DNA from: Siphonodentalium dalli
Lineage: Eukaryota > Mollusca > Scaphopoda > Gadilida > Siphonodentaliidae
Length of the DNA: 64,000 bases
Direction: 5' to 3'
NCBI GenBank assembly: GCA_032622095.1
Contig: CP136068.1
Coordinates: forward strand, 49,718,443 to 49,782,442
This document shows positions 1 through 64,000 of this stretch, one piece after another. A model generated the notes under the pieces. It was not told the origin of the DNA and ran no database searches. It saw only the letters and a list, made by a program, of their open reading frames with translations. How positions within the stretch are numbered: position 1 is the stretch's first letter; each line of letters begins with the position of its first letter. The position numbers and the translations under genes are program-made.

Positions 1-815
1 AAACGCAATGATTGTGCTTAAGCGTAATTATTTGCGCTTAAGCTCAATTTATTGCGCTTAAGCGCAATTAATTATTAAGAGCTTAAGAGCAATTCATGGT
101 TGTATGTAACTAAACACCCCTGGTGAATAAAGAGGTTTATCTATAATTTAACCTTAACTCCTATTGACATATCGCCTCTTGGTTTCATTGATTTGGATGG
201 GTATAGGGAGCTAGCCCAACTTCTTTATCAAAATGGCTGACTTGCAATAGTATCACCTTCTGTTTTAGTTGGAGCGACTCGTGATCGCATTATATTATCT
301 TTGGTATATATTAGTTGGGGCTACTTGCAATAGCATTTCTTTCTGTATTAGTCGGGGCGACTTTGATTTTCTTCAATTTTCGAGTATACAGGCACACCAT
401 ATCAGGCAAGCCCTCGGTGACACCACAGAATCACACTATATGACCATGGAAATACTATAGATTTAAGGAGACATATAAATTCTTTGGATATAGGGATGAT
501 GATAACATGTAATTAAGGATTATCATTGTTGAACACATACTCACAGTTGACTGTTGAGTACTCAGGCTAATTAAAACAGGTTAAAATTAGCCCAATGCTC
601 CTCTTGTGTTGCTAGGTGATACACCAGGTCACGCCAATAGTTATAGTAAGTACGTCATGCACAATTACGCTTAGCGCAATTGATTGCGCTTAAGCGCAAT
701 TCATTACGCTTTAGCATAAATGCCCTATTTGTGCTTAAGCACAATATGTGGTATTTACGCTTAAGCACAATTCATTGCGCTTAAGCGCAATTCATTATTA
801 AATATGAATTTGGCC
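1..815. mobile_element. Element with subterminal TTAAGCGCAATT arrays (left end outside window)
   Basis: Arrays of the half-palindromic word GCGCTTAAGCGCAATT occupy 1-105 and 665-800. The right terminus reads AATATGAATTTGGCCTC. The interior (TATGTAACTAAACACCCC and so on) recurs at 8740 and 16875. No gene is seen inside. Confidence 0.75.
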
Positions 816-3800
816 TCGCATACATGACAGGTTGAAGGAGGCCCCGGCATGGTATCGTCTTGGATTGTAATCTCGGCACGTTGGAGAGACAGGTCGTATT
901 GGCCGGTGTGGATCGAGTACGACATGAAAGGCAATTGTTTCATCATGATCTATAGGTGTTTCTTTGTGTTGTTATATTATATAACTAAGAAAACATTGCA
1001 GACTTCACAATTACACTACCGTCGGTACATAAACACCACAGTACACTATCTCAATCAAATTAAGTTGGGGGCGACTTCGTGCGGGGCCGACTTCTCCAGA
1101 TAGCACCCCCACCCACACCCCACCCCACCCCCCCCTGTGACCATCTGATCACCCCAGTATTTTTAACTGAATTCCAAATAATTTTTATTTATGTCACAAT
1201 TTTATAGATTACCTGCCCGTTTATGTCAATTACATGTGTGTCCTACATGTGTATACGTTGACTTATAAAGCATATACTAATATATATTATATATACGGTG
1301 TAGATGTATCGCAAAACATATCCTGCCACATCGTCGACAAAATTAATGGAATTTCCATAAACTTGTTTTCCTCATGGGGAATTCCATCATTCTATTTTTA
1401 GGGTCACACTCTAAAGTGCAAGCCGAGGCGAGTCCGAGGCCAGCTCCAAATAAAATATGAAAGCGGGGTGTTATGTGGCGTTTTCTCCGTTGTTCTCAAT
1501 GGATATGGATAAAATGATATGTATGTCCGAGTTGGGATATTGAATTTTTTTTGATTTTATCAGCTGATTTTATTAAACTCTTTCGGCTTTTTCTAGACAA
1601 AGCATTTAATGATTTTTTGAGCACCGAATATTTATGGTGGCTGATTTGTGACATGGACAATACATATATTATCACGAGATTTCGAAATATTTTATCTCGA
1701 GATCTTCTTACAATCCAGCGTAGCATACTGTTCCTATACATGTATATGCGGTGGGGTGGCTCACCCCACGTTATGTAAGATAAACCGCACCGCTATAAAC
1801 CGAGCAGCGGTCCTAATACGAAATTCCGAACCCCGATCCTAGATATTCCTATATATCCGGAATGTGACCGGGCGGTCAGGGACGCGACATGCAGGCCGAG
1901 GCGAATCGGGATGCGAACACTGACCAAGAGTCTTACCTTAGCTGCACCTGAACCACGAACATGGGCGGGATATTAAACCGTTTAGCGTGCATGAACGGGA
2001 TTGAAAAGGGGCGAACAGGGACACTAACCTTAACACTGAGTCTGTAATTCTATCCATATCATGACGTGACAGGTCTGGTCGTCTGGACGGGGTACTAACA
2101 CAAACCAGGGATGGGGTGGGAAGAGGAGAGACGGGACCGGGCGTGCCGGGATATTGGATGAGACCAATTAAACCCTAACCGGGCGGGACAGAACGCGACG
2201 GGATCCTAACCATAACTTTACCCGGAATGGACGGGCGGGGTATCGATGGGGCGTGGCGGGATGGGATTGGCGGGACGTGATTGTACACGAACAGGACACG
2301 TCGGGACGAGTTACGGAACATTAAAGGCACGTGAGGCCTTAATTGTCGAAAATATTCATATTTGTTCCAAACACTGTAAACAGAAAAACATTAAAACGCA
2401 TACAGTTTCGTTCATATATACCATGACCATCGCGTAAACAGCATGTTATCGTAAAGACCTACTATGTTTTACCTAAGCAAGAGCCTGATTGTGTTACAAA
2501 AGACCGCACAATGCTACTGGCTAATCACACACAAATTTATGGCATAAACGCTCTTTATTAGTTCCATATAAGGAATTCACCAACAAAGAACGCTCTTTAT
2601 GTTTACCATCATAATATAAACAAACGCCATAAAAGTTACTTTTTATGCTTTTGTTTACATAACAATGGTCAAACATATGGCAATAACATACTGTTGTGCG
2701 ATATTTCTTAGTTGTATACGGACAAAGTATATCTACATTTTGATGTTCTTTCTGTTTTCACAGGATACCCACCGCCAAGACCAACCGTACCTTTAACCCT
2801 GACCATATATAACTCTATAACACTAGCTGGATCGTGTCGTGAGAGAGATAAATAATTAATTGATTGCTTCGTCGATTTTTTATTAAGAATTAGGCTCGTT
2901 TTGTGGTGATTTTCTTCACAATTGCGCTTAATATATATACTTACTTACTTCTTCTTCTTTGCACTCACATATGAGTAACCTCCTTCAGGAGTAACCAGGT
3001 TGTTAAAAACATAGGTCGAATATGTAAATGCACTTCCATATGGGGTTCATATGTAGTTATGTACAAGTTTCCCCGAAACTAGCTGGAGATCTGTTAATGA
3101 CTGAATGTATAAAACAGTTATGTGTGTATCTGGATTCCATTAGTCCTTTTGCGATTTCGTTCTCTGGCAATGTCGATAAATTTCTTCTGTCTGGAGCAGT
3201 GCATCAGGTAGCAGTAACGGTTGGCTGCCAGGTTAAACATACTACTGATTGTTTTAATAGAAGTGTCCAATTTGGTGACATCTAAGATGGCCTGTATCTT
3301 CTTCTGATCATCGAGTCGGGTAATTATAAAAAATTACGTTTGCGTTAGATCTTTAAATTTTGACTCATCGTGGAGACAATATTCAATGTTCAAAAATGTT
3401 CTAAATGCTTTGGATAAAAATGGAATTGAAGGGCGTTTGTGGTATTAATTGAAAGATGACTCCTTCGTCGATGTCATTACGTGGCTAAATAGTCTAAATT
3501 TTGTCAGTTTCCCAGCGAAGGTAAATCGGGGGAAATGTCATCGTTCTCTTTGTCTCTACCATACTTTGAATCCTACCATAACGCACGGCAGGCGCGTATA
3601 TATCCCCTATAAACAAATTAACCATGGTAAATTTGTTAAATGACCAGGATATTCAACACAAGTATATTTCAGCCGGATGAATTGGAACCATGTAAATATA
3701 TCCAGGTATTTTTTTAAAATTCACATGGTGTTTTTGTTCCGCTATCAACATGTAAAGGTATCCAGGAGTTTCAGCCTGAGAAAAATTCGCTCTGTTATTG

Positions 3801-3860
3801 TTCCTCCGCTACTTGCAACTTGGCAAGTTCAGCCTTGTAATTCCACCGTATGTGGTGTTT
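816..3860. other. No gene seen; GC-rich degenerate repeats at 1850-2330
   Basis: The part 1850-2330 is made of short GGGACGGGAT/GGGCGGGAC-like words with CTAACC spacers and is GC-richer than its surroundings. A minus-strand frame at about 3320-3120 (ILDVTKLDTSIKTISSMFN and RQKKFIDIARERNRKR) has a protein-like composition but no recognisable domain. The rest is AT-rich without support for genes. Confidence 0.5.
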
Positions 3861-4045
3861 CACCCTGGTGATTTCAGCCGTATATTTTCACACCAGTGAC
3901 TCCTACCAAGTATGTTCACCCTGGTGATTTCAGCCGTATATTTTCACACCAGTGACTCCTACCAAGTATGTTCACCCTGGTGATTTCATCCGTATATTTT
4001 CACACCAGTGACTCCTACCAAGTATGTTCACCCTGGTGATTTCAG
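3861..4045 (+). repeat. 56-bp tandem repeat, about 3.3 units
   Basis: CACCCTGGTGATTTCAG..GTAT recurs at 56-base steps from 3861, with CACCAGTGACTCCTACCAAG in each unit. Related degenerate sequence extends back to about 3680. Confidence 0.93.
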
Positions 4046-4080
4046 TCTTGTGTTTTCACCCTGCTGAGTCAGTCTGAGTT

Positions 4081-5428
4081 GGAATACAATAGTTTTAATT
4101 ACCCTTGTATACCATGGTAGTTTTTGGAAGGCTTATTTTTTTAGAAAAATTATTGGGAAGTTATATGACTGACACATGCCATTACCACCCCCGTGTACGT
4201 GGTATCGCCAAAACCGAGGGTATCGCCAAAACCGAGAATATGGGAAAGTCATTTTCACGTATATGATATGGGGATATGTTTGTTTCTCATCGTAATACAG
4301 ACATCGAGCATCGTATGTGTATGTCCACACGAAGCAGGAGTATTTATCCACTAGCTGTCATTTAGTTTTCCCAGATCAGACAATTATTTTTTTTTTGGCG
4401 AATTTTTTTAATGGTGTTTTTGCTTTTGCTCACTAAAATTTTCGAGAACAACCATTCACTAGTATAGTTCCTGGACTTCCACGCTTCCAAAACAAATGCC
4501 GGTATATAGTTGAATCTGTCAATGAAGCATAGGATTTGACAGAATTTAAAAAATCCTTGTCGTTCTCAATATCCGCGCGATATGAAGGGACCACTGTCGG
4601 TCCAGAAAGATGCGAACGGCACAGATGAAGATGCGATCAAACGCCGAGTTTCTGTGCAGTAAATATGCGTATTACTTAAGGAGTTCTGATGAGAATACCT
4701 ACAAATAATTTGTGACATTTTACTGCTTGAGGAAATGTTCGGAGCATAGCAAGCAGGAAAATAGTAAAAAAAAGATTGTCCCAACTGATTATCAATCAGT
4801 TGTAATATTAAATGATAGAAGCGTTTCTGGACTGGTGTCTTTTGACAACTTGACTTATCATTATTATTTTATACCCTAGAAATTATAGAAAACAATTTAG
4901 GAAGAGATGATCCATCTTTAAGCCAATCGAGCAAAGTTGATCTATTTCTCCATGTTCTTCTAATAGGTGATGTTTTTATCGAATATATTTGCACATTTTA
5001 CGCACTGCGAGTGCATTGGTCCCTTTAATATTTCATGTAAAAGTGGTGAAAACTGTAATATTAAACAAGAACAATAGCTTTAGTTAACACAAAATTCACT
5101 GAAATATTTTCACAGTGGGGTTTCTGTGAGGAAAAAAATAGTTTTTTTCCTCATAGAATCTCCACATATATATTCAGACAGACAGATGGGGAGGGGTGTT
5201 GAAAAATGCTTGGGGAAAACAGTTGTAAAGAGGGAAAGAAATTGGTTGCGGGGCTCGGTGAATTGCAGAAATGGTCAAAGGTAAAAAAGTAACATACATG
5301 TCTGAATATATATTAACACCCCCCCCCCACCTCCAGAGCAAATTGAAATAATTTAAATCCATATACCCTGCTTTTCTCATGGCATTTTTTTTGGTGTTTT
5401 GGTGAATAAAATTAACTTATGACTGAGA
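4081..5428. other. No gene seen
   Basis: AT-rich sequence with a short inverted pair of AGTTTTTTTCCTCA/TGAGGAAAAAAAT around 5120-5155. Open frames are short and unconserved in appearance. Confidence 0.5.
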
Positions 5429-5875
5429 TTAATCCTTCAGTCATGATACTTTTCCAAAAATGACATTTTTTGTCTGTTTAACAAATGTTGGGGCATAAAT
5501 AGAAAAAAACAATCAGTAGAGAGTGCACTGGCTTAGAAGTTCAATACAAGTATTGTTAGCTTAATACATTCTCTTATATATGCAAGGCATCCTATGGGAG
5601 ACTCGCATATATAAGAGAATGCATTGGCACAGGTTTTCAAAAAAATTCATGAAGCTCCAGTTATGGAAGGATTAATCATAAATAATGGTCTCCCATATGG
5701 CACCTTGTATATATAAAAGAATGCACTGGCTTGCATAGTCAAGATAAATGTTGTTAGGTCAATGAATTCTCTTAAATATGTGAGTCTGCCTATGGGAGAC
5801 TGGCATATATAAGAGAATGCATTGGTATAGTGTTTTTGCAAAATTTCAGGAAGCTCCAGTCATGAAATGTGCAAA
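5429..5875. mobile_element. Cluster of TTAA/ATATATGCGAG MITE copies
   Basis: One copy probably lies between TTAA at 5429 and TTAA at 5672, with ends ATCCTTCAGTCATGA and TTATGGAAGGAT. A second partial copy follows to about 5875, ending at CTCCAGTCATGAAATG. Each carries inverted ATTCTCTTATATATG units. Confidence 0.65.
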
Positions 5876-6574
5876 ATTATTTGAACTTTCCTCTTAGAAC
5901 ACTTTAAATTGTAAGAAGTTAGCATCGCAAGGTGTTTGGAAATCCCTTCAGTTTGTAAGTCTAACACACAATTTGTTCAAAAATAGTTTTGTCTTCATCA
6001 TAGACTAATAAAGAAATCATGTTTTGTACACAATCTACATTGTAGTCAGAAAATTACTAAAACAATGAAAAAGGCTGTTAATTTTTTTTTTAGCTTTTGA
6101 AATATCTGACCATCATATATTGAATTTGGCTCAGTGTGATACACTCCCATTCTTGAAAACACACAACTTGAAAAATCCTTACTCTTACAGATGGATTAAT
6201 AATTATCTCTTTCTGTAACAATTATTTTATAGTTTAAACATAAGTGTATAGTGTATAACATAATAAATATGAATCGAAGACCCTTGCCTGGAAACACTTC
6301 TATCAATTAGTTATAATAGTATACAATCAATTTCCAGTATTTTAATGGTATCTCCGGCTTATTTTTATTATTTTATAACCAGTAAACTATACAACACATG
6401 TTAGAGGAAGAGATAATCCATCTTTAGTGAATCCGGAAATTTGTAAATGATTAAATTTCTTCTGTAAAGCAGGAAAATAAAATCTACAAAACATGCAGTT
6501 GGAAGGACTTGGGAGACTCGAATATATAATATAACCATTTCTTGATGGGAACTGCGCTGGTGGAGCAATGAATC

Positions 6575-6830
6575 ATGTGCCAGTGCATTCCCTTATATTT
6601 GCAGATACCATACTAGGTACCGGTAGCCTCACATATATAAGAGAATGCACTGGCTTACAAGGTCAAGGTAAATATTGTTAGGCCAATGTAATGTATTCTC
6701 TTACATATTCTAGGATCCCTACTGGAAACTACCATATATAAGAGAATGCATTAGCACATATTTTTTTTGCAATATGTCCAATGCTCCAATCATGGAAGGG
6801 TGAATGCTGCTCCCATAATGAAAGGGTTAA
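6575..6830. mobile_element. TTAA/ATATATGCGAG MITE copy
   Basis: Four half-palindromes of the TATATAAGAGAATGCA type lie between 6580 and 6755, followed by TCATGGAAGGGTGAATG and ATAATGAAAGGGTTAA. Its left border was not fixed. Confidence 0.6.
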
Positions 6831-6922
6831 TTGATTTTATTCCAAATAGACATTTTTTGTTGTAATTAGTTTTAGTTCCGACCCTCCAGGTTTGGTATTT
6901 TGTCTCATAAATGAACCACATA

Positions 6923-7100
6923 CAGTAATGCCCTAATTAATCGACTGCTTAACCACAGCATAATTATGGGTAAGTTTTCAGGATTTAGTTGGAAATATGG
7001 CTTGTTGCCATTCATCGGAAAGCCATATTTTCGACTAAATGCTGAAAAGTTACCCATAATTCTGCTGTGGTTAAGGAGTCAAGTATTTAGGGCATTACTG
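6923..7100. mobile_element. Palindromic TA-flanked MITE (CAGTAATGCCC family), copy 1
   Basis: The ends are CAGTAATGCCCTAATTAATC and the inverse, with TA on both sides. Both arms carry TTATGGGTAA and TTCAGGATTTAGT. CAGTA ends and TA target sites fit Tc1/mariner or pogo-type transposition. Confidence 0.85.
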
Positions 7101-7184
7101 TACTATGATGGTGGTGGTTCTGCTGAGTTTAGTAAGGCCAAATCAAATTAATGTTCTGTTTCTGAGACACTGCCACTTCATTAT

Positions 7185-7296
7185 TATATGGGAGAGATTT
7201 CCGATGAATGGCAACAAGCCATATTTCCGACTAAATCCTGAAAAGTTACCCATAATTCTGCTGTGGTTATGGAGTCGACTAATTAGGGCATTACTG
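7185..7296. mobile_element. CAGTAATGCCC MITE, half copy
   Basis: Only the right arm is present, from GAGAGATTTCCGATGAATGG to GGGCATTACTG. Confidence 0.75.
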
Positions 7297-8054
7297 TAGT
7301 TTTGATTACTCTGACTACTGATGGTATACATGTACTAGCACCTGCCATAAATCATGAATAACAGAGGTGAATCATGAGTACCGGATACAAAAAATATAGG
7401 ATAGAAGCCATGGTTATTTCACACTATTATAAATATGAAAATAATTACATTTTTGCTGCTGAAGTATTGTCCATAACTCCAGCTCATCAAGAAGTATGAG
7501 ACTGAATTATATCAAAATATGTCATTTTGACAAAAAAATAATCAATTTGATGCTCAATGACAATTATTCTCAGTGAGATATATCATACAGTTTCAGGAGA
7601 TTTCACTCCATTGTCACTATCCATATTTTCTTATCTGGTACCTGCTGGTACACAGAAAAATCACCTATTTGTTATTAGTATTCAGAATAGGAGTCTGGGG
7701 TCCACCATGGGAGGGAGGGACATCATCAATATCATGAAGAGATATATTTAAGAAAACTTATTTTAAATGATTTATTAATAAGGTACTTAACACATGTATG
7801 AATTTTCACTAATGAATTAAATTTAATATAATTAAAAAGTCTGTCAATAACTGAATATCACAATTGACTGTCACTAGCTGTGATAGACTTGCAATTGAAT
7901 TTATTAATTGAGTAATTGGCAATCATGAATATTTTTGTGGGACAAACCCCAGCTTCTGGCATGATTTAGTCCTTGTTTAAATTATTGTTGAATGTTGGGT
8001 CAACAGCCTGGAGCTACATGTATCTAGTTGAAATTGAAGAAACCCCCTCCCCTA
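7297..8054. other. No gene seen
   Basis: AT-rich sequence without a recognisable repeat or coding signal. Confidence 0.5.
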
Positions 8055-8467
8055 GATCATGCCATGAATCTTTACTCTGCTTAGCGCCTGTAGAGATCTT
8101 ATTCCATCAGTACAAAACTTGGGAACTTTTTTATGTTTTGATAGGGAACTTTATAACATTGAACAAACAAGGCAGGGAACATATTTCTTTGTTTATAATT
8201 GTTCCTCGATAATCAACTTCAAAGTATGGGGGAAATTCCATGATTGTAAGTGCGCATAGCAAACTCACCCATCAAGTCTGTTAAATAATGTCATCTCGAG
8301 CTGGCACTTTCGCCTACTTATGAATAAACTGTTAAGCGACAGGTATCAACAAAGAAATATATTCCCGTGTTATTTTTTCAGCTTTATAAGGTTCCCTATC
8401 AAAACCTCAAAAAGTTCCCAGGTTTTTCACTGGTACAATATGATTTCTACGGGCATTATTAGCCTCT
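8055..8467. mobile_element. CTAGATCATGCC element, right end cut by another insertion
   Basis: The left end and both arms are present; the right arm stops at ACGGGCATTATTAGCCTCT, where the TTAAGCGCAATT element begins. Confidence 0.75.
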
Positions 8468-9722
8468 GGGAGGCCAAATTTCCATTTAGTAATGAAGTGC
8501 GCTTAAGCGCATTTAATTGCACTTGAGCGCAATTAATTGCACTTAAGCACAAATAATTACACTTAAGCAGAATTACTTGAACTTATCATTGTTCTTAAGC
8601 GCAATCATTGATCTTAAGTGCAGTCGATTGCGCTTAAGCATAGTAATTTGTTCTTGATAACATAATTATTTTTGCTTAAGCGCAATCAATCTTGCTGTGC
8701 GCAATCAATTGGCTAATCTTAAGCGCATTTCATGGTTATATGTAACTATTATATAAAACACCCCTGGTGAATAAATAGGTTTATCCATAACTCAACCTTA
8801 GTTCTTACTGACATATCACCTCTTGTTTTCATTAGTTTGGATGGGTAGGGAGCAAGTCTAAGTTCTTTATTGATATGGTAGACTCGCGATAGCATTACCT
8901 TCTGTTTTAGTTCAGGCAATTAGTGATAGCATTGACTTCTGTATTAGTTGGCGCAACTTCGATTTTCGAGTATATACCGGTATACATGTGCACCATATAA
9001 TATGAGGGAAGCAGGTCCTCAGTGACACCATATTCGCGCTACAGTTTATGACATGGACATACTGTGCAAGAGACGCTAATTTAATAAAACTACCAGAGCT
9101 CGAGGAGTGAGACACCAAAGCTCCCGGAATGAAACACATATTTTTGGGACAGGGATGCTGATAATATGACAATATTTAGAGTTTTTTCACCCGATTTAAG
9201 TACACCATATGAAGTGAGCAAACCCCCATACAGTGACACCACATTATTGCTATATGACCATAGCTATGGCCCAAATCTGTGCAAAAATTCTTTTAAAAAA
9301 TTATATTAAAACATACTAGAGGAGACATCCATTTTTTGGATATAAGGGATGCTGATAATTATATGACATTATAGATTATCTTTGATTGTTGCACAGATAC
9401 AGTTAGAGGTAACTGTACTAGGCTTATTTAAAAAGGTTAAAATTAGCACATTCTCTTCTTGTGATGCTAGGCGATACTCCAGGTTATGACAATTAATATT
9501 TTATGGGTAGGTTAGATAGTAGTTACAATTAATTGCACTTGAGCGCAATTAATCATGCTTAAGTGCAACGCATAATGCTTAAGCATGAATGCCCTATTTG
9601 TACTTAAACACAATATTTTATCGCACTTATGCACAATCGTTTGCCCTTAAGTGCAATAAATTTGCTTAAGCGCATTCAATTGCACTTAAGCGCAATTCAA
9701 TATAAATGTGAATGTGGCCTCT
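8468..9722. mobile_element. Full-length element with subterminal TTAAGCGCAATT arrays
   Basis: The ends are GGGAGGCCAAATTTCC and the inverse GAATGTGGCCTCTC. Arrays of TTAAGCGCAATT-type words lie at 8500-8730 and 9525-9695. The interior contains the same TATGTAACTATTATA and CACCCCTGGTGAATAAATAG blocks as the other copies. It cuts a copy of the CTAGATCATGCC element (8055-8467). No protein is encoded, so it is non-autonomous. Confidence 0.75.
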
Positions 9723-10743
9723 CATAATCATATTACCCAGAGTAGATATCATTCATGGCATGATCTACACTTCCCCCAACAAAAAAATATATCTAATATT
9801 GGGCCACACATTTTGAAATTAGTCATTTTAATACTATACGGGTCACTGTTGAGACTTGTTGAATTTGAATCTGCAGGGCCTGTATGTAGTCAGTGTAGGC
9901 CTAATGCAGCCAGTCCAATCCAAAGCCAGACATGCATATATAGCTTAGTACATTTCAGTGTCAAATTGCACTTGCTACATGTACATTAGTCTGACGCTAT
10001 CTACCCACACTGTTTTTTTAAAATCTGCGTGTTTGAACGATTGGTTCTCCAACAGGTCCCATTGAGACCCGAGTCACTCGGCTCCTTGGTCATCAGGCTG
10101 AGAATTCCCGCTGTTGACAATATTCAATTAGAATGTCAACAACACACGAACTTATTTGAAACGAGTTTTGACCAGTTTTCCAGGCAATAATCGTTGAATT
10201 CATATGTGACGACCCAACATTCCCATTCAACGCACCATACACCGAGTTAAAACTCTGATAATCTAATTCAAATATACGTTCTAACTAGGTTTTAATTAAT
10301 TTACTTCGTCTTGAGAATGAGAGTGGATTTATTATTCCCAAGTCGTAAAAACAATCGTATCAAATTGGTGACGAAAGGTCGCCGACCAATCGGATCGCGC
10401 GGATTGGAATTGTGGCTAAAAATAGTTATCTGCGGGATTCCGCCGTATATATATATATTATTGCTTCAGTCAATCGGGGTATATTGGTGAAGATTGTTGT
10501 GTCACTTTAAATACTGGATCCCACAGGACCCTACAGATTTTCATCCATATATATATATAGTCAAGTACTCTTTGACATATTACCCCTCCTCTCACTTCAC
10601 TCCTTCCTTTTGTTTCAAAGAGGGCACTCTTTAGTAATGGGATATTCAAGGCATTTGAGGTTTATGGTATGCAGCCAACACACAAGCATGTGCATGCAGA
10701 ATAAGTGACACAAAAGTATACAATTGAGTAAAGAATCTCCCCG

Positions 10744-10803
10744 AGAGCTTTCTGATGAATGGCAACAAGCCATATTTCCGACTAAATCCTGAAAAAGTTA
10801 CCA
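10744..10803. mobile_element. CAGTAATGCCC MITE fragment
   Basis: A piece of one arm (GAGAGCTTTCTGATGAATGG to GAAAAAGTTACC) without termini. Confidence 0.7.
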
Positions 10804-11123
10804 ATTCACATTGGCCTGTATATTATTGTATGCAGGGTAATTTGGTTTACACTGCAAACTATTACCACAACATATTGTGGTTTATATGTGATGCTTGTGT
10901 TTTCCCATAGGCATTGACTACAGTAAAGTAAGATCTTAGATTTTACCAGTGTATGCTCTTTTACCAGATTGTTTGGAAGGCAACCTAGGGTTTCCAAAAT
11001 ATGTTGCAAATAAAATTGATGATACCAAACTAAATTGTATGTTTACTGGGTGTAGGGGTTTCTCATGGTACCCGCCACCCATCTACTTGCTAAAAAGTTT
11101 TGTTTTCTTCATCAAAATTTGGG

Positions 11124-11124
<1 letters not shown>

Positions 11125-11162
<38 letters not shown>
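11125..11162. repeat. Homopolymer of 38 C
   Basis: An uninterrupted C run. It creates a chance open frame with a poly-Pro stretch, which I reject. Confidence 0.98.
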
Positions 11163-11163
<1 letters not shown>

Positions 11164-11576
11164 AATCCCATTCAATCCATCAAGCATGTCCACAACTGAA
11201 ATCCCAGTCAAATACTCGATATGTTAGACGGTTTCTATTCATTGTGACGAGGTTATTCCAATGCCCTAGCATATTTATCCATCTCCATTGTCTGGAAGGC
11301 TGGATTCCCATATCACCTGTTATAGCTAATAGTGGGGTACATCAGTGGGGTACATCTGTGTACCCCCAGAAATTATTGAAGGCTACGGTTCTGCACAAGT
11401 TCAATGTTAGTGTGTTTTCCAAAACCCCAAATCCCAGATCCATAGTTCAAAACAGGGTTGACACATGTAGATATCAATTTATAAAGTTTTCAATCCAAAG
11501 TCTTTATAAGGATGTATCCTTGACATTACTGATCCCATTGCTCTGCCCCCAGCGGTAGCCAATAGACAGTAATGCC

Positions 11577-11779
11577 CTAAATAATCGACTCCTTAACCAC
11601 AGCAGAATTATGGGTAACTTTTCAGGATTTAGTCGGAAAGATGGCTTGTTGCCATTCATCGGAAAACTCTCAGTGAGAGCTTTCTGATGAATGTCAACAA
11701 GCCATATTTCCGACTAAATTCTGAAAAGTTACCCATAATTCTGCTGTGGTTAAGGAGTCGATTATTTAGGGCATTACTG
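11577..11779. mobile_element. CAGTAATGCCC MITE abutting the LINE fragment
   Basis: Both arms and both termini are present. The immediate flanks are not a clean TA pair. It marks the downstream end of the LINE fragment. Confidence 0.82.
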
Positions 11780-11780
11780 C

Positions 11781-12840
11781 ATCTGATGTATGGGTAAAGG
11801 ATTTGTCTTCATGAAGTATTATCCAAAGATATTTACATCTGTCTACAATTTCCAATGAGATATTCTCCAGTTTAAAGTCATACTGTGTCTTGGGCAGGGT
11901 TGGTTCTTGGGCTTTTCTCTCTTAAGTGGACTGTTTTGGTTTTGTTTTTATTAAGAGCCATCCTCCATTTGGAAGTCCGTCTATATGTGAAGTAATCCTT
12001 GCATATCATTTTCATTGTTGGATAACAGGGCTATATCATCTGCATATGGAAGAATGCCACAGGGGTCATATTCCCCAATGGGTACTCCTATTCCGGGTTG
12101 TTTGATCTCCATTGCTAAGTCGTCAATGAACAGTGAGAATAGGGTACTAGACATACTGTCATCTTGTTTGACACCAATGGTACATTGAAAGTCTTCTGAG
12201 AGTTTTACCATTTATGTTAATCTTAAGAGAAGGTTGACTGATACAGGTTTTTTATTGCATTACAAAATTGACCGTCATACCCCATTCTGAGCAATTTGTT
12301 GAATAACATTTCACGATTCAGTGATTTTTGGAAGTCTACAAATGTTACAATAGTTTGTCTGTTAGCTTTAATAATTGTGGATATTGTATGGATATTGTCA
12401 ATACATGATCTTATAGGTCTAAAACCACACTGTTCATCAACTATTAGCTCATTCAATTCAGCATATTGCATAAGTCTACACCATGTACTATTTAGGATTG
12501 AAGTAAATAATTTGCTACATGTATTAAGTAGTCAGATTCCCCAATAGTTGTTGGGTACCCTGGGGTCAACCGGTCAAGTGTTGCATTTTTGAGGATTGGG
12601 TGGATAATGGCTTTCTTCCATAAAGTAGGGATAATTCCTGTTTCAAAAATATTTTTTTTTAAATAGTTTAATACAGGTCGCAACTAGAGTGATTCGTATG
12701 AGATACCATCACAGCCGATTGATTTGGAGTTTTTTGCTTTATTTACTACCTTCTCAACTTCGTCAATGCTTGTACGAGCATTTAACAATGCATTAGATTC
12801 ATATAATGGATCTAGGAATTTATCTTCAATGAACCTGTTC
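11781..12840 (-). mobile_element. Decayed non-LTR retrotransposon (LINE) reverse transcriptase
   Basis: Several short minus-strand frames line up as one reverse transcriptase with frameshifts and stops. In order they show SIGCDGISYES (finger region), WKKAIIHPILK (the usual W..A.I.PI.K), FRPIRSCIDNI, IVTFVDFQKSLN (catalytic block with F.D..K), QDDSMSSTLFSLFIDDL, LPYADDIALLS (YADD active site) and, near the end, KYLWIILHEDKSF. Endonuclease and 3' tail are not visible. A palindromic MITE (11577-11779) abuts its downstream end. The clade cannot be assigned from this piece. It is clearly inactive. Confidence 0.85.
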
Positions 12841-13719
12841 TTTGCTATTATATCAGTTCAGGTACATTCCTTGGGTGTGAAATGGTATTGTATGTGTGTA
12901 TTGTGTAGTAATGTGGTGACTGATTGGAGGTTCAGAGCCAGTTATGCTAGAAACTATGGTTTGTTGAATGGAAGGATGAGGTGGCACTACATGGGTATAG
13001 CCCCGTGTTTAAATTTCGTGTTACTCCGTTTGTGTAATACGCCTGTCATTTGCATGGGGCCATATTATGCCGATGAGGTTCTACGACAATGATAACTGAG
13101 TCAGGCCATGCCTTTATTATAAATTTAAAAAACAAATTATATTGCCACTTAAAAATATAAATATAAAGTTAGGAAACCTACCTATTGTACATGTATCACT
13201 TCGACTTCATCTTACTCAATAAATTCTTCGCTCATACTGGCTCATATTTGAATTTTATCTGCCCGACAATCTTCCCATGAATGCTGACCACAATGTCAAG
13301 TTTTAATGATGTAAATTGTCCAATTTTACTCTGAAACTGGTTCAACATATTGTCATGACCACTGTACATAAGTTAGGTTGCCTAACTGTAAGTGCAGTGA
13401 TAACAGGGGTATAAAAGCTAATACATTTTTTTTGGTCAGTGAGTCCAACCCCCCACCCTCCCCTCCCTGAATTTACAGTAAGATTTTCAGGACACGGAAA
13501 ACAATATGTTATATAGACTCTGGTTAAACTCAAGAAAAACACTTGGAAAATCAGTATTTACGATGGCAAGACTAGTGTAGCTAGAGAACACCCTGGTAAA
13601 TTCAGAAGTAACCATGCTTTTTACCAACTCAAGGTGTGACTGACGTTAGTTAACTCTAAAAGACTCTGTGGTAAACCTATGCAAACTATATATATACCCT
13701 GGTGTCCTCAGGTATACAT
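12841..13719. other. No gene seen
   Basis: Between the LINE fragment and the 130-bp array there is no open frame with recognisable content. Confidence 0.5.
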
Positions 13720-14350
13720 TGGTTTTTTTTCCATTGTGTTTTTTGAAACACCCTAGTAGAATCAATGTAAGACTCACATTACTTTGGTATTAACCCGTTG
13801 AGTGCCAGGGGCCGATCTCATCGGCCCTAAACCTACAAAATAAGTCTGTTAAAGAATATAAGAATAAATTATTAAAATTGTAAAAAAAAAAAAAAATGTT
13901 AGGCCAATGCATTCTCTTATATATGCGAGGCACAAAGGGTTAATGGTGAATTCTCACTCACCCCAGTAAACTGCGATAATTTACACTAGTTTACACTGGT
14001 TTTACCAGCGTGTTTTTGAAACACCCTAATAGAATCAATGTGAGCCTCACATCACTTGGGTATTATCATGGTGAATTGGACTGCATTCTCAATTCACCCC
14101 AGTAAACTCAATGCAAAGCATGATTTACACTGGTTTATATTGGTTTTGCCAGCATGTTTTTTTGAAATCGTAGAATCAATGTAATCCTCACATTGTTTTG
14201 GTATTATCATGGTGAATTATCAATTTACCCCAGTAAACCCATGTAAACCATGATTTACACTGGTTTCCATTGGTTTTAACAGCATGTTTTTGAAACACCC
14301 AAGTAGAAAATCCTCACATTACTTTGGTATTAGCAAGGTGAATATATAAA
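13720..14350 (+). repeat. Tandem repeat of about 130 bp, 4 units
   Basis: GAAACACCC(T/A)A.TAGAATCAATGT recurs at about 13745, 14023, 14163 and 14292; after removing the TTAA MITE at 13794-13939 the spacing is about 130. CACCCCAGTAAAC and TTACACTGGTTT mark each unit. Confidence 0.8.
13794..13939. mobile_element. TTAA-flanked MITE inserted into a 130-bp tandem array
   Basis: TTAA at 13790-13793 and 13940-13943 flanks the insert, which begins CCCGTTGAGTGCCAGGGG and ends GCACAAAGGG, with one half of the TTCTCTTATATATGCGAG palindrome. The flanking tandem repeat resumes on both sides. Confidence 0.8.
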
Positions 14351-14589
14351 TTCACCCCAGATGTTTTTTTTTTATCAGGGTATATGGACGCTGTGTAAGG
14401 GCAGTTTAGGGAGGGGCAGAGCAGACGAGCACATTTCAAGCCCCTGTGAAATAGATCAAGTTGCGAATGTCCACAAACATCCAATGTCAAACTAACTTCC
14501 CACCGTGAATGTCCATGAACGTCCAACCAACTTCACATCGAATGTCCAACGTCCAACCAACTTCAAACTGAAAGTCCATCGAACTAACT

Positions 14590-15829
14590 TCACATACGTA
14601 GCTGGGTGGTTTTCGCAATATCCTCAAATTTTAAAAACAAATTATAAACCTCGGTAGATGACAGATCTAATCGAACAAAACTATCTAAGTATTTTGACAT
14701 CAATGGTAGATTTTCGGTGAAGTGTAAAGCTCTGCTTATCATGCTGAACTGATGAAGCTCTGAATAGCGTTCTGCACTTAATGGAATACTTCTCAGGGTG
14801 TCAAGTGTTTCCAAATTGTGACGCAGTATCTCCTTGATTCCTGTTTCTCTGCCAAATTTATTCCAATCTATAATATCTTTTATGTCACTTTTTTGCAATT
14901 GCCAATCATTTATTTCCACCTCCAAGTTGGTTTTCGCAATACCCTTAAACTTTTTAAACAAAGTATCAACCTCGGTAGATGACAGATCTAATCGAACAAA
15001 ACTATCTAAGTATTGTGCCATGAGTGTTAGGTTTTCAGTGAAGCGTAACATCTTGCTTTTCATGCTGAACTCATGAAGCTCTGAATAGTGTTCTACACTC
15101 AATGGAATCATTCTCAGAGTGTCAAGTGTTTCCAAATTATGCTGCAATTTCTCCTTGATCCCTGTTTCCCTGCTAAATGTATTCCACTCTATAATCTCTT
15201 TTATGTCACTTTTTTGCAATTGACAATCTTTCACTGTATCGAATCTATCGATTATGTTCACATATAATTCCACTTTTTTCGCAAAGTTGATAAAATGTTC
15301 ATTTCTCATCAAATTCCTCAAGAAAGTGATATTCTGTTCCTCAAGAATAATGTTATTCATATCTCGACTCAGCAAAATTAGATCCTCGAAGTGCTGCTGA
15401 TTTAAACCTTTTCCTTTGACCATGTTAACCACACCAAGAATATCACCTTTTTCTTCTTCACTAAACTGCATGGGATGTTCGGGATGACCCGGCCTCTCAG
15501 TTAACATAATGTCCAATCGGCCATTAACCAATTTATCAGTTTGCCCGAGAACTTCATCCCTAATTCCATTGATCTGACCTCTAATATTTTCATTGTGTTC
15601 CTTGTGACTCTTTTCCAGTGTCTCACTAAATTTTCTTTCTAGAATATTTTCCCTGTGTAAAGCATCATTCACAGACTTCGAAGTTCTATCATCAAAAGTT
15701 CTTCTTATTTCAGAATCCCTGGCAGCTAAGAGGTTCTGGAGGCACGTTCCTGATTCGAGGTCAGAATCACCACAGACAGCACGGAATGTCTTCTCTAAAT
15801 TATCCAGTCTCGAGGCATGAGGATTGAAA
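14590..15829 (-). CDS. Unidentified exon encoding about 413 residues with a duplicated 98-residue module
   Basis: This is the longest open frame in the window. No ATG opens it: at its upstream edge a TTTTCTTTTTTCAG acceptor ends at 15830, so it is probably a terminal exon beginning at 15829, with the earlier exons missing or upstream. Residues of the open frame (numbered from 15846) fall into a charged, coiled-coil-like part (about 10-110, rich in Glu, Lys, Arg and Asn), a middle helical part, and two direct repeats at 209-306 and 316-413. Each repeat starts QLQKSDIK, contains IPLS, YSELH.FSM and YLDSFVRLDLSSTEV, and ends IAKT. Residues about 176-206 look like a worn half copy. The frame ends QLRM-stop. 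I do not recognise the family. The clean frame and two conserved copies argue for recent selection; expression is unproven. Confidence 0.6.
14608..15222 (-). repeat. Two direct copies of a 321-bp coding module
   Basis: The copies are at 15222-14929 and 14901-14608, offset 107 codons, inside the unidentified exon. They remain in frame with each other and differ mostly by substitutions. Confidence 0.9.
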
Positions 15830-15924
15830 CTGAAAAAAGAAAACAATCTTCTCTAAATTATCCCGCCTCAAGGCATAAGGATTGATTCTGAAAAAAGAAA
15901 ACGGTCTTCTAAAAGAATTTTTGT

Positions 15925-16735
15925 CAAAATGGGAGTCTCCCATCTAGAGGACACCCCGAAGATCCATATGAAGTTTTGTGATGATCGGATGAGGGATGTT
16001 AGCCAAAGGTTTTAGTCATGCAATGAGGAAAATCCAAGATGGCTACCGGCAGCCATATTTTTCAACGAATTTCGGTAAAAATATGAGGCTCCCATCTAGA
16101 GGTCTCCCCGGAGATGCATATGAAGTTTGGTGATGATCGGATGAGGGATGTCGTCTGTAGGGTGTGCTAAAGGATTTAGTCATTAAAGAGTAAAATCCAA
16201 GATGGCTGCCGGCAGCCATGTTTTCATCGAATTTTTTTCAAATTTTATAGCTCCCACCTAGAGATGATTCTAAACATGCCTGTATATTTTCAAATCAATT
16301 CTCCAATTAATGCGGGCTGCGGGGTGTGCCGATGGATTCAAATTTGAAATCCAAGATGGCTGCTGGTGGCCATGTTTTTTAATAAATTTCGGTCAAAATA
16401 GGAGGCTCCCATCTAGATTTCACCCAGAAAATCCATATGAAGTTTGGTGACGATCGGATGAGAGATGTGGCCTGTCGGTGTGCCAAAGGATTTAGTCATA
16501 CAAAGAGTAAATTCCAAGATGGTTGCTGGTGGCCATGTTTTTCAACACATTTCGGTCAAAAAAGGAGGCTCCCATCTAGAGGTCATCCCGAAGATTGGTC
16601 ATGATCGGATGCAGGATGTGGTCTGTAGAGTTTGCAGTTTACAGGTAATCACAATCATGCCTGCAAAATTAAAGAATGTTCCAGTCATAAATACGGGCTG
16701 TAGGGTGTGCCGATGGATTCAAATTTGAAATTTCA
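15925..16735 (+). repeat. 160-bp tandem repeat array, locus 1 (about 5 units)
   Basis: Landmark AGGCTCCCATCTAGA recurs at 15930, 16086, 16247, 16403 and 16565. Each unit has GGATTTAGTCAT, AATCCAAGATGGC and TATGAAGTTTGGTGATGATC. No gene is present. Confidence 0.92.
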
Positions 16736-16781
16736 AAGGAAATTGTTGATGCACGAATGGATGGATGGACACACGTCGGAT

Positions 16782-17500
16782 GGCCAAATTCACATTTAAT
16801 AATTAATTGTGCTTAAGCGCAATCAATTGCGCTTAAGTGTAATTAATTGCACTTAAGCGCAATTCATGGATATATGTAACTAAACACCCCTGGTAATAAA
16901 TAGGTTTATCCATAACTTAACCTTAACTCCTATTGACATATCACCTTATGTTTTCATTGGTTTGGATGGGTAGGGAGCTAGCCCAGTGACTTCTTTATCA
17001 AAATGGCTGACTCGCAATAGTATTACCTTCTGTTTTGGTTGGAGCGACTTGTGATAGCATTATATTATCTTCTGTATATATTAGTTGGGACTACTCGCCA
17101 TAGCATTTTTGGGACAGGGATGCCGATAATATGAAAATAGGGTTTTTTCCATGATTTAATTCAATAAGTAAACCATATGAGGTAAGCAAGCCCTCATGCA
17201 GTGACACCACATGCATGCTATGGTATATGACCATAGTAATGGCCCAAATATGTGCAAAAATACATTAAAAAACATCATATAAAAAATTGCTAGAGCTCCG
17301 GGAAGGAGACATCAATTCTTTGGATATAGCCTGGATGCTGATAATATGTAATTAGGTATTATCATTGTTGAACACATAGTCACAGTTGACTGCTCAGGCT
17401 AATTAAAACAGGTTAAAATTAGCCCAATGCTCCTGTTGTGTTGCTAGGTGATGCCATGCCAATAGTTTATGGGTAGGTTAGATAGTAGTTACAATTACGC
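16782..17500. mobile_element. Copy of the TTAAGCGCAATT element, right end damaged
   Basis: The left end GGCCAAATTCACATTTAAT and array are followed by the shared interior. The right array is reduced to AGTTACAATTACGCTTG near 17485-17500. It follows directly on the 160-bp repeat array. Confidence 0.7.
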
Positions 17501-19004
17501 TTGAAGGAATGCGGTCCTGAAAAAAAATATAGTATTTTCTTTCAATATACCGATAATATAAATATAAAATGTCCATTGGGCGCATATAATCTAATATTCG
17601 GCCAGCAATCATTATTTTTATAACGATTAAAACAAATTCTGAAGTTAGCCAAAGATTTTGTGTTGTAGACGAAGTCACGTGATCATCGGCCCGATCACAT
17701 GATTGTCACATGTAAACAGAAGCATAGCACATGATTGATCACATGGTAACTCATTGACAACGCATAGATACGCAACGGTGGTATATAAAGTTTGCATGAA
17801 TTCGATCACGGCCTTTGGAGTTTGTCGCGTAATGGGAGAACACTGTGAATGCAAAACTTCACTGAAATACATCGCCGTTCTCGTAATTAAACGTCTTTAT
17901 CGTGTTATTATTATATGTATCACTATGTGTTGTTATTATAAAGCCATGCCCGTATATTACATATATTATTCGGTTTTGCACGCAGTTATCTATATAAACA
18001 CGTGCTCATGTTTATATATATTTTTTTCGTTACCGGAATAGTCCAAGTTATATTATATATTCATATAAAGATTGCATATATATGCGAAGACTTGCACAGT
18101 TATTAGACAATTATCATCTCATAAACATTCCAATTTCCAGATGCCCTTAGTCATGTGTCAATAAAGAGCTTTTCGTTTTAATTTATCGTAACACGGTAAA
18201 ACAAAAATAATTCGGTTTATTGCTGTCGGATTTAATCAATTATAATCAAGCCATTCATCAGCAATATGATATGATAAGTTCATTTTCATAGTTATGAATC
18301 ATGTATATATTAGGGCAATAAGGTGTTTGTATATATTTCGGAATATTGCCTCCCCCCCCCAAACAATCTTGCCGACTGTCACTGATGAAAATTCGCTGCC
18401 TCTATGTATGGTTAGTGGCCTATAAAATTAGCACTCTAGCAACGCGGTCTATTGAATATCCAGGTCATAAATCGACCTCTTTGTGTCAATTACGCATAAA
18501 AATAGGATTATAAAATACATAAACGTTCGCCGTGGTTCGTTTAAACATCCAATTATATATAACACTTTTTGAAAGAGGGATAATAATCCAGTTTAATATG
18601 TAATCACATGTACAAGCGCTCTTTATTCGCACTATATCGGAATAGGCTTAACAGTGAACGCTCTTTATTACGTCATGGTAAAGGAGCATGCTGGGGACTC
18701 GACTTAGAATAGTTGCCATCGTGATTGTTTACTGATTACACCAATACACGTAAATACATGTACACGAACTTGCGATATACATGCTTTATATATAAGTCAT
18801 AGCAATTTCCGGTTTATTAAACTCTTTTTATTCGCACCATATTAGGAATACTCTTAACATGGAACACTCTTTATTGAGATGTGGTGAAGGAAAATGGGGA
18901 CTCGACTTAGAATAGTTGTCATCGTGAATACTTTACTAAATTATTCATCAACATACTCCCCACTTTAACTGCAATTGTATGTATTCGTAAACATGACTGA
19001 CTCG
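17501..19004. other. No gene seen
   Basis: AT-rich sequence with paired CACGTGATCATC/GATCACATGATTG words at 17676-17745 and the diverged duplication at 18615-18950. Confidence 0.5.
18615..18950 (+). repeat. Diverged tandem duplication of about 203 bp
   Basis: GGGGACTCGACTTAGAATAG at 18693 recurs at 18896, with CTCTTTATT and ATTCGCACTATAT-like blocks at the same offset. The same ACGCTCTTTAT word is at 2548 and 2588. Confidence 0.75.
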
Positions 19005-19193
19005 TCAAATTAAACGCTGTTTATTTGGTATATGTATTCTGTATGTAGTTTCTGATTTTGCGCAACGGGTTTCCCCACAGAAATCCCGACAAATGTCACG
19101 TAAACGAACATCGTTTGGAAATGAATGCAGAATTATACCTAATTGAGAGTCACTATACAGGCCACAGCCGAAAATACTGCATTTATTTGGCAT
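19005..19193 (-). CDS. Partial THAP-type zinc finger
   Basis: THAP domains are C2CH zinc-binding, DNA-binding modules found in transcription factors and in P-element-type transposases. From the ATG at 19193 the protein reads MPNKCSIFGC, giving the THAP N-terminus and C-x4-C pair, then LHSFP at the place of the usual F-H-x-F-P. The expected tryptophan a few residues later is Cys here (RDICRDFCGE). After that the resemblance stops and the frame ends at 19005. The second Cys-His pair is absent, so this is either a first exon whose donor I cannot place or a broken copy. No P-element ends were seen nearby. Confidence 0.4.
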   Translation of the reverse strand: MPNKCSIFGCGLYSDSQLGIILHSFPNDVRLRDICRDFCGETRCAKSETTYRIHIPNKQRLI

Positions 19194-19784
19194 TGTCACG
19201 AATGAATGGTTGTAAATACGGGACACTCAGGGCATCTACCGGTATATGGAAAATTATAACAACATCGTGAACACGCACCCGAAAAGAATTCACACGTCGG
19301 CTCGTGTTTTTATAAGATTTATTTTTGACACGAAAGTGGTATCTACCCCGCTCAATCGGCCTTCTATATTAAATTATTTTTTTGTCAAAACAATAACTTT
19401 CCAAACAGCACTTATGCCAAATCACAAGTGAAGATAACTCACGGGGCGATGACAAATCACCACGTATACACAATGCTATTGGCATACCCGCAGTAATTCC
19501 ATTACACTCACGCTCTGATGTCGATTCCGCATTTTCCATCGCCACTTATATGACGTCATATAAGTAGACACAATTAACTCCGACTCCGATTCCGTGTTTT
19601 TAATTAGTTTACTCATTTGACGTCATATGAGGAATTGCGACGGAGATAGCCGACAACCGGTGGGGGTATTATTTATTTATTTCTCGGCTTATTTATTACG
19701 CGATTGTTATGGGACTTGGATCATTGTGATCACAATGGGGGTGGCTTTCCGATAGTGTTTTGTTGTTTCATCAGGATAGCAATC

Positions 19785-20412
19785 CTTTAAGCGCAATTAA
19801 TTACTTAAGCGTAAATGCCCTATTTGTGCTTAAGCACAATATGTGGTAATTGTGCTTAAAGGTACTCAACCCGTAAAGAGGGTCCCCATCTCAACAGATT
19901 CCAACAACAACAATCCGATCAGAGGGTCCTATATTACTATTTCTTTGGCTTTGGGGGTAAAAAATTTTTGATTCGAGTCGAGGAACCCATCAAACAAAGC
20001 TCAGAGTTATTAGATATTGATTTTTCAAATTTGTTATGTTCTCGAGATGAGTACCAATAACTGCCGTAATCTGCTCTGGATGTGTACTCCAAATCTATTC
20101 AAACAGACAAGGATGAATAACTCTAAAATCAAGTGGTAATTTTAACGCAATTTTGATTGAGTTCTGGGCCAGATAGTATTCCCGATAATGAAAAATAATA
20201 GATTTCTAAAATCGATATCTAACAAATCTGAGCTTTGATGGGTGACTTCCTCGACTCGAATCAAATATTTTTGACCCCCGAAGCCATTGAAATAGTAATT
20301 GAGAGGAGTTTTATCGGGTTGAGTACCGTTAAGCGCAATTGAATGCGCTAAAGCGCAATTATTTGCGCTTAAGCACAATTCATTATAAAATGTGAATTTG
20401 GCCTCCCATAAA
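19785..20412. mobile_element. Short copy of the TTAAGCGCAATT element with a nested insert
   Basis: Array words are at 19788-19858 and 20330-20385, and the right terminus ATGTGAATTTGGCCTCCC ends it. The TTAA-flanked element 19860-20328 replaces most of the interior. Confidence 0.7.
19860..20328. mobile_element. TTAA-flanked element nested in the TTAAGCGCAATT element
   Basis: TTAA at 19856-19859 and 20329-20332 flanks AGGTACTCAACCCG and CGGGTTGAGTACCG. Inner inverted blocks include TCGAGTCGAGGAACCCATC and the inverse near 20240. Confidence 0.78.
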
Positions 20413-21132
20413 CCCATGGCAATAGCTCAAACTTTACGTTGTAAAGTTGAGCTAATAAATAAAATCTCAATTATTCTCATTTCACTATTATGACTGAGAG
20501 AACGGTGTGGTGAAAAGTCTTACATAAACGGTACACCAAGGAACAAAAATAACAAACAAACTAAACAAAATTTTCAATGCTTTGACCTTTTCCAATGTTT
20601 ACTGTCAAATTTTGTTTAAATGTTGACATCTTTTGGACAAATTGGACTGTTTTTATCGGTAGTAATGTTTACATAACTTAACGGTTTTGGATTTTTTTTA
20701 TCGGTAGTAATGTTTACATAACATAACAGTTTTGATATGCAAAATCTAATTTTTAATGTGCTTTATGTGATTGTTGTTTGCAGTCTTTTATGGTATATAG
20801 AATGTACACACTTCGAAGGTGTTGGTCCCTTTATATTAAAAATCTGAGTTGAGGACTAATTATCAATATCCTCTTATTTTTTAATAAAATGGAATTTGTT
20901 TGTTTGTTTTGCAGTGTAGTTTGTTTTTATTAGGTGGTGATATATTTTATTTATGCGTCTAAAAATTGGCAGGAAAACTAGGGTAGAGATCGAGGAAGCT
21001 TATATTTATAAGTCAAGAATATCATGTTTCAAATTAATAGCATTTAAATTCCACAGATTTCTTATTTGATGCTGATATTAAATATAACTGTTGGGTGTCC
21101 AACAAAATTAACAACTAAAATGTTATACTCAC

Positions 21133-21365
21133 AAAAAATTCACTGATAGCACTGCCACTAGAAACGCAGCATTCATGAGAATTTGTACACTCCCACCACT
21201 CCCAAGCCAACCAGCATCTGTAAGTCTGTGACTAGCTTTGTTCTTCTCCCCACTTTGTCCTCCCGAGTCTTTGTTCTCCTCCCCACTTTGTCCTCCCTGC
21301 CGTTTGTTTTTCACTCCCGTTTTCTGTCCTGTTGTACTCTTGTTTTTGTCTTTATCTTTAGCCAT
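21133..21365 (-). CDS. Probable first coding exon of an unidentified membrane-associated protein
   Basis: The ATG is at 21365 and the frame runs 77 codons to a strong donor, GTGAGT, at 21132. The N-terminal half is very hydrophilic and lysine/glutamine/glycine-rich (MAKDKDKNK, then two GGQSGE.NK repeats). A short linker is followed by a hydrophobic segment, ILMNAAFLVAVLSVNF, which would make a transmembrane helix or signal anchor. A CAG at the upstream edge (about 21370) could be an acceptor. Downstream exons would lie at lower coordinates; none was recognised. The charged tail plus one helix is seen in many ER membrane proteins, so I give no name. The GGQSGE duplication is a small internal tandem repeat. 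Confidence 0.45.
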
Positions 21366-22133
21366 TATTTCTGCAGGGTAATACATGTATATATTCTATT
21401 ATTATCCATTATGAACTGAGGTGAGGGATATCGAAAAAAATCTCACTCACTGGTATATCATGCCACAAATCTCTACTCTGGCTATGTCCAGAGATCCTAT
21501 TTCACCAGTTCAAAACCTGGTTCATGATTTAGGTGACTTTTGTGAGGTGATTTTGCAAAAAAAAGTGAATTGATCACTGGGGGGGAATTCATCATTTTAA
21601 GCGATGCAAAGCAAAATCGGCTCATATAATTGACCTAAATCATGCAATCTCGGGCTGGGGTGTGAAATAGGAATGGTAATTATGCAAATGAGGTGAGGTT
21701 CGAATGCTAAGCTTACCATTCGAATATTAAGTTCATAAATATTTTGCCCAATATGAAGACTAATAAATAGCTAAGGTAGCATTCAAATTGTAAGGTTATC
21801 AATGATTGGTCCATTTGCTCCTCATTTGCTTAGTGGTTTTTTCTAAGTATTCGAATGCTAAGCGAATGCTAAGCTAAGACTAAGGAAAGACATTCACTTT
21901 CGGTAATTGGCTTATATCACCTGAATCAATCGGTTGATAGTAGTGAGCTAAGACGTTATATGCATTGGAACATAACAATTTCACAAATTTCAGGTCGGAC
22001 AGTCACTCAATTTGCACACCTGCTGAAGGAATTTTCTGAGGGGACAGCCATATTATGTCAGTGTTAATATTCATCAAGACTTACATTTCGGGGTAAATTT
22101 CTATTCACTGAGTTATCAGTTAAATAGCACTCT

Positions 22134-22295
22134 CAAGATGTGGCCTGTAGGGTGTGCCAAAGGATTTAGTGATGCAAAAAGTAAAACCAAGATGGCCACT
22201 GGCAGCCATGTTTTTTAACAGAATTCGTTAAAAAATGGTAAACTCCCATTTACAGTTCACCCCGAGGATCCATATGAAGTTTGGTGACGACAAAA
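22134..22295 (+). repeat. 160-bp repeat, single unit (locus 2)
   Basis: One unit in the same orientation as locus 1, from GTGGCCTGTAGGGTGTGCC to GAAGTTTGGTGACGAC. Confidence 0.88.
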
Positions 22296-22939
22296 GTTAA
22301 GTTTCTAGTTTTCTAAAGGCTCAACAGTAAAGTTGAGCTAAAAGCTAATTTTTAGTAATAGAACACTACTTAATGCTCATTAATATTACGAAACAAGTAA
22401 AAACACATGCAGTAAATCATCTTTGTGAGGATAAGAACTTTTGATTTCAGGATTCCCATTTCTGCCTTTGCAAAGAATACATGTATTTTGTCGGTGTGTT
22501 CCGCAATATTCTACTTGTTACTGGTTGTTCATGAATAGACTGCAGATGGAAAATTATATACATGTAATTAAAATAGACTTGAGCGACAATTTGGTCATCT
22601 AGTCGGGGCTAGTCACGATGTTAGAGAATTCCTAGCTGTGCATATACACATCTTTGGACATCGCATTCTATTATATGCTGGTGATGCGGGTAGCCTGTGG
22701 GTATGGATACTGAACCTTTACTGACACGTTCAATTAGCAAGTGTTAATTGAGTGATATTCTGAGATTTCAGAAGTCGATAAAATTTGAGGCGAACAATAT
22801 GGCTTAAAATATGCTATAATAACCACTTGATTTTAGAGTTATCCATCTTACACCCGCAATTTGTCCGTTTTGATCACGTGGTTCTGCCAACTTGTGGGCT
22901 TCATCTCTGAAAATTAATAGATTTCAAAAATCGATAATT

Positions 22940-24500
22940 TTGAGGCGCAATTGATCGGAAGCGGGGGCAGGCGTTAATGAAGCTTTGTTTTCATTAATGC
23001 CCGCTTCCGGTTAAGTCACTGATCACATGATCACACGAGGATGGAGCGGTAATATAATTTATAGTAATAACATGATTTTGTCTGGCGTCATGGTTTATTA
23101 TTACCACTTTAGAGGGCGTTCTCTAGTAGATTAACAGTATTTTACCTGCAAAATAAAATTCCATAATTTTGGGATGAAGTTGACTGGAAGCGGGCGGCGG
23201 GCGTTAATGAAGCTTTGTTTTCATTAATGCCCGCTGCCGGTTAAGTCACCGATAACACATTGATGGAGTGGTAATAATAGTAATAACATGATTTTGTCGG
23301 GCGCCTTGGTTTATTAACGGCCCTCCAGGAATGATTAACAGCCCTCAGCCTTATTAGCGGCCCTCGACTATATCTCGGGCCTCTAATAGGCCCTCGGGCT
23401 GTTAATCATTCCTGTCGGGCCTTTAATAAACCATAACGCCCTAAAAAATCATGTTATTTTTTGGTATATTAACGTCCTCCATGAATGATTAACATCCCTC
23501 GGGCCTATTAGAGGCCCGAGATACAGTCGAGGGCCTCTAATAGGCCCTCGGGCTGTTATTCATTCATGGAGGGCAGTTAATATACCAATAACTTGATTTT
23601 GGAGGGCGTTATGGTTTATTAACGGCCCCCCCCAGAAATGATTAACAGCCCGAGGGGTTCAATAAAGGCCCGAGATGGCCGTTAATAAACTGGAGGGCCG
23701 TTAATAAACCTAACGCCCGACAAAATCAAGTTATTACTATTATTACCACTCTCTGAAATGAAACCCAACTAGAACATAGATGAGTGAGTAAGCAGCAATA
23801 TGTCAACTGAAATAATAACTCACTCTTTTAATAATTTGGTGTTAATTCTGAATTTTGTCACAAAGCAGTGAACATTAACTTAGCAGTCTAAGTTCTGAAC
23901 AGTATGTAGGAACTTATCATTTCCCATAATAGTTTATTGTGCATTGTTGAAGGTGCTAGAGATGTTCCAGGTTTTCTTGGCTTCACTTCGTCGTAAAATT
24001 TCCGCAAAAGAGAGGCCAGTTCATCAACATAAATTTGGAAGAAATCATGATTGCTTTATATTCCTGTTTGCAAGCCATTCTGAGTATTTTCTCACTCCCC
24101 ACTGGGTTGATTTTGTTGTCGATGCTGGTTTTGAACTGTTTTCAAGAGAATTTAAGGACTCCTCATCTAGTTCACTTGACTGAGACATTTTTTCGAACGA
24201 TCACACAAAATGTAAACAATTCAAACCATGTGTCGTCTGTTTGTTGTCAAATCGCAACCCGGAAGCGGGCCATTAATATCGTTAACGCATAACTTCCGGT
24301 TTGATGCCGGGCGTTAGCAAATCGCAAACCGGAAGCGGGCCATTAATATCATTAACGCATAACATCTGGTTTGATGCCGGGCATTATGGCTTTTTACCAA
24401 TCGGGTAAAACAATGTTAACCTCAGCTACTAGAGAACGCCCTCTAAAGTGGTAATAATAGACCATAACGCCCTCAAAAATAATGTTATTGGTATATATAT
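22940..24500. mobile_element. Foldback repeat region with GTTAATAAACC/GGGCCT arrays
   Basis: The segment contains repeated and inverted copies of CATAACGCCC..ACAAAATCATGTTATT and of GTTAATAAACC with CCTCGGGCCTATTA. Paired motifs GGAAGCGGGC and GCGTTAATGAAG recur at 22960, 23190, 24260 and 24325 with their inverse at 23000 and 23230. ACTTTAGAGGGCGTTCTCTAGTAG at 23106 is mirrored at about 24427-24450, so these may be the outer inverted ends of a roughly 1.35-kb element. A single unit of the same family is at about 37485-37590. The ZMYM-like pseudogene is inside. Confidence 0.6.
23888..24188 (-). pseudogene. Frameshifted fragment resembling ZMYM/QRICH1-type domain (Crypton recombinase relatives)
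   Basis: Reading leftward from an ATG at 24188, the frame gives an acidic Ser-rich start (MSQSSELDEES), then STQWGVRKYSEWLANRNI, and meets a stop near 24050. A one-base shift restores DFFQIYVDELASLLRKFY, DEVKPRKPGTSLAPSTM and HNKLLW until a stop at 23888. The T.WGVR.F.EW and L..FY.EV...G..Y.PSTL pattern is that of the conserved domain in ZMYM2, QRICH1 and KIAA1958-like proteins, which is related to Crypton tyrosine recombinases. Only the N-terminal part of such a domain is present, and catalytic residues are not covered. The fragment lies inside a foldback repeat region (22.9-24.5 kb), so it may be cargo of a transposon. Family assignment is from pattern memory. Confidence 0.5.
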
Positions 24501-24525
24501 CATTCATCTTATTCACAAATTAAAG

Positions 24526-25005
24526 CTGATGGGGTCATTGTCACAAGGCTCCTGTCACATTCGTAGCCAGCTTTTTAAATCGATCACAAATGTAGCCAGT
24601 TTTTTTACGGCGATCACATTTGTAGCCAGCTTTTCATATTCATGCGAACCTCAATGAACAAGATCAGGTTAGTCTCATATTTCTGAGTTGATGAATGAAA
24701 AACAACATAAATTTTAATTTTATATTAGTTCATCTAAGAACCTGAGGTTTCCGATCAATGTCGTTAGATGCTCGAATTATATTCCAATATAAGTTGATAA
24801 ACGAAGTCAGTTTTGGAGCACGACGTCGATATTTTAGTCACGAACGCGATGACGTCATATTTCGCGCCATATAAAGCATGGAATTAGAAAAGCTGGCTAC
24901 GAATGTGATCGCCGGCGAAAAGCTGGCTACATTGCACATTTGTGATTGATTTAAAAAGCTGGCTACGAATGTGACCAGAGCCTTGTGACAATGACCCCAT
25001 CGGCC
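24526..25005. mobile_element. Foldback element with 9-bp target duplication (MULE-like)
   Basis: AAATTAAAG flanks both ends (24517-24525 and 25006-25014). The arms, from GATGGGGTCATTGTCACAAG to the inverse, contain repeated TAGCCAGCTTTTTAAATCGA words. A 9-bp duplication and long arms are typical of Mutator-like elements. No transposase is present. Confidence 0.8.
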
Positions 25006-26939
25006 AAATTAAAGGGGACCTCTGGGCATGCGTACAGACACTTGTGGGGACATTAGCAAATTCTTATCGCCGTTTTCAATGTCCGCAAAGGGACCTCTGC
25101 GAATAAAATTGATGAATTAAACCATTATTATTTATTATTCATTGAAGAATATGTATTAACTAGCCAGTATTGTGAATTACACCACTTTACTTCTTTCAGT
25201 TGTTTGTTTTGTTAATTTATAGAGGGACCTCCACGAATTATGAATGCAAGTTGAGGGACCACCGTGATTTAATTTGCGTGATCGGGACATCCGCGCACCT
25301 AGCTAGCATTCTACAGGAGTACTGGTATATATATAGTCGCAGGCTATAATGAATAATATTATTTAATGCACTGAATAACATCTATTCTGCATGTTTTATC
25401 ATGATCTTATTCACAAATATAAGGGGTCCTCCTGTCATATTCGGAGACATATAGGCCTATAGCAAATGTTTATCATCGTATTGATTGCGCTAAGTGAGCT
25501 ACACAGATATATTAGAACAAGCCACTATTATCAAAATACAGCTCAATTGACCTATACACACCCGTTCCTGATTTAAATTCAACTCTTTCGCCTATTAGGG
25601 ACCTCCATGAATTTGGGACTTCCGCAAACGGGGACCTACTGCAAATCATCAGACCAAATTTATATAGAGAGTAATCAATTGGTTTCGATGATTACTAGAT
25701 CTAGATGATTACATGAAATAATTCATGTCGAGGGGAGCCCAGCTGCCGAGCTGGTAAAACCTGAGTGAGCGGAGCAAACAAGTGTTTTACCAATAGGACC
25801 CGGCCCCCGAGTGAATTATATCACGTAATCATCGATACCAATTGATTATTCTGTTTATTACACACTTCCCTAAATTAACTAAAATGCACTAATTATAAAG
25901 ATATTAATATGTGACAAAATAGTCCCCGACCAACTGATCGCGAGCGATCACCAGGGATATAATTCACATGTGTGACGTTATCACTTTTATTTCACCCAGA
26001 AATCCTTATAAATCACGACTAAGTGTGTAATAAATATATGACATTTGACAATAGAATTAGAAATAGGAGAAATATATTTTTTTTTTATATCATAAATTAT
26101 TATGTCATAATTTGATTGATTACCTTCGCGTTTATGTCAATTGTATGTCCTATATTGTCTTACAAAGAATAATAATTAGCCTATTAAGTATTATATTTAT
26201 AGGGAATAAATGTATTGCAAAACAGCCTGCCACGTCGTCGTTTTGAAGCAACGTGGGCAAATAGAATTTCCACAAACTCGTTTTCCTCATGGGGAATTCC
26301 ATCATTCTATTTTTAAGTGGTTGGTGCAATATTGAGGAAATAAAAAGTGAAAAGGTGGAGAGAATTAAAGCAAAATAATAGTATACCACTTAAATATTGA
26401 TAATCTGGCTTCTTTGACAAGTTTAAAAACAAGATTTTGCTCAATGTTTTATTACGTTTTATCCGAAAATAGTAAAATGACCTAGCGTTGGTGACGAAAT
26501 GAACCGGCTCTGAGTTGCAATTTTTATGACAACCTTGTTTGAAAGTTTGCTTTTTCTCGTTTTCGCTACAACTTTTGGGTCAGTTTCAGCGCCTTTTATT
26601 GCGATAAATAGTTTCCATCATATCTTCGAGCAGACCATTGATGTTTCAATAACCTACCTGAACCTGGCAAGGTATCTACACATTTAAGGACGTGCGTTAT
26701 AGTCGTTATTGTGAGCTTGTTTTTTTTTATATCCCAGACCAAGTTCGAAGTTGGAGCGCGGGAACTGCTGTGCAACAGGTCTGTGAACAGGAGAAATGTA
26801 AAAATTCAGGTACAATAGATGAATTCAGCTATCCTAGCTGACTTCAGCTGTAGATGATACCATCCAGTCAGTATGTTTTATGCAACATAACAAAATTGGG
26901 AAAAAATAAATTAATTAGCACTGCAGACAGTGCAGTGTT

Positions 26940-26962
26940 GGGGGGGGGGGGGGGGGGGGGGG
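26940..26962. repeat. Homopolymer of 23 G
   Basis: An uninterrupted G run after GACAGTGCAGTGTT. Confidence 0.98.
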
Positions 26963-27257
26963 TTACACACTAGTTAATAATAATAGAAAACTGTTGTAGT
27001 CCGAGTCCAGTAAAAGGTGTACCGGTAGTTGGGATTTTTAATTTTGTTTATTGTCGTTAATATAATTCCAATAACAGTGAGTTTTGGTTTGACAATTACA
27101 AATAAAAGAAATTAAAAAGATATTTTGTAAGTCTTATAAAATATATTTAAAGTTATATTTCAACTTTTATCGACATTTTTCGTTCTCCAGCCCACTAAAA
27201 GTTGTACTGGTAGTTGGAATCAGCTGAGCCAGCCGCTGAGTCGCTAATTAGGTGCTA

Positions 27258-27432
27258 ATTGGATTAAGTTAGTCCAACAAATTAGACGATTCGGAATAAG
27301 GCCTATTTTAATATTTGGACATTTATGTGGCCTTACTCCCTCATTAGAAGGAGTAATACAATCGTAAATGTCCAAATATAAAAATATGTATTAATCCGAA
27401 TAGTCTAATTTGTTGGACTAGGATTAAGTCAG
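27258..27432. repeat. Inverted repeat GGATTAAGTTAGTCCAACAA
   Basis: GGATTAAGTTAGTCCAACAA at 27261 and the inverse TTGTTGGACTAGGATTAAGT near 27410 enclose mirrored TTTGGACATTTA blocks, forming a hairpin of about 170 bases, probably a MITE. Confidence 0.65.
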
Positions 27433-27646
27433 TGGTGGGTTACATGAAGATCAAAGGGCAATTAAGTAGTGGGAATAAAAACAAACGACGGCTTTTGTTT
27501 AGGCCAAAACAAAATGAATGCATGTTTCCCGTACGTAACCCGACCGACTGTCTTCAAAACCCCCGACCCAAGTTCATTTTATTCGTTTTAAATAAAAAAA
27601 AAATCAATCTATAAACCGACCGACCGCACTGATATAAACCAAACTA

Positions 27647-28021
27647 CCCCGCTGGACAAAACAAGTGTCCATTGGCACCGCAGTGTATTTGCCGTTCGGT
27701 CGCGGTGTCAGAGTTTGTAACTGCAGTTGAGCACCGCGGCCGAACGGCAAGTACACTGCAGCCGAGCGGCAAGTACACCATGGCCGAAAGGCAACTACAA
27801 CGCGGCCGAATGGCATGTACATCGTGGTTAGATTTCGGGTTTGTATCATCTTTTTTCAGTTTAATGAACGTACACCGCTGCAACTACACCATGGCCAAAT
27901 GGCAAGTACACCGCAGCCCAACTGTTGTTAGCCGGTGGAGCCGCAGTGTAGTTGCATTTCGGCCGCGGTGGCAACGCTAACCGCACCGCGGTTAAGTGGA
28001 CACTTGTTTTGTCCAGCAGGG
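27647..28021. mobile_element. TA-flanked MITE with internal GGCCGAACGGCAAGTAC repeats
   Basis: TA is at 27645-27646 and 28022-28023. The ends are CCCCGCTGGACAAAACAAG and the inverse with one change. The interior holds several units of about 24 bases of GGCCGAA(C/T)GGCAAGTACACC, some inverted. It is unusually GC-rich for the window; chance open frames here are rejected. Confidence 0.8.
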
Positions 28022-29760
28022 TATGTACGCGTGGTTCCATTTTATCTGATTCGAAATTCACCTCGCGAGATAAATGATATCTTTGATATATTTATATATT
28101 TTTCGCAAAGCCACATCGTCACTCTTCAAACAGATAGTCAAATTACGACCAGACGCAATACCGGAAGATTACAGGTTAGGCCAAAGAAAAAAGATAGTAT
28201 GTTTCCGTACATTGACCGACCCTAAAAATAACCTGCCGACCCTAAACTTTTTATTTATATTTTGAGAAAAGTCAAAATTTTCGCAATTTTAATTTCCTGA
28301 GAGTGGATCTCCTGCCTGCTTTATGTCTTGTTTGGGACTTATGGAACACTATCAACAGACATGGTGGTGTGTATCTGTATATATATATGTAAAGAGGTTA
28401 TCACCGCATATATTAGGGGTATACATGTAGCTACTGTTTCCAAAAACCAGGCATGCTCGGTGGGCATACTGGCTACCCCCAGACAATGGGATATAGTCGT
28501 CACAATACAAGTACGGTATAATGGCAGTATTATTGGTAAAATTGTTATAAAAAGTTAGTGACATCAATTTTGTACCAAGTTTATAGCCAAATTTATGAAA
28601 ATGTGGTATGTGAATAATAAAAAACATACTTAAGCATGAAGTAAGTTTGATTTTTTATCAATATTAATGTATATTTCCACTGTGTTGATCAAGTAATACT
28701 TTCCCCACGGCACGGGTTGGCATTTTATGTCACTTTGGTCGAGGTAGTTCAATATTTCTGCAGCTGGATAAAAAATATCAAAATAAAATAAAAAAATAAA
28801 AATTCCCTACCTACCTACCCTAATTTTTCACTCTGTTACCGGAATTTCCGGAAACATACAATCTTTTTTCTTTGGCCTTACTGTTTCCTCTTCGCTGACC
28901 GGAAGCACGTGTTTGTGTTGATATGGAGTATTGTTGAGTGTATTTGAGCATAAAAGCTGTAGCCAGCTGTGACTTATAAGACATGCGCAGTAGGAAGCTA
29001 CAGCGGCCAGGGAAATGAATGGCGACTATCACTAAAGTAAACATTGTACCCCGACTCTGATAGGAGAATTTCTTATCGGGGAGATATTTTTTTTAATACT
29101 GCTCCCTGGGGACACATAATTGTCATTCCCATTTTGTTGGCATCAAACTAGATATTTTATATCTACGATATATTTACTCTTTGGTGAATAATTAAACTTA
29201 TTTCGTAAAAATATATATACCCGGTAATTATATCTTGTTTGCATATATCAGGTTTATCACCAATTTGTTGGTTGCTCGCATCATTGTATGTTGTTTGATG
29301 GTGGTTAGGCATGGCCCACACAAGACCATAAAAAAATAAAATGAAAAGCCTACCGCCTGCCCCTATTTTTTTTTTAGCTCGTTACAGGAAACACGCATTA
29401 ATTTTGTATTGGCCTTATTTAACAATATATGAAGGTTAATTAGCAATTTTAAAGATTACTCGTTAGGAGAAAGAAAGTGTGTGGCCCTGAAGAGGGCCTT
29501 TTTTATCTTGACTTTCATCTTCTTCGCTGTGAACTGCACCTGAAATGATTAACTTGAAAAACATCAATAACACCTGAAATAAAACGTGATATTAATATAT
29601 ATGTCATGTATCGTTCCGCTTTTGTATTGTTTGAATGCTTCCCACTTTTGTATATACGCACATCCGGCATCTTGAATAAAACATCTATCGAGATCAAGAT
29701 ATTGAGATAAAGTATGCAGTTCTAACAAAGAAAAGTAACAGTAACTCTAGACACACTTAT

Positions 29761-30010
29761 ACAAATTCGGCAAATGTTGTTGATGTGAAAAATTCCGACT
29801 CAGATACCAACGAAGAAACGCATTGGTTGTATCGGGTGAACGAAAATAAAATTGAGCCAATTATTGTTGATGTAAAAATACATGGAAAAATGGTAGAGAT
29901 GGAATTGGACACTGGTGCTTCGGTATCGTTGATGGACAGAGATGCATACCAGAAATTAACGGGAAAAGTTCATTTTGAAAAGACGCAGATGAAATTAAAA
30001 ACATATACAG
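29761..30010 (+). mobile_element. Retropepsin fragment of a gypsy-type retrotransposon
   Basis: An open stretch contains IIVDVKIHGKMVEMELDTGA followed by SVSLMDRDAYQKL and LKTYTGS. The DTGAS active site with a preceding hydrophobic strand is typical of Ty3/gypsy aspartic proteases. No ATG opens the frame and no reverse transcriptase follows. After about 30010 the sequence changes to TTTTAGGTGTCCTCAGGGTCC, an unrelated repeat, so the fragment is cut there. The active-site triad is intact but the rest of the polyprotein is absent. Confidence 0.75.
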
Positions 30011-30942
30011 GGTCCAGGGATTTTTTTAGGTGTCCTCAGGGTCCGGTAAACGGCCCCATTCCCAATGGGAAAAAGGCACCTTTATTCCCAATTTTCAACC
30101 ACCAAATTCCCAATTGCAGGCAGGTATATAATATCATCGGATTTATTGAATAATTATCAAAGTTTGACACTTATTATAGTAAATATGTCACTCGCTTGAG
30201 AGGAATTCCCACAAATAAACATAGCAGGGCGAGCTAGGTGTTTACCTCCCCGCATTCATTTGAAAGTGGCCGCATCCGACTTGTAAGCCAGTATATATTA
30301 CTTTCGCGCACGTGGTTGCTAGGATTATCTCATTATCAGGGGGACGCACCATGTTCTTCCAGAATACACATCCCCCCCGCATTCCGTTAAAAGTGGACTC
30401 ATCGGTTTACGATTAAGCCGTGTATCCATGACGTTTGCGCACGTTTTCAGCAGGATTATATAAGACTTACAAATTATTTTTTAAACTTCTTTTATTTGTA
30501 ATTGGCATAGCTTACCACAAACCACAACTCATCATTATTGGAATTATATTAACGACAATATACGAAATAGAAAATCCCAACTACACCTTTTACTGGGCTC
30601 GGGCTCGGACTCGGACTACAACTCTTAGTGTGTCCCCACAACAGGTCAACTTCAAGACCAATTTTTAATGGCGATTTCCATGCAATTGCAAATCTCCGGA
30701 TCAGAAGTTATTTATGAAGAAGTTGTCCAGGAACCAAATCAGGGATTACATTGTCATGATTGAACAGTCATTATATTAACTCGCAGGTGTGCCAGGTAAA
30801 TTAAATTTTTTTGCAATTAATTATTTTTTAGAATTTTTTTCTGGAATTATATCATGATATTGATAGATCATGCCTAGGTCAACATGACCGCTTTCGAAGA
30901 TTGCTGATTCCAGAGGGGTACGCACTTCGTTCATGACTGAAC

Positions 30943-31090
30943 TAGATCATGCCATGAATCTCTACTCTGGCTAACAGTGTAGGTAACGTCCGCAGAGATC
31001 ATATTCCACCAGTACTAAACCTGCAAACTTTTTGAAGTTTTGACAGGAACCTTATAAAGTCGAAAACATAATGCAGGGAATATATTTCTT
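30943..31090. mobile_element. CTAGATCATGCC element, left part only
   Basis: Runs from CTAGATCATGCCATGAATC to AATATATTTCTTAG and is ended by the TTAA insertion at 31093. Confidence 0.75.
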
Positions 31091-31096
31091 AGTTAA

Positions 31097-31552
31097 CCCT
31101 TTACCCAACAAAACGGCCAAAAACGCCCAAATAAAGCTTCAACAGCCTAAAATATCTTCGGTCTGTCTCAATAACACCATACAAATATGGATATCATTGG
31201 AACCGGTTCATTGACCACATTGTGATGGTTACAGTTATGCCCTGTGCCAATGCATTCTCTTATATATGCGAGTCGACCATAGGTCGCCTCGCATATATAA
31301 GAGAATGCATTGGCCTAAAAAAATTCTTTTTTTCACACTTTTTACCATTTTTTCTTACATTCTTTAACAATTTTATAATTTTTTCTTACATTTTTTAACA
31401 ATTTTTATAATATTTTTCTACATTCTTTGACAATTTTATCATTTTTAATATGTTAAGCCAATGCATTCTCTTATATATGCGAGGCGACCTATGGTCGACT
31501 CGCATCTATAAGAGAATGCATTGGCACAGGGTCGTTCTGTTGGGGTAAAGGG
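31097..31552. mobile_element. TTAA-flanked MITE (piggyBac-like), copy at 31.1 kb
   Basis: TTAA at 31093-31096 and 31553-31556 flanks ends CCCTTTACCCAACAAAAC and TGGGGTAAAGGG. Its left part, including CGGTCTGTCTCAATA, matches 59344 onward. It sits between two partial or full copies of the CTAGATCATGCCATGAATC element. Confidence 0.9.
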
Positions 31553-31572
31553 TTAATATTATCCTATGTAGG

Positions 31573-31954
31573 CTAGATCATGCCATGAATCTCTACTCTG
31601 TCTAACGCCCGTATAGATCATATTCCACCAGTACAAAACCTGGGAACTTTTTGATGTTCTGACCCCTTCTGACAGGGAACTTTATAACATTGAACAAACA
31701 AAGCAGGAAATATATTTCTTTGTTTATATTTGTTCCTCGATAGTCAACTTCAAAGTATGGGGTGGTCCCAGCTCGAAATTGCAGTGAAATACATTATTAA
31801 GGAACAGATCATAACCAAGAAATATATTCCCCGCATTCTTTTTTCGACTTTATAAGGTTCCCTGTCAAACCTTTAAAAAGTTCCCAGGTTTTGTAATGGT
31901 GGAATATGATCTCTAAGGGCGTTAGACAGAGTAGAGATTCATGGCATGATCTAG
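31573..31954. mobile_element. Palindromic element CTAGATCATGCCATGAATC, complete copy
   Basis: The ends CTAGATCATGCCATGAATC and the inverse border arms of over 100 bases, including TCTACTCTG, TCATATTCCACCAGTAC and CAAAACCTGGGAACTTTTT. Partial copies are at 8055-8467, 30943-31090 and, more weakly, 21455-21660. Confidence 0.85.
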
Positions 31955-32183
31955 AATTACATCTCATCATTCTCATGACCTACATTTAAAAAATCAACAT
32001 AATATTAAAAAATTAATATACCAATATTATAATGGAACAAAATCCAAATACCTGTTGTTTCCAATACCACATCAAGTCACACTCAGAAGCATGTGAAACT
32101 CTGTAACTTTTGCTCGAATCGCAGATTTGCATGGAAATCCCCATTCAAAATTGGTCACTTGACCTCCCCTTATTTTGAGAAAG

Positions 32184-32360
32184 TGCTGCCGCTCGGGCCT
32201 GCTCCTTCAGTCCTCGGGACTGATATTGGTAAAGCAATTATGATTTATACTGGTAGCGGAATCGTGTATGATGCTGCCGCTCGGACCCGCTCCTTCAGTC
32301 CTCGGGACTGGTATTGGTAAAGCAATTATGCGTTATACTGGTAGCGGAATCGTATACGAT
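32184..32360 (+). repeat. 88-bp tandem duplication
   Basis: TGCTGCCGCTCGG... to GGTAGCGGAATCGT occurs twice at an 88-base offset with few changes. A TAGCTCAACTTTACTTTGTA palindrome follows at 32395-32432; its relative is at 20418-20452. Confidence 0.9.
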
Positions 32361-32548
32361 TGTAAAGTTCAGATACCATACACGTGTACTATTTTAGCTC
32401 AACTTTACTTTGTAAAGTTTGAGCTATTGCCATGGCTTGGTATCCGTCGTTCATGTGCGCATGTGTGCTTCTGCCAACAATTTCTTTTAGCATGGGCTAC
32501 AAGTTGAACCTTTGGCTGGATCATTATGAAATTTGTCATACATGTAGC

Positions 32549-33366
32549 TAGAGATGGGCGGTTTTTAAATGTTAAGCTCGGTATCGGTATCGGTAAATTT
32601 TCGTCAATTTACCGCGGTATCGGTACGGTAATCAGAATTGCTATTAAATCACAAAACCAGAGCAGAAATTCCGGTAAATTGAAGTTTTTAACTGAACAAT
32701 AAACATGGAAATATGCCCACGGATATACTACATTCGCGACAATAGCTAAGTGAGGCAACACAATGACCCAAACAATTATTCAGTTAAGTGATATTCACAC
32801 ATCTCTTTGATCATTTATACGCAGGTCGTCGCACCGCTTTTGAAAAGAATAAGAGATTGCATGGCTACGATATCGTCAATTTCGTCACATTTTCGCGAGT
32901 GAATAGAATTCACAAATCGTAATCAATAGATGGATCTGTACTATTTTTTAGAAATTGAAAGTAGATTCTGATTCACTGTATAAATGAAATCGGACCTTAT
33001 TTCTGTTTATGCCGCTTGCATTTTCTAACAACTGCATTGATTGTTAGGCCCGTAACTAGGTCAGCCATCTGTGAGTTTTTATTCCTTTTGCTCGCCGCAA
33101 GGCCTGTCAAACTGATAAAAGGTCACGGTCTTTGTGATGGTTTGATGGATGTGTATAGTACTGAAATTAATTTTAATTAAAGTACCGGTGCCGAATCAAA
33201 ACTGTTTACTGAGAAACTTTACTCAATACGAAGACACACAAGTTGGCAACACATGAATAATTTCAGTACCGAAAATTCGGTATTTTTAGTTCTGATTCGG
33301 TACGGTAAATCGGTATTACGCTGATACCGATACCGCACGGTAAATACCGAGTACCGCCCATCTCTA
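32549..33366. mobile_element. hAT-like element, 818 bp, perfect 8-bp target duplication
   Basis: CATGTAGC stands on both sides (32541-32548 and 33367-33374). The ends are TAGAGATGGGCGGT and ACCGCCCATCTCTA. Subterminal blocks rich in GGTATCGGTA extend the inverted repeats. No transposase is encoded, so it is non-autonomous. It split a unit of the 160-bp repeat, which resumes after it. Confidence 0.93.
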
Positions 33367-33483
33367 CATGTAGCTGTTAATTGACATTGACATGTAGCTC
33401 TAGGGGAATGAGTTATTTTGGGGTCATTCGGCAAAAAAACATGGCCGCCAGCGGCATTCTTGGATTTCAAAATTCAATCCATT

Positions 33484-34829
33484 CAGCCCTGGGAATTAAG
33501 GAAAATTTGCCTAGGCAATATTTTTGCCTAGGTGAAAGAAATCGGCCAAGGCAAAGACAGATTTTACCTAGGCAATTTTGCAACAATATTGCCATATCAA
33601 ATCAATATCATTCAATAATAACCTGAAGTGCTTAATTATTTTGGTTTTGTGATACATATATTATGGGTATCACAAAAAAAAGCAGGCTCCCTGACTATAT
33701 GTGTTAAGCATGATTTTTAATATTATTATCAGGGACCCAAGCCGCCCTTACAAACATGCAAATACATGGCTGTTTGAATACCATGGGTATATACAAATTA
33801 TTAGGGCTCCAACTCCCGTGCGGCATACATATATTTATAAATAAAATACTCAATATGGAACCATAGGTTATACCCCATTCTTATAGTGGAGTGTGCGCAT
33901 TGTTATTGATCTGTCTGACCGTCTGTCTGTCCATCTACTCGGTTTTGGTTTATGTGGGGTGGCTTTAAACATAGTATCAACTGTATAAACGGTCATTTGG
34001 TAATTGGGTTTTTTAACACAAGTACAGGTCGGGGCCGCGTGTTCGGTGACCGCCGGCCAAGTTCCACTATGTATTAGGGCCCTTTTCATTGGGTTTTCCT
34101 CCCATTTTCGTCCCCAGCATGTGAGGGCAGTGTATGTCCAAACTGATTCGACTAAATTACTGATCCGGGGTGCGGGTTGGGTTCGGGTTTGGGGTCCGCC
34201 GGGGGTTTCCGTGGGTGTTGTCGCATTGGGGTTATTAATTTTGGGTCAAAATAACACGCCCATATAAAGAGCGTTTAATTTATTAGTTTCTTTTTTACAC
34301 GGGAATATGGTAAAAATTGGTTAATCCAAGGAAGTCTAGACGTACTAGTATATTCTATGCCTTTGTTACTCTTATCCTGACAATTTGTAAACTGCCGCAA
34401 GGTAGACTGCTCTGGACATCACTAGTGAAGTTTCCACTATCGATGTTCAAGACAGGGGTGCCTCTATGATGTGGGGCCGGGATGCGAGCATCCACCTGCT
34501 CATATATTATGGGTATCACAAAACCAAAAAAAAAAAATCATCATATATATACATTCCACAAATCATCTCCAAAACTAGTGCCCTTATGGGTAGCTAGTTA
34601 ATGGCCCAGTGCCATGGAAACAATTTTAGGACAATATATGTATAAAAGAGTGATTTAAGGAAGTCATTATGGCTAAAGAGGTTCTATTTCTGATAAGACA
34701 CAAATCAATTTTAGTACTAGTAACCCAATGAACTTATTTTACCTTGGCATTATAATTGCCTAGGCAAACTGATTTTGCCTCTGCTTTTACCTAGGCATTG
34801 CCTATTGCCTAGGCTAATTCCCAGGGTTG
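33484..34829. mobile_element. hAT-like element with GCCTAGGCAA subterminal repeats
   Basis: The ends are CAGCCCTGGGAATTA and TAATTCCCAGGGTTG, and ATCCATT follows or precedes both ends as a 7-8 bp target duplication. Near each end are many copies of TTGCCTAGGCAA-like words. It sits in the 160-bp repeat array. A palindrome around ATATTATGGGTATCACAAAA appears at 33640-33690 and again at 34505-34535, marking a further insertion inside. Confidence 0.75.
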
Positions 34830-36479
34830 ATCCATTAAGCATGGGCTACAGGTCATACTGTTCATCTGATCATCATGAAATTTGTCATGGATGTTAATAT
34901 TGACATGCAGATGTGAACGAGTCATTTCTGGAGTCATTAGGCCATAAAACATGGCCACCGGCAGCCATCTTGGATTTTACTCTTTGCATGACTGAATCCT
35001 TTGGTACTTGCTACAGGTCGTACCTTTGGTTGGATCATTATAAAATTTGTCATGGCTGTAGACATTCACATGTCTGGGAAGGATTCATTTTGGGGTCATT
35101 CGGCAAAAAACATGGCTGCCAGCGACCATTTTGGATTTCAAAATCAATCCATTAGCACGGGCTACAGCCGGAGTGTTCGTCTGATCATCGTGAAATTTGT
35201 CGTGGATGTTAATATTGACATTTAGATGGGAACAAGTCATTTTGGGGTCATTCAGCCATAAAACATGGCCGCCGGCAGCCATCTTGGATTTTACTCTTTG
35301 CAGACTAAATCCTTTACCACGGGCTTCAAGTCGTATCTTTGGCCGGATCATCATGAAATTTGTCATCCATGGTTGTTGACATTGACATGTAGATGGCAAA
35401 CGAGTCATTTTGGCATCATTTGGCAAAAAACATGGCCGTTAGCGGCCATCTTGGATTTAAAGATTCTATCCATTAGCACAGTGTACTTGCCGGAGTGTTC
35501 GTCTCATCATCATGAAATTTGTCATAGATGTTAATGTTGACATGTTGATGGGAATGAGTCATTTTGGGGTCATTTGGCCATATTCGGCCATAAAATATGG
35601 CCGCCGGCAGCCATCTTGGAATTTACACTTTGCATGACTAAATCCTTTGGCGCGGGCTTCAAGTCGTACCTTTGATCGGATCATTATGAAATTTGTCATA
35701 GGTGTTGACATTGACATGTAGCTGGGAACGAGTAATTTTGGAGTCATTCGGCAAATAAACATGGCTGCCAGCGGCCTTCTTGGATTTCAAAACTCAATCC
35801 ATTAGCATGGGCTACAGGTCATCTGATCATGAAAATTGTCATGAATGTTAATATTTTACTCATTGCATGACTAAATCCTTTAGCATGGGCTACAGGTCGT
35901 ACATTTACTCGGATCATCGTGAAATTTGTGGATGTTAATATTGACATGTAGATGTGAACAGGTCATTTTGGGGTCATTCGGCCATAAAACATAATCCTTT
36001 GGCACGGGTTTCAAATCGTATCTTTGGCCGGATCATTATGAAATTTGTCATGGTTGTTGACATTGACATGTAGATATCAAACGAGTCATTTTGGCGTCAT
36101 TCGGCAAAAAACATGGCCGTCACCGGCCATCTTGGATTTCAAGATTCAATCCATTAGCACAGGGTACAGGCCGGAGTGTTTGTCTCATCTTCATGAAATT
36201 TGTCATGGATGTTAGCGTTGACATGTTGGATGGGAACAAGTCATTTTGGGGTCATTCGGCCATAAAACATGGCCCGCGGTAGCCATATTGGAATTCACTC
36301 TTTGGATGACTAAATCCTTTGGTACAGGCTACAGGTCGTACCTTTGATCAGATCATCATGAAATTTGTCATGGCTGATGACATTGACATGTAGATGGGAA
36401 CGAGTCATTTTGGGGTCATTCGGCAAATAAACATGGCCGGCAGCCTTCTTGGATTTTACTCTTTGCATGACTAAATCAT

Positions 36480-36655
36480 CTGGGCAAGTTTGTCAGTTGC
36501 TTTCCGGGGGTTGGTGGTTTCTACACGCAGTGGAACAATTTCCCGGTGAAATTAAGACTGCGTGGTCTTTCCTCCACCCGTAAAATTGACAACGTCGTGT
36601 GTGGCCTAGCAGCTAGAACGATGATAAACCCTAATAAACAAACAAACAAACAAAC
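36480..36655 (+). mobile_element. SINE with (AAAC)n tail and 13-bp target duplication
   Basis: ATGACTAAATCAT is directly repeated at 36467-36479 and 36656-36668. The insert begins CTGGGCAAGTTTG, contains GGTTGGTGGTTTCTACACGC and CTTTCCTCCACCCG, and ends AATAAACAAACAAACAAAC. An A-rich tail and target duplication are the marks of LINE-driven retroposition. I did not find clear tRNA A and B boxes, so the head may be truncated. It lies inside one unit of the 160-bp array. Confidence 0.85.
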
Positions 36656-37350
36656 ATGACTAAATCATTTGGCGCGGGCTTCAAGTCGCACCTTTGGTCG
36701 GATCATCATGAAATTTGTCATAGGTGTTGACATTGACATGTAGATGGGAACGAGTCATTTTGGATGCATTCGGCAAATAAACATGGCCGCCTGCGGCCTT
36801 CTTGGATTTCAAAATTCAATCCATTAGCATTGGCTACAGGTGATACCGTTCATCTGATCATCATGAAATTTGTCATGGATGTTAATATTTACTCTTCGCA
36901 TGACTAAATCCTTTGGCATGGGCTACAGGTCATACCTTGGGTCGGATCATCATGAAATTTGCCGTGGATGTTAACATTGACTGATTGACATGTAGATGGG
37001 AACAAGTCATTTTGGGGTCAATCAGCCATAGAACATGGCCGCTGGCAGCCATCTTGGATTTTACTCTTTGTATGACTAAATCCTTTGGCACGGACTTCAA
37101 GTAGAACCTTTGGTCGGATCATTATGAAATTAGACATGTAGATGGGAAACAAATCATTTTGGGGTCATACGGCAAAAAAACATGGCTGCCAGTGGCCATC
37201 TTGGATTTATGAATTCAATCCATTAGCACAGCTACAGGCCGAGCAGTTCGTCTGATCACCATGAAATTTGTCATGGGTGTTAATATTGACATGTAGATGG
37301 GAACAAGTCATTTTGGGGTCATTCGTCCGTAAAACATGGCTGCCATCTTG

Positions 37351-38199
37351 GATTTAACTTTCCGAATTCCTGATCGCTCCATTGACTGCAACAGATGAAA
37401 TTCTTCTCTTTCGAAGTTGTGCTATGACAATATTTTCGTGAAAATGGCATTCCAATCTGCATTTTAATTATGCACATACGATTATACCAATAACATGATA
37501 TTAGAGGGCATTATGGTTTATTAACGGCCTGACAGGAATGATTAACAGCCCTTGGGCCTATTGGCAGCCCAAGATGCAGTTGAGCTAATAGTCTTAATTG
37601 TTTAACTTTTAGCACATCGTATAGTATGCGACTATTTGAAGTTGGTGCATGAGGCGTGATGCAGCTGGCATCAGCAACAAATCTCGCTGCTGTCCAGACC
37701 GCATTTTAGTCCCTTTGAAGAAAAAAAATCACCACTGATCTTGTGATTTATTATAGACTGCGTGGTCTTGCAGGGCCAGTCCTCAGAATTTACAATGGCA
37801 TTGCGGTCACAAACGCACGAGGGCATTCAAGTTACATTCGTTGAAAACAGTGAATGAAATTACGTAATATGTGGTTGAAGTGTCATTGCATGCCATTTTA
37901 ACATAAAATTATATTCAAGTAATAGTAAAAAATCATGTATGAATGACGTGATTTACCTTTATAATATTTGTATTGTTTTGGTATTCTTGCATGTAATTTT
38001 AATGGAAAAATTAGTTAAATTTTCCGTATCGGCAACATGTTATAAATGTCTTTTTTTATTAGAGTTTTGTCATAAATATAATAATCGTATAATAATATTG
38101 TCTATATGATCAAGTGAATGAGCACAGCTGTTCATACAGAACAAGTTTGGTTGTAGCCATTCTACTGGTTAAATGTACTTTCTTATCAATATACAGGTT
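37351..38199 (+). promoter_or_regulatory. cenH3: Region upstream of cenH3 coding start
   Basis: No coding exon is visible between the end of the 160-bp repeat array (about 37350) and the first cenH3 ATG. A copy of the AATAACATGAT / GGTTTATTAACGGCC repeat family occupies about 37485-37590. A short stretch at 37745-37765 shares AGACTGCGTGGTCTT with the SINE at 36480. The acceptor at 38196 implies that the true promoter and first UTR exon lie further upstream or within this interval; I could not place them. Confidence 0.35.
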
Positions 38200-41100
38200 A
38201 TGAGTCAGGGGCAGATGGCAAAAAGCAAAAGGAAATCATCACTCCCAGCTCGTAAATCTCCCGACTCCGAGTTAGAGTCTGAATCAAGAATTGTTCCCGT
38301 CCATACGTCGACGCCTGCTCACCGAACTGCCCTGCCAGGTCAGCCCCGACGACGATTAGTACAGTCACCACAGCAACAGTCACCACAGCAACAGACGCCA
38401 CAGCAGTCGATAAATAATAATGGTGAGTCAACAGTATCATTAGCCGTGATCGATTATTGTATGGATTATCTGATTCAGTCACAATTCGATCGATTATTGT
38501 ATGGATTCTCCTATTCAGTCACAACTTGATTGATTAGTGTATGGATTCTCTGATTCAGTCACAACTCGATTGATTATTGTATGGATTCTCTGATTCAGTC
38601 ACAACTCGATCAATTATTGTATGGATTCTCCTATTCAGTCATAACTCGATCGATTATTGTATGGATTCTCCTATTCAGTCACAACTCGATTGATTATTGT
38701 ATGGATTCTCTGATTCAGTCACAACTCGATCGATTATTGTATGGATTCTCTGATTCAGTCACAACTCGATCGATTATTGTATGGATTCTCCTATTCAGTC
38801 ACAACTCGATCGATTATTGTATGGATTCTCTGATTCAGTCACAACTCGATCGATTATTGTATGGATTCTCCTATTCAGTCACAACTCGATTGATTATTGT
38901 ATGGATTCTCCTATTCAGTCACAACTCGATTGATTATTGTATGGATTCTCCTATTCAGTCACAACTCGATTGATTATTGTATGCATTCTCTGATTCAGTC
39001 ACAACTTGATTGATTGTTGTATGCATTCTCCTATTCAGTCACAACTCGATTGATTATTGTATCCATTCTCTGATTCAGTCACAACTCGATTGATTATTGT
39101 ATGCATTCTCTGATTCAGTCACAACTTGATTGATTATTGTATGCATTCTCCTATTCAGTCTCTGATTCAGTCACAACTCGATCGATTATTGTATGCATTC
39201 TCTGATTCAGTCACAACTTGATTGATTATTGTATGCATTCTCCTATTCAATCACAACTCGATTGATTATTGTATGCATTCTCTGATTCAGTCACAACTCG
39301 ATTGATTATTGTATGCATTCTCTGATTCAGTCACAACTCGATTGATTATTGTATGGATTCTCCTATTCAGTCACAACTCGATTGATTATTGTATGCATTC
39401 TCTGATTCAGTCACAACTTGATTGATTATTGTATGGATTCTCCTATTCAGTCACAACTTGATTGATTATTGTATGCATTCTCTGATTCAGTCACAACCTG
39501 ATTGATTATTGTATGCATTCTCTGATTCAGTCACAACTTGATTGATTATTGTATGGATTCTCTGATTCAGTCACAACTTGATTGATTATTGTATGCATTC
39601 TCTGATTCAGTCACAACTCGATCGATTATTGTATGGATTCTCCTATTCAATCACAACTCGATTGATTATTGTATCCATTCTCTGATTCAGTCACAACTCG
39701 ATTGATTATTGTATGCATTCTCTGATTCAGTCACAACTCGATTGATTATTGTATGGATTCTCCTATTCAGTCACAACTCGATTGATTATTGTATGCATTC
39801 TCTGATTCAGTCACAACTTGATTGATTATTGTATGGATTCTCCTATTCAGTCACAACTTGATTGATTATTGTATGCATTCTCTGATTCAGTCACAACTCG
39901 ATTGATTATTGTATGCATTCTCTGATTCAGTCACAACTTGATTGATTATTGTATGGATTCTCTGATTCAGTCACAACTTGATTGATTATTGTATGCATTC
40001 TCTGATTCAGTCACAACTCGATCGATTATTGTATGGATTCTCCTATTCAATCACAACTCGATTGATTATTGTATCCATTCTCTGATTCAGTCACAACTCG
40101 ATTGATTATTGTATGCATTCTCTGATTCAGTCACAACTCGATTGATTATTGTATGGATTCTCCTATTCAGTCACAACTCGATTGATTATTGTATGCATTC
40201 TCTGATTCAGTCACAACTTGATTGATTATTGTATGGATTCTCCTATTCAGTCACAACTTGATTGATTATTGTATGCATTCTCTGATTCAGTCACAACTCG
40301 ATTGATTATTGTATGCATTCTCTGATTCAGTCACAACTCGATTGATTATTGTATGCATTCTCTGATTCAGTCACAACTTGATTGATTATTGTATGGATTC
40401 TCCTATTCAGTCACAACTCGATTGGTTATTGTATGGATTCTCCTATTCAGTCACAACTCGATTGATTATTGTATGGATTCTCCTATTCAGTCACAACTTG
40501 ATTGATTATTGTATGCATTCTCTGATTCAGTCAAAACTCGATTGATTATTGTATGCATTCTCTGATTCAGTCACAACTCGAATGATTATTGTATGCATTC
40601 TCTGATTCAGTCACAACTCGATTGATTATTGTATGCATTCTCTGATTCAGTCACAACTTGATTGATTATTGTATGCATTCTCTGATTCAGTCACAACTTG
40701 ATTGATTATTGTATGGATTCTCCTATTCAGACACAACTCGATCGATTATTGTATGGATTCTCCTATTCAGTCACAACTTGATTGATTATTGTATGGATTC
40801 TCCTATTCAGTCACAACTTGATTGATTATTGTATGCATTCTCCTATTCAGTCACAACTTGATTGATTATTGTATGCATTCTCCTATTCAGTCACAACTTG
40901 ATTGATTATTGTATGGATTCTCCTATTCAGTCACAACTCAATTGATTATTGTATGCATTCTCTGATTCAGTCACAACTTGATTTATTATTGTATGGATTC
41001 TCCTATTCAGTCACAACTCAATTGATTATTGTATGCATTCTCTGATTCAGTCACAACTTGATTGATTATTGTATGGATTCTCCTATTCAGTCACAACTCA

Positions 41101-44100
41101 ATTGATTATTGTATGCATTCTCTGATTCAGTCACAACTCGATCGATTATTGTATGGATTCTCTGATTCAGTCACAACTCTATTGATTTTTCAATGTCTCC
41201 AAATCTGTCACAAAATATGGACAATGGAGTGGTCTATTTTTCATTTGTAGGGATGCTCAGATCATATAAATTACAACAAATAAACTTATGCCTTTATAGT
41301 ACAGACCCTAGTGACATTGCCACTAGTGTACAGAGCGAGAGGTCGCATATCTAGGTCCGTGCAAAATGTTGTGATGGTCAGCAAGGAAACATTTGCGTGA
41401 TAAAGAAGTACAGGCAGTACAGTAATGCCCTAAGTAATCGACTCCTTAACCAAAGCAGAATTATGGGTAATTTTTCAGGATTTAGTCGGAAATATGGCTT
41501 GTTGCCATTCATCGGAAAGCTCTCACATTAGGGGAATTACTGTACCAGGCTCCAAACTTGATCCGTGAAATGATTCTTCAACATTCTCGCAGAAAAACTA
41601 CTGAACATAAATTATTGTACATGTCTCTGTTTTTAAACAACATTTGGGTAAAGAATTTAAAATAGGGTTGGTAGGCAAACATCAATCGCGTTTGTTTTGG
41701 CGTAAGTGCTCATTTGTATTGGCCAAATATCTTAATTATTGTCACTAGATCCTCTTTCACATCACAGCTATTACGAGAAAAAAGAGGAGGTTTAGACCTG
41801 GAACTAAAGCCTTGAAAGAGATCCGACACTACCAAGCATCCACAAGTCTTCTGCTAAGGAAACTCCCGTTTTCTCGATTGGTATGTATCTCAATATAATT
41901 AACACACATTATTAGAAAGCGAGCAGAGTAAAAGTAATCTTGTCCAAGCCTGCAAATAGTGTGTCTGTCATTTGCAGAATGAGGTCCCCAGACTGTGAAT
42001 TTAGTGACGATATCCGCATAGCGGGCTAGCATCACTAAACTCACCCTCTGGGGACCTCATTCTGCTTAGGCCCTCAACTGCTATGGTAGGACTAGGATCA
42101 GATTGAAGTTCCCTAGTTGAAGTTGGTGATGTTCACCAATTGGGCACCTCGATTATGTATTTTATCTGCTGCAAATTAGGGGATATAGAAACTTCACAGA
42201 ATGGAAAACTAAAAACAATGTTAATTTGATACTCTAGATAGTTCCCAGAAGATGAGGCCTAAGCAGAATGAGGTCTCCAGAGGGTGAATTTGGTGATGCT
42301 AGCCCACTGTGCGGGATAGCATCACTAAATTCACCCTCTGGGGACCTCATTCTGCAAATGACAGGCCTGCTATTTGCAGGCTTGATCTTGTCCAAGGGTT
42401 ACAAATTGACACAAGATTTTAACTTTATACTTTCGACAGTCACGCCTTAATCTGACCAAGTCACTGTTGGGAGAAACTCAATAATCCACCAGTGTGCTGC
42501 AAACTCATCTCGATGTGTTGACATTCAAGACAAGTCTGACACACAAACTACTAGAACATGCAGCTCCCATAACTCCACCAAAATATACGGATCTGGCCAG
42601 TTTTCGAACTCGATCAAGACATTGTTGAGCAAGTCTCATATACCGAATATCAACAATACATGTAGTTGATCAGCCCACATAATTGGCGATGGCAATCAGC
42701 AATGACGAAGTTATTTGCTGAAGCAAACTGGGCCACTATAAAGGGTTGCCATAGTTACAATTAATGTATTTTCAAACCAAACCCATGCGTGGCATAGCTA
42801 TTGAAACTCGACCTCGCATGCTCTGATGCGATTCTTGTACTTATAAAATACAGGTTGGAACTACATATTAGTGGAGCGGACGGAACCAATTTCAGAAAGT
42901 TTAGTCCATCGGGATCACACACAAGCTTGTGATACATCATTTTGAAGGTTGTGACATTCCGCAGCGGGTAGGACCCGGTGTGAAATATACAAACTATGCA
43001 AAAGATGATTTTTAGCGGATTAAGTGCCAAAATTCAGCCAAAATCCCTGTTTTTGTAAAATGCGGCAAAATGAGAAATAAAAGTATAGAAACGCGAATAT
43101 TTTGCGAATAGTCTACATACCTCTAGATATTTACTACGATAGTGTTACGATTTCTCTGATATAATGAAGATTGTTTTTAGATTTATTATAAAAATAGACA
43201 AAACAGCGCAATTTTTAAAAAATTTTGCCTCACTTAATGGGCGATAGATCAATATTGTTTTGACCACGGATATCGTATATGGTCTAGAAAAGTGCAGATA
43301 TATATACCGCATACGACAATATGCTGAATATGTCATTATATTTAACACGTGCTGTGTTATATAAGATTATTTCAACCCTCACCCCAAAATTCATCAAAAA
43401 GTCACTGTTTTAGGGGAATTCGGCACAAATGAATACAAAAGCACAGGTATTCGGGATATTTTTGTGCTACGATATAGCAAGTTACATACTTATAAATTCA
43501 AAGTATTGAAATTCCATGATTGCAGTGATAAATGTAAAAATTTCTAAAATTTACTTGGAAAATAGACAAAAAATCATTCATTTTCAGTTGTTTCGCCCCT
43601 CTTAATAGGCGATTATTCAATATTGCATTGAATGGAGATCCCGTAATCTAGAAACTTGTGGAAATATATACTGCATATGATTGTAGGGCAAAGATGTCAG
43701 TCTGTGTCATAGATGCTATGTGGTGGTAGATTGTGTCAACCCCACCCCAAAATTCAGAAGAAAAAAAATCAGTTTTAGAAATTTCTGTATGGCAGAATAC
43801 AAAAGCACAACAACTCTGATTATTTTGTGCTATTATATTGGAGTCTACCCACTTCGAGATATACATTGTGATAACGCCATGGTATCATTTACAAATGGCA
43901 ATATTTCGGAGTGTTCTTGTGAAAGTAATCCGAAAATCGTGATATTTAAACTTGTTTTGTCCCTCTGCATGGGTGATAATTCAAATCCATTTTGAACAAT
44001 AATCCAGGACAAACTCTCAAGAGTTGACGAGACACATAATGCATATGAATGTTGTCGGATTGTATCATCTTCTGTCGCATTTGTTTGGTTATGTTATTGC

Positions 44101-47100
44101 ACCCCTCGCTCAAATAATACAATACATCGCAAGATGAGACAAACACGGCATATTCCTATATACATTTATGCATTATACACACACCTTATCAAGCTGATAC
44201 GTTTGATAGTTACTTGAGTTGAAGAAATTACATCATTGTATGTTTTCTTCGCATAATATAGCTTCACAGTTGTATAAGATTATACGTATTGGGAGGTTTA
44301 GTGATTGTTAATAGCCAGGTTCAGCCACACGTACATGTAACTTGTAACGTGTGTTGTCATTGCCAACGAAATCACCTGACTTTACATGACCATTCCGCAT
44401 ACACGTACACCATCAAACAACCGTTTAGTCGTTTTGTGTCAAATGTGCAGCATTGCGAAATGTGTATCAGTGTCAATCGACGAACCTGTTCTTAGTGAAC
44501 TTTTGTCAAATTCGTCAGCAGCGGCGACCACGCCGTTACTTTTCCCAAAAGGGTTGTTGGTACGACTTCCTTTACATATCGTAGGTCGTCTGCACCCTGG
44601 AACCGGTGAAAGCAAAAGTTTGTTTGTATCTGGGTGCAGAAATGTTATCCAATGCGGGCGCATAGCCTACTGTTCTTCGGTACACATGGATGGTTTTTAA
44701 CGTCCAATGGGCATGAACTGCCCACGAGACGGCACAGCCATTAACGTGAGCTCGCGATCTCATCACATCTAGTCATGGCTCAACCCTGCAAGTTGACCGA
44801 AGGGGTTGTGTTTGGAATGAACCTGCATCCACCTGGGACTCGATGTTTCCCACAAGGGCTGCCACTTCCCTTTAATCATATAATAGAATATTTGTTTTAC
44901 ATCAAGAATGCTGTACAAACAGTATAAACACTCTTTCTGTGGCTCTCCTATCTGGGAGTCATCATCCACGATTTTGCCCTATGGGGACTTCCCACAGTAT
45001 TTGGGGTTTTGATGCGTCACAACCTTCTTGGTCACAGCCATCAAATCGAGCCTTGTCATCAACCTTGTGATGCTCTTTAATTCTATCTATCGTCCTGGAA
45101 TCTCCCTTGGGGTACCCATGTCGCCTTTTCTGGGCTGGGCCATATTTCTTGGAATATGATGAGGAACAGATGCCGTAATATCTCCAAGGCCTTGATCATT
45201 ACATGTCAAATTTCTCTGACCTTGTATGTCTGTCAATGTGTCAGGAAGAATATATTGGGTTTCCCTTCAAGATAGGGTGGTTTTGGTTCAGCTCTTTGGA
45301 ACTCATCCCCATTGCTTATGGTAGCAGAAACTACTGCTGTATTCCCATGTGATCATGGATACCCATAATAGGTTCGGTAAACTTTCTGAGCATTTGTGAA
45401 TTTTCAGAACGTCCAGGAGTCACATGGCATATTCTGCCAATATCTGTGTTCTCTCCCATAGCTGGTGCCTTATCCACTATCTCACATTCTGCTGCACCAT
45501 GGTAATCTATTTTGATTCCATTTATTGTCTCCAAATCACCATATAGATGGGTATCCAATTTGGGTTTATCTTCCGATAAGTAGTCATACAGTTTCTTTGA
45601 GAGCATGGAAACTGTTGCTCCAGGCCTCCAGTACCAATCAAAAACCTCACTGGCTGCCCATAGAGATTGCAATCTAAATACAGGCCTCCCTTTTCAGAAG
45701 AGCTGTATCTAACAAACTACTTGGAGTTACGATGTCCACTTGTATTCTGCTGGTCTCCCCTACCACGATAGGCATTAGGACACACGTCGCGTGGATTGTG
45801 AGAAGTTCTGCATCTGGTGCGTTCTTTGTATTCATTGTGTTATAATCAGGACTATCATTATAATTCTGTCCCCATTGTCTATCGTCACGACAGTCCCTCC
45901 AGGACTCATTTGTGTTACTCTTTTTCTCCTTGTTTTGGTTTTGTCATTCTTTGTTTAATCTCCCCATTACTCCTCTTCACATCAGTCAACATTTGTTTTA
46001 TCTCCTTCATCTCAACGATGGACTGTGGTGTTTGGGACGGTTGTGAGCTATCCTGAGTTTTCCCATTAGAGCCAGTTTGGGGCTTCAGTTGATATATTAT
46101 CTTTTTGATTTCTTCAAACTCTATATTTTTGCTTTGTGTTGGGCTGCTTTACTGCCCTAGCATAGTCTTTAAATAGCCCTATGTTTTCAGACTTGGCAAA
46201 AGCCTCTGATTTAACTGCATGTCTTATGCTCTCACCAAGAGAGCCTGGTCGTGCTCGTTTTACCCTGAGCCGTATATCTGGATCATACAACCCACCAATG
46301 AATTGGTCCTTTGCCAAGGTGTCTCTCAATTCATGTGATGCAGTATGATATGCCATATTGTCCAGACGTTGGATGTTTTGTCCCATTTCAGGTATATAGG
46401 CTCTCTCTTGCCCTTTGTCGTCGTTCACGCAATTATATCATATACAAGTCAGTCTGGTTTTGGCAGCAAATCGGCGTTCTATCGCAGCAACAAGAACGTT
46501 GTAGTCCTCGTCCTGGGAGTAGGTCGCCGAGTATTCCTTGAGCCAATCCTCTCAAAGATGCGCCTAGATAAAGCCCCTTGTCATAAATTTCCTATCCATT
46601 TATTTTGGCACAAATTTCAAAGTGTGCTTGGTAATCTAACCATGATTCTGTGCCATCATAGCTATCTGGTGTTACAAATTGTTTCTGTTTTTCACCGGAT
46701 TTTCTAGGAACATTTCGGTTCGGGTGGTATTTAGCACAATGCATTATACCATGCATGCCTACCGTAAGTTATCATTTGCTGTGTTGGCACTTGACAGCTT
46801 ACGCATAATAACCTACTGCACATATGAATTACGAATAGGGTGCTACAGGTACATCACTAGAATATGTGTTCTTTCTATCAGTTGTCGATTTTCAATATCT
46901 GTAGTTCGCATGCATTCATCTAGTGTACAACTGACAATATTTAACATGTAGACAACACAATTAAATACAAACATAACTATATCACAATACTGTGTGTGGC
47001 AAGAAGATTGAACGCAATGAACAGCACTAATTTCTCCCAAACGGACTCGCAGATGTCACTTCTGTGAAAATGTGTTTAGACCGTACGAAACACATACGAC

Positions 47101-47826
47101 TACACTATAAGCTACTCGTAATTCTTATATGTATAGTAGTTCATTGTGCGAAAGGTGTCCGTATTTATATTTCACTGCACGTTTGATAACTTTACACATA
47201 ATAACCATCGAGATATTTCCTATTTCCTATACACGTGAAGCTATCATGCGAAGGTAACATATGCAAAGCTGCGTTTTCTTCAACTCAAATAACTTTTCAT
47301 CGTCTCACCTTGAGAAGGTATATGTATACTACTTGGATGTATATATATAGTCATATTCCGTGTATTCGTCTCATCTTGCGATTTACTGTATTATTGCATG
47401 GGATAAGGAATACATAAATGTAACCAAACACAGCAACTGCGATAGTTGATGATAATACGCATCAACAGTCATATATACTATATGTCTTGACAACTGTTGA
47501 AATCTTTCCCTATAGATCCCAAATTCTCTGATTTTTTATTTCGTTCTGCCGAATTTCCCCAAAACAGTGACTTTTTGCTGAATTTTGGGGTGAGAGGTGA
47601 AACAATCTTACATAACACATCACGTATTTAATATGTTGACATAAGCAACATGTTGTCTCCGCAGTTGTCTACACTATATTGAAGATCCCAGGTCAAAATA
47701 ATATTGAACTATTCCTGATTAAGTGGGCAAAAAAATTTGAAATTTTGCGTTATTTGGGTCTATTTTTACAAAAAAAATCAGAAATCTTATAAAAGATAGC
47801 GATTTTTCCTTATTTTTGCCGCTTAA

Positions 47827-47864
<38 letters not shown>

Positions 47865-50800
47865 CGGAAAAAAGTGCCATGACAGTAGGCTGAAATTTTT
47901 TTCCCCGCCTCTTGGGTACCCACCACCCCCCTATTTGAAGGAAAAAATATTTTTTACAATTTAATGCGGGGTACCCACCCCCTTTTTACCTCCAAATCCA
48001 GCCAAATCACCCCTTATTCAGGGTTTCCACTATAGCGGCAGGGGATCCCTTTTTGGGCCCCATTCCCCCAGCCAATTTTTCCCCTTTACTTCTCAATTTC
48101 GTTGGGACAGTACTAAGAAATTTAAATAGTTGACAACTTATTTGATTTCTAGAGAGAACACACTCGGACCGATCTAACACGAACTGAGGAAGTGATCAAA
48201 CCGACATCGATAGAACACATGCTTTGGAGTCCGCTAGTTACATTGCTATGGTTAGGTTATAACAAATGACCGCCGGTAATTTAATCATGTTATATTCCGG
48301 TACAATATGCATCCGAACTTTCTGCCGAGTCTTGAATAGTGGCCGTTTAACTTCAACGGGCGTGTTTCCGTATACAGCAATTAATTTTTATCTAATAACT
48401 TTTCTATGTTTTAAAGATATTGCAGTTGATAGCATAGTAACTTAGGTAGAAAATGGATGCAAAACGATCAGCGAATCTACTCTCTGTTTCTTCTATTGGC
48501 CGATAAAACAAAAGTAGGTCCACTAGTGTTTCCACAACATTGAAAATATTGACTGCATTTTCCCCTCGGCAGATACAGGACCCGTTCCCCAAAACCTAGT
48601 GGAAAGCCTGCCTTATTTGACGGAATTTTTTTTCAATTTCATGCAGGGTACCCACCCACGTTTTACCTAAAAATCTGTAGTCTCACAACATATAGGCTTG
48701 GTATTTGTTTCAGTTATAAAGTCTGAGAACAGATAAGAATTGTATAAACCTGCAGCACCCATTGTTATCCTGTTTGTTTTTGTTTATCAATTGACTCATG
48801 ACTTGTAAACAAGTTATATGAACATTTTACCATATTTCCAATGCTTGCCTGTAATCACTTCAAATACAACTGTATCGAAAATATAAAATAAAAATTTAGG
48901 CAAAACATTTATGCTAAATTGTAATGGACCCACACGATCTTATACCATCTGACAACATGGCATTTAACAGATTGATCAGCATTCGTATGGCTTTGATGTG
49001 AAATTGTGTAACAAAAAACAATAAATTAAACTAAAAAATCAAACAAAAGTCTGGATGTGGCTTTAAATTGCATTCAATACTTTCTAGCATGATGAGATTT
49101 CCATGTTTGCCTCTTATGCCGTCTGATCAGGTCTAATGAGTAAACATTAATGATATAAATAAATAGCTTTATTCATTTTTATTTACTTTATTCATGGGTG
49201 TCATAATTGTTCATTTTCATCTTGAACCAGTGGCGTTGGTACTTGACAATGTGATCTGATGCAAAAGACGAAATTGTGAGTGTTGGTTTGTAACCGGGAT
49301 TTCTGAGAAGCATTATGCCTATATTTCACACAAACTACCCCTTAAGCCCTGACCTAAGTGTCATACATACTATAACAATGATGCTGAACACTTTGAGGCA
49401 ATTATATTGCAGAAATGTTGTAAGAGGAAAAAACTGTGACCACTTGGAAAAAAGTGCCTTTTTTCGCGGCTGAACCACCCACCCACCCCGGCCTACTGTA
49501 TGGAAAAAAGTGAATGACCCCCCCCCCTGCTTAAACCTCTCAAAATCATCTTTTGCATTATTTGTATATTTCACACCGGGTCCTATCCGGTGCACAATGT
49601 CATAACCTTCAAAATGATGTATCACAAGCCCGTGTGGTGCCGATGGACTAAACTCCTAATTCTAATGAGCTTTTTGAGTTTGTCCGCTGTACTACTAGTA
49701 TATGGTCAACATTAGGTTTCTGCGAACTGGAATAATAATATGATTTTGTATATTCATTCTCTTTTTGATATTCAAATACTGGAATGTATTCAGTTCAATA
49801 TTCAATCACTTCCGCACAATGTGGTACGAATATGACATGGAAGGAATGTGATTGCCATGCAGTAAATTAGCTTTAGATAAAATCTAGAGTTAAGAGTCAT
49901 TTGACTCGTTCAGTGTTTTTTGATCTTATGTTAAATGCATTCGCTTACACGTTCAAGGTTTATATTATTAGGACAATGCATTCTCTTATATATGTGAGGC
50001 TCCCTATGGGAGACTCGTATATAAGAAAATGCATTGGCACAGGGTTTTCGCAAAATTTCAGGAAGCTCCAGTCATGGATGGGTTAACTGAAACAAATTAT
50101 TTGCAGGACCCTAGGCAAGCCTTGAAATAGGGTGTGTCATTTGCAGAATGAGGTCCCAGAGGGTGAATTTAGTGATGCTACCCCGCATAGCGGGCTAGCA
50201 TCACCAAATTCACCCTCTGGGGACCTCATTCTGCTTACACCTCAGCAGAATGAGGTTCCCAGAGGGTGAATTTGGTGATGCTAGCCCACTATGTGGGGTA
50301 GCATCACTAAATTCACCCTCTGGGGACCTTATTCTGCAAATGACAGACACCCTATTTCAAGGCTTGACCCTAGGCAGGTCTGATGTCTATTGGTGTCACT
50401 AATTTTCAAAATGTTCTAATCTTAACACACACCGTAGATCAGATACATGTATATTGTTAAGAAATGTGTCATATAAAGAACAAATGAGGTATGATAATTT
50501 CATCTTAATTTTTAAGGAAACTGTCATTGATCATTTCTAATAAACCACATATTGAACAAAGTTAATAGAGTTTGAATGTGAATATCCAATTATATCCAAT
50601 TCATTATTTAATATGAATCGTACGTGACACGTAGTGGAGCAACCACACACAATGTGTCTCAAATTTGCCTTTTTTTTCGGCGACATAACGCTAAGAATAA
50701 TTTATGTAACATCATGCAGTGGTCACGACATGCCAAATTGACAAGACGTGTCGTGGATTGTAGAAATCTTGTCTAGATTCTCGTCATGACTTCTTCATTT

Positions 50801-53800
50801 TTCGTTTTCATTAAGCGAACTAACGAAATTGGTCTAAATGAAATTAATAGACCTAAATCACATGTGAATTCTACTGTGAAGTAGTTACTTTCATTTTTAT
50901 CGCGATGCTTCATGTCCAATTCCGCGTTTTTTTTTTGTTGCAATCTCAACACGGTTGCTAACCGGAAGTCACATGACAATTTCTCCAAAATCTATACCCG
51001 CGATCTTGAAAAATCACTGATGGATATAGAACAAAAATATATGACGTCATTCACCTGCCTTAGGTATAAGCACCCTTGGTGGTTGCTATTATTATTATTT
51101 CCATCAAAACCAATTATCTCATAACACAATGTGATATATTCATCCTTGTTGTCCACAGGTGAGGCAAGTTGCTGAGTCACTAGGCGCCCCTATGTACTGG
51201 AACAGCAGTGCAATCATGGCTCTACAAGAGGTAAGTTGCTGAGTCACTAGGCCAGGATTTCCGTTAGTATGGCTCAGCGTCCGTAGGACGGACTCATTCC
51301 CCTCGCAGATGATCTGTTTGATTCATACATGTACCAAAAGTCAGTAGCAATATGGCATAAAAAATCCGGCTGAAACGGGTGTTCGGGAGTTAAACAGAAT
51401 ACTGTTGGAAAAAACGGGTCAATTGAGCAAAGTGTGTTACCGGTACAGCGTAACCCTTTGAAATCAAAGCTCCAAAACTACAATGTAATGTTTGGTGTGA
51501 ATTGAAATAGCGACGTTATATACAGCGTAATAAATGTTGCGGTAACATCAAAGAATGTCGGACTGCTGAGTACGGATATTTTTTTGCACAGGATTTCTGT
51601 GGTTGAAACTACTCACGCTCGGAGATCCCGCGCTATCGTACGATTACATAATTTGCCGAATTGCTGAGTTAGGCAGAGTAGGGATCAACATACACCAAAA
51701 GGCGGTTCTCCTACCAAAGGTATATACCTCCGAGATCCCGTGCTATCGTACTATTATAATACGGAACCTGTCCCAAATCAGTCTTTATATCGGGAATGCA
51801 TAGTGACAACACCATTCATTTGACCCATATTACATGCATGGAGGATAAACACAAAAAACATACCCCCTGAATGGGAGAATGGGAGAATCCATTCAGTATT
51901 GAAAGGGTTCAAGTATAATTTGTTTATTTCGACATGACTCAGTCACAGACATCGCTGGCATTTGTCAATATATACACATAACCTGTAGAAGAGAATAGAA
52001 AATAGTTTGAAATATTATATCATTACTATCGAATTCATCATTCAATGATTCATGTATATATCGCCAGATGTCAGTGATGATAGCAGTCTGAAGTCGACAG
52101 AAGTCCCAAAGTAACATATACCAATTAGATTGGAAATTACAGAGTACATCCATGCCAGTCCTTCCATGGATAATGGAACAGCCCAACATCAAAAGAACAT
52201 ATGTGATCTGGGATTCTACGGGTTCACCACAAACGCTAAAACAATGGGGGTCCGAAACCAGGGATTAGGGAAATTTCAGAATCGAAAATGCACTGAATGA
52301 TAACGTCTCGCCGCCATATTTTGTCAGCCACTGCTGAGCCGTTTTAGCTAACTAGCCAACCACAAAATCAGCTGTCGTGTCTTCAGGGTCTACAGCATAC
52401 TGACAACGTTTGTCGAAGATTTTTAATTCCCATGCCATGTGCATTCTCAGTGGACTTCAGCCTTCGTCATTCTTATAGAGATACATGTAGGGCAATCTAT
52501 TTATGCACCTGATGGAAAAGATTTGATAAAATTTGAATCAGGAAAGCCATATCAAATCTAATCAGAATAAATATTGTGAATTGTATAGAATCGATTCACT
52601 TGCAGAAATTTCAGTTCATTACAGATGAAAAACAGTTTCTTGCCACTGATTTTCATTGCAACTGAAAGTAAACTGGAAATATTTTGGGAACCATAGGGCT
52701 ATTGAAACTAAAAGGTAGATAAGGGCTGTTCCATTTAAACTTGTGTACCACCCCCGGAAGTCAGCTGAAATTTACCCCACCCACCCAGCAGTTTAATTCA
52801 GTTTAGACCCACCAAGTCCGGCAAAATATGTCTGGTTGTCAACACTGTAACCCGGCACTATACTATTAATAGAAAACAGGAGCACAATCAATAATTAAGG
52901 ATATAAGGCAGATATCTTGTAGTATTAGCATAAGATGTTTTATGCGGAACCTAAGATAAACGTTATGACCAACTTTTATAAACATATTAAAGGGACACAT
53001 ACTAATAACTTTAAGATAAGCCTTACACCAAACTTAGGGAAACTTATTAAAAGGATATATACATGTACTAATAACTTTTATGACTACTCTAATTTTTACC
53101 TATGCAAATTAACAAACAGCTATCCTAATAACAAATATGATACGATATGATACTTGACTTCCAGGGTACTCTACAATTTTTATTTATTACTACTTCCTTT
53201 TTATTTACGACTGGCTAAAACTGCTCTGACGGCAGACTATCTGTTCATCATTAGCATAATATAGCTTCCGGTGAGCAAGGCAGGGTACCTTTTTGCGGGC
53301 CCAGGACACTGGCATCCCCCATTGCTCACTATGATGTGGGCACCATAAAAAACAAAAACAATTAAAAACAAAAACAATTAAAAACAAAAAACAAAAGACA
53401 CCCACCAACAGAAGTGCAATTGATGCCAGACCTCCCACCTATGCATTATTATTTTATCTGACGTCCGGGGGTGGTACACAAGTTTAAATGGAACAGCCCT
53501 AAGATAATTGGTCAAAATCAATGACATATATTAATAATTTTTGAGGTAAGAGCTATCTCTAACATGACAATCAATGACTGTTGGTTGATTTTCCCAGCTG
53601 ATTGTAAAGTACATGTATATTGCACTCATTATCTGCTCAGATTAAGTGGAGATGGGTAATCAATGCCCTATGACTGAGTTAATAATGACTTAAAGCTAGC
53701 TGAAACTATTATACTGTAGAATGCGATATATATACACATTATGAAGTTTGTTAATGAGTTTGTTGATACAGAGCGAGTGCTAGTGCGGAAGGATAGAATG

Positions 53801-56567
53801 AGTGGTGCAGACTCAAGTTTTATCCTTCCATGATGGCACAAGTGTTTATTGCATGTCACCCGTCCTAGAATCCATGCATTAAAAATACAGGCTTACAAGG
53901 TTTATTTAGTGGCATAATGTGAGTGTACCAATATGCAATAAGGTTTATTTCTTTGCGATTCACAGTACAGTTGTGCTTGACATATAAGCCCAATATATGC
54001 TGCCAAAAGTGAAGGAGTTCACTAGCCCAAAATACAGGTCAAGAACAAATTTGGGTTCTGCCCACCAATTTTAGCCAGAGCTATGGCCCTTTGTTGGAAT
54101 TACCACAGGTGTATTTTGCCACGCCCTAGGGATGCTCTGGTTATTTATACACTGAAGCCTTTTATTTCTTTATCTGGCCTTACTGACTGGGGGCGAAATC
54201 GCATAATCGTCCAGTGCGCAATCGCGAGGCTCCTATGCGTTTCCGGCGAGAGAAAGTCTACCATGCCCAGAAATTGAGCTCGGGGAGCATTATTGTGAGA
54301 AGTTTAAATAAGAAAATTATGTTTCCCCCTCAATAAAAGGTCATTATGTATATGTAATGCGGCTCTTGGTCCGCAGGAATCAATAAACCTGAAATTCTTT
54401 ATATTTTTTCCCAACCTCATCATTTCCAGTGCTTTTTACTATGACAAATCCGAAAGCATTCTGAGTGAAGCATGTGCTCAATTTTACTATAATAATCAGT
54501 TTATTGTCATCCTGGTATTGTTTTTAATATTTCCGATCAAAATCATTGTCATGTGGGGATCATAAGTTTGTTAAAACAAGGTTTATAAAATATCACAAAT
54601 TATACGTTGCCTTTGCGATAACAAGCTACATGACGGGTGCGATTTCGATAAAAGTACACCAGTCCCAAATCGTCACCTCAGTGTGCTTTCATGTTCATTT
54701 CATTGCTTCACTGTTTCCATGAATCTATTTTTGCTGATATGAAGGAACGTAGCATCGGGGATATTATCATGGGCTGTATTCCACCCAGGGACGTGGCGAC
54801 AGGGTGGTTTGAGGGGGGTCTAACCCTCCAACTTTGGTCAAAATTTTCAACAGATGGAAATTTCTTGCCTCACACAGCATTTGTTGGAAATTTTACACCA
54901 CTTATAGGTTGAAATTGTTAGTAGGTTGATTTTCCAACAACTAATTATTGGGACATTTGTTATTTTATGAATCGGATGTGTTTGTTGAATATGTGGGGTG
55001 TCTTGGGGGCAACCATACACTACTCTTTGTTCAACCTAAATCAGTAAAGGGCCGAGGACTGGTATGGGTTCGATATATTTGAATCCCTCTGGATGGCGGC
55101 CATGTTGGATTTGGTTGTGGTGTTCGTGTGAAAATAGAGTTTTGCAGCCATCCTACAACACCCTTTATTCAAGTGAAATATTAAAATGTTCAAATAAGGA
55201 ATAGAAGTCACCATTCATCGTATATATATGTTGAGTAAAAGCTGAAAGGGCGGCCATTTCGTAAAAGTGGTGGCCATTATGAATATTTCGACCATTGTGT
55301 TTGGTTTGTCGGAACAAAATCAGTCTTCATAATTGATACACACTGGCCATTCATGCCAAATGTCAGGTTTGCATCATGTGAACAATTCTGTTACTATTTG
55401 ACACTTAGCTGCCTTATATATTTTGCAATGGTAACATCTATATTTGCTGTGCAAAGCACAAAGAGACAAATTTGTGCACAAATTGAAATATTAAATACAA
55501 TGTCATTATGCTGCGCTATAACACCTATAATATACTAAATTTTCGATGAATTATGTGCAATATCAAAATTATTTATCGTGGGTGCGCACTGGAGCTTATC
55601 GTTTTTGCTCGTTTTCGAATTGGAGCCATAAATTTTTTTGCACTGGAGCCACTGTGTGCTTGCCTTTTAATGTGCCACGTGTAGGCCCGTTCAGATTTTT
55701 TTTGTATATGTTTGCATTTTCGTACCCCAGAGATAACAAACTTACCAGAAAACTATGGTTTGCCCGTTGCAATGTCCCATTTCTGGTCTAAAAACAAACT
55801 TTAACGCCGAAGATTACGGTAAAGTGTTGAAAACGAAGTGATAAACTCCTGATTGTTCAATCTTCTGTGAGCGCTACAAGTAAAATTCAACACACACGGA
55901 TACAGGCGGTGATATTGAAAAATTACAATTCAATTTTGATATATTTGGATCTTTAAGAAAATGCTTACCGTTTAAAGTGCCGTCACGCTAATTTTTATAA
56001 AATTGCAGAGAGGGCAACTTAGCATTTATTGATGCTCAATGGACGATTATGCGATTTCGGACGGATTTTGCAGGAGCGGTGGGCCCCAGTGTTGCTGTGA
56101 TGTACGTGTGTTCCAAGACAAATATCATTGTCTGTTATTTGCAGAATGAAGTCCCCAGAGGGTGAATTTGGTGATGTTAGCCTGCTGTGTGGGATAGCTT
56201 CACTTAATTCACCTTCTGGAGACATCATTCTCCAAATGACAGACACACTATTTGCAGACTTGTTTCCTCTCCTGTGATTAATAAGATGGTGCTAATACGA
56301 TTACATTTTGCAGGCATGTTTCTTCTCCCAGCTTCTCCTATGATTAATAAGATGGTGCTAATATGATTACATTTTGCTGGCATGTTTCTTCTATGATTTC
56401 TAAACTCAACCATTTTTGTTCTATTTCAGGCATCGGAAGCATATTTGGTACATTTATTTGAGGACTCCCAACTATGTGCCATACACGCTAACCGTGTCAC
56501 ACTAATGGTAAAGGATTTATGGCTCGCAATGCGCTTAAGAGGCGAAACCATGAAGTCATTGTTATAG
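38200..56567 (+). CDS. cenH3: Centromeric histone H3 variant (CENP-A/CenH3), whole gene, 4 coding exons
   Basis: This is the gene-level entry; coding exons are 38215-38422, 41768-41880, 51159-51230 and 56430-56567. CENP-A replaces H3 in centromeric nucleosomes and marks the kinetochore site. Joined exons give 176 residues from the ATG at 38215, or 181 from the in-frame ATG at 38200. Residues 1-69 are a basic Ser/Pro/Gln tail, residues 70-107 carry the alpha-N helix and most of alpha-1, 108-131 the end of alpha-1, loop 1 and the start of alpha-2, and 132-176 the rest of alpha-2, loop 2, alpha-3 and a short tail. CENP-A-like points are the divergent tail, PFSRL, a Trp at the place of human W86, and LVHLFED. 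Alpha-2 is otherwise close to canonical H3, including the cysteine of LCAIHA. The frame is open and all junctions fit in phase. A divergent H3 variant that is not centromeric is the main alternative. Confidence 0.86.
38215..38422 (+). CDS. cenH3: cenH3 coding exon 1 (N-terminal tail)
   Basis: This exon encodes 69 residues plus the first base of the next codon. The tail begins MAKSKRKSS, faintly like the H3 start but without the ARTKQTARKS motif. It contains KSP, QSP and QTP sites suited to proline-directed kinases, an RRR cluster and a glutamine-rich QQQ repeat, and ends in NNN. The donor is GTGAGT at 38423. An acceptor-like pyrimidine tract and CAG end at 38196, three bases before an in-frame ATG at 38200, so a 5' UTR exon probably lies upstream. 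The start could be 38200 (MSQGQ...) or 38215; I prefer 38215 because MAK resembles the MAR start of H3. Another in-frame ATG at 38173 would lie inside the predicted intron. Confidence 0.8.
38448..41190 (+). repeat. 40-bp minisatellite filling most of cenH3 intron 1
   Basis: About 68 head-to-tail copies of a 40-base unit start 25 bases after the exon 1 donor. Units differ mainly at two places: GGATTCTCCTATTCAG versus GCATTCTCTGATTCAG, and CTCGATCGATT versus CTTGATTGATT. One extra 10-base insertion near 39160 shifts the register. Three blocks of ten units (39201-39600, 39601-40000, 40001-40400) share the same order of variants, so the array has a 400-bp higher-order period. Because 40 is not a multiple of three, chance open frames such as 38581-38973 cross the array with a 40-residue period; I do not treat these as proteins. 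Confidence 0.97.
41420..41542. mobile_element. CAGTAATGCCC MITE, truncated, in cenH3 intron 1
   Basis: The left arm runs from CAGTAATGCCCTAAGTAATC to GGAAAGCTCTC; the right arm is reduced to TTAGGGGAATTACTG. TA flanks both ends. It is about 225 bases upstream of exon 2. Confidence 0.78.
41768..41880 (+). CDS. cenH3: cenH3 coding exon 2 (alpha-N and alpha-1)
   Basis: The acceptor is ...CACATCACAG at 41767 and the donor is GTATGT at 41881. The first two bases complete an Ala codon with the G left from exon 1. The exon then encodes 37 residues that align without gaps to H3: [19 protein letters not shown] followed by a lysine-less alpha-1 start and [22 protein letters not shown] and LLIRKLPF are hallmarks of the H3 family. 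PFSRL, not PFQRL, is the form found in CENP-A. The exon ends in phase 0. A truncated TA-flanked MITE lies just upstream at 41420-41542. Confidence 0.92.
41945..42384. mobile_element. hAT-like MITE with 8-bp target duplication, cenH3 intron 2
   Basis: The direct repeat ATCTTGTC flanks both sides (41937-41944 and 42385-42392). The ends are CAAGCCTGCAAATAG and CTATTTGCAGGCTTG. Inside are two smaller palindromes of AGAATGAGGTC...GACCTCATTCT, so it is a palindrome of palindromes. An 8-bp duplication with CA..TG ends indicates the hAT superfamily. Confidence 0.88.
43015..44120. repeat. Three diverged tandem units of about 370 bp
   Basis: Landmarks CAACCC(T/C)(C/A)CCCCAAAATTCA at 43372 and 43737 and AATACAAAAGCACA at 43434 and 43797 recur at about 365-base spacing, with GATAGATC/GATTATTCAA-like blocks between. 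The third unit is the most worn. Confidence 0.6.
45331..46705 (-). mobile_element. Dead Ty3/gypsy-type gag and protease fragment in cenH3 intron 2
   Basis: The minus strand from about 46705 reads a gag-like stretch ([21 protein letters not shown], with an in-frame stop soon after), [10 protein letters not shown], and then after frame breaks [21 protein letters not shown], the pattern of gypsy-type gag proteins of invertebrates. Further on (45672-45331) is a retropepsin-like block, [15 protein letters not shown]. The catalytic Asp-Thr-Gly is lost: the equivalent bases read IGTG with a one-base shift. Reverse transcriptase, integrase and LTRs were not found. It is nested in a larger inverted-repeat element and opposite in strand to cenH3. 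Confidence 0.75.
47830..47863. repeat. Homopolymer of 34 G, cenH3 intron 2
   Basis: An uninterrupted G run on the transcribed orientation of cenH3, able to form a G-quadruplex in the pre-mRNA. Confidence 0.97.
48019..48610. mobile_element. hAT-like element in the nested intron 2 complex
   Basis: The ends are CAGGGTTTCCACTATAG and CCTAGTGGAAAGCCTG. CCTTATT flanks both sides. No transposase frame is present. Confidence 0.75.
49965..50095. mobile_element. TTAA/ATATATGCGAG MITE fragment in cenH3 intron 2
   Basis: One palindrome of TTCTCTTATATATGTGAG is followed by AGCTCCAGTCATGGATGGGTTAA. The left end is lost. Confidence 0.6.
50116..50366. mobile_element. hAT-like MITE with 8-bp target duplication, second copy
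   Basis: ACCCTAGG flanks both sides (50108-50115 and 50367-50374). The ends CAAGCCTTGAAATAGG and the inverse match the element at 41945, and the inner GAATGAGGTCCC palindromes are the same. The copy lacks the central spacer of the longer one. Confidence 0.9.
51159..51230 (+). CDS. cenH3: cenH3 coding exon 3 (loop 1 and start of alpha-2)
   Basis: This 72-base exon is in phase 0 at both ends. The acceptor is TTGTCCACAG at 51158 and the donor GTAAGT at 51231. It encodes 24 residues, [14 protein letters not shown] then [10 protein letters not shown]. Trp sits where human CENP-A has W86 and canonical H3 has Phe. Loop 1 has the length of canonical H3 and lacks the two extra residues usual in CENP-A. 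From memory, the equivalent human exon is 26 codons and is skipped in a known CENPA isoform; a skip here would likewise keep the frame. About 20 bases near the exon start recur immediately after the donor (see findings). Confidence 0.92.
51254..56112. other. cenH3: cenH3 intron 3 body
   Basis: Apart from the inverted-repeat element at 52722-53500 I see no nested gene. Around 55075 there is one GGCGGCCATGTTGGAT word resembling the core of the 160-bp repeat. Confidence 0.5.
52722..53500. mobile_element. Inverted-repeat element AGGGCTGTTCC in cenH3 intron 3
   Basis: AGGGCTGTTCCATTTAAACT and its inverse extend about 40 bases and include GTGTACCACCCCCGG. The interior has an (AAAACAATT)n stretch at 53345-53395. 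No transposase is seen and the target duplication is uncertain. Confidence 0.78.
56113..56261. mobile_element. hAT-like MITE, single-palindrome copy near cenH3 exon 4
   Basis: One AGAATGAAGTCCCCAGAGGG palindrome is flanked by TTATTTGCAG and CTATTTGCAGACTTG. No matching 8-bp duplication is seen. A short duplication of AATAAGATGGTGCTAAT follows at 56280 and 56345. Confidence 0.7.
56430..56567 (+). CDS. cenH3: cenH3 coding exon 4 (alpha-2, loop 2, alpha-3, stop)
   Basis: The acceptor is TTCTATTTCAG at 56429. The exon encodes 45 residues and a TAG at 56565-56567. [12 protein letters not shown] and [11 protein letters not shown] match the H3 alpha-2/loop 2 core. Alpha-3 reads [12 protein letters not shown] where H3 has PKDIQLARRIRG, so a Pro is replaced by Val, a Gln by Trp and an Arg by Met. 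The C-terminus extends past RGE by six residues (TMKSLL). CENP-C reads the C-terminal tail of CENP-A in other animals, so this short hydrophobic end is a candidate contact; that is inference. I could not fix a polyadenylation site. Confidence 0.93.
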
Positions 56568-56892
56568 TCTTATCGGGTTATTTGCAATGTCTGCATGGTA
56601 CATTAACACCCTGGCACATGTTGAATTCAACTGTTATAGTTATTTAAGAAATAACTCTTGTTTCAATTAAGATTATGCAGTTATAACCAAAAAGTTTGAA
56701 GACAAATTCTATAATGCATGTAGAGCATCTTCAAACTCTGTATCTTATAACTGTAATCGTCTAATAATCAAAACAAGAATTATTTCCTGTAATATAATGC
56801 ATCAATCGCAGAAGAACCATCATAAGTAGAAGCTAGAATTAAAACAAGCGAAAAAATCTTTGAGTTTATTTCCGAAGATAACCACACTTAAC

Positions 56893-57051
56893 CCTTTCAG
56901 TGCCAAGTCCGATTTTTGTATCAAACATATTTCCTTGATCATTTTTTTAGAGCTCTTTCCATCAATGTATCACATTTTTATAATCAATAAATTTGAAAAA
57001 TGATCAAGGAATATGGGTTGATACAAAAATCAGACTTGGCACTGAAAGGGT
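56893..57051. mobile_element. Second TTAA-type MITE family, downstream of cenH3
   Basis: TTAA at 56889 is followed by CCCTTTCAGTGCCAAGTC; the right end GACTTGGCACTGAAAGGG is a near-perfect inverse and is followed by a TAAA that may be a mutated TTAA copy. The arms extend inward with CTTGATCATTTTT and AAAAATGATCAAGG. Confidence 0.75.
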
Positions 57052-58182
57052 AAAAGTTGAAACCTGTCACTAAGACCTCTAGTTATTGATTGATTAAGTG
57101 TTATCAATTCTTTGTTTCTAATTGGCTAGTGGCAAGTGATCACTCAAGTGTGTTGAACATGTTCCTGCTATTTCGGCTGTTCTTAGTTTCATTTCTTGGT
57201 AAATGTAAGCACGCATCTTGTTGATTTCTCTAGGTACTTGTGCACTGAGGGTTAGCAGTATGGTTATTGGCAGGACAGCCCTATCCGAAAGAAATCTAAT
57301 GCAACATCGATATTCCCTTATAAATTGTAAAATGTATTGAATAGTTTTCATGTACATTTTTAGGCATTCTGCAAAGGTGTGGTCATACCACTTGATGCTG
57401 CTGTCAATCTAGTAATCGAGAAATTTATGTTATGGCTCTTTTTTGTTACCGTTTGTTTATTAGCAATAAATATATCCCGCTTTAAGGAGGAATTATTTAC
57501 AATTGTGCATAGAATTTCTTCAAATCACACGATCGGAATGTTTGTAATTTTCATAAAGAATTGCTTTCAATGGGCAAATAGCTGGCATACTCACATATTT
57601 CACATGATGTAGGCACACAGTATGTCGTAAAGTTCTGTACTGAACATTCAACGATCTGTTCCCTTAGGAAATGTTAAGATAACAAGTTCAACAAACCACC
57701 ACAGGTTATTTGTTGAACTTATAATCTGAACATTTCCCAACAAAGAATATTAATAATTCTGCGCTTATATTAGCTTTTCCTCAGGCTGTCTTCTGCTCTT
57801 ATTACCTGAACATTCCTCTCTATTAATAATTGACCACTCCAATCTATACTTTTATAATTGATCCAGTATAGAAATGGTTGATGGAATAGCATTATCTATA
57901 GCCAACTATTATAGATGAACATACATGAAACTATAATATTTGCATTCAGGATGTGCCAGAAACAAAAGGTATATTTCACTGATGCATACCTTAATCAGTG
58001 CTACATCCGGAATCCTGTGTACCATAGGACTTGCGGGAAGGAAATGAAAGGTGATCACTTGTTCAGTTGTGATCTCTTGTTGAGTGCGGATTCCCTGATA
58101 TAGTCTGCTGTATCCTTCCACAAATCCACTTGAGATTACATATTGAATATGCAGAATACCCTGCTTTCCTAGTGTCAACCCA

Positions 58183-58203
58183 CCCCCCCCCCCCCCCCCC
58201 CCC
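58183..58203. repeat. Homopolymer of 21 C
   Basis: An uninterrupted C run; on the minus strand it gives a chance poly-Gly frame. Confidence 0.97.
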
Positions 58204-58350
58204 AGAACTGAGCTCGACCTGGAGCATATAAATGCACCATAAGAAAAGTCTTGGTCTGAGAAATGCAACTCTATCTCATGCCTATTTACAGGGAACAATG
58301 TGTTGGTGATAAGTTCACTAGTGTTACCCTACTTTTGACTTCCATTTAGG

Positions 58351-58849
58351 TCGTCTCTTTGGGAGATGCAGGAGCACCACCCAGAACTGAGGAAAAAAAT
58401 AATTGTGTGCTGTCTACGATGGCTGGAGTCATGCTTATGAAGTTATGTGGATACTTTGGTTTCTTAACCCTTCCATGACTGGAACTTCCTGAAATGTTTC
58501 AAAAAACCTTTGCCAATTCATTCTCTTATATATGCGAGTCTCCCATAGGGAGCCTCGCATATATAAATAGAGCGCATCGGCCTGACAATATTTACCTTGA
58601 CCTTGTTAGCCAGTGCATTCTCTTATATATGCGAGGCTCCCTCATTTATAAGAGAAAGCACTGGCACAGGATATTTAATTCTGCACCAGCACAGCTCCCA
58701 TCATGAAAGGGTTAAGTTTCCACAGCAGAAAAGCCATACCCTATATAAAGTATGAATTAACACATAGTAGCTCCCCTGCTGAATGTTGTAGTATCATAGC
58801 TGGCACTCGATGTGTTAAAGATTTTAAAGATGACTGCCTGGATTGAAAG
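58351..58849 (+). pseudogene. Possible exon split by a TTAA-flanked MITE
   Basis: After an acceptor-like CTTCCATTTAG at 58350 the frame VVSLGDAGAPPRTEEK runs open to 58463 and then hits the TTAA at the MITE border; a stop follows seven bases into the MITE. If the insertion (58468-58711 plus one TTAA) is ignored, the same frame continues open from 58716 to a TGA near 58849. About 85 codons would be open in all. No family is recognised, no upstream exon was found, and a chance open frame cannot be excluded. Confidence 0.2.
58468..58711. mobile_element. TTAA-flanked MITE (piggyBac-like), copy at 58.5 kb
   Basis: TTAA borders are at 58464-58467 and 58712-58715. The ends read CCCTTCCATGACTGGA and CATCATGAAAGGG. 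Inside are inverted copies of ATTCTCTTATATATGCGAG. TTAA duplication with CCC/GGG ends is the signature of piggyBac-type insertion. Confidence 0.8.
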
Positions 58850-59343
58850 ATAAAAACTTGTCAATATAATCATCATCATGGCTCGAAAGCTTATTGAAAA
58901 TAAATTAATTATGCTCAGTTGAGTCAGTTATCAGGGCTAAACCAGCTGGTGAAATCGGTTGTGATAATACCAGTATTATCTCAACCGATTTCACTAGGGT
59001 ATCAACTGGGTTGGCAAGTGATGGATTGTTCAATGATACAACATATTTTATTATATCTGACATCATAATCATTGCAGTCATCATCTCAATTGTTGTCATG
59101 ATCATCTTCATTGTGGTAGATAGAATCATCACATTAATAATAGTGTCTCATACAGTGGGGCATGACATTTTTATACCCCCCCCCCCCCATGAATGATGTT
59201 GATTGTGGATATACTGAATGACTTGTCCTCTGCCTGTCTGCGCAGAAATATGCTTTAAACAGTTTTCACGCTGGCCCAAAAAAGCTAGTAGCCAATATTT
59301 TATCCATTTCCAGATTTCGTTTATCCAAATGAAAACATTTTAA

Positions 59344-59710
59344 CCCTTTACCCAACAAACCGGCCAAAACCGGCCAAATAAAGCTTCAACAGCCTAAAAT
59401 ATCTTCGGTCTGTCTCAATAGAACCATACAAATATGGATATCATTGGAACCGGCTCCTTGACCACATTGTGACAGTTACAGTTATGCCCTGTGCCAATGC
59501 ATTCTCTTATATATGCGAGTCGACCATAGGTCGCCTCGCATATATAAGAGAATGCATTGGCCTAAAAAAAAAATTCTTACATTCTTTAACAATTTTATAA
59601 TTTTTAATGTGTTAAGCCAATGCATTCTCTTATATATGCGAGGCGACCTATGGTTGACTCGCATATATAAGAGAATGCATTGGCACAGGGCCGTTCTGTT
59701 TGGTAAAGGG
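59344..59710. mobile_element. TTAA-flanked MITE (piggyBac-like), copy at 59.3 kb
   Basis: TTAA at 59340-59343 and 59711-59714 flanks ends CCCTTTACCCAACAAAC and GTTTGGTAAAGGG. Two palindromes of TTCTCTTATATATGCGAG lie inside. It is a close relative of the element at 31097-31552 but shorter. Confidence 0.88.
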
Positions 59711-60601
59711 TTAAGCCACTTATTCCCCAGGTGTAATCGACATTTAATAACACATATTTTGTTCAGATATTGCCTCTGTTACTATAAATGATTCAATATC
59801 AGTAAAATCAATATTAGAACATTGAAATAACGTAATCACACACAGCTTCAAATCGCAGTGAGGTGACTATCGTGACAACTGCAATTAGCTGCATTCATGC
59901 CAATTAGATCCGTGACAAAGACAATGTGAGGCCAATGCCACTGTCTTCTATGTACGCTGTCTATGTATGCCGGGGGGAAATGACCATTTGTTTCGCCTTT
60001 TGACATGTTATTTAGCCATTTCTATTTATTTATCGCATTTGGCTAACGGCAGCGCAAAGACTGGCTTTCAGGTGTCTTGAGATTTAGGATGGCCATTACA
60101 CTCCTCCGCACATAGAAGTGGGCATTTATTTGCACTCTCAGATTTTCTGGACTGCTAGATTTATTGATTTATGGATAATACAGAGATAGAACAACACAAG
60201 TGAGTGAACTGGTTAACGTTATTGCATGAGTTTGTTGTCACGTGATGGTAAAAATGAGAACCATAAGTTCGAGTTTTACCTCGCTACACGAAAAATGCGT
60301 GCAATAACGTTAACATCTTGACAAAAATGTGTTCAATGTTTATTGCACACTCTGAATATTGTAGCTTGTAATATACTGAAATTTAGGTTGATACTGTTTT
60401 ATTTAGTTGGAACAAACGTGTGCTTTATGCAGACTATACTATTTAGTGAAGAAGTTTTCCGTTAAAGTTGACTTTGCCATTGAAATTGTTGACACAATCC
60501 ATTTGTATTGTTCAAGAACATTACAAATTATTTTATTGAAAGTTTTCGCGGAAAGTATCATGCTAACATTTTTATAATGGATTAAGTAGACACTGGACAC
60601 T

Positions 60602-60797
60602 GTTGCTTTGGCTACTTAACCACCAGATAGCAAACAGTTATCGCCACTATGTTGCTTTGGTGACTTAACCACCAGATAGCAAACAGTTATCGCCACTATG
60701 TTGCTATGGTGACTTAACCACCAGATAGCAAACAGTTATCGCCACTATGTTGCTATGGTAACCTAACCACCAGATAGCAAACAGCTATCTCCACTTT
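60602..60797 (+). repeat. 49-bp tandem repeat, 4 units
   Basis: GTTGCTTTGGTGACTTAACC to CGCCACTAT repeats every 49 bases from 60602. Confidence 0.95.
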
Positions 60798-60899
60798 CCA
60801 TCAGATATGATTATTCTTGCCAAATGAGATTTATTTTTGTATCTGACAAAAATTTGTGTATGGCAATACAATGTACAGACATCACCTCATTTAAATGTA

Positions 60900-61112
60900 C
60901 AGTAATGCCCCAAATAATCGACCCCTTAACCACAGCAGAATTATGGGTAACTTTTCAGGATTTAGTCGGAAATATGGCTTGTTGCCATTCAATCGAAAGC
61001 TCTCCCTGAGAGCTTTCCGATGAATGGCAACTAGCCATATTTCCGACTAAATCCTGAAAAGTTACCCATAATTCTGCTGTGGTTAAGGGGCCGATTACTT
61101 AGGGCATTACTG
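60900..61112. mobile_element. CAGTAATGCCC MITE, complete copy
   Basis: Two full arms of about 105 bases with TA at 60898-60899 and 61113-61114. The centre is GAAAGCTCTCCCTGAGAGC. Confidence 0.88.
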
Positions 61113-61785
61113 TATTTGTCCTAATTTTAACAGTGCCAGTTCCTATGGGGTTATTTTTTATTTGAACATGAAATTTTATTTATCGATCATGATCTAGATT
61201 TGAAATAAAGGAAGAAAAAAATCAGGTAGTGCACTTGTAGAATGGAGTATTCACTATAGTAGGTTTCTTTCCTATCAACAAATGTGAGTTTAAAGGTACT
61301 GAAGGCATTGAAACATGTGGGTACATATGAAATAACATAGTGGTAAAAGTCGGATAAACAAACGATTGTGGAAATACGTATTTATTTTTATTCATATCAA
61401 TATTCTCTGTCATAGCAGACACATCTGGTGTTTGGGGGAATAAATTCAGATTCCGATTCTGTAAAATAACTACTCACATGACCAACACCAACGGCCAAAT
61501 GACTACCCAACAGAAGACTGATGAAGGGCGAAATGACTTCGCCGAAATATCTCAAGGTATATAAATTTTATGCTCGGAGTCAGGAATAATCAATCGTAAT
61601 CAAATCCAGAGCAGGGAAGCAACTTATTTAGTTGAATAGATATACTGTGTTCAATATCAATTCTCCCCCAATAATGAGATGTTGCATGTTGAAACGATTG
61701 ATATACAGTATAAACATCAACTGTTATAGTAAATTACTGTTTTCACTATCTTTACTTGCGAAGCGCACACTAGCGTTTTCAGATA

Positions 61786-62004
61786 CAGTAATGCCCTAAT
61801 TAATCGACTCCTTTAACCACAGCAGAATTATGGGTAACTTTTCAGGATTTAGTCGGAAATATGGCTTTAATATTGCCATTCATCGGAAAGCTCTCGGGGA
61901 GAGCTTTCCGATGAATGGCAACAAGCCATATTTCCGACTAAATCCTGAAAAGTTACCCATAATTCTTCTGTGGTTAAAGGAGTCGATTAATTAGGGCATT
62001 ACTG
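61786..62004. mobile_element. CAGTAATGCCC MITE, complete copy
   Basis: Two full arms with TA at 61784-61785 and 62005-62006. The left arm has a five-base expansion in GCTTTAATATTGCC. Confidence 0.88.
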
Positions 62005-62303
62005 TAAGATGATTAAATCTTGAAAGTGAACATTAGAAAAGGTCAAAGCAATGAAATTTATTCTGCAAAACACAGATGTTCAACTGATTATTGGAATCAC
62101 GATTGCCTTATGATGTTTGAAGACAAAATTCAGCAGTTAATGTTTGCATAACAATTGTTTCAACATGGAGAATATGGTTATTGGACAATAATGATGTATA
62201 TAAGAACAAAGTTGATCTATTTTTTTCACAAAATTCTCCTTGATAAGGATGATTTTACAGAGGTTTATAATTTTTCATATGTACCCACTGTGAAGGTCCT
62301 TAA

Positions 62304-62456
62304 CCCTTCATATATAAGAGAATGAATTGGCCTAATAACATTTGCCTTGACCTTGTAAGCCAGAGCATTCTCTTATATATGCGAGGCTCCCTATGGGAAA
62401 CTCGCATATCACAGGATCTTTAATTCTGTACCAGCACCTCTCCCGTCATGAAAGGG
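62304..62456. mobile_element. TTAA-flanked MITE (piggyBac-like), short copy
   Basis: TTAA at 62300-62303 and 62457-62460 flanks CCCTTCATATATAAGAG and CGTCATGAAAGGG. It is a shortened relative of the copy at 58468-58711. Confidence 0.75.
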
Positions 62457-63261
62457 TTAAAGTATATGTAAATTATCTCGTTTATGAACCCACACCATTT
62501 AAAGATGGATTATCTCATCACGTTTTATATAGTTTCCAGGGTATAAACTAATAAATATGAGTCAAAGTCCTGTCCATAAAAGATACTTAAATCAATAAAT
62601 GAGATGTGACACTAACTGCAGCTTCTAGGCCTGCGATAATGTTTCACGTAACTATGCCTTGATTTAAAGAAATAGTCCCAGATAAATAAGACTCTTTGAC
62701 ATATTTAATGGCGTAAATTTAATGAAATAACTTTTCAAACTATATCAATTTCAGTCACAGACACCGATTCTTCTTCATTCCTCGTCCCCTGATTCCGAAT
62801 CTACAAACTGGAAGTCAACGGTCACGTTTGCGCAACAATAATACATTTGGGTACACCTGGTACTATTTCCTGTTAAACAATGACCATTGTATATCATTAT
62901 TATAGAATGTAATAAGATGCGATAATCAATTGGGACATTTTTTCATTGCTATTTTTAGAACAGACTATCATGAAACTTTCAGGTAATCTCAGATAGAGAT
63001 GCTTGCTATGCCCTGAACATTCCAGCGAACAGTAAAATTACCCAAATTGATTGAATGTTTTATACCAGAAAATTTGAAAATAAAATCAATATTAGTTGAT
63101 AGAAGCATTTCCCGATAGGGCTCTTCAATTCATAATTATTATTTTATACCCAGGAAACTATATAAAACTTGTGATAGGAAGAGATAGGATTTTGATCCTC
63201 ATAATATTAGGAATTTCAGCAAAGCTTATAATTACTAGACTTAATTTGTATGAAGCGTTAA

Positions 63262-63604
63262 AGGGGTACTGTACACTAAATCCGGCCATTTATGGGACCA
63301 TCTTCATTTATACTCAAAAGAATATATGCAACAAATGAATGAATTTGAGCCATGGATTAGTGCAAAATAAACTCATGTTCTCTATGAATGATGCAAACAA
63401 CATGGTAATTATAATGAAAATGAATTTATGACTCCAGCCATTTATTCATTTTCATTAGAATTATGTTGTTTGTATCGTTCATAGAGCACATGAGTGTATT
63501 TTACACTAATCCATGGCTCAAATTCATTCATTTGTTGCATATTTTCTTTGGAGTATAAATGAAGATGGTCCCATAAATGGCCGGATTTAGTGTACAGTAC
63601 CCCT
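63262..63604. mobile_element. Long-arm TTAA-flanked palindromic MITE
   Basis: TTAA at 63258-63261 and 63605-63608 encloses ends AGGGGTACTGTACACTAAAT and ATTTAGTGTACAGTACCCCT. The arms are over 150 bases and highly similar, including CCATGGATTAGTG, so the element can fold into one long hairpin. Confidence 0.88.
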
Positions 63605-64000
63605 TTAAAATAGATAATAAAATGATTTTAGAGAAGATATCAAATTTTACCAATTGTGTTGCATCATCATCCAATCATGTACATAATGTTCTTAATAAGT
63701 TGTAATTTTATTGTTTTATTGAAAATAAAATATTGATAAAGACTCTGCCATTTTGTTTTCATTCAGTCACCGTTTGTGGTCATGGGATTGATTGGATCCC
63801 GTCTTGATAGGGTTAAACATTGTTTGACCATTTCCTACCCAATGTAATGGGTGTGTAATATTTAGTTTTTACTTTCTTTGTTTTCAACCTGAGTTTTGTC
63901 TAAGATATATCATCATATCAGATAAATGTAAATATGTAGCACCCACACACGCTGTGCCCAGAATTTGCTTTTCAGCGACATAACGCTAAGAATAATTTAT

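Follow-up and report, generated by a model that had tools for sequence, protein, structure and literature searches.

Centromeric variants of histone H3 (cenH3) such as CENP-A, Cnp1, Cse4 and CID share the H3 fold with the canonical histone and carry a non-H3 N-terminal tail and an altered C-terminus. In the available parts of two articles they are recognised by a divergent tail, by a loop 1 that exceeds that of H3 in length and by the absence of Gln69, Phe85 and Thr108 (PMC4359364, PMC7598501), whereby the former prints the last position as 118 and the latter as 108, and the accessible part of a third article names loop 1 and the glutamine in the same sense (PMC11633173). According to the excerpted text of PMC4359364, these criteria identified CenH3 in every eukaryotic genome examined up to then, and the length of loop 1 serves both as a test for calling a cenH3 and for declaring its loss from a lineage. 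Regarding function, the accessible sections of PMC7475651 describe the CENP-A targeting domain (CATD), composed of loop 1 and alpha-2, as the element that drives targeting and that HJURP reads. They further state that CENP-N reads a two-residue insertion in loop 1, Arg80-Gly81, and that the C-terminal tail of CENP-A is bound by CENP-C through a hydrophobic contact.

The locus described here lies in a stretch of 64,000 nucleotides, hereafter the window, located at C8:49718443-49782442 in the 2.23-Gb assembly of the scaphopod Siphonodentalium dalli, which consists of nine contigs. Reading the sequence directly, we find a gene of four exons and three GT-AG introns that encodes 181 residues with no internal stop (Table 1). 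Translation from the first ATG at 38200 yields the 181-residue protein, while the next in-frame ATG at 38215 yields the 176 residues given in the preliminary description, whose four small exons over 18 kb and three GT/AG junctions of matching phase were likewise borne out. The donors (TG/gtgagt, TG/gtatgt and AG/gtaagt) all fit the consensus well, and each of the acceptors (catcacag/C, gtccacag/G and tatttcag/G) is preceded by a pyrimidine-rich stretch. Exon 1, which has no homology to other sequences, is placed by its ATG-initiated open frame, its good donor and the right phase. Intron 3 interrupts the protein at ALQE/AS, one codon downstream of the ALQ/EA intron found in the H3.3 gene of this genome and in a divergent H3 variant on C6, and the two positions may be related by intron sliding. 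The minisatellite in intron 1 comprises 68 copies of its unit with 92% matches and fills most of the intron. As it begins 26 bases beyond exon 1, and as the four exons are short and spread over 18 kb, the gene is easily overlooked.

Table 1. Features of the window and of further loci in the genome. Positions refer to the window unless a locus (L) is named, in which case they refer to that region, with its place in the assembly in brackets.
Feature	Positions	Strand	Description
Exon 1	38200..38422	+	N-terminal tail (residues 1-74); ends with the first base of codon 75
Intron 1	38423..41767	+	Phase 1, GT-AG; contains 40-base minisatellite 38448-41187
Exon 2	41768..41880	+	Alpha-N and alpha-1 as far as LPFSRL; Ser110 codon 41872-41874
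Intron 2	41881..51158	+	Phase 0, GT-AG
Exon 3	51159..51230	+	End of alpha-1, loop 1, start of alpha-2; 72 bases; Trp126 codon 51198-51200
Intron 3	51231..56429	+	Phase 0, GT-AG
Exon 4	56430..56567	+	Remaining alpha-2, alpha-3, C-terminal tail TMKSLL 56547-56564, TAG 56565-56567
G run in intron 2	47830-47863		34 G
Open frames in intron 2	45334-46768	-	Resemble retroelement remains (by eye)
Open frame outside the gene	14593-15852	-	420 residues with internally similar stretches
Two-exon H3 gene	L010 1275-1409 and 4332-4607 (C2:161.24 Mb)		Near-canonical; intron position (RPG/T) differs from that of H3.3
Divergent H3 variant	L005 4967-5254 and 6403-6537 (C6:174.03 Mb)		MARTKQ tail, H3.3 intron position
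Partial relatives near L005	L003 3626-3913; L004 5555-5689		One with a stop codon
Broken H3 copies	L024-L029 (C8:0.009-0.038 Mb and 156.93-156.945 Mb)		Same chromosome bears intact H3 arrays
COX1 frame	L001 130-2892 (C1:108.13 Mb)	-	527 residues, open under the invertebrate mitochondrial code
SANTA exon copies	L016, L022 (C4:236.707-237.030 Mb)		Oppositely oriented, about 0.3 Mb apart

Residues 58-173 of the product match the Pfam Histone model with an E value of 3.7e-38. When the canonical H3 of the same genome was compared to the window by tblastn, the three best matches were exon 4 (66.2 bits), exon 2 (54.7 bits) and exon 3 (27.7 bits), all collinear on the same strand, and the fourth-best match reached 20.8 bits. 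As a control for chance, the window was resampled 40 times with a second-order Markov model, which gave a best match of 22.7 bits. The tail of 74 residues preceding the fold is rich in Ser, Pro and Gln, which make up 44% of residues 1-75, and contains five S/T-P sites; its only likeness to the H3 tail is a short ARKS at residues 17-20, set in LPARKSPDS, which corresponds to the core of the H3 K9 and K27 sites. The complete H3 fold with a non-H3 tail claimed in the preliminary description is thereby confirmed, as are the composition of the tail and its putative proline-directed kinase sites, while the statement that the tail has no K9/K27 context is inexact in view of the ARKS. Replication-coupled H3 genes are intronless array genes with a MARTKQ tail and a 3' stem-loop; the window gene has four exons and a different tail, and a search of the + strand of the window with one consensus pattern for the replication-type 3' stem-loop gave zero matches. 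It also differs from an H3.3-derived gene, for which a MARTKQ tail and a phase-0 intron at ALQ/EA are expected, in its tail and in the position of its intron. An intact gene model with an H3 fold that is neither canonical H3 nor H3.3 is supported.

We compared the protein with five cenH3s, namely human CENP-A, S. pombe Cnp1, S. cerevisiae Cse4, Drosophila CID and the Arabidopsis protein, whose sequence is provisional, the other four being matched by PDB chains. Residue numbers on the H3 scale count the initial Met. All three diagnostic H3 residues are replaced: Gln69 by Ser110 (Q is absent from all five cenH3s), Phe85 by Trp126 (W in four of the five, among them CENP-A, Cnp1 and Cse4) and Thr108 by Ser149 (T is absent from three and kept in two). 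If the last criterion is read literally as position 118, the Thr whose absence it names is retained in the window protein (RVTL). Gly103 is replaced by His144 as in human CENP-A and Cnp1, which the protein also resembles in the stretch LVHLFED, and Pro122 is missing, which also holds for four of the five cenH3s. The alignment further reveals unusual states in alpha-3 (P122V, Q126W and R129M, Met counted), and the C-terminus reads TMKSLL instead of the shorter RA of H3.

Loop 1, by contrast with the cenH3s, has exactly the length found in canonical H3 and H3.3 with 0 extra residues, whereas CENP-A, CID and the Arabidopsis protein carry two, Cse4 three and Cnp1 six; one feature that defines cenH3 is thus absent. 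An insertion concealed by splicing was ruled out, because loop 1 lies wholly inside exon 3. We found no description of a cenH3 with an H3-length loop 1 in the literature searched, a weak negative, as most subscription journals lay outside the reach of this search. Overall identity within the fold is also higher to H3 than to cenH3, with 64 of 100 positions identical to the H3 and 63 of 100 to the H3.3 of the same genome, compared to 44 of 82 for human CENP-A and 57 of 98 for Cnp1, and among the PDB matches all 60 listed of 176 were H3 entries. At the 27 columns where most cenH3s differ from H3, the window protein is cenH3-like in ten, H3-like in nine and different from both in eight. The C6 variant scores nine, nine and nine at the same columns, so these counts fail to separate the two genes and were not counted as support. 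Given the overall likeness to H3 and the even state counts, a cenH3 identity is argued here from the individual diagnostic residues, the tail and the uniqueness of the gene.

This uniqueness was assessed by searching the genome with the window protein (91 matches among 95 scored candidates), with the human CENP-A fold (82 matches among 83 scored candidates) and with Pfam, for which 150 of 520 candidates were scored and at least 68 matches exceeded 150 bits. Seven of these 68 were translated and all proved intronless with MARTKQ tails; the other 61 are taken for H3 copies because of their score and frame only. A total of 20 regions were inspected in two sets of 13 and seven, including every match outside the window below 120 bits in the search with the window protein, and neither a non-H3 tail nor a loop-1 insertion occurred in any of these 20. 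They contained seven intronless H3 genes (L007-L009, L011-L013 and L030) and an H3.3 gene with two coding exons on C5 (L006), so that H3, H3.3 and the window gene have one, two and four coding exons, respectively. Copies that are broken, frame-shifted or partial (L014, L015 and L024-L029) were also found, and those on C8 (L024-L029) explain the low-identity H3 matches in the genome searches. The remaining regions hold a near-canonical H3 gene on C2 (L010), which is split by an intron of its own, and the divergent C6 variant with its two partial relatives (L003-L005; Table 1).

Divergent matches on C8 and C9 were considered as cenH3 and rejected, as the seven regions comprise one intact H3 (L030) and six broken, frame-shifted or partial copies with 79.6-84.7% DNA identity to canonical H3. 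The variant on C6 resembles the window gene in being divergent, containing an intron and having an H3-length loop 1. However, it keeps MARTKQ and Q69, has the H3.3 intron and clusters with the H3s in the tree, and its grouping with cenH3 is rejected (p-AU 0.0126, 0.0223 and 0.0184), for which reasons it was discarded as the true cenH3; it is possibly a fast-evolving H3.3-derived variant. The searches for canonical H3 and further cenH3 copies proposed in the preliminary description found many H3 genes and no second gene of cenH3 type. The window gene is the sole cenH3 candidate found, whereby such searches could miss a very diverged copy with short exons as well as one that falls into an assembly gap. 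Apart from the histones, a COX1 frame was observed on C1, where a nad2-like frame (by eye) adjoins it within the chromosome, indicating either that mitochondrial DNA was inserted recently or that the assembly joined it there.

Trees were calculated for four row sets, which ranged from 8 to 11 rows and from 97 to 100 columns. In all four, the window protein falls on the cenH3 side with supports of 90/92, 86/89, 91/93 and 88/89 (bootstrap 86-91), and the H3s, including the C6 variant where present, stand together on the opposite side. No branch is starred, the cenH3s show no resolved order among themselves, and the rows nearest to the window protein by path length are H3s. Placing the window protein with H3 is not rejected, with p-AU values of 0.115, 0.123, 0.179 and 0.185. 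The tree suggested as a check in the preliminary description came out on the cenH3 side in every row set and left the H3-side placement standing, and we read it as leaning towards cenH3 short of a decision. In the available part of a cnidarian study, CENP-A is not clearly apart from canonical H3 in its tree (PMC5011920).

Judging from the gene's sequence, we interpret it as this animal's probable cenH3 in an unusual loop-1 form, to which we assign a probability of roughly 0.75. The intact gene, the H3 fold, the residue diagnostics, the position as sole candidate, the lean of the tree and a SANTA exon elsewhere in the genome (see below) speak for the CENP-A identity put forward in the preliminary description; the absent loop-1 extension, the closer overall likeness to H3, the failure to reject the H3 side and the lack of CENP-C, CENP-N and Scm3 matches above cut-off speak against it. 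Formal membership in cenH3 must wait, because one defining feature, the longer loop 1, is lacking. The main competitor is a rapidly evolving H3 variant, independent of replication, that functions outside the centromere, for instance in the male germ line, and acquired its CENP-A-like residues by convergence, in which case the true cenH3 would have been missed, lost or be the C6 variant. Such a variant would be consistent with the H3-length loop 1, the 64% fold identity to H3 and the H3-side placement that the trees tolerate, and the C6 gene documents that the genome has another divergent H3 variant. We nevertheless regard it as unlikely, as the tail is wholly unlike that of H3, Ser at 69 is combined with Trp at 85 just as it is in human CENP-A and Cnp1, and the searches with the window protein and the CENP-A fold gave no better cenH3 candidate, the C6 variant being disqualified by its tail, its Gln69, its intron and the tree tests given above.

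The unusual alpha-3 states could also indicate a decaying or unexpressed gene copy. Against such a pseudogene, which we consider highly improbable, stand 181 open codons in four exons and three good in-phase splice pairs, preserved even though over a third of the fold differs from H3, and neither of the two protein searches of the genome revealed an intact paralogue as a possible replacement. Among the 91 genome matches to the window protein, there was no second copy of exon 1 and no processed retrocopy of the gene. The exons are singly short, exon 3 in particular, which might raise the suspicion that unrelated open stretches have been assembled by chance. For the three fold exons this suspicion is practically disproved, as they represent the top three H3 matches in the window, are collinear, keep a consistent phase and have GT-AG borders, and all exceed the maximum of the 40 shuffled windows.

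Possible partners of a cenH3 were sought elsewhere in the genome. M18BP1/KNL2 proteins are described as CENP-A loading factors in the accessible parts of two articles (PMC5245964, PMC12903445). An exon with a SANTA domain, GMEGYWHSSAITDRIDAYHVMTNSGAVYKLSG, scored 29.4 bits as a peptide against a cut-off of 21 bits, and the genome search yielded five matches among 12 candidates, all at or above the cut-off, with a control of 0 of 14. All five lie on C4 in two orientations, those on the minus strand covering the profile part 33-70 and then 70-91. We take SANTA to be a mark of M18BP1/KNL2, and the oppositely oriented copies possibly represent an inverted duplication of an M18BP1/KNL2-like gene. 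A CENP-C-like cupin exon (CENP-C_C) reached 26.3 bits, below the cut-off of 29; its peptide also matches the cupin of mannose-6-phosphate isomerase at 23.4 bits, the control of this search was positive in eight of 14 prokaryotes, and one pattern for the CENP-C motif had no match in the 40 kb around the exon. CENP-N gave no match in an exon-by-exon genome search, a null result that is uninformative because the control was silent everywhere as well, and for Scm3 the best score was 21.6 bits against a cut-off of 24.3 bits, which proves little in an exon-by-exon search. For CENP-T_C, 150 of 228 candidates were scored and histone folds dominate, the best of them reading as H4-like by eye.

If the window gene does encode the animal's cenH3, its product would pair with H4 and take the place of H3 in the nucleosomes of centromeres. 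A dedicated chaperone would distinguish the product from H3 by Ser at 69 and Trp at 85, both of which human CENP-A shares; Ser68 of CENP-A, which corresponds to the Ser at 69 here with Met counted, plays a role in chaperone choice. The hydrophobic C-terminal tail TMKSLL may offer a contact that is read by CENP-C, and the S/T-P sites of the N-terminal tail may be phosphorylated by proline-directed kinases, thereby timing loading or kinetochore assembly. As the two-residue RG insertion is missing, a contact through the RG loop would not form, and recognition should rest on the face of alpha-1 and alpha-2 and the two tails. We lean towards a genuine centromeric H3 with a plain H3-length loop 1, which would lack both the insertion that CENP-N reads and a part of the targeting domain, leaving centromere identity to alpha-1/alpha-2 residues and the tails alone.

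An animal cenH3 gene is in itself ordinary, and the point of interest is the H3-length loop 1. Should this reading be true, a working cenH3 without the extension would mean that the loop-1 test can give false losses, and species of this kind would be mistaken for ones without cenH3 in searches that require loop 1 to be extended. As a natural experiment, the scaphopod gene would then help to show which part of the CENP-A targeting domain is indispensable.
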